From Chloroflexota bacterium (GTDB taxonomy: Bacteria > Chloroflexota > FW602-bin22 > JACPRP01), in contig JACQUC010000026.1 of the NCBI GenBank assembly GCA_016210495.1, positions 1 to 34,274 of the forward strand: a stretch of 34,274 nucleotides of DNA, read 5' to 3'. Positions 1-34,274 of this stretch are shown piece by piece; the first letter of the stretch is position 1, and the number at the start of each line of letters is the position of its first letter. The position numbers and the translations under genes were made by a program. The notes below the pieces were generated by a model. The model was not told the origin of the DNA, ran no database searches, and worked only from the letters and a program-made list of their open reading frames with translations.

Positions 1-25
1 ATGAACTTTAACAATTTAATCGGGA
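1..25. repeat. Left terminal inverted repeat of the IS630 element
   Basis: This 25-base stretch matches the reverse complement of 1290-1314 without a mismatch. Base 1 probably belongs to the TA target duplication, which leaves a 24-bp element end. Confidence 0.9.
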
Positions 26-1313
26 GCAAACAATCCCACGTATCGCAGCAAGTCCAAGGAACCATCGGCATAGTTGTGGAGGAACCTATTGACCTCCTGT
101 CTTAGCTTACTGAAGTCGTCAGCCAGCCGGTGCAAATGCAACAGCTCTTGCTGTAGCTTGCGCCATAGCTTCTCTATGGGGTTGCACCAAGAAGCGTAGG
201 TAGGCAACAGCACCAGTTGGATAGGCAACTTCAGGTCCTTGTACTTGGTGACAGCTAACTCAGTGGGCTCGGTCGACCATCTCTTCGGCCGGTAGTATGG
301 CCATCTGGCTTGCTGTTCCTGCAGGGCCAGCAGAACGTCTGGATGAGTGTGGATGGGCCAGTTGTCCAGTACGATGTTGATGTGCTCGGCCCCCAGGTCA
401 CGGTACATCTGGCATACCTGCTGGTAGAACTTCACCAACTCCGGTATGCCAATCCTGTAGCGAGGGAGAAACGTGACCCTGCCCGTCAAGGCGTCCAGCG
501 TAGCCACGATCCGGGTGTGGTCGTTGGAGCGGTAGCTGAGCTCAGCCAGTGGCTGGTAGTGGCCGCGCTCCTCATAGGCGTTGGCGAGTGTCGGTTGGCG
601 ATAGAAGGTGAACTCGTCTTGATACAGCAGAACCACCCTCCCAGCGGAGGCACGCGCCTGAGCCTTGAGATCCTTGATGTAGTCGAGCTTGGCCTGGTAG
701 TCAGGATCAGGGCTGTGGACATGTTGCCGTCCTCGTTTCCAACCGATCTTCAGCCGGTCGAGGAGACGGTGTATGCCCGCCAGAGTGGTCACGCGCAGCC
801 ACTTGCAGACACGGTGAATGGCATCCAGCGTCCAGCGCGTACCCTCAATGCCGAAGGCGCGGGGGTCGCGCCGGACCACGTGCAGGAGGGATTCCTTGGC
901 GGTCTCAGCCTCTTGGAACGGAGGGGAAAAAGCGGGCTTGCGCCCGCGGCCCTCACGAATCTGCAGGCCATCGAGGCCCTGGTTGAGATAGCGCTGTCGC
1001 CACTCGCCAACCGTGTCCGGCTTACGAGGCTTGAGCAGCCCTTCTTGGGCCACGAATTTGGCCGTATAGCCCGCCGCCAGCTTCAAGACGGCGGCGGCGC
1101 GTTCCCGCATATACGGGGCCGGATGATGATCGCGGATGTCTTCGAGAGCCTTTCTTTCTACATCCGAAAGTCTCGGCCAAGGATGATTGAACATAGATGA
1201 CACCTCTCTCAAGATTGTCATCGACGATACTAGCTAGTTTCGTGCCAAGCCAATATGATAGCGATTCAAGCGGTGGTAAGCATGTTGATTCCCGATTAAA
1301 TTGTTAAAGTTCA
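2..1313 (-). mobile_element. Complete IS630-family insertion sequence
   Basis: The element is about 1312 bp and carries one DDE transposase gene. Its ends are inverted repeats: bases 1-25 are the exact reverse complement of 1290-1314. IS630 elements duplicate a TA dinucleotide on insertion. TA is present at 1314-1315, and base 1 is an A that fits the second base of the matching left TA, whose T would lie outside the window. The element interrupts a DUF499 ATPase gene, so the rest of that gene should lie to the left of the window. Perfect ends and an open transposase frame suggest a fairly recent insertion. Confidence 0.9.
16..1221 (-). CDS. IS630-family transposase
   Basis: This DDE transposase would cut and paste the surrounding element into TA sites. 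The N-terminal ~100 residues resemble a helix-turn-helix DNA-binding region of the winged-helix type (VGEWRQRY, GLDGL). The catalytic triad is visible as D202 (YQDEFTF), D286 (VLDNWPIH) and E350 (WCNPIEKLW), the typical IS630 spacing. The length of 401 residues is slightly above the usual ~350. Two starts are possible: ATG at 1221 with no clear ribosome binding site, or the ATG ten codons in (1194), which has GAGAGG upstream. The gene looks intact and nearly fills the element. Confidence 0.93.
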   Translation of the reverse strand: MTILREVSSMFNHPWPRLSDVERKALEDIRDHHPAPYMRERAAAVLKLAAGYTAKFVAQEGLLKPRKPDTVGEWRQRYLNQGLDGLQIREGRGRKPAFSPPFQEAETAKESLLHVVRRDPRAFGIEGTRWTLDAIHRVCKWLRVTTLAGIHRLLDRLKIGWKRGRQHVHSPDPDYQAKLDYIKDLKAQARASAGRVVLLYQDEFTFYRQPTLANAYEERGHYQPLAELSYRSNDHTRIVATLDALTGRVTFLPRYRIGIPELVKFYQQVCQMYRDLGAEHINIVLDNWPIHTHPDVLLALQEQQARWPYYRPKRWSTEPTELAVTKYKDLKLPIQLVLLPTYASWCNPIEKLWRKLQQELLHLHRLADDFSKLRQEVNRFLHNYADGSLDLLRYVGLFAPD

Positions 1314-1314
1314 T
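1290..1314. repeat. Right terminal inverted repeat of the IS630 element
   Basis: It is the exact inverse of 1-25. It is followed by the TA (1314-1315) expected of an IS630/Tc1-mariner target site, and then by the reading frame of the interrupted DUF499 gene. Confidence 0.9.
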
Positions 1315-1315
1315 A

Positions 1316-2284
1316 AGGGCGGCGACGACGTGCGATTTGAACGCCTCCCGATCCCGGATCGACTCCGGCGTAAAAAACCGCCGCCGGAGCACCTCGGCGA
1401 CATCCTCTTTCAAGACCGGCTGGACGGCTTCATCGCGCTCGCGGCGGAAGATGGCGTACAACTCGTTGGTGATCTCCTTACCCAGGGTATCGCTCCTGGC
1501 TGGATCGGTTGCCAGGAGCGAAGCGACGATCGCACAACGGTCGACCTTGGTCGCCGCCTGAGTGAGGCCCTGAAAGAAGTTGACCAGCCTGCCGCGCCAG
1601 ACCGGATCGAGCCCGATCTTCTCGCGGGCATACATCAGCACCTCGTCGATCAGCACCAACGTCGCGAGGCCATCTTTTGCAGGGAGCGCCAACAGTGGGC
1701 CCAGGAGGTTCTCTGCCGGCGCGCTTTCCCGCTCGGCGTCGAGGCCGTCGGCGTGCAGCATTCGCAGCCCCGTTGCCCCGGCGAGCTGAAAGGCCAGCAC
1801 GCTCCACGGCTGCCGGAGCCAGCGCGTCTCGCCATCGGCTGATCGGACCTCCATCCCCTTCTCGACGTCGAGCTTGTCGAAGCAGAGGGTCGCTATACGC
1901 GCCCTGGGTAGCGTCATGCCGATGTGTTGAATGAACTCACGCACGGCAGGCAGATCGGGAAGGCCTGCGGGATCGTTCATCAGGTGGTAGAGCGTAATGA
2001 GAGTGTGAGTTTTGCCCCCCGCCGTAGGTGAGCTCTAGCTGGCGCACCGCTTTGTCGTTCCGGCCGGCCAGGCGCATTGCCACGTCCTTGGCGAGCTCTC
2101 GCAGGTTAAACGTCGGGTAGGTGAGCGTGAAGAACTCGCGGGTATCCTGGTACACGCGCCTGGCCCTGCCCATCCCCACATCGTATAGGTCGGCAGCAAA
2201 CACCGCGAGCGATAGCTCGCCCGATTTCAGATCGTCGCGTAGCGGCACAACCTCATGCCACGGCGTCCAGTTGACTTTGCCCAT
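1316..2284 (-). pseudogene. DUF499 family ATPase, frameshifted and truncated by IS630
   Basis: The 5' part starts at ATG 2284 with GGAGGAAGAAC just upstream. It reads through residues typical of DUF499 proteins up to TYGGG, where the frame breaks. Removing one base from the run of six C (2015-2020, plus strand) restores GGGKTHTL, a P-loop, and joins the first frame to the second, which carries a Walker B-like LVLIDE. About 322 codons remain. The IS then cuts the gene, and 14 or more residues at the end of the second frame come from the element. Intact DUF499 proteins are usually around 1000 residues and accompany DUF1156 methylases in defence islands. The homopolymer indel could be a sequencing error; the insertion is not. 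Confidence 0.85.
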
Positions 2285-2381
2285 GTTCTTCCTCCTCAGA
2301 CTCTGAACTCAGACGCTGATATGCGGCTACGCTTGCGCCGCATGTGCGAGTGCGAAAATGCACCTCAAATCGCGTTTCGCA

Positions 2382-2410
2382 TTGACACGCGGCTATACCT
2401 GCGCTATACT
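2382..2410 (+). promoter_or_regulatory. Near-consensus sigma-70 promoter facing away from the neighbouring genes' strand
   Basis: The -35 box TTGACA (2382-2387) and -10 box TATACT (2405-2410) are separated by 17 bases. No plus-strand gene follows for 8 kb, and a terminator lies about 100 bases downstream, so the promoter most likely makes a short RNA. Confidence 0.75.
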
Positions 2411-2416
2411 GTAATC

Positions 2417-2540
2417 AGCAAAAACCTGTGTGACCAGGTTCATCCCCCCGGCGAAGGCGTGCCCGGCTGATGGGCGCGGGTTGGGTTTCAGGTGGCGCTT
2501 AGCCTGAATAAAAGCGACCCCAACTAGCCGGGGCGGTTTT
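2417..2540 (+). ncRNA. Candidate structured small RNA beside a DUF3800 gene
   Basis: A promoter with a 17-base spacer, about 124 nt without a convincing ORF, and a hairpin terminator with a T tract form a complete transcription unit. Helices I can pair by eye: AACCTG (2423-2428) with CAGGTT (2435-2440); CGTGCCC (2458-2464) with GGGCGCG (2472-2478), one G-U pair; TCAGG (2488-2492) with CCTGA (2503-2507); and GTTGGG (2480-2485) with CCCAAC (2518-2523), which would enclose the third hairpin and compete with the terminator stem. Candidate structured RNAs located next to DUF3800 genes are known from comparative genomics. The neighbouring gene here is DUF3800, converging from the other side. Assignment to any named motif is inference. 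Confidence 0.55.
2510..2540. terminator. Bidirectional intrinsic terminator
   Basis: AAAA (2510-2513), then CG and CCCC on one arm, pair with GGGG, CG and TTTT (2537-2540) on the other. The loop has 8 bases, with one mismatch and one bulge. A runs on one side and T runs on the other let it act on both strands: for the small RNA on the plus strand and for the DUF3800 operon on the minus strand. Confidence 0.55.
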
Positions 2541-2558
2541 GTCCTCGGCTGACTACTC

Positions 2559-3212
2559 TCATTCGTCGGCGAAGCCTGGTACCATCACGACATCAACTCC
2601 CCCGCGCACTGCCGGCAGGCTAAACCTGCGCCCCTCCACGATGCCCTCCAGCGCCATCCCAGCTATCGCGTCGGCGACCTGAAGCCCGTCCTCCTCCGCC
2701 GCTGGCCGCGCTTTCACCCGGCCCAGGTGACAGCCCGGCCGCCGCTGCGCGCACAGACGTGATAGCGCCACCCTTATCCGGCTCAGTTGCCTGGTATCCC
2801 GCCGGGCGCCATCTACTATGACCAGCGCGTCCTCCAACTGCTCCTGCCGCGCGCCGACCACCGCGTCGGCGATGAATCGCTCGGTCAGCTCCCAACCTTT
2901 CATCCGATGCCAGGAGGCTCCCAACGCCGCTTTGTCCACCACGACGACCCGCACGGCGACGGACAGGTTAGCTAGCAAATCCGCGATGGCCAGCCGCAGC
3001 GACCGCCCCGCGCTGGTGTAGTGGAGGGCGAAGCCCTCCGGAAGCCTTCGTTTCCGTCTCAGACCGCTTAACGCTTCCCGCACATCCTCATACTGGCTCG
3101 TGAAAACGGCCACGACGACGAGATGCCTGGACGAGCCTTCTCTGAACTTGAACCCCGGATCGCCCGCCCAATCGACGAAGACAAGCCGACGGCCCGAAGC
3201 CGCTGTGCTCAC
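2559..3212 (-). CDS. DUF3800 domain protein, RNase H-like fold
   Basis: The 217-residue protein matches the DUF3800 layout. It opens with a beta strand ending in an acidic residue (LVFVDWAGDPG; D14, D18), has a central acidic strand end (LVIVDGARRD; D134) and closes with the C-terminal D-x2-Q-x2-D motif (DGLQVAD; D175, Q178, D181). These acids would form a metal-binding site like that of RNase H-fold nucleases, so a role in nucleic-acid cleavage is plausible but unproven for the family. The GTG start at 3212 lies six bases after the methylase stop, so the two are probably translationally coupled. A candidate structured RNA is encoded just past its 3' end on the other strand. Confidence 0.75.
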   Translation of the reverse strand: MSTAASGRRLVFVDWAGDPGFKFREGSSRHLVVVAVFTSQYEDVREALSGLRRKRRLPEGFALHYTSAGRSLRLAIADLLANLSVAVRVVVVDKAALGASWHRMKGWELTERFIADAVVGARQEQLEDALVIVDGARRDTRQLSRIRVALSRLCAQRRPGCHLGRVKARPAAEEDGLQVADAIAGMALEGIVEGRRFSLPAVRGGVDVVMVPGFADE

Positions 3213-3218
3213 CCGGAC

Positions 3219-6200
3219 CTACAGTCCGGCGAGACGCGGCTGCTGTTTCTCGGCAGCAGTGCCCCTCGCTCCGATGTAGTTGCTGATGCTTTCGAGCAAT
3301 GATCGCTCGTCGCTCCCGGCCGGTGCCAGCTCGATCAGCGCCTGTAAGAGCTGATGGAACAGCGCGCTGCGGCGCAACCCCCGGACGTCGAGATAGTTGC
3401 TCACCTCGCCGACATCGCCCGCTTTCCAGAGGAACATCAGCCGGTGACCCTGATCGATGAGCGGGACTGGCCGTCCGGTTGCGACCTCGTAGCCCATGTC
3501 CCTTCGCTTGCGCTGGCTCCAGGGCTTGAGCCTGACCTTGCTGCCGCTTCCTTCCTCGCCGTCCTCGGCCAGTTCGTCACTGCTTTCAGCCCCGATCTCC
3601 TCTTCGTCCGCAGCCTCTCGCCCACCGGTGCGCACGAGGATGTCGAACTGGCCCGCGAGGGCAGTATCCGAAAGCCCACAAGAGACAGCATATAGAATAC
3701 ACGCCCCGGCTGGGGTGTCTTCCGTGCCGAAGTCATGCCGGTGAAGCAGGTAGTAGGTTGTGATGTCATCCAACCCGCTCACAGCCGATGCGGCCCCATC
3801 CCCAGACAGCACCCGACCTACAACGAAATCAACGACGATTCGACGGACATGCCGGAGAAACTCGTTGACGGTCATGGCCTGCCCAGGCTGGTCAGCCTTC
3901 TTGACCACGGGATGCTTGCTGTAGGCTTCGAGCGCCGGCCCGGTCGCCGCCCAGACGAAGTCTGGGCCCCGGATGCCGGCATCCCAGAAGTCGTGAAGCC
4001 GGCTCGTGATTTTGTCTCGCATTTCGTCGAGGACCACACTGTCCCAGCCGGCGCGCGCGGCCTCGGGGCGCTTCTTACAGACCAGCCAGATCGAAGAGCG
4101 TAGAGAAGCGCGGCCAAAGTTCCTGACCCCTCCACGCATCTCCGTCGCTATTGGCCAAGTCGACGTTGTAGTGAATCCCGAGCGTATGATTGCCTCGACC
4201 AAAGTCTCCCAAGCTGCCGGCTGCTTACTCGCAAACACGACGACTAGACGACCGTCACTGGACAGGCGATTCCGGCAGTTCTCGAATGCCTTCGTCATCC
4301 CTTCCTCGTACGCTTGTCGTGATCGCCTCGGATCGTTCTTGTGGCGACTGTCATCATCGATAAGCTCTCCATCCTGGCGATCATCCTCCCACTTCGGCCC
4401 CAATGGCTTTCCGAACGCTTTGTCAATATCTGGAGATAGCCCGTGTAGGGTGCGCCTTAGCCATACGTGAAAGAAGTCCATTAAGTCCGAGTACGGAATC
4501 GCATCATAGTAGGGCGGATCAGTAATGATGGCGTCGTAGCTTCCCCTGGAAGGCTGAATCGCGCTCCCGCACAAAACACTTGGGGGCATGCTATCGTGAG
4601 GCAAGGAGGATAGTAGCAGGTCAAGAACTCTCCCAATGTTGGAGACGGCCCCCACATAGAACCGGTCAGCGACACACAGGGGGTTTGCCTCAGCAAAGTC
4701 CCACGTTATCGGAAGAGCAAACCGAAGGAAGGTCTGCTTGATCTCCGTGGCGACCGGCTCCCATAAGCAAATGGTGCTCATGTAGTTCACTGCCCTGTCG
4801 AGCGCGATCGCGAGGTACCCGCTCACCGCCTCCATCCACTGTCGTGGATATCCCTCCTCACTCATCGCCGCCCAGGATCTCCGCGTTTGGCAGGCGAGAG
4901 TGCCAAGGGCCAACAACTGGCGGGATGTGAACAGGTCGCGCCAGCCCACAAGGCCATAGCCTTGCACAGAAAACGCTCGTCCAGCGCCACTACCCCCACC
5001 AGATGGCGTTGATTCCGCAGGGAGTCCAAATGGCACCCTAGCGAACACCCCACCTAGCTCGTCCGCTGATGCTCCGGCCAGTTGGGCCTCCGCATCCGTC
5101 GGCAGCCGATATTCCTTGCCCTTAGCCCTCTCGTTTTCAACTACTACCGCAGTCATCACCATACCCATACGTCCGTCGCGCCCCTCAAGACGAATGTCCT
5201 CTATGGTCGTGATACCGCCGCAGCAAGAACAGGTCACACCAGAGTGCGACATTGTGCCCGCACCAACCCGTTTGTCGTGTTCTCGCCGTTGGGCCGCAGT
5301 AGCCCCGACAACTGGCACGTCCCACTGGATACCGTATAGAACGCTACGCTTATCGGAGCCCGGCTGCACGGTCAAAACCACACGATTACTGTCTCTCTTG
5401 CTCAGCCAGCGCGTCTTGAGCAGTGGCAATTCAGTCCGACAGTGCTTACACTTCACCGTCCGTGCCCACAGGTAGGCCACCGTCAGCTTGCCGTCTACCA
5501 CCGGGTAGAATCGCTCAAGGTCCGTTCGGGCGCCCTCGAGCACCCAACGCCCCCAGGCCCGCACGTGCCAGGCGAGGTCAGCCTCGAGTGTGACAGAGGC
5601 GGCAAGTTCGGGGAACTGTCGCTCTGGGTGTTCGCCCAACCCCAGCTTTTCCAGTTGGGTGCGCAGCGTCGCGCCCTTCAGTCCCTGTGCCTTGAAGAAG
5701 GACTCCATGAAGTCGCGATCTCGCAGCACGAACGAGGGCAACGGACGCTTCTGGCCGGCGAGCTTCTGCGGATACTCCAGCGTGCACTTGAGGATGAACC
5801 ACGCCACCGGATTGATGTCGATCGCCGTCGCCTCGCAGCCGAGGCGCATGGCCTCCAATGGGATTGAGCCACCGCCGGCGAAAGGGTCCAGCACCTTGGG
5901 CGCGCGCCCACCATACGCTTCCCGAATTTTCGCCCGGAACCAGTCGAGATCAGGGCTGGACTCCCGTCCCCAATGGAGAATGCCCCCTACTGTCTCCTCG
6001 GTAACTACCTCCTCGATCTTGCCGTTGGGCATCTTCTTGCGCCTGGTCGTCTCGACCACCTTGCCAGCCAGCTTCTCAAGGATCAGCTTTCGCTCCTCGG
6101 CGTTGCCCGGATTGGGCAGCAGCGTCGCAATGAGCGCCGCCCGGCATGCTGCTAGCGGCCGGCGCGCCGGCCAAATGTGTAATGTGGAGATGTGCCCGTG

Positions 6201-6284
6201 CCGGACGTTCTTCTCGTGCACGGAGTCCAGCGAGGCTTGTTTCAAGGGAAAGGCGACTTCAATTAGGCGAGGTTGATCTGTCAT
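3219..6284 (-). CDS. DUF1156 domain DNA adenine-type methyltransferase
   Basis: This large (1021 aa) DNA methylase begins with the DUF1156 signature (AFPLKQASLDSVHEKNVRHG, then the WPARRPLAACRA stretch, residues 11-50). The SAM-binding motif I is LDPFAGGGSIPLEAM (132-146), followed by AIDINP. The catalytic motif TDPPYYDA lies near residues 588-595, the DPPY form used by amino-methylating enzymes. Paired cysteines (CKHC near 280, CSCC near 350) suggest a zinc-binding insert. Its ATG start overlaps the stop of the small upstream ORF (ATGA). DUF1156 methylases occur with DUF499 ATPases and SNF2-type helicases in predicted phage-defence loci, and this gene sits in that setting. It appears intact although its partners are damaged. 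Confidence 0.9.
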   Translation of the reverse strand: MTDQPRLIEVAFPLKQASLDSVHEKNVRHGHISTLHIWPARRPLAACRAALIATLLPNPGNAEERKLILEKLAGKVVETTRRKKMPNGKIEEVVTEETVGGILHWGRESSPDLDWFRAKIREAYGGRAPKVLDPFAGGGSIPLEAMRLGCEATAIDINPVAWFILKCTLEYPQKLAGQKRPLPSFVLRDRDFMESFFKAQGLKGATLRTQLEKLGLGEHPERQFPELAASVTLEADLAWHVRAWGRWVLEGARTDLERFYPVVDGKLTVAYLWARTVKCKHCRTELPLLKTRWLSKRDSNRVVLTVQPGSDKRSVLYGIQWDVPVVGATAAQRREHDKRVGAGTMSHSGVTCSCCGGITTIEDIRLEGRDGRMGMVMTAVVVENERAKGKEYRLPTDAEAQLAGASADELGGVFARVPFGLPAESTPSGGGSGAGRAFSVQGYGLVGWRDLFTSRQLLALGTLACQTRRSWAAMSEEGYPRQWMEAVSGYLAIALDRAVNYMSTICLWEPVATEIKQTFLRFALPITWDFAEANPLCVADRFYVGAVSNIGRVLDLLLSSLPHDSMPPSVLCGSAIQPSRGSYDAIITDPPYYDAIPYSDLMDFFHVWLRRTLHGLSPDIDKAFGKPLGPKWEDDRQDGELIDDDSRHKNDPRRSRQAYEEGMTKAFENCRNRLSSDGRLVVVFASKQPAAWETLVEAIIRSGFTTTSTWPIATEMRGGVRNFGRASLRSSIWLVCKKRPEAARAGWDSVVLDEMRDKITSRLHDFWDAGIRGPDFVWAATGPALEAYSKHPVVKKADQPGQAMTVNEFLRHVRRIVVDFVVGRVLSGDGAASAVSGLDDITTYYLLHRHDFGTEDTPAGACILYAVSCGLSDTALAGQFDILVRTGGREAADEEEIGAESSDELAEDGEEGSGSKVRLKPWSQRKRRDMGYEVATGRPVPLIDQGHRLMFLWKAGDVGEVSNYLDVRGLRRSALFHQLLQALIELAPAGSDERSLLESISNYIGARGTAAEKQQPRLAGL

Positions 6285-6526
6285 TGCACGTCCGTCCTCT
6301 GTTTGATTTCCTTGCCCTGCCGAGAATCGGCCTCGAAAGTGCCGGACCTGATGCTCTTTCGGCCTTCTTCAAACGCTTCCGGCGTGGCTATTTCAAGCGC
6401 CTGGGTCAAGGTGTTGTATCAATCGTCATTACGCCCCACCTCAGCTAGCAACTGGTCGTGGGAAAGCTCGCGCCAGTACGTTTCGCACTGAGCGAATGCG
6501 CCCCCAACGCTTGTCGCTACAATCAC
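6281..6526 (-). pseudogene. Small 81-codon gene with an in-frame TGA
   Basis: A reading frame starts at GTG 6526, overlapping the helicase stop (GTGA), and ends at a TGA overlapping the methylase start (ATGA). Both junctions are typical of coupled operon genes. One TGA at 6419-6421 interrupts it after 35 codons. The first half contains CETYWRELSHDQLLAEVGR and the second YNTLTQALEIATPEAFEEGR; both read like ordinary soluble protein in the same frame. The simplest explanation is a CGA to TGA nonsense change. I see no convincing SECIS-like hairpin after this TGA, nor a redox motif around it. I do not recognise the family. Confidence 0.55.
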
Positions 6527-9500
6527 GCTGTCACCTCCGCTGCCCCGAATACCTCGCTTTCACCGATTACGACTCCTCCCTTGGCCCGCACCACAAGCTT
6601 CTTGAACGGATCCTGCACCCGAAGCAGCCGGGGGTGAGCGCTGCCGCAGTCGTACACCACATACAGCCAGTAGCGGGTGCCCAGGTTGCATGCCCTGACC
6701 CACTCATTCTCTTTCAACTCGACATCGCCGATACCTGCCCGCCCCTTGACCTCGATGGCCCTCTCGTCCTGGTCACCGTACCTCGCCAGTAGGTCAAAGC
6801 CTGGATAATCCGAGAGGCCCGCTGCACGGGCCAACTCTGGCTTAGAAACGTCGCGCACCAGTGCGCCACTGCCCTCCTCGTAGGCTCGGGCCACGCGCAC
6901 CGCGATCTGCTCGACCTCCTGATCGTGACGTTTCCTGTCCTCCGGGTCGCTAGACGGCACAACCAGCGCGTGGGCGAGGAAGGTGATCTCCCCGACGTCG
7001 GCCAGCTCGGGCTCGCGCTGGAGGGTCGCCAGTGCCTCTTCCTTGCGGGCCACGAGCGCCCGCTGCCGCTCCTTGACTCTGGTAAGCTCTCCCTTGGCCC
7101 GGGCGTCCCCTGCCCGCACCTTATCGCCAAGCCTGGTGCGCGCCGCGGCAAGCTCGGCATCCTGGTAGTCGTAGCCGCGGGCGACGAAGTCGGAACGAGC
7201 GGCCAGCTCGGCCATAAGCGTCTGGCGGTGATGCTCTGCCAACGGACGAGCTATGTCGCTCGAGATGTAGGCTCGGGCAGCATCGCGGAGCTGATTCGCC
7301 GTGGCAGCAAAGCGCGCCGCCGCAACCGGGATACCGTCGCCCCCTTTGAGAAGCAGGAGGTGCTCCACCGGGCAGGCCTCGATCCTGCCGCCCTCTTCTT
7401 GCTTCAGACCAACCAGTCGATACTCCAGCGAGTCTTCGCGACTCAGCGCTCGGAAAACGGGATCCGCCCGCCGCTCGACGCCAATCGCAGCCAGGTGAAA
7501 CACATAGGGTCTCGTGGCATACGGGTCTATGAACACACTCCCGAGGCAGGCATTCCTCTGGAAACGCTGGCATACCCACGCCCGGAATCGATCGAAGACG
7601 GGCTCGCCCGGATGGAGGAACACGACGTGCTCGCCATTGCCCGGACGGTACACCGTGAGACGCGAGCGTTGCTCCGGCGGATACGTCTCGAGCACGGGCC
7701 AGAGCGGGTCGAGCGCCCCTGTCGTCAAGGGGCGGAACGAGAACAGCCCGTCCAAGTCACCCTCGATGCCGATACCGATGAGAGGGGCTGCCCGCTCGAT
7801 GAACTGCCGGACGTAGCCGGGGAGAAGTCGACGTAGCTCCTCGCTCTCCATCTGAAGCTTGAGGTCGGGCAGCTCCACACGGACGTCGCCGCCACCGCCA
7901 TAAAGGCGCTTCTCTCTTGCCTGGAGGGCGCGGACCTGTTCCCTGGTGAGGGTTCCCTCGATTCTTCGCCCGGCCTCCTCCGCCCCTTCCTCCGTGAGCG
8001 CCTGCTGGAGATACTCGGCGATGGACACCCCTTCAAAGAGCCGGCCGATAACGTCGAAGACTTTATCCGAGCCCATCTCCTTGCGGATACTCTCCAGCTT
8101 TTGCAGCAGTGTCCTTAGTACTTTGCCTTCCCGCGTCTTTCCGGCCACGATGTTGACGATGATGACGGGATCGTGCTTCTGGCCGTAACGGTGGATTCTA
8201 CCCATGCGCTGTTCGAGTCTGGCGGGATTCCACGGGATGTCATAGTTCACCATCAGCCAACAGAATTGCAGGTTGATGCCCTCACCGGCGGCGTCGGTCG
8301 CTACCAAGTACCGCGCCCCTCCATCCGCCAGCGGCTTGCGGAAGGACTCGACCTGATCCTCACGCTCCCGGTAGTCCATTCCACCGTGGATCTGCGCGAT
8401 CTGGCCCGTGAACCCCAACCCTTCCAGCCGGCGCACCAGGAACCAGAGGGTATCGCGGTGCTCGGTGAAGACGATGAACTTCTCGTCGCGGTGCTCCGGG
8501 GATCGCAGGACCTCGCGCAGCTTCTCGAATTTCGACTCCTCGCCACGTTCGTAGACCACCCGGGCCAAGTCGAGCAGGCCCTGCACCTGAATTCGCTCGG
8601 CCTCGAGCTCGGCCAACGAGCCGGCAATGATCGCGCTGACAGCCTGATCCTCGACGGCCTCGTTCTCCTCACGCCCTTCCTCGGCCTCTTCTTCGTCCCC
8701 GGTCTTTTCCTCGAAGACGTCGTGCATTTCGTCGAGCCTTCGCTGTGCTGCCGCCAACTGCTCGAGGGTGAGCCGTCCTGACCTGACGTCGTCGATCCAC
8801 TTGTCAAGCCTCGCGAGCCGGCGCTCGAAGGAGCACAGGAGGGCATAGGTTGAGCTGGCGAGGCGGCGCTGGAAGATGCTCATCGCTAACCGTGCGGCAG
8901 AGCGGTTGAGAATGCGCGCCCGGTTATAGTGGGTGCGGATATAGCGCGTCGTCTCATCGTAGAGAGTCTGCTCGCTGATCTCACCTTGCTTTAGGTCGTA
9001 GCTGAGCGTATCTGAAAGCCGCGCCGGGTAAATGGGGGTGCCATCGAAACGGACCATCTCCTCCTTGGTACGCCGGATGAAGTGGCGTTGTCGGGCGTCC
9101 GCCGGGTAGGCGTTGAAGGCATCGATGGTCGCCAGGGCTTCGGGCTCCAGCAGCCGCCAAAGGCTGTAGTAGGGGTACTCCTTGCCCATATGCGGCGTGG
9201 CCGTAAGCAAGAGGAGATGGTTACAGCTCCACGTGAGCGCCCAACGCTCGTCTACACCGGGGACACCCGCAAGCGCCTCGGCGAGACGGTAGCGTTCTGT
9301 CCTACGCACCCGAAAATCCTGCTCTCTGTCGGCGGACAGCTTGTGGGCCTCGTCAAAGATCACCAGATCGTACGGCACCACAGCCGAATCCTGCAACCGA
9401 GAGAAGGCGCGCTCGCCGGACAGAGTATCCACGCTAATGATCGCGAGGTCGCCGTCGTGGCCAACGAAGGGATTGCCGGCGCGCACATCGCCGCCGGTGA

Positions 9501-9852
9501 TGATCGTGAAGTGCAGGTTAAAGAGGACGCGCAGCTCGCGCTCCCAGTTGCCGATAAGCCCGGCGGGCGGGACGATCAGTACCCGGCGGATCAACCGGCG
9601 GGCAAGCATCTCCCGGATGTACAAACCGGCCATGATCGTCTTGCCTGCGCCGGCGTCGTCGGCCAGCAGGAAACGGAGGCGCGGCTGGGCCAGCATTCGC
9701 TTGTAGACCGCGATGCGCTGATGGGGCAGTGGATCGATCAGCGAAATCTCCGTCGCGAACGCCGGGTTGAAGAGATGGCCATAAGCCAGTCGCTCGCCCT
9801 CGGCGACCGCGCGCACTATCTCCGGGTCGGTGGAGAAGCAGTCCGAATTCAC
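6523..9852 (-). CDS. SNF2-family helicase with DUF3883-like C-terminus
   Basis: This superfamily 2 helicase/translocase has 1109 residues. Motif I is DDAGAGKT (65-72), motif II DEAH (167-170), and the second RecA lobe shows ATDAAGEGINLQ and the arginine-finger motif QRMGRIHRYGQ. An acidic segment near 385-410 separates the lobes. The C-terminal ~100 residues (EVKGRAGIGDVELKENEW, YWLYVVYDCG) match DUF3883, a domain with restriction-nuclease-like character. The start is GTG with no good ribosome binding site. Related defence helicases often carry 70-100 more N-terminal residues before the Q-motif-like FNPAFATEISLIDPLPHQ; the open frame upstream adds only ~26 unrelated residues, so the N-terminus may be lost. 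It is the first gene of the defence operon. Confidence 0.88.
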   Translation of the reverse strand: MNSDCFSTDPEIVRAVAEGERLAYGHLFNPAFATEISLIDPLPHQRIAVYKRMLAQPRLRFLLADDAGAGKTIMAGLYIREMLARRLIRRVLIVPPAGLIGNWERELRVLFNLHFTIITGGDVRAGNPFVGHDGDLAIISVDTLSGERAFSRLQDSAVVPYDLVIFDEAHKLSADREQDFRVRRTERYRLAEALAGVPGVDERWALTWSCNHLLLLTATPHMGKEYPYYSLWRLLEPEALATIDAFNAYPADARQRHFIRRTKEEMVRFDGTPIYPARLSDTLSYDLKQGEISEQTLYDETTRYIRTHYNRARILNRSAARLAMSIFQRRLASSTYALLCSFERRLARLDKWIDDVRSGRLTLEQLAAAQRRLDEMHDVFEEKTGDEEEAEEGREENEAVEDQAVSAIIAGSLAELEAERIQVQGLLDLARVVYERGEESKFEKLREVLRSPEHRDEKFIVFTEHRDTLWFLVRRLEGLGFTGQIAQIHGGMDYREREDQVESFRKPLADGGARYLVATDAAGEGINLQFCWLMVNYDIPWNPARLEQRMGRIHRYGQKHDPVIIVNIVAGKTREGKVLRTLLQKLESIRKEMGSDKVFDVIGRLFEGVSIAEYLQQALTEEGAEEAGRRIEGTLTREQVRALQAREKRLYGGGGDVRVELPDLKLQMESEELRRLLPGYVRQFIERAAPLIGIGIEGDLDGLFSFRPLTTGALDPLWPVLETYPPEQRSRLTVYRPGNGEHVVFLHPGEPVFDRFRAWVCQRFQRNACLGSVFIDPYATRPYVFHLAAIGVERRADPVFRALSREDSLEYRLVGLKQEEGGRIEACPVEHLLLLKGGDGIPVAAARFAATANQLRDAARAYISSDIARPLAEHHRQTLMAELAARSDFVARGYDYQDAELAAARTRLGDKVRAGDARAKGELTRVKERQRALVARKEEALATLQREPELADVGEITFLAHALVVPSSDPEDRKRHDQEVEQIAVRVARAYEEGSGALVRDVSKPELARAAGLSDYPGFDLLARYGDQDERAIEVKGRAGIGDVELKENEWVRACNLGTRYWLYVVYDCGSAHPRLLRVQDPFKKLVVRAKGGVVIGESEVFGAAEVTA

Positions 9853-10104
9853 ACGTATGTTATGTCCACTTCCGGCCCAAGCATTTTCCCCGGCAGACCG
9901 GGTGCCATTCGCTTATTCGCTGTCTATTCGCTGGCGCCTCTCTCCGCCTGCTCTCTTGCCGCGGAAACGTGTTCCCCACCCCGACAGACCCTGGCCGTTG
10001 CTCTCCCGGCTGCACCTTGGTACAATACGATTTATCATAAATGGAGTGGAATGCCGCCATCCGCCACGAATTTTGAAAACTCGGGGTGACACACGTCAGA
10101 AATG

Positions 10105-10136
10105 TTGTTTTTCCCACCCCCAAATGAATTATATAT
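10105..10136 (+). promoter_or_regulatory. Possible promoter for the molybdoenzyme operon
   Basis: TTGTTT (10105-10110) is followed after 17 bases by ATTATA, or after 19 by TATATA, in the only AT-rich patch upstream of the operon. It would leave a leader of about 300 nt that contains the dispersed repeats. Confidence 0.3.
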
Positions 10137-10229
10137 AGTAGACAGACCTCTTTTGGCGCTGGCAGCGCCCGGGCCAACCAATCAGGAGGCAACCTAACAC
10201 GAAAGCTGGCATAACAATGCTGCACGTTT

Positions 10230-10350
10230 TTGCCAAACGAACCCAACTTTCCCCGGCGTCGGCCCGGCAGATTCCGCCCGGCTTTTTGCCGAACGAACCC
10301 AGTCTCCACTTCAAACCTCTATCCTCAACCCTCTACCAAACAAACCCAAC
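10230..10350 (+). repeat. Three copies of a dispersed AACGAACCCA-type repeat
   Basis: TTTTTGCCAAACGAACCCAA (from about 10228), TTTTTGCCGAACGAACCCAG (from about 10284) and ACCAAACAAACCCAACTCCC (from about 10335) are variants of one unit. GC-rich arms such as CGGCGTCGGC and GCGTCGGCGC accompany two of them. Similar low-complexity units occur between genes in other environmental bacterial genomes. They lie in the presumed leader of the downstream operon. Confidence 0.5.
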
Positions 10351-10437
10351 TCCCGCGTCGGCGCAAGCCGGGTGGAGGGAGCGCAGCCATCACCCCGGCG
10401 CGATGCTCCTGAGGTGTGCCCGAATGACGAGGAGGCG

Positions 10438-12597
10438 ATGATGCAGGAGTTTCGATATTCCAATGTCGAGCGCGAGATGCAGGTCTACGGCTACGATTCG
10501 GCGGTGAAGAGCCACTGTCGAATGTGCCACGGCGGCTGCGGTGTGATCGTCTACGTCAAGGACGGCAGGGTGGCGAAAATCGCCGGCGATCCCGATTGCC
10601 CTATTAACCACGGGACGCTGTGCACAAAAGGGCTTGCTTCGACACAACTGGCGTATCATCCCGACCGGCTGACCTACCCCGTCAAGAGGGTTGGCCCAAA
10701 GGCGAGCGGGAAATGGGAACGCATCTCTTGGGACGAAGCGCTGGACACGATTGCCGAGCGCATCCTGGCCTACAAGGACAGGTACGGGGCTGAATCGGTG
10801 GTGTTCGGCTACGGCACGGGCCGCGAGAACGAAGCGGTCATCTATCGCATCGCCAATCTTCTCGGCTCGCCCAACGTGCTAACCGCCGGGCATTTCTGCT
10901 ATGGCCCCCGCATCTCGACCAGCATCATCACCTGCGGCACGAATCCCATCGTGGACTACGAGAATTTCCCCAAGTGCATTATGATGTGGGGCAACAACGT
11001 GACTATCAGCAATGCGGACGAGTACAAGGGAGAAGCCTTTTCCGTGGCGCTGGATCGCGGCGCCAGGCTCATCGTAGTGGATCCCACGCTCACCCGCCCC
11101 GCCGCACGGGCACATGTCTGGCTCCAACTGAGACCCGGCACAGACGCTGCTCTCGCGCTCGGGATGCTCAAGGTCATCGTCGACGAAGAGCTCTACGACA
11201 AGGAGTTCGTCGAAAGGCACACTTACGGTTGGCCACAGTTGTGCGAAAGAGTAGACGAGTATCCGCTGGATCGGGTTGAAGCGATTACGTGGGTGCCCAA
11301 GGAAAGAATCAAGGAGGCGGCACGGCTCTTCGCCACGACAAAACCGGCGGCGATCCAATGGGGCGTGGCCATCGAGCAGCAGATCAACTGCGCCGACAAC
11401 GATCGGTTACTCATGTTTCTGATGGGATTGACAGGCAACATCGATGCACCAGGCGGGCAGGTTCTCAACCAATCGCCAGATATCATAAACGTCGGCCGGT
11501 TCGGTGCCCATAGCTTGCTTCCCGAGGAGCAGAAAGCCAAACGGCTGGGAGGGGAGCGCTTCCGCCTGGCCTCGCGGTTTGCCATCATTCAACCGAAATG
11601 TGTCTGGGATGCCATCATCGAGGAAAAGCCCTACCCGGTCAAAATGCTCTTTTTTATCAGCTCGAACCCTGTTATCACGCGCGCCAACGCGAAAGAGGTC
11701 TACCGTGCCCTACGGCAAGTCGAATTTATGGCTGTGGCTGACTTCTTCATTACCCCGACCGCCGAACTGGCGGACATAGTCTTGCCCGCGGCCACGTGGC
11801 TGGAGATGGATTACATCGGCGACTTCTGGAAGCGTCACGGCTACATCCTGCCTCGGCGGAAGGTTATCCAGGTGGGCGAATGCCGGTCGGATCACGAGAT
11901 GCTGAACGACCTCGCTCACCGCATCGGCCAGGGCCAGTACTGGTGGAACAGCTTCGAGGAAGCACTGGATTACATCCTCAGCCCTGCAGGCATCACCTGG
12001 AAGGATTTCGAGCAGAAGAATTACATCAGGGGAGACGTCAAATACTACAAGTATAAGGAGAGAGGATTCTCGACTCCCACGAGGAAATTCGAGCTTTACT
12101 CGACGACCCTCGAAAAGCTGGGATACGATCCGCTGCCGCAGCACAGGGAACCGCCGGAAAGCCCGGTAAGCACGCCGGAGCTGCTCGAGAAATACCCTTA
12201 CATCCTGATTACGGGCAAGCGGCTGCCCGGGTTCTTCCACTCGGAGAACCGGCAGGTCCCGTGGCTCAGGGAGCTGCACCGGGACCCGGTCGTCGAGATA
12301 CATCCCGAGACGGCGGCCAAGGAAGGCATCGAAGAGGGCGACTGGGTCATCATCGAATCCCGTCGGGGAAAGGTGAAGCAGCGCGCAAGTCTTGTGCCTG
12401 GTCGCGATCCACGGGTTGTGGCGGCGCAGCACGCCTGGTGGTTCCCGGAGAAGAAAGACTCAGGCCATGGCTGGGATGCGTCCAACATCAACGTTCTGAC
12501 GGACAACGCCCTGGAGGGGCTCGACCCAGCGATGGGCGCATCCAACGTTAGAACACTGCTGTGCAAGATATACCCCGAGAATCAAGTTGAGGGCTAG
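10438..12597 (+). CDS. Molybdopterin oxidoreductase, DMSO reductase superfamily
   Basis: The catalytic subunit has 719 residues. An N-terminal [4Fe-4S] site is formed by C27, C30, C34 and C62, followed by molybdopterin-binding domains and a C-terminal dinucleotide-binding domain (TGKRLPGFFHSENR and after). C154 in GHFCYG is at the position expected for the metal-ligating residue. The sequence resembles acetylene hydratase and polysulfide/thiosulfate reductase relatives (KWERISWDEALD, GTDAALALGM, LYDKEFVE, EKPYPVK), but it lacks the Asp after the second FeS cysteine and the Ile after the ligand Cys that matter in acetylene hydratase. There is no twin-arginine signal, so a cytoplasmic enzyme is likely. 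The ATG at 10438 follows GAGGAG; an upstream in-frame extension looks non-coding. The ferredoxin subunit follows after one base. The substrate is unknown. Confidence 0.88.
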   Translation: MMQEFRYSNVEREMQVYGYDSAVKSHCRMCHGGCGVIVYVKDGRVAKIAGDPDCPINHGTLCTKGLASTQLAYHPDRLTYPVKRVGPKASGKWERISWDEALDTIAERILAYKDRYGAESVVFGYGTGRENEAVIYRIANLLGSPNVLTAGHFCYGPRISTSIITCGTNPIVDYENFPKCIMMWGNNVTISNADEYKGEAFSVALDRGARLIVVDPTLTRPAARAHVWLQLRPGTDAALALGMLKVIVDEELYDKEFVERHTYGWPQLCERVDEYPLDRVEAITWVPKERIKEAARLFATTKPAAIQWGVAIEQQINCADNDRLLMFLMGLTGNIDAPGGQVLNQSPDIINVGRFGAHSLLPEEQKAKRLGGERFRLASRFAIIQPKCVWDAIIEEKPYPVKMLFFISSNPVITRANAKEVYRALRQVEFMAVADFFITPTAELADIVLPAATWLEMDYIGDFWKRHGYILPRRKVIQVGECRSDHEMLNDLAHRIGQGQYWWNSFEEALDYILSPAGITWKDFEQKNYIRGDVKYYKYKERGFSTPTRKFELYSTTLEKLGYDPLPQHREPPESPVSTPELLEKYPYILITGKRLPGFFHSENRQVPWLRELHRDPVVEIHPETAAKEGIEEGDWVIIESRRGKVKQRASLVPGRDPRVVAAQHAWWFPEKKDSGHGWDASNINVLTDNALEGLDPAMGASNVRTLLCKIYPENQVEG

Positions 12598-12598
12598 A

Positions 12599-13105
12599 AT
12601 GGACAAGTATGCGCTGGTTTTTGACGAGTATGCCTGCTGGGGCTGCCTGACGTGCGAAGTGGCCTGCAAACAGGAATACAATCCAATCGACGTAGCCGAC
12701 GGCGTGAAGTATCTTTCCGTGTGGCCGGATGGTCCGAAACTTGTGAACGGGAAACTCGATTTCATCTGGCGTGTGGCCGTCTGCAAGCACTGTGAGGATC
12801 CGGCGTGCCTCCCAGTCTGCCCCACCGGGGCACTTACGAAACGTCCGGATGGAATTGTGATCCTGAATGAGGAAGATTGCACCGGCTGTCAGGCGTGCAT
12901 ACCGGCATGTCCCTACAACGCCATCGACTTCGACGAAAAGGGGGCCAAGGCGATCAAGTGCAACCTTTGCTACCATCGGGTAGATCAAGGGCTGTACCCC
13001 GCCTGCGCCGACAACGTATGCCTGGCCCACTGCATCTACTTTGGGGACCCGGCAGAGATAGAGAAGGTGATAGCAGAGAAGAGGAGGGCAGCAAATCTGG
13101 CTTGA
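12599..13105 (+). CDS. Four-cluster ferredoxin subunit of the molybdoenzyme
   Basis: This 168-residue DmsB/PhsB-like electron-transfer protein carries four cysteine groups for [4Fe-4S] clusters: CWGCLTCEVAC near residue 13, CKHCEDPACLPVC near 62, CTGCQACIPAC near 97, and CNLC with CADNVCLAHC near 120-145. It would pass electrons between the molybdenum subunit encoded one base upstream and a cytoplasmic carrier. No NrfD/DmsC-type membrane anchor follows, which argues against a quinone-linked membrane complex in this operon. ATG 12599 is preferred over an upstream TTG that overlaps the previous gene. Confidence 0.88.
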   Translation: MDKYALVFDEYACWGCLTCEVACKQEYNPIDVADGVKYLSVWPDGPKLVNGKLDFIWRVAVCKHCEDPACLPVCPTGALTKRPDGIVILNEEDCTGCQACIPACPYNAIDFDEKGAKAIKCNLCYHRVDQGLYPACADNVCLAHCIYFGDPAEIEKVIAEKRRAANLA

Positions 13106-13167
13106 GGTGGCGGCCGGTGGCCATGAACCTAGGATACTGTTGTGCACGGATTTCAGTTGGCGAGCCA

Positions 13168-13196
13168 TTGAAAAACGCTATTCTCGATGCTATAAT
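13168..13196 (+). promoter_or_regulatory. Strong sigma-70-type promoter for the two-component operon
   Basis: TTGAAA (13168-13173), a 17-base spacer and TATAAT (13191-13196), preceded by TG-C (an extended -10), lie about 130 bases upstream of the histidine kinase start. The signalling genes can thus be transcribed apart from the molybdoenzyme genes. Confidence 0.7.
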
Positions 13197-13327
13197 CATC
13201 AGAGGGGTGAGGTGCTCGGTAGTGGGCTGATTGAGCGGATGAAAGGCCTACTCGGTCGGTGAGCCGCTGGTTGGGGTGGATTCGAAGTGCTTGAGACGTG
13301 TTGCGTGCAGACCGAGGTGAGGCCTCT

Positions 13328-14962
13328 ATGGAAGATCATGTCGAGAAGATCGAACCCCATTCGCGGCTAAGACAAGTCCTGGATGAGACGTTTCTTCGTG
13401 ACCTGAACGCCATTGTCGCCAGCACCACGCGCGTAGCGCTCCACGTGACAGATCCCCAAGGTGCGCTACTCTGTGATCCAGCTCCCAGGCTCGCTTGGTG
13501 TCGCCTGATGTCGAATGTTGGGCCGTATAGGGGCACCGCCCTGATGCGAGCCAGATTCCACTGTCCGAAACAGGCGGGCGAGGTCGCCGAATACTGCTGC
13601 GATGGCGTGCGCTACGTCGTGTCTCCCATCCTCCTGGAAGCCGAGGTGGTGGGGCAGGCCGTTCTGGGCCCCATGCTTGTCGAGCCGTACCCAGCTAGCT
13701 GGCCGGCGGAAATGGCGCGCAAGCTCGGGCTCCCCGAAGAGGAACTGATTACGGCCTGCCAGGGTCTACCGCTGATGACAAACGGGGAACTGGCTGCCGC
13801 GGGCAAGATGGTCACATCTCTGGCATCGGCAGTTAGCAGGCACATCGCCCTGGTTGGGGAGAAGGAACGCCTGTACAGAGAGGCGCAGTTGGCGCACGAT
13901 AGGCTGGAAACCATATTCAGGGGGATGGCCGATGGTGTCATAATCGTCGATAAGAACGGCGAAGTAGCGATGGTCAACCGAGCGGGCGTGGAGATTATCG
14001 GCTTCCAGCCGGTTCTGGGTCGAATAGCCGGCGAGCGGGACCCACATTTTGAACTGCTGCACTCCGACGGCAGCCCCTTCGAGCCCGGCGAGACGCCCCT
14101 TCACCTTGCTCTCCGCACGGGCGAACCAGTATTCAACGCCGAACTCCTTGTCCGGCGCGCGGACGGCGAGGAGCGCATCTGCCAGGTGAGCGCAGCGCCC
14201 GTTGCCGACGTGGCAGGTGTCGTCACGGGCGCCGTGGCCGTGTTTCGCGACATAAGCGCTTTCAAGACGGTCGAGAGGCTCAAGGAGGAGTTTATCTCCA
14301 TAGCCGCACACGAGTTCAGGGCACCACTCACGGCCATCTCCGGATACACACAGATGCTGGCGCGCCAGCTCTCGACCAGGGAAGGGATGGAGCGGGAGCG
14401 CAAAGAGCTCGATCTAGTGCGAGTACATACGCGGCGACTCGCAAGCCTGATCCACAACCTGGTGGACATCACGCGCATGAAATCGGGACAACTGTCGCTC
14501 AACAGAAGGCGTGTGGACCTGCCTTCGCTTATGAGAACCTCCGTCGACAATATGAGAGCGCTGTCGAGCAAACATACGCTTGAGCTTGAGTTAGACGACG
14601 AGGGGACGTTGGTCCTGGCTGATCCGGAGCGCATCGACCAGGTGCTGACAAATCTCATCGGCAACGCCGTCAAGTACTCGCCGGATGGCGGACGAGTTCT
14701 CATTAGCCTTAATAGGGCCACCGGCGAGGCCGTTATCTCCGTGCGAGATCGGGGTATCGGCATGAGCGTGAAGCAATTGCATCACGTCTTCGAGCCTTTT
14801 TACTGTGCCGACAACGCCGATAACCGACAGTTCGAGGGGATTGGCCTGGGTCTTCACATCTCGAAAATGCTGATAGAGGCGCACGGCGGTAGGATTTGGG
14901 CTGCCAGCCGCAGGGGACGGGGGAGCACTTTCACGTTTGCCCTGCCTATCGCGGAGGGTTGA
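13328..14962 (+). CDS. PocR-PAS sensor histidine kinase
   Basis: This soluble histidine kinase of 544 residues has no membrane segment. The first ~170 residues match the PocR ligand-binding domain (CRLM, FHCPKQAGE, YCCDGVRYVVSPI), a cytoplasmic sensor thought to bind small hydrocarbon-derived ligands. A PAS domain follows (about 190-310; DGVIIVDKNGEVAMVNRAG), then a HisKA helix with H328 (IAAHEFRAPLTAISGY) and an ATPase domain with the N box (NLIGNAVKYS), DRGIGM, and GLGLHISKML. ATG 13328 is preferred over a GTG ten codons upstream because GAGGTGAGG precedes it and the extension resembles leader sequence. Seven bases separate it from the response regulator. Placed after the molybdoenzyme genes, it may sense their substrate; this is inference. 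Confidence 0.88.
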   Translation: MEDHVEKIEPHSRLRQVLDETFLRDLNAIVASTTRVALHVTDPQGALLCDPAPRLAWCRLMSNVGPYRGTALMRARFHCPKQAGEVAEYCCDGVRYVVSPILLEAEVVGQAVLGPMLVEPYPASWPAEMARKLGLPEEELITACQGLPLMTNGELAAAGKMVTSLASAVSRHIALVGEKERLYREAQLAHDRLETIFRGMADGVIIVDKNGEVAMVNRAGVEIIGFQPVLGRIAGERDPHFELLHSDGSPFEPGETPLHLALRTGEPVFNAELLVRRADGEERICQVSAAPVADVAGVVTGAVAVFRDISAFKTVERLKEEFISIAAHEFRAPLTAISGYTQMLARQLSTREGMERERKELDLVRVHTRRLASLIHNLVDITRMKSGQLSLNRRRVDLPSLMRTSVDNMRALSSKHTLELELDDEGTLVLADPERIDQVLTNLIGNAVKYSPDGGRVLISLNRATGEAVISVRDRGIGMSVKQLHHVFEPFYCADNADNRQFEGIGLGLHISKMLIEAHGGRIWAASRRGRGSTFTFALPIAEG

Positions 14963-14969
14963 TTTGGCT

Positions 14970-15320
14970 ATGATTCTGATCGTCGACGACGATCCCGCTC
15001 TGACGCGTCTGTTGGCGCTTTGGCTGGAGAACGAAGGGTACGAAACCGCGACGGCCAACAGTGGACCCGATGCGCTAGAGATCGCGCGGCGGGATCGTCC
15101 TGATGCGATCCTGCTCGACTTGATGATGCCCATGGTGAGTGGGCTGGCCGTCTGCCGCGAGCTGAAAGGCGATGAACGGACGTGCGCCATTCCTGTGGTA
15201 ATCATCTCGGGAGATGGCCACGCAGACAAGAAGACTGAACTGGTGGGCGCAAACGCTTGCATTGTCAAACCATTTGACCTGGATGAGGTGGTGGCGACGG
15301 TAAGAAAGTTTTGCCCTTGA
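14970..15320 (+). CDS. Single-domain response regulator (CheY-like)
   Basis: The 116-residue receiver domain has no output domain. The acidic pocket is D6-D8 (ILIVDDDP), the phosphoacceptor is D50 (LLDLMMP), the switch residue S80 (IISGD) and the conserved lysine K100 (VKPFD). The start ATG lies seven bases after the kinase stop, so the two form an operon and the PocR kinase is the likely partner. With no DNA-binding domain it must act through protein contacts or a phosphorelay. Confidence 0.88.
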   Translation: MILIVDDDPALTRLLALWLENEGYETATANSGPDALEIARRDRPDAILLDLMMPMVSGLAVCRELKGDERTCAIPVVIISGDGHADKKTELVGANACIVKPFDLDEVVATVRKFCP

Positions 15321-15323
15321 GGA

Positions 15324-15348
15324 TAGGGGCGCGACTAATCGCGCCCTA
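15324..15348. repeat. Palindromic hairpin after the two-component operon
   Basis: TAGGGGCGCGA (15324-15334) and TCGCGCCCTA (15339-15348) form a 10-bp stem with a one-base bulge and a CTAA loop, four bases after the response regulator stop. It can act as a transcript end, though only a short T-poor tail follows. The TAGGGGCG core resembles the repeats near 24337 and 24491. Confidence 0.55.
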
Positions 15349-15431
15349 CTAAAATGTCTTGCTTGCCAGGAGGAACGCAAAGCGATTGCGAGAAAGGCGG
15401 CTAGCCCCCGGGTGGCAAAGGACCGAATAGG

Positions 15432-15800
15432 CTAGGCTGCCCCCACAAGAGCGGTCGTTCGAGATGTCTGGGGTGCCTCCTCCATCTCTTCTACCCTGTT
15501 GCGCTCATTGGCGGTTCGGGGTCCCAACGGTGCGAACGTCACTATGTCGACAATCGGCGTCTCTCCGGTAATCTCAGGGGCAAACACAGGATGCTGTGCA
15601 CGACGGGACAAGAAAGAGCGAATGGCTTGGCGCGCCACTTGTGATATGGTCTGGCCACTTTCTTCTGCGAGATCAACCAGCTTGACTGAGTCCTCCGGCA
15701 TCAACCTAACCGAAACGACAATTCCACCAGGTTTACTCCGTCGGACCTGATCAGTTACGTTCTCGCCCGCCTCGAAGTCTTCTGGCTCTAAATTCGGCAT
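15432..15800 (-). CDS. Ribbon-helix-helix-like antitoxin or regulator
   Basis: This 122-residue protein has a short CopG-like segment: an N-terminal strand (GGIVVSVRLMPEDSVKLVDLAEE) followed by two helices (GQTISQVARQAIRSFLSRR, about residues 50-68). The C-terminal half is polar and of unknown role, perhaps binding the toxin. It starts seven bases after the stop of the partner gene and is probably co-transcribed from the palindromic region at 16110-16133. As is common for such pairs, it could repress the operon. Toxin-antitoxin function is inferred from size, order and fold hints. Confidence 0.65.
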   Translation of the reverse strand: MPNLEPEDFEAGENVTDQVRRSKPGGIVVSVRLMPEDSVKLVDLAEESGQTISQVARQAIRSFLSRRAQHPVFAPEITGETPIVDIVTFAPLGPRTANERNRVEEMEEAPQTSRTTALVGAA

Positions 15801-15807
15801 TTTGTGT

Positions 15808-16086
15808 TCACCTCTTGAGTTTCGATTTGTCTCCCTTTCGTGAAGGGAATGCTGTTGCCGGTCTCCACACGCCAGGTTGACCAGTCGGGGCTATAGGTAT
15901 CGTAAGCCACCGGCCAGCGAGGGTTGTCCCCACCATAAGATAGGGAGCGTCGTGACTCCCAGCGTTCCGCAGAAGCTGGAAGTCGCCGTCCCTGACCTGC
16001 AGGACTTCCCTAACCGAAACGCGGTGACGGCTCATCTCTTCTTCATTATATTCATCGATAGCGAGAGCGTCAATGAAAATATCCAC
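15808..16086 (-). CDS. Small BrnT-like putative toxin
   Basis: About 92 residues. The order of elements resembles BrnT and its distant relatives: an N-terminal acidic DEYNEEEMSRHRVSVREVLQV segment, then FQLLRNAGSHDAPYLMVG, and a C-terminal strand-rich stretch (GRWLTIPIAPTGQPGVWRPATAF). A TTG at 16104 allows six more residues, but the GTG at 16086 is closer to the conserved start. The gene precedes the ribbon-helix-helix gene, the toxin-first order of BrnT systems. The activity would be ribonuclease-like if the relationship holds; I infer this and cannot test it here. Confidence 0.6.
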   Translation of the reverse strand: MDIFIDALAIDEYNEEEMSRHRVSVREVLQVRDGDFQLLRNAGSHDAPYLMVGTTLAGRWLTIPIAPTGQPGVWRPATAFPSRKGDKSKLKR

Positions 16087-16109
16087 ATGGCACCGTAGTG
16101 ACAAATGTG

Positions 16110-16133
16110 GTATACTGCGTTTACACAGTATAC
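16110..16133. promoter_or_regulatory. Palindromic operator between divergent genes
   Basis: GTATACTG (16110-16117) and CAGTATAC (16126-16133) form a perfect 8-bp inverted repeat with an 8-base gap, between the toxin-antitoxin pair (minus) and the DUF6941-type gene (plus). Both arms include TATACT/TATACA-like -10 boxes, so a bound repressor could shut both promoters. The ribbon-helix-helix protein is the obvious candidate binder. Confidence 0.6.
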
Positions 16134-16156
16134 ACCACTAGGGGGGTTAAGCGCAA

Positions 16157-16606
16157 ATGCCAGAGAGCCTGAACAACCCGACCGTAGACTTCCTGATTCT
16201 AGCGGACCGTGCAGAGGCTGTCAACGGCAAGCTCTACATGATGGGTGGTGGTTGGGACCGCCTTTTTGTAGTTGATTTCGGCCAGCCACGATCCATTTCA
16301 GTCGGTGTGGGGATCCTAATCCCGTGGAATGCTACGAACGTGAATCACACCCTTTCCATCAGGGCTGAAACTCAAGATGGCGATGAGTTAGCTGCCTTGA
16401 CCTTGAATTTCAAGGTGGGCCGCCCGTCAGTGTTGGGGCAGGGCGAGTCCCAAAGAATTCCGCTTGGACTCGAACTTCCAACTCGTCTCCCTGGGCCTGG
16501 AACATATGTGATCAAAGCATTCATTGACGACATTGAGCAGAAGCACGTAGTCTTCTATGCAACCCTTATACCTGCACCAACTGCCAAGATGCCGCCTTCG
16601 GGATAA
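16157..16606 (+). CDS. DUF6941-like hypothetical protein
   Basis: The 149-residue soluble protein opens with a segment seen in DUF6941-type proteins (PTVDFLILADRAEAVNGKLYMMGGGWDRL) and is rich in beta strands (SVGVGILIPW, LSIRAE, GTYVIKAFIDD), suggesting a compact beta-sandwich. No signal peptide, membrane segment or catalytic motif is visible. The ATG is preceded by a GGGGGG run about 12 bases upstream. It is divergent from the toxin-antitoxin pair and may share its operator. The function is not known. Confidence 0.75.
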   Translation: MPESLNNPTVDFLILADRAEAVNGKLYMMGGGWDRLFVVDFGQPRSISVGVGILIPWNATNVNHTLSIRAETQDGDELAALTLNFKVGRPSVLGQGESQRIPLGLELPTRLPGPGTYVIKAFIDDIEQKHVVFYATLIPAPTAKMPPSG

Positions 16607-16719
16607 CCAAAACCCACGCACTCGCCAACACGATAACATCGTACAGTCGACCGATCAAATCTGGGCTGTCGAGGGAATCCTTGGCTTGCTTGATCGGATG
16701 CCACAGTCAAACTCATATG

Positions 16720-17724
16720 TTACCGATAATTCAGGAGCGCCTGAAGGTGTCTGTAGCGCCGGAGGACGGCGAGGGGATTTTCTAGCGGCTCCAACACGGC
16801 CGCTAGCTCCTTGAACGAGCATGTCCTCGTCTTCTGAATCTGTCGGCGCTTTCGCAATGCGCTGCCGAGCGTCATTAACCCTGCTATCCTTCCCCGCAGC
16901 GAGCTCACGTTTCCTCGCACCAGAACCGAGTACGGCAGGGAGGCGAGGTCGTAAAAGAGGATCACGGGAAGAAACACGAAGATGGCCGGGCTGGGGTAGT
17001 TCTTGATGATGGTCAATACCTTGTTCCTGCCCAGCAAATGGTTCTTGAAAGGCGATCCTTCTTTGGAGCTCGCCGAGTGGAGGTGCAGAACCCTTGCGCG
17101 CGGCACGTACAGGCATTTCCAGCCCCGCAGCCGTGCTCGCCAGGCCAGGTCGACATCCTCAAGGTACATGAAGAAATCCTCGTCGAACAGCCCCACATCC
17201 TCGAGTAGCTCTCTCTTGTAGAGTGCGGCACCGGCGCAAGGACCGAAGATCTCAATGGGCTCAACTTCAGATTCGTCGTCGGCGCGGCCACCGTGTCTGT
17301 CCCAGGCAATGCCCGCCTTGTCCAGGACAATCCCGGTGGAGTTTATGATATTTGGCCATTGGTGGAATACCATCTTGGAGGCGGCCATACCCACATTAGG
17401 GTCGGAAGCGACGGCTTCGACAAGCCACGAAACCCAGTCCTCGGCAGCCTCGGCGTCGTTGTTCAGGGTAGCCAGCAGATCGCCGGTGGCAGCGTCGATC
17501 CCGGCGTTGCAGCCAGCCGCGAAGCCGAGATTGGAGGCGTTACGAACGAAGCGCACGTGAGGAAAAGCGGCCTCGGCTTCCTCAGCCGATCCGTCGGTCG
17601 AGGCGTTGTCCACCAGGATGATCTCGACGTTCGGGTAAGTCTGATTGGTAAGCGACAGCAGGCATCTCCGGAGGAAATGCCTGCCGTTCCAATTCACGAT
17701 TATTACGGATACCTTGGGACCCAC
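16720..17724 (-). CDS. Family 2 glycosyltransferase
   Basis: This 334-residue GT-A fold enzyme resembles rhamnosyltransferases. The N-terminus has VSVIIVNWNGRHFLRRCL and IILVDNASTDGS, the nucleotide-sugar binding strands. NNDAE near residue 88 supplies the metal-binding acidic motif, and DEDFFMYLEDVDLAWRARLRG (around 200) is the acceptor-side ED motif. A hydrophobic stretch near 250-275 (PSPAIFVFLPVILFYDLASLPY) may attach it to the membrane. The GTG start directly abuts the stop of the family 4 enzyme, so the two are translationally coupled and likely act on the same surface glycan. Confidence 0.9.
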   Translation of the reverse strand: MGPKVSVIIVNWNGRHFLRRCLLSLTNQTYPNVEIILVDNASTDGSAEEAEAAFPHVRFVRNASNLGFAAGCNAGIDAATGDLLATLNNDAEAAEDWVSWLVEAVASDPNVGMAASKMVFHQWPNIINSTGIVLDKAGIAWDRHGGRADDESEVEPIEIFGPCAGAALYKRELLEDVGLFDEDFFMYLEDVDLAWRARLRGWKCLYVPRARVLHLHSASSKEGSPFKNHLLGRNKVLTIIKNYPSPAIFVFLPVILFYDLASLPYSVLVRGNVSSLRGRIAGLMTLGSALRKRRQIQKTRTCSFKELAAVLEPLENPLAVLRRYRHLQALLNYR

Positions 17725-18984
17725 CTAGCGGCACAGCTCCCGATAAATATCGTCGATCATAGCGAACTTCTTGTCCCACGTATGCTCGCGAAGCACCTTC
17801 TGATAGCCTGCTTCGCCAAGATCGCGTGCATGCTGGCTGTTTTCGAGGAGAGAGGAAATGCAAGAGGCCAGGCGTTTAACGTCACCGAAGTCGACGAGCA
17901 AGCCGTCCGTTCCGTCGCCGATCACTTCGGGGACGCCACCGGCCAGCGCGCCAATGACCGGTTTCTTGTAGAGCCAGGCCTCCAGGTAGACAATGCCGAA
18001 TGAATCGGTTCGTGAGGGCATTGCGAACACATCGCCTGCCGCCAGAAGGTCTCTCTTCTCCTCATCGGAGACAAGGCCAAGTTGCAGGCAGCGCCCCCGC
18101 ACCCACTCCGGCTGCACGTCGAAATAGGCGGCGAAGTGCTTAGTCCTGGTGCCCGCAAGCGCCAGCCTTGCCTGGCAGCCGCCGCTCCAGAGCAGCTTCA
18201 TGGCCTCGACGAGGTCGCGAACTCCCTTGTCGAAGGACTGGGCGCCAATGAAAAACACCAGTGGCTCACTCACATCGTGCTTGTGCCTGAACCGTACACC
18301 ATTGCCTCCAAAGATCGCTTCGGGATTGACACCCACGCCTACTTTCGCCATCTTCTTCAACGGGACGCCCAATCCGGCGAGAAACCGGCTTTCTATATCT
18401 GTTTGAGTGATGATCTTGTCGCTGGCGCGAATCATCTCGATCTGGTGTCGGTTGGTGTAATTGATCCTTACGGCCGGGTTTTCGGGCTCGCCGAGGTGCA
18501 CGAAAGGCGTGAGCAGAAAGGGCAGGCTATGGGTGCGGGCGTAGCGTTGCGCGGCCGCCACCAGGGGTTCAAAAAGAACGTTCGCGGCGTGTACCAGATG
18601 GTATTTCTCCGCCGTGGAGTCCAGCCGGCGATGAAGACTGGGTACGTATGGGGTTGTAAACGAAAGGAGGGCGAGCAGGCGCGAGGTGTTCATCGGCAAC
18701 CTCGACAACCAGGCCACAAGTTGTCGAGTGTGCGGATAGACGACGTGCGAGTATGGAAGGTGCCGGATGGCAAAGCGTTGGACCCGCACGCCGTTGTGGA
18801 TTTCCTCACCCTGGGCGAGCCTCGCCCTGCTGCTCAGCCAGAAGTACTCCGGGTCGCCGGCGTCCGTAGTCACGACCGTGACCTCGGCACCGTTTCTGGC
18901 AAACCTTTCGGAGATCTCCTGGAAATAGGTCTCTGATCCGCCGACGCTTGGCCAGTAGCGTTGGATTACGTGCAGTATCCTCAT
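17725..18984 (-). CDS. Family 4 (GT-B) glycosyltransferase
   Basis: The 419-residue retaining glycosyltransferase starts with the acceptor-binding loop HVIQRYWPSVGGSETYFQEI. The C-terminal Rossmann domain holds LVFFIGAQSFDKGVRDLVEA and the EX7E-type donor site MPSRTDSFGIVYLEAWLYKKPV with AGGVPEVIGDGTDG (about residues 325-365). Members use nucleotide sugars to extend exopolysaccharide, lipid-linked or capsular glycans in the cytoplasm. ATG 18984 is the natural start, as the motif begins at residue 4. It is the upstream partner of the family 2 enzyme and follows a polytopic membrane protein on the same strand. Confidence 0.92.
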   Translation of the reverse strand: MRILHVIQRYWPSVGGSETYFQEISERFARNGAEVTVVTTDAGDPEYFWLSSRARLAQGEEIHNGVRVQRFAIRHLPYSHVVYPHTRQLVAWLSRLPMNTSRLLALLSFTTPYVPSLHRRLDSTAEKYHLVHAANVLFEPLVAAAQRYARTHSLPFLLTPFVHLGEPENPAVRINYTNRHQIEMIRASDKIITQTDIESRFLAGLGVPLKKMAKVGVGVNPEAIFGGNGVRFRHKHDVSEPLVFFIGAQSFDKGVRDLVEAMKLLWSGGCQARLALAGTRTKHFAAYFDVQPEWVRGRCLQLGLVSDEEKRDLLAAGDVFAMPSRTDSFGIVYLEAWLYKKPVIGALAGGVPEVIGDGTDGLLVDFGDVKRLASCISSLLENSQHARDLGEAGYQKVLREHTWDKKFAMIDDIYRELCR

Positions 18985-19041
18985 CTCAGTGCTAGATTCT
19001 AGACTCAGACAGCGAATATGTCAATTGGGAAGTAGCGGAGG

Positions 19042-20295
19042 TTAGACGAGTGCGTCCAGGCTAACACCTGTGGCTTGCACAACGAGAAGAACGAGCATGG
19101 CCAGCACGAATAGCTTGAGCAGTCGATAATACCATTTGGTTGGCAGCCCCAGTGCCCACCAATAATCGAGCCACTGCCCGTCAAGCGACCGGTCAATCAA
19201 ACGACTGGCCATAAGGGCTAGCGGCGCGATGGTGAAAAGCAACAGCGCTGAGCCGCTTTGGCGAACAAACCACAGAGCGAGAAGAGAAGGCAGCATCCAA
19301 AGGAGGAGGAAGACAAGCTGCTGTCTCCGCTGCTCGACGATCCACAAAACGGGGACCGAAAGCGTGGATAGCAGGACAAGGAAGAGCCCGGCAAGACGCG
19401 CTATCAAGCCGAAGTTGGCGGCGACGAGGAATACGAAGAGGAGCGCTGTGATGACGAGTGATAGAACGAACGATTTTCCGCCGGTTCGCTTGGGGACGAA
19501 TATTGCGAAGACTCCGACAATAGTGACAAGCACGAATACGACAGCAAGCAGCGGGGTGGCCGTGATAGCCGGCCAGGCTGCTGCGTCAAGGAAGTATGCC
19601 AGCTCGGCGGAAACGAGATTCTGCCACCACGTGCTAAGGCCGCCGAGTCTCGACGCTACCCACCCGTAGCCAACGAGCACGACGACCAGCATCAAAGAGA
19701 GCGCGGCCACAGGCTGCCAGAGCTCCGAGGCTTTTCGCCGGGGCCAGGAAGTGGTCGCAAGGAAAGGCAACACAGCGGTTGCCGAAGCCGGGTGCACCGC
19801 GAGAGCAAGGCCGGCGAATCCTCCCCAAATGAGCCAACGACCTGTCGTCCACGCCCAGACGGCTACCGTGATAAAGAGAATGCCTATGCCGTATCTTTCG
19901 ACGGTGGTGGATAGCGAGAAAGACAAGGGGGAGAAGACCAGCAAAGCTGCAGGCACCACCCCGATGTAGATGTTTGAAAAGAGGGCGCGGTAAGCGAAGT
20001 ACAGGGCGACGCCGCTCAGCAAGCCCGCGAGGATGGACAAAATGCGCAGAACTTGATCCGGAGGATAGTTGCCGACGATACTTCCCAGCCCTACGAGAGC
20101 CCAGCCGAGCCAAACGTAAGCGGGGCTTCCGCCGGCGTCCAGAGGCTCCAGCGCCGCGACACGCAAGGCAATGGCGCTGGGGGCCACGGGCGGAGCACCA
20201 CCGCTAGACCGGTAGGTCCACAGGACTATCACAAGCCCGATCAGGAGCAATACTATCTCACGGCGCTTAAGGCGAGAAGGCGCTCGAGGTTCCAC
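19042..20295 (-). CDS. Polytopic membrane protein, GT-C glycosyltransferase-like
   Basis: This 417-residue protein has about ten hydrophobic segments. A short first loop (ALEPLDAGGSPAYVWLGWALVG) is followed by many helices, a layout like that of lipid-linked-sugar GT-C enzymes (PMT/ArnT type), although I cannot point to a confirmed catalytic acidic residue. The frame is open to 20394, but GTG 20295 is chosen because AAGGAG lies four bases upstream and the extra 33 residues look like intergenic sequence. Together with the two downstream glycosyltransferase genes it suggests a small surface-polysaccharide cluster. Confidence 0.75.
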   Translation of the reverse strand: MEPRAPSRLKRREIVLLLIGLVIVLWTYRSSGGAPPVAPSAIALRVAALEPLDAGGSPAYVWLGWALVGLGSIVGNYPPDQVLRILSILAGLLSGVALYFAYRALFSNIYIGVVPAALLVFSPLSFSLSTTVERYGIGILFITVAVWAWTTGRWLIWGGFAGLALAVHPASATAVLPFLATTSWPRRKASELWQPVAALSLMLVVVLVGYGWVASRLGGLSTWWQNLVSAELAYFLDAAAWPAITATPLLAVVFVLVTIVGVFAIFVPKRTGGKSFVLSLVITALLFVFLVAANFGLIARLAGLFLVLLSTLSVPVLWIVEQRRQQLVFLLLWMLPSLLALWFVRQSGSALLLFTIAPLALMASRLIDRSLDGQWLDYWWALGLPTKWYYRLLKLFVLAMLVLLVVQATGVSLDALV

Positions 20296-20380
20296 AGTTC
20301 TCCTTGGAAGAGAGCAGTCAAGCAGTGCCGGGAAATGATAGCATCGGGCTGGAGTCGTGTCAAGCGCAACCGGGGGACGG

Positions 20381-20407
20381 AACCACGGAGACACAGAGGC
20401 ACGGAGA
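20381..20407. repeat. Dispersed CCACGGAGACACAGAGGCACGGAG-type sequence (variant)
   Basis: A purine-rich run starting AACCACGGAGACACAGAGGC lies between the membrane protein and the response regulator. Close variants of this run are widespread between genes in unrelated environmental bacteria. The rest of 20296-20560 shows no gene or clear signal. Confidence 0.5.
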
Positions 20408-20560
20408 GGCGCGACGGGACGATTTGGTGGCGGGCGTAGTCTACAAGAATTGAAACAATGCGGGCGCAGGCACGCATCTTGCGGTAATAAGGTTGGTAGC
20501 TGGATTAGTGAGTGACTTGTGGTATCATGCTACTATCTGCGAACGGGCAGGTGACCAGCG

Positions 20561-20923
20561 ATGGCAAAGAAGGTAGCCACCATAGATGATAACCCCGAGT
20601 TCTTGCAGTTGATCAAGGACATTCTGGAAAAGGAAGGCTATGAGGTAGTTTGCTGTGTGGGAAGCCTCCGGGCGCACGAAACCATCAAGGAAACCAGGCC
20701 GGACCTGATACTGCTGGACATTATGATGCCTGGTCGCAGCGGGTGGGAGTTGCTTGACATCCTAAGGCTTGACCCGGACACCGCGAACATTCCGGTCATC
20801 GTGACTACCGGTGTGAGAGCCGCCACGGCGCGCCTGCGGACGCAGGCATACGATTTGCTCAAAAAGCCCTTCGACGTGGACGATCTTCTGGCAAAGGTGG
20901 AGAAGGCCATCGGGAAGCCCTAG
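20561..20923 (+). CDS. Orphan single-domain response regulator
   Basis: The 120-residue CheY-like receiver has acidic pocket D9-D10 (ATIDDNPEF), phosphoacceptor D53 (LLDIMMP), switch threonine T82/T83 (VIVTTG) and lysine K102 (LKKPFD). No kinase gene is adjacent, so its partner is elsewhere; it may serve as a signalling intermediate. It differs enough from the regulator at 14970 not to look like a recent copy. ATG 20561 has only a weak upstream GGCAGG. Confidence 0.88.
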   Translation: MAKKVATIDDNPEFLQLIKDILEKEGYEVVCCVGSLRAHETIKETRPDLILLDIMMPGRSGWELLDILRLDPDTANIPVIVTTGVRAATARLRTQAYDLLKKPFDVDDLLAKVEKAIGKP

Positions 20924-21001
20924 GAAACCGATTGGCTAGTAGTCTGTCAGGGCTGCTGCAATGCCCCGCCGCGCAGGCAGTATCCGGCAGCGGTGGCGCT
21001 G

Positions 21002-21283
21002 TTAGGCTCGGTTGGTTGCCTGATCACGCTCAAACAAGGCCTTCGCGTCGCCGGCGAGACCTTGCTCCACACAATCGCAATAAGTGGAGTAGATCGCCTT
21101 GTTCAGCAGCTTCATCCGCCAGTCGTCTGGGCTCAGCAAGTTCGCGTATTCCTGCCTCTCGCGAAGAAGGCGAGCCAGGCGTAGCAGGAACAGAAGCTGA
21201 AGAGGCGAGTACGGCCGTGCTCCCCGAGCCTGATGTTGAGATTCGTTGACCGGGTCGCGTCTTTGGATGTCAAATGGTAGCAT
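21002..21283 (-). CDS. Small hypothetical protein
   Basis: A 93-residue, mostly helical protein (YSPLQLLFLLRLARLLRERQ, SPDDWRMKLLNKAIYSTYCD). The leucine/arginine helices and the WRMKLLNKA segment read like real protein, whereas the overlapping plus-strand frame (20932-21249) does not. ATG 21283 has GGGAG seven bases upstream. I do not recognise a family. It lies alone between the orphan response regulator and the KOW/MutL pair; 20924-21001 and 21284-21383 show nothing else. Confidence 0.55.
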   Translation of the reverse strand: MLPFDIQRRDPVNESQHQARGARPYSPLQLLFLLRLARLLRERQEYANLLSPDDWRMKLLNKAIYSTYCDCVEQGLAGDAKALFERDQATNRA

Positions 21284-21383
21284 CGGTCTACTCCCACGGC
21301 CGACCTAACGGCCTTTTTGTACATGGAGCTACACCGCAAGAACCGTACCAGGCCCGGCTGCCCACACGCTTGACAACGCGCTG

Positions 21384-22469
21384 TCAGCCGACCAACTCCA
21401 CGTTGTGACGGCCAACCACGATCTTGGATCCGCCGCCGATTTCGACCTCGACGAGCTTCGAGCGGATGCCCGATTTCAGGACCCCCTTGGCGGCGGGCAG
21501 TCTACTAACCCTGCCCGCCGCGCCGAGGTGGTTGCCCCGCGTGATGCGGACCAGGGCTCCCTCACGCAACTGCAGATTAGCACTTTCGCCCTGGGTTGGC
21601 CCACCGACATCCGGCACGATCACCTCCGGTGGAGCCACTCCCCAGGAAGTCTCCAAAGGAGCAAACACACTCGAAACACGACCGACGTGTAGCGTAAGCA
21701 ACTCAAAAGCCGCCAGAGACATGGGAACGGTGCCAAAAGCATCGGTGACGACGACCGCCAGGGGCTGGGGATTGTCGAGAAGCCAGCGGAAGGTCGGACC
21801 CGTAACGCTGCCGACAATCACTGCCTGCACGCCCGCAAGAGTTGCGGTTCTGACTGCCTGCTGCCCGACGTGCCCACCGAAGAGCACAGCACCCGAACAA
21901 GATTCGTCGATAGAGTCAGCCACAATCTCGTCACCGCGAGAGGCAACGACGGCTTTCAGAATACCGCGCGCATCCTCGCCCGCGGCGGCAAGTCCCTGCA
22001 CGTAAGCTCCCGTCGTCTCGATAACAGCTCCACGGGCCGGAATCGTGCCGACAACAAGTCCAGAAACGGCGGCACGAACCTCTACCTCATCGACCAAAGG
22101 GTTTATCAGCAACTCGCCCCAACTGGTAGGGCCGGAAGCAACGACGCCATCGATAGGCGAAGCGCACGAACGGTGGCCAAAACGCATAGCACCCCTTTTC
22201 TCGGCCAAAAGCTCACCGGCCCTGACCGTATCGCCGGGCGACTTCAGCAGACAACGCGCCACTTCGCCGGCATCTCTGGTGCCAAGGGCCTGCGCCAGGT
22301 TCAGCACCAAAGGAGGGCTGGTCTTACGCAGACGCGCTATGACGTCGTCGGGCCCAACGCGCTCACCCGCGTCGACAAGCACGTCGCCATCCACTGGCAG
22401 CAGGCGCGTCTTGCGCAATCGATGTGTAGCAGTCACTCGCAGAGCTGGCGCCACTGGGCTGATTTCCAT
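21384..22469 (-). CDS. KOW-like protein paired with MutL
   Basis: This 361-residue protein has no recognised enzymatic motif. The N-terminal half carries barrel-sandwich-like strand pairs (LPVDGDVLVDAGERVGPDDV, SPIDGVVASGP, AAVSGLVVGTIPARGAVI) reminiscent of lipoyl/RnfC-like hybrid folds. The last ~60 residues look like a KOW/SH3-type barrel (GALVRITRGNHLGAAGRVSR). It begins six bases after the MutL-family gene and is surely co-transcribed with it. I recall similar neighbours beside glutamate-mutase-L genes in Chloroflexota, but the role is unknown. Confidence 0.7.
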   Translation of the reverse strand: MEISPVAPALRVTATHRLRKTRLLPVDGDVLVDAGERVGPDDVIARLRKTSPPLVLNLAQALGTRDAGEVARCLLKSPGDTVRAGELLAEKRGAMRFGHRSCASPIDGVVASGPTSWGELLINPLVDEVEVRAAVSGLVVGTIPARGAVIETTGAYVQGLAAAGEDARGILKAVVASRGDEIVADSIDESCSGAVLFGGHVGQQAVRTATLAGVQAVIVGSVTGPTFRWLLDNPQPLAVVVTDAFGTVPMSLAAFELLTLHVGRVSSVFAPLETSWGVAPPEVIVPDVGGPTQGESANLQLREGALVRITRGNHLGAAGRVSRLPAAKGVLKSGIRSKLVEVEIGGGSKIVVGRHNVELVG

Positions 22470-22475
22470 AGCTTG

Positions 22476-24275
22476 CTACGCTCCCATCCCTTCGAGCCAT
22501 TCCCGCACCCGCGACCAGCGTCCCTCGGCACCGACTGGGACGAGCGGCGTTTCGCGAGCGTCGACGACGAGGCCCAGCTTGCCACCCCTCACCGATATCT
22601 TCCCAGATCGGCCCCTCCCCCATCCGAAGTCGAGATTGCTGTTAGGCTTGATGGAAAGCTCTATCGTATCCTGGCGAGCGAGAGGAATGAGCTTTAGACC
22701 GCCGCAGGGAATATCGATCTTTGTCGGCCTCTGGCCGCTGCGCTTGATCTCCAAGACGACGGCCTTTTCGCCCAGGCGGGCCGGCCCCCGTCCCGCTATG
22801 CAGGTGCCAAGCCACGTCAGGCCGTCACTCAACAATGCTTCCGCGGCGGCCTGAGGGTGCGAGGAGGCCACGGCGCCGAGCGCAGGAAGGATCGAAAGCG
22901 TATCGACGGCCAGCTCTGTGATGCCGGTTGGTTCGAGCGCATCCATAATCGCCAGGGCCATCTGCGCCGGGCTCGTGCCACCGGCCAGCAAACCGCCCGT
23001 CGCGACGACAAGGCCGGGCCTGGGCTCGGCTGGGAAGTATACGGCGGCGCCGACGCCATCCATGGCCTCGCGCGCCGCCTGTGTCGCCAGGGCAGCGTCG
23101 AGCCGCAACTCCTCACGGGTTTCGGGAACAGTCCACGGTCGCGCCCATTTGTTAAGGATCACTGCCTCGATCTCTTCACCTGTCAGCTCGAAAGGCAATC
23201 TGCCTCTGAGCGCCCAAACCGACTTCAAAAGATTGATGCTGCCGCGGCCAGTACCAGCCACAGAGGAGACCGCGAAAGAGGTGTTGCCGTTGGCGGAGAA
23301 GACACGCGTATATGATGCACCGAAATCGATGCCCCAGGTCGGCGCCGTGTGGTGCTTGGCCAGGAACCGCACGACGCGCCCAAAGCCGATCGCCGAATGG
23401 CAGACGGGCTCGCTCTCCCAGGAGCGGACGAGGCTGTAGCCAGGCGTCCCCTCCACGATGCCATGCCGCCAAAAGCGCCGAATCTCGTCCCAAAGCAGCA
23501 GACGATCGACTTCGATGGCACCCTCGCCAAGCGCCAGGAGCCTCATTTCGTACTTGCCATCCAGGACTCGACGAAGCAACTCACCCTCTCGGATCGAAGC
23601 CACGAGAAGTATGGAGGGCCTGGGTGAAGTAACGTCTTTGGCGAGCGCGTTGCCCAACTCGAGGAGTCCCGACGTCTCCGGGTCGGCAGCCCCGCCGGCA
23701 ATGACGATGGCGTGCGGCTGAGAGGCTTCGAGCGCGTGGAGCACACGATCCACAAGTGTGTGTACAGCGCCAGAGGGGGCAGCCGGCATATCTTCACCCC
23801 GGGGTTTCTTCCGCTTCTGAGCTCTCTCACCACGACTCACACGGTTGCGGCCACCGACGTTGCCGGCTTCGCCGTCGAACAAGACAGTTTCGACGGTCAG
23901 TGCGTCGTAGCCGCCGCTTTCCCGGAGCATGGTGTGTACGCCAGAGGCTGGCGACAGCGCCACCAGGAGCAATCGGAGTGGACCGCCGACGCTAGTCGTG
24001 GACACGAAGCAGTCCACACCGCTGCCATTGTCGCGCTGGGGAAGCAGAGGGCCATTCGATGCCAGCAAGACGCGTCCGGACACGCTCTCCACGCCCGCAA
24101 TGGCCTCTCTCGCGCCCAAGCTCACATCGTCGAAAGGCGGGCGCAAGGTAGTCGCCGCATCCGCGCAGGCGACGAAACGATGTCGGCCCTCCACCGCATC
24201 GAGAAGCACTGCCTTAGTTCTGGTGTTTCCGACGTCGACGGCCAGAATCGGCCCTACGTCAACAGTATCGGCCAC
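22476..24275 (-). CDS. MutL (glutamate mutase L)-family ASKHA ATPase
   Basis: About 599 residues. Two actin/hexokinase-like lobes are recognisable: the phosphate-1 loop AVDVGNTRTKAVLLD near the N-terminus, IVIAGGAADPETSG around 200, a second nucleotide-site strand WGIDFGASYTRVF near 325, and VVATGGLLAGG near 425. The MutL/GlmL family is linked to B12-dependent mutases and may maintain or reactivate them, but no mutase gene is present here. The open frame begins at TTG 24299; GTG 24275 is chosen because GGGAGG lies five bases upstream. The KOW-like gene follows after six bases. Confidence 0.78.
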   Translation of the reverse strand: MADTVDVGPILAVDVGNTRTKAVLLDAVEGRHRFVACADAATTLRPPFDDVSLGAREAIAGVESVSGRVLLASNGPLLPQRDNGSGVDCFVSTTSVGGPLRLLLVALSPASGVHTMLRESGGYDALTVETVLFDGEAGNVGGRNRVSRGERAQKRKKPRGEDMPAAPSGAVHTLVDRVLHALEASQPHAIVIAGGAADPETSGLLELGNALAKDVTSPRPSILLVASIREGELLRRVLDGKYEMRLLALGEGAIEVDRLLLWDEIRRFWRHGIVEGTPGYSLVRSWESEPVCHSAIGFGRVVRFLAKHHTAPTWGIDFGASYTRVFSANGNTSFAVSSVAGTGRGSINLLKSVWALRGRLPFELTGEEIEAVILNKWARPWTVPETREELRLDAALATQAAREAMDGVGAAVYFPAEPRPGLVVATGGLLAGGTSPAQMALAIMDALEPTGITELAVDTLSILPALGAVASSHPQAAAEALLSDGLTWLGTCIAGRGPARLGEKAVVLEIKRSGQRPTKIDIPCGGLKLIPLARQDTIELSIKPNSNLDFGWGRGRSGKISVRGGKLGLVVDARETPLVPVGAEGRWSRVREWLEGMGA

Positions 24276-24336
24276 GAAGGCCTCCCATACGATACTCAAG
24301 CAACCCTTGTGCCCTCAGGCGTTTGACCATCATAAT

Positions 24337-24491
24337 GTAGGGGCGAACGGCGTTCGCCCGTGCGGTCTCTCGATCTGACAGACACGCCCGTTCCGTGTGC
24401 AAAACGTCGCTCCGATGCCCCCTTATCGGTACACATGTCAAATTCTCATACCTACGTGCCAACGCTGAGGGCGAACGCCGTTCGCCCCTAC
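24337..24491. repeat. Inverted pair of a self-complementary 22-bp repeat
   Basis: GTAGGGGCGAACGGCGTTCG and two further bases (24337-24358) recur as their exact reverse complement at 24470-24491. Each copy is itself palindromic (GGGCGAACG/CGTTCGCCC). About 111 bases with no ORF lie between them. The pair fills most of the gap 24276-24572 upstream of the MutL gene, where no other gene is seen. It could be a small non-autonomous mobile unit or a fold-back transcript element. Confidence 0.7.
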
Positions 24492-24572
24492 GCTACCTAC
24501 GTCTTCAGCACGTGTCCTCCAAATCGGCCTTTACCTTAAGTTGATGCCTGTACGGCCAAGGTTTTCTCGCCC

Positions 24573-25889
24573 CTACCTAGGGAGCCAGGACCCGGCCAAC
24601 CTGCCAATGGCCTGGACTGCCGATTCCAACTGTGCACGAAGAGATGAGCCATCCGAGTCGTCCATCGTGCCAGAGAAGGTCAGGAAGAGAAGCAACACAA
24701 CCAGCAAGAGCAGAATCAGATCCATGATGAGCCGCCGGGTCCCGCTCGAGGGTTTCGCTTGGGGCACACGATTGGGGACTGGCTTCGTTCGCTCGACCGC
24801 GAAGCTGTCCCACGACGAGGCCGTGACGCCGGCAAAGACGGCGCCAGCACTCTCGAACGCCTGTTGTGGCGACAAGGGGCGAGAGGACGTCGTCCGCCTG
24901 CCGCGGGCGAATGAGCGGGCAAGGGCAATGCCTTCCTCGCGCCCTATTCTCGCCTGAAGCGTTGCGCCGAACTCGGCTGGGGCGGACGCGACGTCGGCGA
25001 CGACAGGCTCGCGACGCCACATCGAGCCGATAGCCGCGGCGACGCGCTCTGGCGAATCGGCGGAAGACGCCTCTACCAGCCACGCGGGGAGCGAAATCGG
25101 CTCGGCAGGAGAACCCGCACCTGCCTGGGTTTCGTCGACGACGTCCTCAGACGCGAGGCCCCATTCCGTGGTGGCAGGTTCCTCGGGTGGCAAGAAAACG
25201 AGCGGCGTCTCGACATCTTGCTGAAGGTTGACGGCGGCCACGCTAGACTCCCGTTCGATGAGAAGCGGCTCCTCGAGTTGGATTGTAGAGGTAGACGGAA
25301 CCACGAGCTCCGTGCTGGATTCGGCGGGAACTAGCGGCGTAGTGTCGACGGAAGCGGCCAAGTGAACGTCGGGATATGGCCGTGTCCACTTCTCGTCCAG
25401 AATGATTTCCTCGACGAGCGCGGCTTCGTCGACCTCCTCAATCTCCTCAATCGCAGCTTCATCGATTTCCTCGATGGCGACGATCTCGTCTTCGATCGGA
25501 AAATCAGCGCCCGGCGTCGCCTGGGTATCGGCGGCTTCGATAGGGGGCAGAGGCACGGCTTCGGCCAGCAGGAACGATGGGTCGGCGGCCACCGCAGGCG
25601 ATTGGGCACCGAGCTTCTCGTCCGGTGCCACCAAAGGAAGAACGGACCCGCCGAAGGGGGGCGGGACATCGGATTCCAAGGGCTCATTTTCTTCGTGCAC
25701 GGGGGCCTGAGCAGGGGCTTGCTGGGCCAGGGAAAGGCTAGCACCGCAGAAGTTGCAAAAACGCGCGGTGGACAGGTTGGCGAGTCCGCACGAGGGGCAG
25801 GGCACGTACAATCCAAGTCGCTGGCCACACTCGTTGCAGAATCGGCTGCCCTCGCGATTGGCGACGCCGCAGTTTTGACAGTAAATCAC
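24573..25889 (-). CDS. Double zinc-ribbon protein with a C-terminal membrane anchor
   Basis: About 438 residues. Two zinc ribbons open the protein: CQNCGVANREGSRFCNEC and CPSCGLANLSTARFCNFC, each with C-x2-C-x10-C-x2-C spacing. A long acidic, proline-rich linker (for example AIEEIDEAAIEEIEEVDEAA) follows, and then a single hydrophobic helix near the end (LIMDLILLLLVVLLLFLTFSG), so the ribbons would face the cytoplasm from a tail anchor. GTG 25889 is chosen, not the upstream ATG 25934, because it places MIYCQNCG at the start as is usual for such proteins, and AAGGGGG precedes it. The function is unknown. Confidence 0.75.
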   Translation of the reverse strand: MIYCQNCGVANREGSRFCNECGQRLGLYVPCPSCGLANLSTARFCNFCGASLSLAQQAPAQAPVHEENEPLESDVPPPFGGSVLPLVAPDEKLGAQSPAVAADPSFLLAEAVPLPPIEAADTQATPGADFPIEDEIVAIEEIDEAAIEEIEEVDEAALVEEIILDEKWTRPYPDVHLAASVDTTPLVPAESSTELVVPSTSTIQLEEPLLIERESSVAAVNLQQDVETPLVFLPPEEPATTEWGLASEDVVDETQAGAGSPAEPISLPAWLVEASSADSPERVAAAIGSMWRREPVVADVASAPAEFGATLQARIGREEGIALARSFARGRRTTSSRPLSPQQAFESAGAVFAGVTASSWDSFAVERTKPVPNRVPQAKPSSGTRRLIMDLILLLLVVLLLFLTFSGTMDDSDGSSLRAQLESAVQAIGRLAGSWLPR

Positions 25890-25975
25890 CCGAATTCCCC
25901 CTTTAGCGGCTCTGTGCAGTATAGCACAATCCAAACCCGCATTCCATAGCCCAAAAAGGTGTCTGGGTGGTGGCT

Positions 25976-26224
25976 CTATTCTTGCTCCGGTGGTCGCGCG
26001 ATGCCGGCAGCGATCTGTGCCATGCGGATGACCAAGCGCAGGGCTTCGTTCACCGACTCCTCCGTGGGAAATGCTTGAGCCACATCAGGCGCCAAAACTA
26101 CCGCCTTGGTGCTGGCGCGGTAACGTTCCGCGTACTTGCCGCGCACGCCACCCTTCAGCAGCTTCGACAAATCGTATTCGGGACGCAGATCGTCCTCCGC
26201 CTCAGAAGAAGTCTTGTTTTTCAT
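25976..26224 (-). CDS. Putative antitoxin of a BrnT-type pair
   Basis: The 82-residue protein has a conserved-looking core (EYDLSKLLKGGVRGKYAERY, then VVLAPDVAQAFPTEESVNEALRLVI) that commonly accompanies BrnT toxins. It lacks the classical BrnA ribbon-helix-helix look but has a strand followed by a helix that may dimerise. Its ATG (26224) lies inside the end of the toxin gene with AAGGAAAG upstream, so translation is coupled. This is the usual toxin-first order. Confidence 0.78.
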   Translation of the reverse strand: MKNKTSSEAEDDLRPEYDLSKLLKGGVRGKYAERYRASTKAVVLAPDVAQAFPTEESVNEALRLVIRMAQIAAGIARPPEQE

Positions 26225-26483
26225 ACGCTTTTCTTTCCTTGCGCGTCAACACACGCGCGCTAATGATTCGGATGCGGTCTCCTCGCTCTGTGTATGATAC
26301 GATTAGCAGCCGGCCGCGGCGCGACTGACCGACCACGACGAAACGATATTCTTCAATCGAGTGGTCAGGATCAGGCACCGTGATAGACAGGGGATCGCCA
26401 AAAACCGTCATCGCCTCCTGAAACGACAGGTTATGCCGCGCCAGATTTGAGAGGGCTTTTTTGAGATCCCATTCGAATTCCAC
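26202..26483 (-). CDS. brnT: BrnT family toxin
   Basis: The 93-residue protein has the BrnT layout: FEWDLKKALSNLARHNLSFQEAMTVFGDPLS at the start, EEYRFVVVGQSRRGRLLIVSYTERGDRIRIISAR in the middle and a C-terminal TRKERKAYE helix. BrnT folds like RelE and cleaves RNA to arrest growth. The likely catalytic basic and aromatic residues (R, K and Y in the last third) are present, so the toxin appears functional. The GTG start at 26483 sits in a CACGTG palindrome. The antitoxin gene overlaps its end by 23 bases. Confidence 0.88.
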   Translation of the reverse strand: MEFEWDLKKALSNLARHNLSFQEAMTVFGDPLSITVPDPDHSIEEYRFVVVGQSRRGRLLIVSYTERGDRIRIISARVLTRKERKAYEKQDFF

Positions 26484-26524
26484 GTGTTAAGTATAGCAAA
26501 AGCGACCGGACCGGTCTATCCGTG

Positions 26525-26693
26525 CCCAAAGCCGTATCTGTTCAGAGTTGCCGGCGAGCTGTCATTCTGAGCGAAGCGCAGCGTAGCGAAGAATCCGCCT
26601 GAGGCGGACCCTTCGCTACGCTCTCCGAAGGAGTCCGGAGTCCTTCGGACAGGGTGACAGTTTGACCAGAGTCTGAACAAGTACCCAAAGCCG
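26525..26693. repeat. MITE-like palindromic unit with flanking direct repeats
   Basis: A 10-bp direct repeat CCCAAAGCCG (26525-26534 and 26684-26693) brackets the unit. Exactly four bases inside each copy sit inverted arms TGTTCAG (26539-26545) and CTGAACA (26673-26679). The interior holds TGTCA/TGACA (26560, 26655), AGCGTAGCGAAG/CTTCGCTACGCT (26580-26591, 26611-26622) and smaller hairpins. The TGTCATTCTGAGCGAAG core is a common dispersed intergenic sequence in environmental bacteria. It fills most of the gap 26484-26794 between brnT and the sirtuin, which has no gene. Confidence 0.65.
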
Positions 26694-26794
26694 GACCCAC
26701 GTTGACCCGGGCCTTGACACTCAGGCCAGCCGAGTAGTAGAGTCAAGGAAAGCTATCTGTCATTTACGTCAAGAGGTAGCTACGGAGGCTTGCC

Positions 26795-27577
26795 GTGGAA
26801 ACTGAGCACGCACCGAGACCAGTCGACACGCTAGTCGACCTCGTCGTCCGATCCCATCGCATCGTCGTGTTTACCGGTGCCGGTATCAGCACCGAATCGG
26901 GCATTCCTGACTTCCGCAGTCCGGGTGGTATCTGGGATAGGTACACGCCGGTGCAGTACCAGGATTTCCTGGCCTCTGAAGAGAGGAGGCGCTACTATTG
27001 GAGGATGCACCGGGAGCTGTACCAGCAGGTGCGTGCGGCGCAGCCGAACGAAGCGCACCTGGCCATCGCCACACTGGACAGAATGGGGAAGCTGGACTGC
27101 GTGGTCACGCAGAACGTGGATTTCCTGCACCAGCGGGCGGGGGTGCCGGAAGAAAAGGTGATCGAAATCCACGGTACGGTCAAGTATGTGAACTGCCTCG
27201 GATGTGCCCAAAGATACGAAAGGGAGGCGATCGAGAAGGTGCTGGAGCGGGGTGTGGAAGTGCCGCGCTGCGAGGCTTGCGCGGGCATCTTGAAGCCGGC
27301 GACGATCGCCTTCGGGCAGGCTATGCCGGAGCAGGAGACGAACGAGGCGATTCGGCGGGCACGAGCCTGTGATCTCTTCATCGTCATCGGCTCTTCGCTG
27401 GTCGTCTATCCGGCAGCGGATATGCCTATCTATGCCAAAGAGGCCGAGGCCGCGCTGGCCATAGTCAACATGACCAGGACCCCGCTAGACGGGTACGCGG
27501 ACGCGGTGGTGTGCGGAAAAGCCGGCCCGATCATGGCCGAGGTTGTGGCTCGGGTGAAGGACAAGCTCTTCGGATGA
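26795..27577 (+). CDS. Sirtuin, NAD-dependent protein deacylase
   Basis: This 260-residue class III sirtuin removes acyl groups from lysines using NAD. The NAD-binding GAGISTESGIPDFRS spans 28-42, TQNVDFLHQRAG follows near 105-116, and the catalytic base is H126 (EIHGT). The structural zinc is held by C134, C137, C159 and C162. GSSLVVYPA near 210 closes the NAD site. All key residues are present. The GTG start is preceded by CGGAGG. The stop overlaps the start of a CPBP protease gene (ATGA), so the two form an operon. Confidence 0.95.
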   Translation: METEHAPRPVDTLVDLVVRSHRIVVFTGAGISTESGIPDFRSPGGIWDRYTPVQYQDFLASEERRRYYWRMHRELYQQVRAAQPNEAHLAIATLDRMGKLDCVVTQNVDFLHQRAGVPEEKVIEIHGTVKYVNCLGCAQRYEREAIEKVLERGVEVPRCEACAGILKPATIAFGQAMPEQETNEAIRRARACDLFIVIGSSLVVYPAADMPIYAKEAEAALAIVNMTRTPLDGYADAVVCGKAGPIMAEVVARVKDKLFG

Positions 27578-28539
27578 GCGGCAATGGACCGGGCGGCTGG
27601 CGAAACCTCGTCTTCAAGGCCGGCCGCGTGCGGCCGACACTGCGGGCGCTGGTGTTTCTGCCGGCCCTTGGCGGCGCAGGGCTTGGCATCGGCTTGCTTG
27701 TGTTGATGGCGCTGGGGGTGTTGGGGACACAGCCGCTTGCGGCGAGCGCGTTTCCAAGCGAGCGCGTGATCGAGGCGGGCGGGCCGCCGACGCTGATTTT
27801 GCCGGTCGCCGCTCTCCTGTTTTACCTCGTTCTTGTTCTGTTGGGAACGTTGGCGTTTCGCAGGCTATTGGACGGCCGCAGCTTCACCAGTCTGGGATTC
27901 CATCGCGCACGAGGTTGGCTGGCCGACACGCTCTTTGGACTGGTTCTGGGCCTGGCGTTAATGTCGCTGATCACCGCCGCCGAGTGGGGGATGGGATGGC
28001 TCCAGATCAGGGGATTCGTTTGGGAGACGAGGCCCGCAGCGGTGGTGTGGCTGAGCCTTGGCTACTCGCTGTGGCAGTTCGTCGTCGTGGCGATCAACGA
28101 GGAGACGATGAGCCGCGGCTACATCCTCCAGAATCTCGAGGAGGATTGGGGCGTGAAGGTGGCGGTGGTGAGCTCGTCGGTTGTCTTTGGACTTCTGCAC
28201 AGCGCTAACCCCAACGTGTCGGCGCTGGCGCTGTTCAATCTGTTCGTCGCCGGCCTGCTCTTCGCCTACGGCTACACCGCCACGCGCCAGCTCTGGCTGC
28301 CGATCGCGCTGCATTTCTCGTGGAACTTCTTTCAGGGGCCGGTTTTCGGCTTCCCGGTCAGCGGCGGGGCGGGACAGGGGTTGCTGGTGACGAGTGTGAA
28401 TGGGCCGGATCTCATCACGGGCGGCGCGTTCGGGCCGGAGGGCGGGCTGATTGGGCTCGGGGCAATGGTGGTGGGGATCGGGGCGATATGGGGGTGGGGG
28501 ATGAGAGGGCACAGAGGGTTGGAGGGCTCGACGACTTAA
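27574..28539 (+). CDS. CPBP family intramembrane metalloprotease
   Basis: The 321-residue polytopic protein carries the CPBP (Abi/CAAX) signature: EETMSRGYI with the glutamate pair near residue 176, FGLLHSANPN, and LHFSWNFFQG near 250 supply the E, H and H/N metal-site residues. Several hydrophobic helices flank them. Members cleave substrates within the membrane or act in bacteriocin immunity. ATG 27574 overlaps the sirtuin stop and is preferred over an upstream frame lying wholly inside the sirtuin gene. The last ~40 residues are glycine-rich and hydrophobic. Confidence 0.88.
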   Translation: MSGNGPGGWRNLVFKAGRVRPTLRALVFLPALGGAGLGIGLLVLMALGVLGTQPLAASAFPSERVIEAGGPPTLILPVAALLFYLVLVLLGTLAFRRLLDGRSFTSLGFHRARGWLADTLFGLVLGLALMSLITAAEWGMGWLQIRGFVWETRPAAVVWLSLGYSLWQFVVVAINEETMSRGYILQNLEEDWGVKVAVVSSSVVFGLLHSANPNVSALALFNLFVAGLLFAYGYTATRQLWLPIALHFSWNFFQGPVFGFPVSGGAGQGLLVTSVNGPDLITGGAFGPEGGLIGLGAMVVGIGAIWGWGMRGHRGLEGSTT

Positions 28540-28593
28540 TCTCGCCTACCAGTCTGCTCTAGAATACCCCGCTTGACCAGATCGATAAGGTGG

Positions 28594-28938
28594 TCATAGT
28601 TCAACGATCAGGCGTTGGCCGTGGTCGAAAGTCACCTTGAAGTGGCTGATGGTGGGCAACCCGACCAGGTACTCATCACCCAAGGCAATGATAAGAGCAT
28701 CGATTTCCCCAGGTTGGTCGAGAAGCTCCACGCTCCCCAGATAAACCGGTACGCGGACAATCTGGCCACTGGCGGTTCTCACTCGTCGAACATAGTGAGG
28801 TGGAGGAAGGGTTTCGATAAAGGATTCGGGAATAGCCAAATGCCCATCAAAACCAGTATCGACTACGGCAAACTCCTCGCCGTCAACGCCTTGCACGGCA
28901 AAATGGATGCGCAGACTGGGGTAGGGGGCAGTACTCAC
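28594..28938 (-). CDS. Retropepsin-like (clan AA) aspartic protease
   Basis: The 114-residue single-lobe protein would work as a homodimer. The catalytic triad is D27-T28-G29 in VVDTGFDGHLAIP, and a second hydrophobic-hydrophobic-glycine strand appears as YLVGLPTISHF near 95, as in retropepsins. The GTG start overlaps the preceding stop (GTGA), so it is coupled with the small upstream gene. Such solitary bacterial retropepsins are of unknown biological role. It converges with the CPBP gene; 28540-28593 has no clear terminator. Confidence 0.82.
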   Translation of the reverse strand: MSTAPYPSLRIHFAVQGVDGEEFAVVDTGFDGHLAIPESFIETLPPPHYVRRVRTASGQIVRVPVYLGSVELLDQPGEIDALIIALGDEYLVGLPTISHFKVTFDHGQRLIVEL

Positions 28939-29195
28939 AGACTTGGCCTGCGCCAGCGAATCTCGGCCTCGCGCCCGATTCGCCTAACGGCAAAACTCCC
29001 TGGGCCAAACTGATCGCGAGCTTGCTTGGCGACTACAAGTTCGTCTGTGCCTCGGATCAGGCGGCCATCATCGCTTATGGCGACGAACTCGCCTGTGTGC
29101 TCTGGTTCCAATCCCTTGCCGTAACGCTGATAGAGGTAGTCGTCTTGTCGCGCTCGGTTGACTACCCACTCGCGAACCTTTTGTCTCTTCGGCAT
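28935..29195 (-). CDS. Small protein encoded with the retropepsin-like gene
   Basis: The 86-residue basic protein contains EHTGEFVAISDDGRLIRGTDELVVAKQARDQFG, a beta-hairpin plus helix pattern that often precedes bacterial clan AA protease genes. The position of this gene, overlapping the protease by four bases, fits a fixed two-gene module, possibly of the toxin-antitoxin or regulator-protease kind; this is inference. ATG 29195 has GGGGAGG nine bases upstream. Between it and the selenoprotein gene (29196-29343) nothing is seen. Confidence 0.7.
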   Translation of the reverse strand: MPKRQKVREWVVNRARQDDYLYQRYGKGLEPEHTGEFVAISDDGRLIRGTDELVVAKQARDQFGPGSFAVRRIGREAEIRWRRPSL

Positions 29196-29343
29196 CGTAT
29201 TTCACCTCCCCTCTTGGGCAATAACAGTATACCAGATTTTGGGCCGGCATTCAGGAAGCTAGCTATGGCGCGAGATGTTCGAGGTGAATAGACGCGCTAA
29301 CGGCCTTTTCCACGCACGGCTTGAAGATATGGACAGATTTTGG

Positions 29344-30039
29344 TCACCGACTTCGCCCAAACACCGCATCCAAGTCGCGCTGCGCTTTTGAACCGGCTCG
29401 ATCAAACACTCGGCGGTGGGCTTCCTGATAGGTATCTCGTAAGCTTAGCCGCTCCGAATACCCTAGTGACACTCGCTCACCCCGAGTTCGCCTCTCGTCC
29501 ATCTTCGCAAGCTCCCCCAGCACATCGCGAATCTCTTGAGGAAGTGTCCATTGGGAACGATAGACGATGCGGCCCTCCTGGTCGACGACGTAAACCATAT
29601 TGGGCAGCGTGCCGTATGCTCGGTGGATTTCGCCGTCCAGGCCGTCCACGATGATGGGCATCTCAATTCCTTCTTCACGTCTGCAATCAGCCGCGTAGCT
29701 GAGCTTCTGATCGTAGGAGGTGTGGTGAGAGTAGTTCTCCGCGGGATGGGCCTCGCGGGTGTATACGGTGAAGAACTGGAAGCCTCTGGGACCGAACTCC
29801 TGCCTTAGTTGCTCGAGCGACGGAGCCTCCGCGCAGAAGGGTGGTCAGGTGATCGAGCCAAACTCCAGGATAACATGGGCTTTTCCCAGGAAATCCGAGA
29901 GGCGAATAACCTCGCCTTCCAAGGCACGCCCGGCGAAATCGGGAGCGCGCGTCCCGACGCGAGGACCATCTCGAAATACGTCGACGGCGCTGGAACGATG
30001 GAAGCTTGGGTAGTTGTAAGTTTCGGCGTCAGTTGACAT
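29344..30039 (-). CDS. Deiodinase-like selenoprotein with in-frame TGA (Sec65)
   Basis: Read through one TGA (29845-29847), this is a 231-residue thioredoxin-fold protein; without read-through it appears as two fragments in the same frame. The TGA falls in EFGSIT-U-PPFCAEAPSLEQ, which matches the active site of iodothyronine deiodinases (GSCT-U-PPF), where selenocysteine is catalytic. Downstream text also fits the family: VYTREAHPAENY, MPIIVDGLDGEIHRAYGTLPNMVYVVDQEGRIVYR. I checked every codon between the two parts and found no other stop. ATG 30039 has AAAGGAG seven bases upstream. The residue two before Sec is Ile, not the Cys of animal deiodinases, while C69 lies four after it. Substrate unknown; peroxide, disulfide or halogenated aromatics are possible. 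Confidence 0.85.
29817..29847 (-). promoter_or_regulatory. UGA codon with bacterial SECIS-like hairpin
   Basis: Ten bases after the UGA, the message can pair GCG-CGGA (29834-29828) with TCCG-CGC, leaving one bulged U (29820) and an apical loop GGC. A short stem about 11 nt past UGA, a bulged U and guanines in the loop are the features SelB recognises in bacterial SECIS elements, although here the bulge is on the 3' side. Confidence 0.6.
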
Positions 30040-30134
30040 GTGCGTCTCCTTTCAAATGCCTGCTTGCCAAGTGCGGGCGAATTGCTTGAACACAGCCCAG
30101 GCCAGCCAAGCTAAATCGCCTTGATCAAGCACTC

Positions 30135-30164
30135 GTGGCCGTTTGCCGGCTGATATCCGGCCAC
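30135..30164. terminator. Hairpin between the VanW and selenoprotein genes
   Basis: GTGGCCG (30135-30141) pairs with CGGCCAC (30158-30164) around a 16-base loop, 25 bases past the VanW stop. There is no T tract, so it may weaken rather than end transcription into the selenoprotein gene. Confidence 0.35.
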
Positions 30165-30188
30165 GGCTCGGCCAAGGATGTTGCTGAA

Positions 30189-32048
30189 TCAGCGCTGAAC
30201 GGTTTGCCTGGTGCCAACGCGAATCACGTTTCGCGAAGGCTGGTAATCACTGATCAGGCGCAGCGTCCGAACAGCATTATTCTCCGTCACCGACCGTACG
30301 ATAGTCGATTTGAAGCCATCCTGCGCCTCCTCGACCCACAGGCTCTTCCCCACATCCAGGTTCGGGTCTTCTTCTTTTACCGCATCGGTGACTGTCTTGA
30401 CTACGCTCTCGATAGTAGGCCCTGAAACCTTCACCGACCAGGTAGGCTTGGTGCCATACAGCGAGAAGGTGACGTTGCTGCCATCCGTTTTTGACTGAAT
30501 CAGGAGCGGGTGGGAAGTGGTATTCTTGAACTTGAAGTCGAGGTAAGGCGCATCTACCGTCGTGTCCAGACCTTGCAAGCCTTTCGGTGCACTGCCGTAC
30601 TTGGGAATCCAGTAAGCGTGCGCATATCGCTCTTCGATCTGGTAGCCGGGCCAGAAGACTGCTTGGAACAGAGTAGTCGACACCTGGCAAATGCCTCCGG
30701 CCTCGGCGGGCACGGTGCGTGGATTGCCGTCGCGCAGCTCGATTCCCCACGCCGTCTTGAAGCCGGCATCCAAGGTAGTAGGGCCAAGCTCGTTATTAAA
30801 TGAGAAGATCTCGCCAGGGGCGACGACAACTCCGTTCAGGCGCTTTGCCGCCAGCTCTACGTTGTGCTTCCTCTCCGGAATCGAGCCGGCGTAGGTGGTC
30901 GAAGCGGTTTCTACCAATTCTTTGATGCCCAGCTTGCCAGCGTCAGCAGATGCGATAGTGGGCCTGGTGATGGAAACCGGCAGGATGACGACCCGTTGAT
31001 CTGTTTTGGCCTGGACCTTTACCAGGTCCACGGCCGTGTCAATCTCCAGTTGGCGGCCATCAATGCTTTCTCGTAGCGGGGTCAGCCTGCCCGCACCATA
31101 GTTAAACCGCGCATCACGAGGCTTGCGGTCGATTTCCCTGGCAACCCGTTTCAGCAGGCCGCGCACCTTTTCGTCCGACAAGCCAGCGACAAGAACAACT
31201 TCACCCTGGCGGTTTTTCTCCTCGTCGACCGCAATCATAGACTTGATGTCTTCGCGCTGCAGAACCCAACTGCGCCCCTGGTAGCTGAGAGAAATGGGAG
31301 CCGATAGCATTTTCTCCGCGTCGACGCTGGCTTGCTGTGCGGCAGCGTCACCTACCCTGGGTGAGGTTTCCTCGACGGGAATGTCCACGGTGCCATCGGA
31401 AAGAGTCACTAACGTCTCCCGCAAGCGCTCCGCCAGCTCCGCCGTGTCGACCTTGCGTCCAACCTTTGACGGCACGAGGTCAACGCGCATGTCCGGCCGA
31501 ATGATCAACCGGGCGTCCGCGGGCGGTTGATCTATCTGTCTGACCAGGGCACTTAGAAACGCATTTTGCCGGATCGCGTCGACTGCCAGCAAGGGCTGCA
31601 CCGACACGTTTCCGTTTCTCCACATGGCCAATTGATTGAACAGACGCTGCACAGGATTGCCCTCACGTCCGATGGCAAGAACCGACGCAGCGGTGCGAGC
31701 AGCATCGAAGGTGAGACCGATCTCGAAAGGCGTTGCCCTCCAATCGCGCTCCAAATAGCGCAGAGTCAACGGTTCGCCGGCATATAGCTCGAATCTCTCC
31801 CGAAGGCGTGCGCGCACGACCGGTTCGGTATCTGCGCTAAGGTCAATCCCCATCGCGTGAACGCCCTGGTAAACTCGGCCCGGAGAAAGCCAGTCAAACG
31901 TGGAGGCGGCCTCTGTGACTGGGAGCACCACGACGAGAACAAGAATCACTAAGGCGAGAAGTACGCTTCGTCGATGCCTACTGTCGAGCGTGTATCCCTT
32001 ACGGGACAAGTTGCGTTCCGTTTGGGCCACGTGTCCTGTGTGTGTCAC
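30189..32048 (-). CDS. VanW family protein with an N-terminal membrane segment
   Basis: 619 residues. One hydrophobic helix (about 28-44, LLALVILVLVVVLPV) exports or anchors the protein. Two repeats of the peptidoglycan-binding-4 kind follow (GVHAMGIDLSADTEPVVRARL and TLRYLERDWRATPFEIGLTFD). The VanW domain occupies roughly 385-520 with NVELAAKRLNGVVVAPGEIF and GGICQVSTTLFQAVFWPGY, its most conserved stretch. The C-terminal ~80 residues resemble a small G5-like strand repeat. The family acts at the cell wall, though its biochemical role is uncertain. GTG 32048 has GGAGGAA upstream. Vancomycin resistance should not be assumed from the name. Confidence 0.9.
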   Translation of the reverse strand: MTHTGHVAQTERNLSRKGYTLDSRHRRSVLLALVILVLVVVLPVTEAASTFDWLSPGRVYQGVHAMGIDLSADTEPVVRARLRERFELYAGEPLTLRYLERDWRATPFEIGLTFDAARTAASVLAIGREGNPVQRLFNQLAMWRNGNVSVQPLLAVDAIRQNAFLSALVRQIDQPPADARLIIRPDMRVDLVPSKVGRKVDTAELAERLRETLVTLSDGTVDIPVEETSPRVGDAAAQQASVDAEKMLSAPISLSYQGRSWVLQREDIKSMIAVDEEKNRQGEVVLVAGLSDEKVRGLLKRVAREIDRKPRDARFNYGAGRLTPLRESIDGRQLEIDTAVDLVKVQAKTDQRVVILPVSITRPTIASADAGKLGIKELVETASTTYAGSIPERKHNVELAAKRLNGVVVAPGEIFSFNNELGPTTLDAGFKTAWGIELRDGNPRTVPAEAGGICQVSTTLFQAVFWPGYQIEERYAHAYWIPKYGSAPKGLQGLDTTVDAPYLDFKFKNTTSHPLLIQSKTDGSNVTFSLYGTKPTWSVKVSGPTIESVVKTVTDAVKEEDPNLDVGKSLWVEEAQDGFKSTIVRSVTENNAVRTLRLISDYQPSRNVIRVGTRQTVQR

Positions 32049-32111
32049 GTGCTTCCTCCACGTCCTGAAACGGGTGCTACATCTCGGCCTGCTGCTACTC
32101 CCGTGCCATAG

Positions 32112-32711
32112 CTAGAGCAACTCCTCGATGAAGGCGACGAGTTGCTCCTCCGCGATGCTGCCAACCCAGCGCCGGGCCACCTTGCCCTCTCTACTGATGA
32201 AAAACGTGCTCGGAATCCCGGTGACGCCGTAGCTGATGGGAATTCTGTCACTGGGGTCTCGGCCGACAGGATAGGTGATACCCATCTCCTTCAAAAACGC
32301 CCGCGCATCGTACTCATCGTCCTGGATGTCTACACCCAGGAAAAGCACCTCTTTGTCCCCGTAGCTTCGCCAGACTCGCTCCAGCCCGGGCATCTCTTCG
32401 CGGCACGGCGCGCACCAGGAAGCCCAGAAGTTTAGCACCACCGGCTTGCCCCGCACGTCTGAAAGCGTGAGCTTGCCGCGATCGAAAAGCGCCAGGGTGA
32501 AATCTGGTGCCGACGGGGGCCGACGCGATTCGGCGCCCTGAGCAGACTTGTCGACCACAGAACGTTCAGCAGCGGCGTCCGCTCGGTTTTCGATTGCACC
32601 ACTTTGGTTGCTACAACCTATCACCGTCAAGAATAGGATTCCCCCAAGTAGCAGTGCGCCCAGGGTCGACGGCTTTCGCCACGCCTGGGGATTTTCTCGT
32701 TCCGTATGCAT
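32112..32711 (-). CDS. TlpA-like lipoprotein thioredoxin
   Basis: 199 residues. A lipoprotein signal ends in LFLTVIGC with C33 as the lipidated cysteine, so the protein would face outward on the membrane. The thioredoxin domain carries [18 protein letters not shown] with the redox pair C100/C103 and the cis-proline loop [13 protein letters not shown]. TlpA/ResA proteins reduce disulfides, for instance during cytochrome c or metalloenzyme maturation. ATG 32711 has GGGAGGAAGGAG upstream. It lies between the dehalogenase and VanW genes, 63 bases from the latter, and might supply reducing power to a neighbour; that is inference. Confidence 0.9.
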
Positions 32712-32988
32712 TTCTCCTTCCTCCCAACCGTGAGCTACGGGGTGCTGCCAACTAGGTCGCGGTCCTGGTCTTTGCCAACTCGCTGCAACCGCTGCACATT
32801 GGTGGCAATGATGCTCGTACTCACGCGGAAAGATACGTCACCGGATTAGTCTACACCGGAGAAACGAGGAAGAGTGTAGGCTAGCCGACATATGATTGGA
32901 TAGGAAGAGTAATTGTCGCGATTTGACCGACACAAACTGAGACTGTGCTTCTGTCGAAGCCAAGCAAAAGCTCAGGGTTGGAGCACGC
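32712..32988. other. Intergenic region without a visible gene
   Basis: The 277 bases between the dehalogenase and TlpA-like genes hold no supported ORF, no clear terminator and no dehalogenase membrane-anchor (RdhB) gene, which often follows rdhA. Confidence 0.6.
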
Positions 32989-34274
32989 TCAGTCTAATCC
33001 GAACGGCGAGGGAGTGCCCGCCCAGAACTTGTCCGGATGGCGCCGCTTGCCGAAGCCCAGCCAGTCGTCGGCTTCGGCGATGAGTCTATTGAAAACACGC
33101 GTCCTGGAGATCGTCGCCATCGCCGCCCTGTGCCACCAGGTATCGCGCTTGCCATATGGGCAAGCGCGCACGCAAGTGGTGCAGCCCGAGTACACCTTGC
33201 CCCAGTAATCGAGACAGGTTGGGGCATTGAAGTACCATCCCTTGTGGCCCGGATTATTCCACTCTCCGACCACATTGTAACTGGTGTCTCGCTCGAAACT
33301 GAGGGAGCGAGATGGACACAGGCGGGCGCATTTCATACAGGTCTCGCAAAACTCTGTCACGCCAAAATCGATGGGCGAGTCCGGCTGCATCGGCAGGTCG
33401 GTGATCACCTTGGCCAGCCGCACGCGCGGCCCTAGCTTCGGCGTGATGAGGAGGCCCAGACGGGACATCTCGCCCAGGCCGGCGTCGATGGCAATGGGCA
33501 CCGACAGCGCCAGGTCGTTGCCGGAAGGAATGGCGAAGTAGCCCAATGCCCGAACGAACTCGGCCAGAGAGCCGGCAACCACGGGCATCATGCTGTAACC
33601 CCAGCCGACGGCGGCCGAAGCGACGCCATCGGGAGCCCGGGCGATAGCCTCCTCGGACTGGGCGACGGCCACGGCAATTACCCACCGACAGGCCTCAGGG
33701 ATAACACGCCTGTCCTCGGCAATGATTGGCTGGTCGACATCGTCGAAGACGATAGGCTTGCCTCGCTCGTCGACCGAGTAGACGTGGCGACGGTCGAGCT
33801 GCGCAACGCCAACCTCGATGGCGCCATAGAACCTGGCGGCCAGTTTCACGAGACGCGAGTTCTCCGCCGGGCTGCCCTGATGCCGCTCGACGCCAAAGTC
33901 CTCGGGAGTCCGCGCTTGAATCTTGTGCCACGCATAAAGCTCTTTAGCCACGGCATAGCGAATCGTGTTCGCTCCCTCGGCCAAGGCCCGATCTCTCAGT
34001 TCCCAGCCAGGACGTCCCTTGAAAGGGGTGACGGCATAGAACCCTCGCCTGATTCCCGGGCCTCCACCTGTCTCGCGCGCCGAACTGCCGGCCATTCCAA
34101 GCTGCTGCCTTCGCCCCGCAAGGGAGAAAGCGTGGTGTCTGGGATCGAACCGCGAGTACACGGCCTCGTCCAGCTCGTATTTCGGCTGCGCCACCTTGCG
34201 TACCCACCAGGGATGCCTATCCACCACGCCTTCGAGCGAAAGGCGCCGCGAATCAACCAAATCCTGCCCTTCAG
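32989..34274 (-). CDS. rdhA: Reductive dehalogenase catalytic subunit, 5' end outside the window
   Basis: At least 428 codons are present and the frame remains open at the window edge, so the N-terminus, and any twin-arginine signal, is not visible. Numbered from the TTG at 34260, the first [4Fe-4S] site is C305, C308, C311, C315 (FCETCMKCARLCPSRSL). The second is C349, C360, C363, C367 (SGCTTCVRACPYGKRD). The corrinoid-binding middle part carries the family's usual text (GWGYSMMPVVAGSLAEFVRALGY, LGLLITPKLGPRVRLAKVITDLPM), and the end FWAGTPSPFGLD is typical. Members use B12 to remove halogens, in respiration or catabolism. No RdhB anchor follows. Confidence 0.88.
   Translation of the reverse strand, partial: EGQDLVDSRRLSLEGVVDRHPWWVRKVAQPKYELDEAVYSRFDPRHHAFSLAGRRQQLGMAGSSARETGGGPGIRRGFYAVTPFKGRPGWELRDRALAEGANTIRYAVAKELYAWHKIQARTPEDFGVERHQGSPAENSRLVKLAARFYGAIEVGVAQLDRRHVYSVDERGKPIVFDDVDQPIIAEDRRVIPEACRWVIAVAVAQSEEAIARAPDGVASAAVGWGYSMMPVVAGSLAEFVRALGYFAIPSGNDLALSVPIAIDAGLGEMSRLGLLITPKLGPRVRLAKVITDLPMQPDSPIDFGVTEFCETCMKCARLCPSRSLSFERDTSYNVVGEWNNPGHKGWYFNAPTCLDYWGKVYSGCTTCVRACPYGKRDTWWHRAAMATISRTRVFNRLIAEADDWLGFGKRRHPDKFWAGTPSPFGLD

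Follow-up and report, generated by a model that had tools for sequence, protein, structure and literature searches.

A deiodinase-like gene of a Chloroflexota bacterium with an in-frame UGA that very probably encodes selenocysteine

Introduction

An in-frame TGA (29845..29847, minus strand) in a 34,274-nt stretch of DNA from a Chloroflexota bacterium (contig JACQUC010000026.1, assembly GCA_016210495.1; the whole stretch that was analysed is referred to here as the window) raises the question of whether the codon terminates a short open reading frame or is decoded as selenocysteine (Sec) within a longer gene. An earlier note on this DNA proposed that a deiodinase-like selenoprotein is hidden here, its UGA standing where the catalytic residue belongs. 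Deiodinase-like proteins are already known in bacteria: both Sec and Cys forms appeared in print in 2005 (PMC1088965), the proteins were counted in the GOS study (PMC2398784) and the family appears in reviews of 2022 (PMC9312934) and 2026 (PMC13188914), as far as the available parts of these sources go. The window gene is therefore not the founder of a family; it is a new, well-supported member of one known since 2005. In the parts available, papers on animal deiodinases (PMC10298544) and on a deiodinase-like protein fused to an EF-hand domain (PMC9402790) have no bearing on it. No characterised bacterial function and no Chloroflexota case were found in a literature search of partial coverage, consisting mostly of titles and the openings of abstracts.

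Reading frame and homologues

The gene (29344..30039) lies on the minus strand, a point left unstated in the earlier note, beginning with an ATG at 30039 and closing with a TGA stop that ends at 29344, and is preceded by a few bases by AGGAG (30046..30050, minus strand), a likely ribosome-binding site. Its 232 codons contain only two stops, codon 65 (TGA, 29847..29845) and codon 232, so that the frame is split solely by the first TGA, as the earlier note had described, and read-through yields a product of 231 residues including Sec65 in the site GSIT-U-PPF. From the listing of open reading frames, a standard gene caller would give an N-terminal piece of 64 aa (29845..30039) and a C-terminal piece of 105 aa (29344..29661), both on the minus strand. 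The whole read-through protein scores 52.9 bits against T4_deiodinase (PF00837; gathering score 27), 54.1 against Redoxin and 53.9 against AhpC-TSA, all over the Pfam cut-offs, and none of the three models reaches its cut-off with either piece alone. Fifteen stretches came up in a scan for further frames that continue through a TGA.

A protein search returned 49 matches at E <= 0.001. The closest, HYY01_09760 (63% identical, from a Chloroflexi MAG), is a 164-residue 'hypothetical protein' that starts past the UGA, and further relatives of about 163 residues also start a few codons past it. Database relatives therefore begin just after the UGA, indicating that gene callers cut this deiodinase-like family at that codon and bearing out the expectation that annotation overlooks the gene. 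The window gene is thus a clean example of a selenoprotein split or truncated by annotation, its relatives being stored as C-terminal pieces.

Scanning genome contigs with the window protein alone gave no relative, and an alignment was required as the query; with it, 59 homologous loci were recovered. The earlier note had suggested that homologues be aligned to look for Cys or TGA at the codon. At codon 65, TGA is present in 32 of the 59 loci, Cys (TGC/TGT) in 26 and Ser (AGC) in one. The TGA loci lie on contigs titled Chloroflexi, Candidatus Binatia, Deltaproteobacteria, Nitrospinota, Planctomycetota and others, and the recurrence of TGA at the same codon in 32/59 relatives of other assemblies counts against both sequencing error and chance.

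Of 400 Chloroflexota genomes, themselves a sample of a larger group, 19 contain a family member at E <= 1e-12, and the 22 loci from these genomes comprise TGA forms together with Cys (two), Ser (two) and single loci with Gly, Asp and Ala. Three loci that repeat others (L070, L071 and L074, corresponding to L007, L001 and L016) are left out of the counts. The Chloroflexota loci L072 and L073, in which the catalytic residue is Ser, L075 (Gly) and L089 (Ala) are possibly non-redox paralogues. One genome (G016) holds a second, decayed-looking copy (L090), in which a TAA directly follows the TGA and the preceding residues are unlike the motif. In a tblastn search of plasmids, 18 records were matched, all below 37% identity, ten of them annotated TlpA or ResA and one 'deiodinase-like protein'.

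Coding constraint and phylogeny

Were the TGA a true stop, the frame would be a recent pseudogene or a nonsense allele. The standard reading does terminate at codon 65, and the decayed-looking copy in G016 indicates that such copies exist in the family. Against this stand the TGA at the same codon in 32/59 loci on the variously titled contigs named above, the lack of any other internal stop in the frame and purifying selection downstream of the TGA. Between the window gene and its sister L001, dN/dS (NG86) is about 0.28 before the TGA and 0.18 after it, with synonymous sites near saturation. In nine other pairs of TGA genes dN/dS is below 0.4 on both sides wherever dS is finite, with the exception of the upstream part of L005/L008, a very close pair in which a value of 0.62 results from two amino-acid changes. 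Purifying selection acts on the protein both before and after the TGA, which is therefore internal to one gene, and a true stop is very improbable.

A quick tree built from 76 rows pairs the window gene with L001 (SH-aLRT 100), whose genome, G001, is the nearest one, a Chloroflexota genome with 61% protein identity. The same tree of the deiodinase-like family requires at least seven changes between Sec and non-Sec forms. L090 (decayed), L059 (a short match) and L091 were left out of the tree.

Downstream hairpin

Most TGA genes have a hairpin 16–19 nt past the UGA whose apical loop contains G; the stem sequences differ and the pairing is kept. Published constraints for bacterial SECIS elements (bSECIS), as set out in the available part of PMC13188914, specify a loop of 3–9 nt, an upper stem of 4–16 bp, G in the first two loop positions, a distance of 16–37 nt from the UGA and an MFE <= -7.5. 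With L090, L059 and L091 left out, these rules are satisfied by 40/43 TGA genes, 4/27 Cys genes and 1/6 others; when the loop is in addition restricted to 16–19 nt, the corresponding values are 37/43, 1/27 and 1/6.

The candidate hairpin of the window gene (29817..29834, minus strand) has 7 bp with one bulged U and a 3-nt apical loop, GGC. It satisfies the rules with a spacing of 17 nt, an upper stem of 4–5 bp and an energy of -7.6 kcal/mol alone or -10.1 with flanks. Taken alone the window is weak in this test, as 23.5% of synonymous recodings qualify too and 9% are equally stable. In a helix test in which the register was picked after viewing the TGA sequences, and from which L090 and L059 were left out, the helix is stronger than in synonymous recodings (p<0.05) in 23/44 TGA genes and 0/27 Cys genes; for the window helix p=0.003, with the register likewise picked after viewing. 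In our reading, the bulged U of the window stem lies where L001 has a Val codon and the window gene that of Cys69, and pairing in the lower stem is offset by one. No Rfam match was obtained in the window at gathering thresholds, nor in 29720-29880 at E <= 10, and when the UGA region was folded as a single sequence the z-score was not significant.

At locus L083 (genome G403) the Sec position is occupied by Asp (GAT), the genome has tRNA-Sec and selA, and a bSECIS-qualifying hairpin is still present 16 nt past the Asp codon (helix p=0.077), perhaps a relic of a lost Sec codon.

Selenocysteine machinery in related genomes

No tRNA genes were found in the window, and the machinery was followed in the genomes of relatives. 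A tRNA-Sec over the cut-off is present in 28/32 TGA genomes and 13/25 Cys genomes, the model by itself being no proof of Sec use, as it also exceeds the cut-off in 5/14 control genomes; L049 stood outside this search, being from the same assembly as L040. The five archaeal Cys genomes are all without tRNA-Sec. In 16 further Chloroflexota genomes tRNA-Sec was over the cut-off in 9/11 with a TGA copy and 3/5 without one.

The selB search covered 21 of the 32 TGA genomes and 14 of the 25 Cys genomes, that for selA 25 genomes and that for selD 18. selB is over the cut-off in 19/21 TGA genomes, two more having lower, partial matches, and in 3/14 Cys genomes, a contrast that is biased since 12 of the 14 are without tRNA-Sec. 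selA is present in 13/15 TGA Chloroflexota genomes, 4/5 Chloroflexota genomes with other residues and 0/5 archaea; among the 14 controls it matched in E. coli only. selD is present in 12/13 TGA genomes and 0/5 archaea, and one in-frame TGA is present in each of the 14 selD matches over the cut-off, which points independently to UGA specifying Sec in those organisms. The genome of the sister locus, G001, has tRNA-Sec, SelA and SelB, as well as a SelD that likewise contains an in-frame TGA. In one TGA genome, G274, tRNA-Sec, selA and selD were all not found.

These observations also bear on an alternative genetic code in which the organism would read UGA as Trp or Gly. The metagenome protein P0004 shows Trp at the Sec position, as if its codon had been so called, a reading made from the protein alone. 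Against it, of 28 window ORFs counted as genes 13 end in TGA, including the selenoprotein gene itself, TGG is used 182 times in these 28 ORFs, relatives carry Cys rather than Trp at the site, and Sec machinery is present in most TGA genomes tested. We consider an alternative code even less probable than a true stop.

Active site, fold and predicted activity

The deiodinase active-site set is present in the window protein as Ser62-x-Thr64-Sec65, Tyr93, Glu96, His98 and His106. Counterparts of the DIO3 residues named in deiodinase work (Ser167, Thr169, Tyr197, Glu200 and His202; PMC7506546, in the part available) are all kept, those of Tyr197, Glu200 and His202 being invariant in 50 aligned proteins. 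T4_deiodinase matches 50/50 members of alignment A3 at E <= 0.001. A profile search among solved chains places DIO3 (4tr3) and DIO2 (9h48) on top. In structural alignment DIO2 ranks first and DIO3 third, tied with other thioredoxin-fold proteins. NCBIfam NF038285 (deiodinase_rel) scores 104.3 bits, below its curated cut-off of 250, with only positions 172-324 of the 347-position model matched.

The window protein thus has the Ser, Thr, Sec, Tyr, Glu, His and His positions in common with animal iodothyronine deiodinases and differs from them in several respects. The loop between the two His residues is nine residues shorter (7 versus 16), the Dio insertion loop with AHxxDGW, the substrate lid, is missing and replaced by AHPAENY, no membrane anchor is visible, the residue two before Sec is Ile in place of Cys (DIO3) or Ala (DIO2), and the SECIS is of the bacterial rather than the eukaryotic kind. 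With bacterial deiodinase-like selenoproteins, as described in the parts of the sources available, the gene shares PF00837, the Sec site, a bacterial SECIS and the existence of Cys-form homologues.

Combined, the alternation of TGA and Cys, the SECIS hairpin, the relatives' Sec machinery, and the deiodinase residues and fold uphold the proposal of a hidden deiodinase-like selenoprotein. Codon 65 is almost certainly a selenocysteine codon, placed within the active site of a deiodinase-related enzyme, and the explanation as a whole, one 231-residue bacterial deiodinase-like selenoprotein of Chloroflexota with Sec at UGA codon 65, is held with high confidence. UGA codon 65 would be decoded by SelB with Sec-tRNA, guided by the short mRNA hairpin whose apical loop begins 17 nt downstream. 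The product would be a soluble enzyme of the peroxiredoxin/thioredoxin fold, in which Sec65, within the deiodinase active site, may act as a soft nucleophile towards a small substrate, from which it would remove a halogen or an oxidising equivalent; the selenenyl form so produced would probably be reduced by thiols. Sec decoding, fold and active-site composition are supported by comparison, solubility is suggested by an N-terminus with no visible hydrophobic stretch, and the Sec65 chemistry and thiol resolution are put forward as inferred steps.

Within this explanation, a Prx/ResA-type activity, as peroxidase or thiol oxidoreductase, competes with a dehalogenase-like one, and we regard the two as evenly balanced. 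Redoxin and AhpC-TSA score like T4_deiodinase, ResA and peroxiredoxins are close in fold to the window protein, the deiodinase substrate lid is absent, and the 2005 description, in its available part, suggested a redox role (PMC1088965). Conversely, the counterparts of the five DIO3 residues are kept, three of them without variation in the 50 proteins. ResA/TlpA thiol-disulfide oxidoreductases and peroxiredoxins obtain lower profile scores with the window protein than do deiodinases, and, unlike them, it lacks CxxC and has the E-x-H-P signature of deiodinases.

Within the family a single catalytic position is naturally occupied by Sec, Cys, Ser, Gly, Ala or Asp, a variety which makes it a tractable system for deiodinase chemistry outside thyroid-hormone metabolism.

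Residues flanking the probable selenocysteine

The earlier note had further suggested that UPPFC, with Cys four residues after Sec, and Ile two residues before it may define a distinct bacterial subgroup. This is not supported. Cys at +4 (Cys69, codon 29833..29835, minus strand) occurs in none of the 42 other TGA genes compared, the sister L001 having Val, and Ile at -2 is the commonest residue there (23/42), Cys being found at -2 in 0/42. On present data, UPPFC is thus a private feature of the window gene. Cys is at +3 in 8/42, all Chloroflexota (L022 and L076-L082), and at neither +3 nor +4 in the remaining 34/42; L090 and L091 were left out of these motif counts. A UxxC motif is listed for the bacterial deiodinase-like family in two reviews (PMC9312934 and PMC13188914, parts available), in contrast to the U-x3-C of the window protein, and no motif is given for the family in the available part of the 2008 GOS table (PMC2398784). 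With C at +3 in no more than 8/42 other TGA genes and no motif in the 2008 table, UxxC is not taken as family-defining.

The only other Cys of the window protein is Cys119, at Sec+54, a position at which Cys is also present in 6 of the 11 loci listed (L001, L002, L003, L006, L007 and L016). It is conceivable, and we think unlikely, that Cys69, one helical turn past Sec65, forms an internal selenenylsulfide, which would make the protein a self-resolving deiodinase-type selenoenzyme dehalogenating environmental organohalides in an organism that carries a reductive dehalogenase.

Genomic context

A reductive dehalogenase homologue (32989-34272, minus strand; TIGR02486, 255.6 bits versus a cut-off of 160.35), cut by the contig end, lies 3 kb upstream of the selenoprotein gene on the same strand; the interval contains a VanW-like gene and a TlpA-like thioredoxin (32112-32711). 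Among the 120 of 282 matches listed for the VanW-like neighbour, all organism names shown are those of Chloroflexota, and a search with the window's MutL-like gene in 393 class-mates of G001 found nothing. A molybdopterin oxidoreductase with a 4Fe-4S subunit is found at 10372-13105 (plus strand). Distant homologues of this oxidoreductase (about 30-41% identity) occur within 8 kb in at least seven of the first 16 relatives (L001, L003, L004, L005, L007, L008 and L013), about 5 kb away in L005 and L013, and only in L016 does the selenoprotein gene have next to it an Fe-S protein homologous to the window's reductive dehalogenase. Five of the oxidoreductase loci form one clade of the family tree, and no conclusion is drawn here from either neighbour. 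The genes beside relatives (30 loci, 10 proteins annotated) suggest no family-wide operon.

Elsewhere in the window, a BrnT-type ribonuclease toxin of a type II toxin-antitoxin system (26202-26483, minus strand; PF04365, 92.9 bits) is accompanied by a small gene (25976-26224) with no Pfam or PADLOC match. Hma-type defence genes occupy 1234-9852 (minus strand), comprising an HmaA helicase (522 bits), a DUF1156 methylase of the HmaB kind (356 bits) and an HmaC-like fragment of only 248 aa, which matches positions 108-301 in a model of 941 positions; they are adjoined by a DDE_3 transposase at 16-1221.
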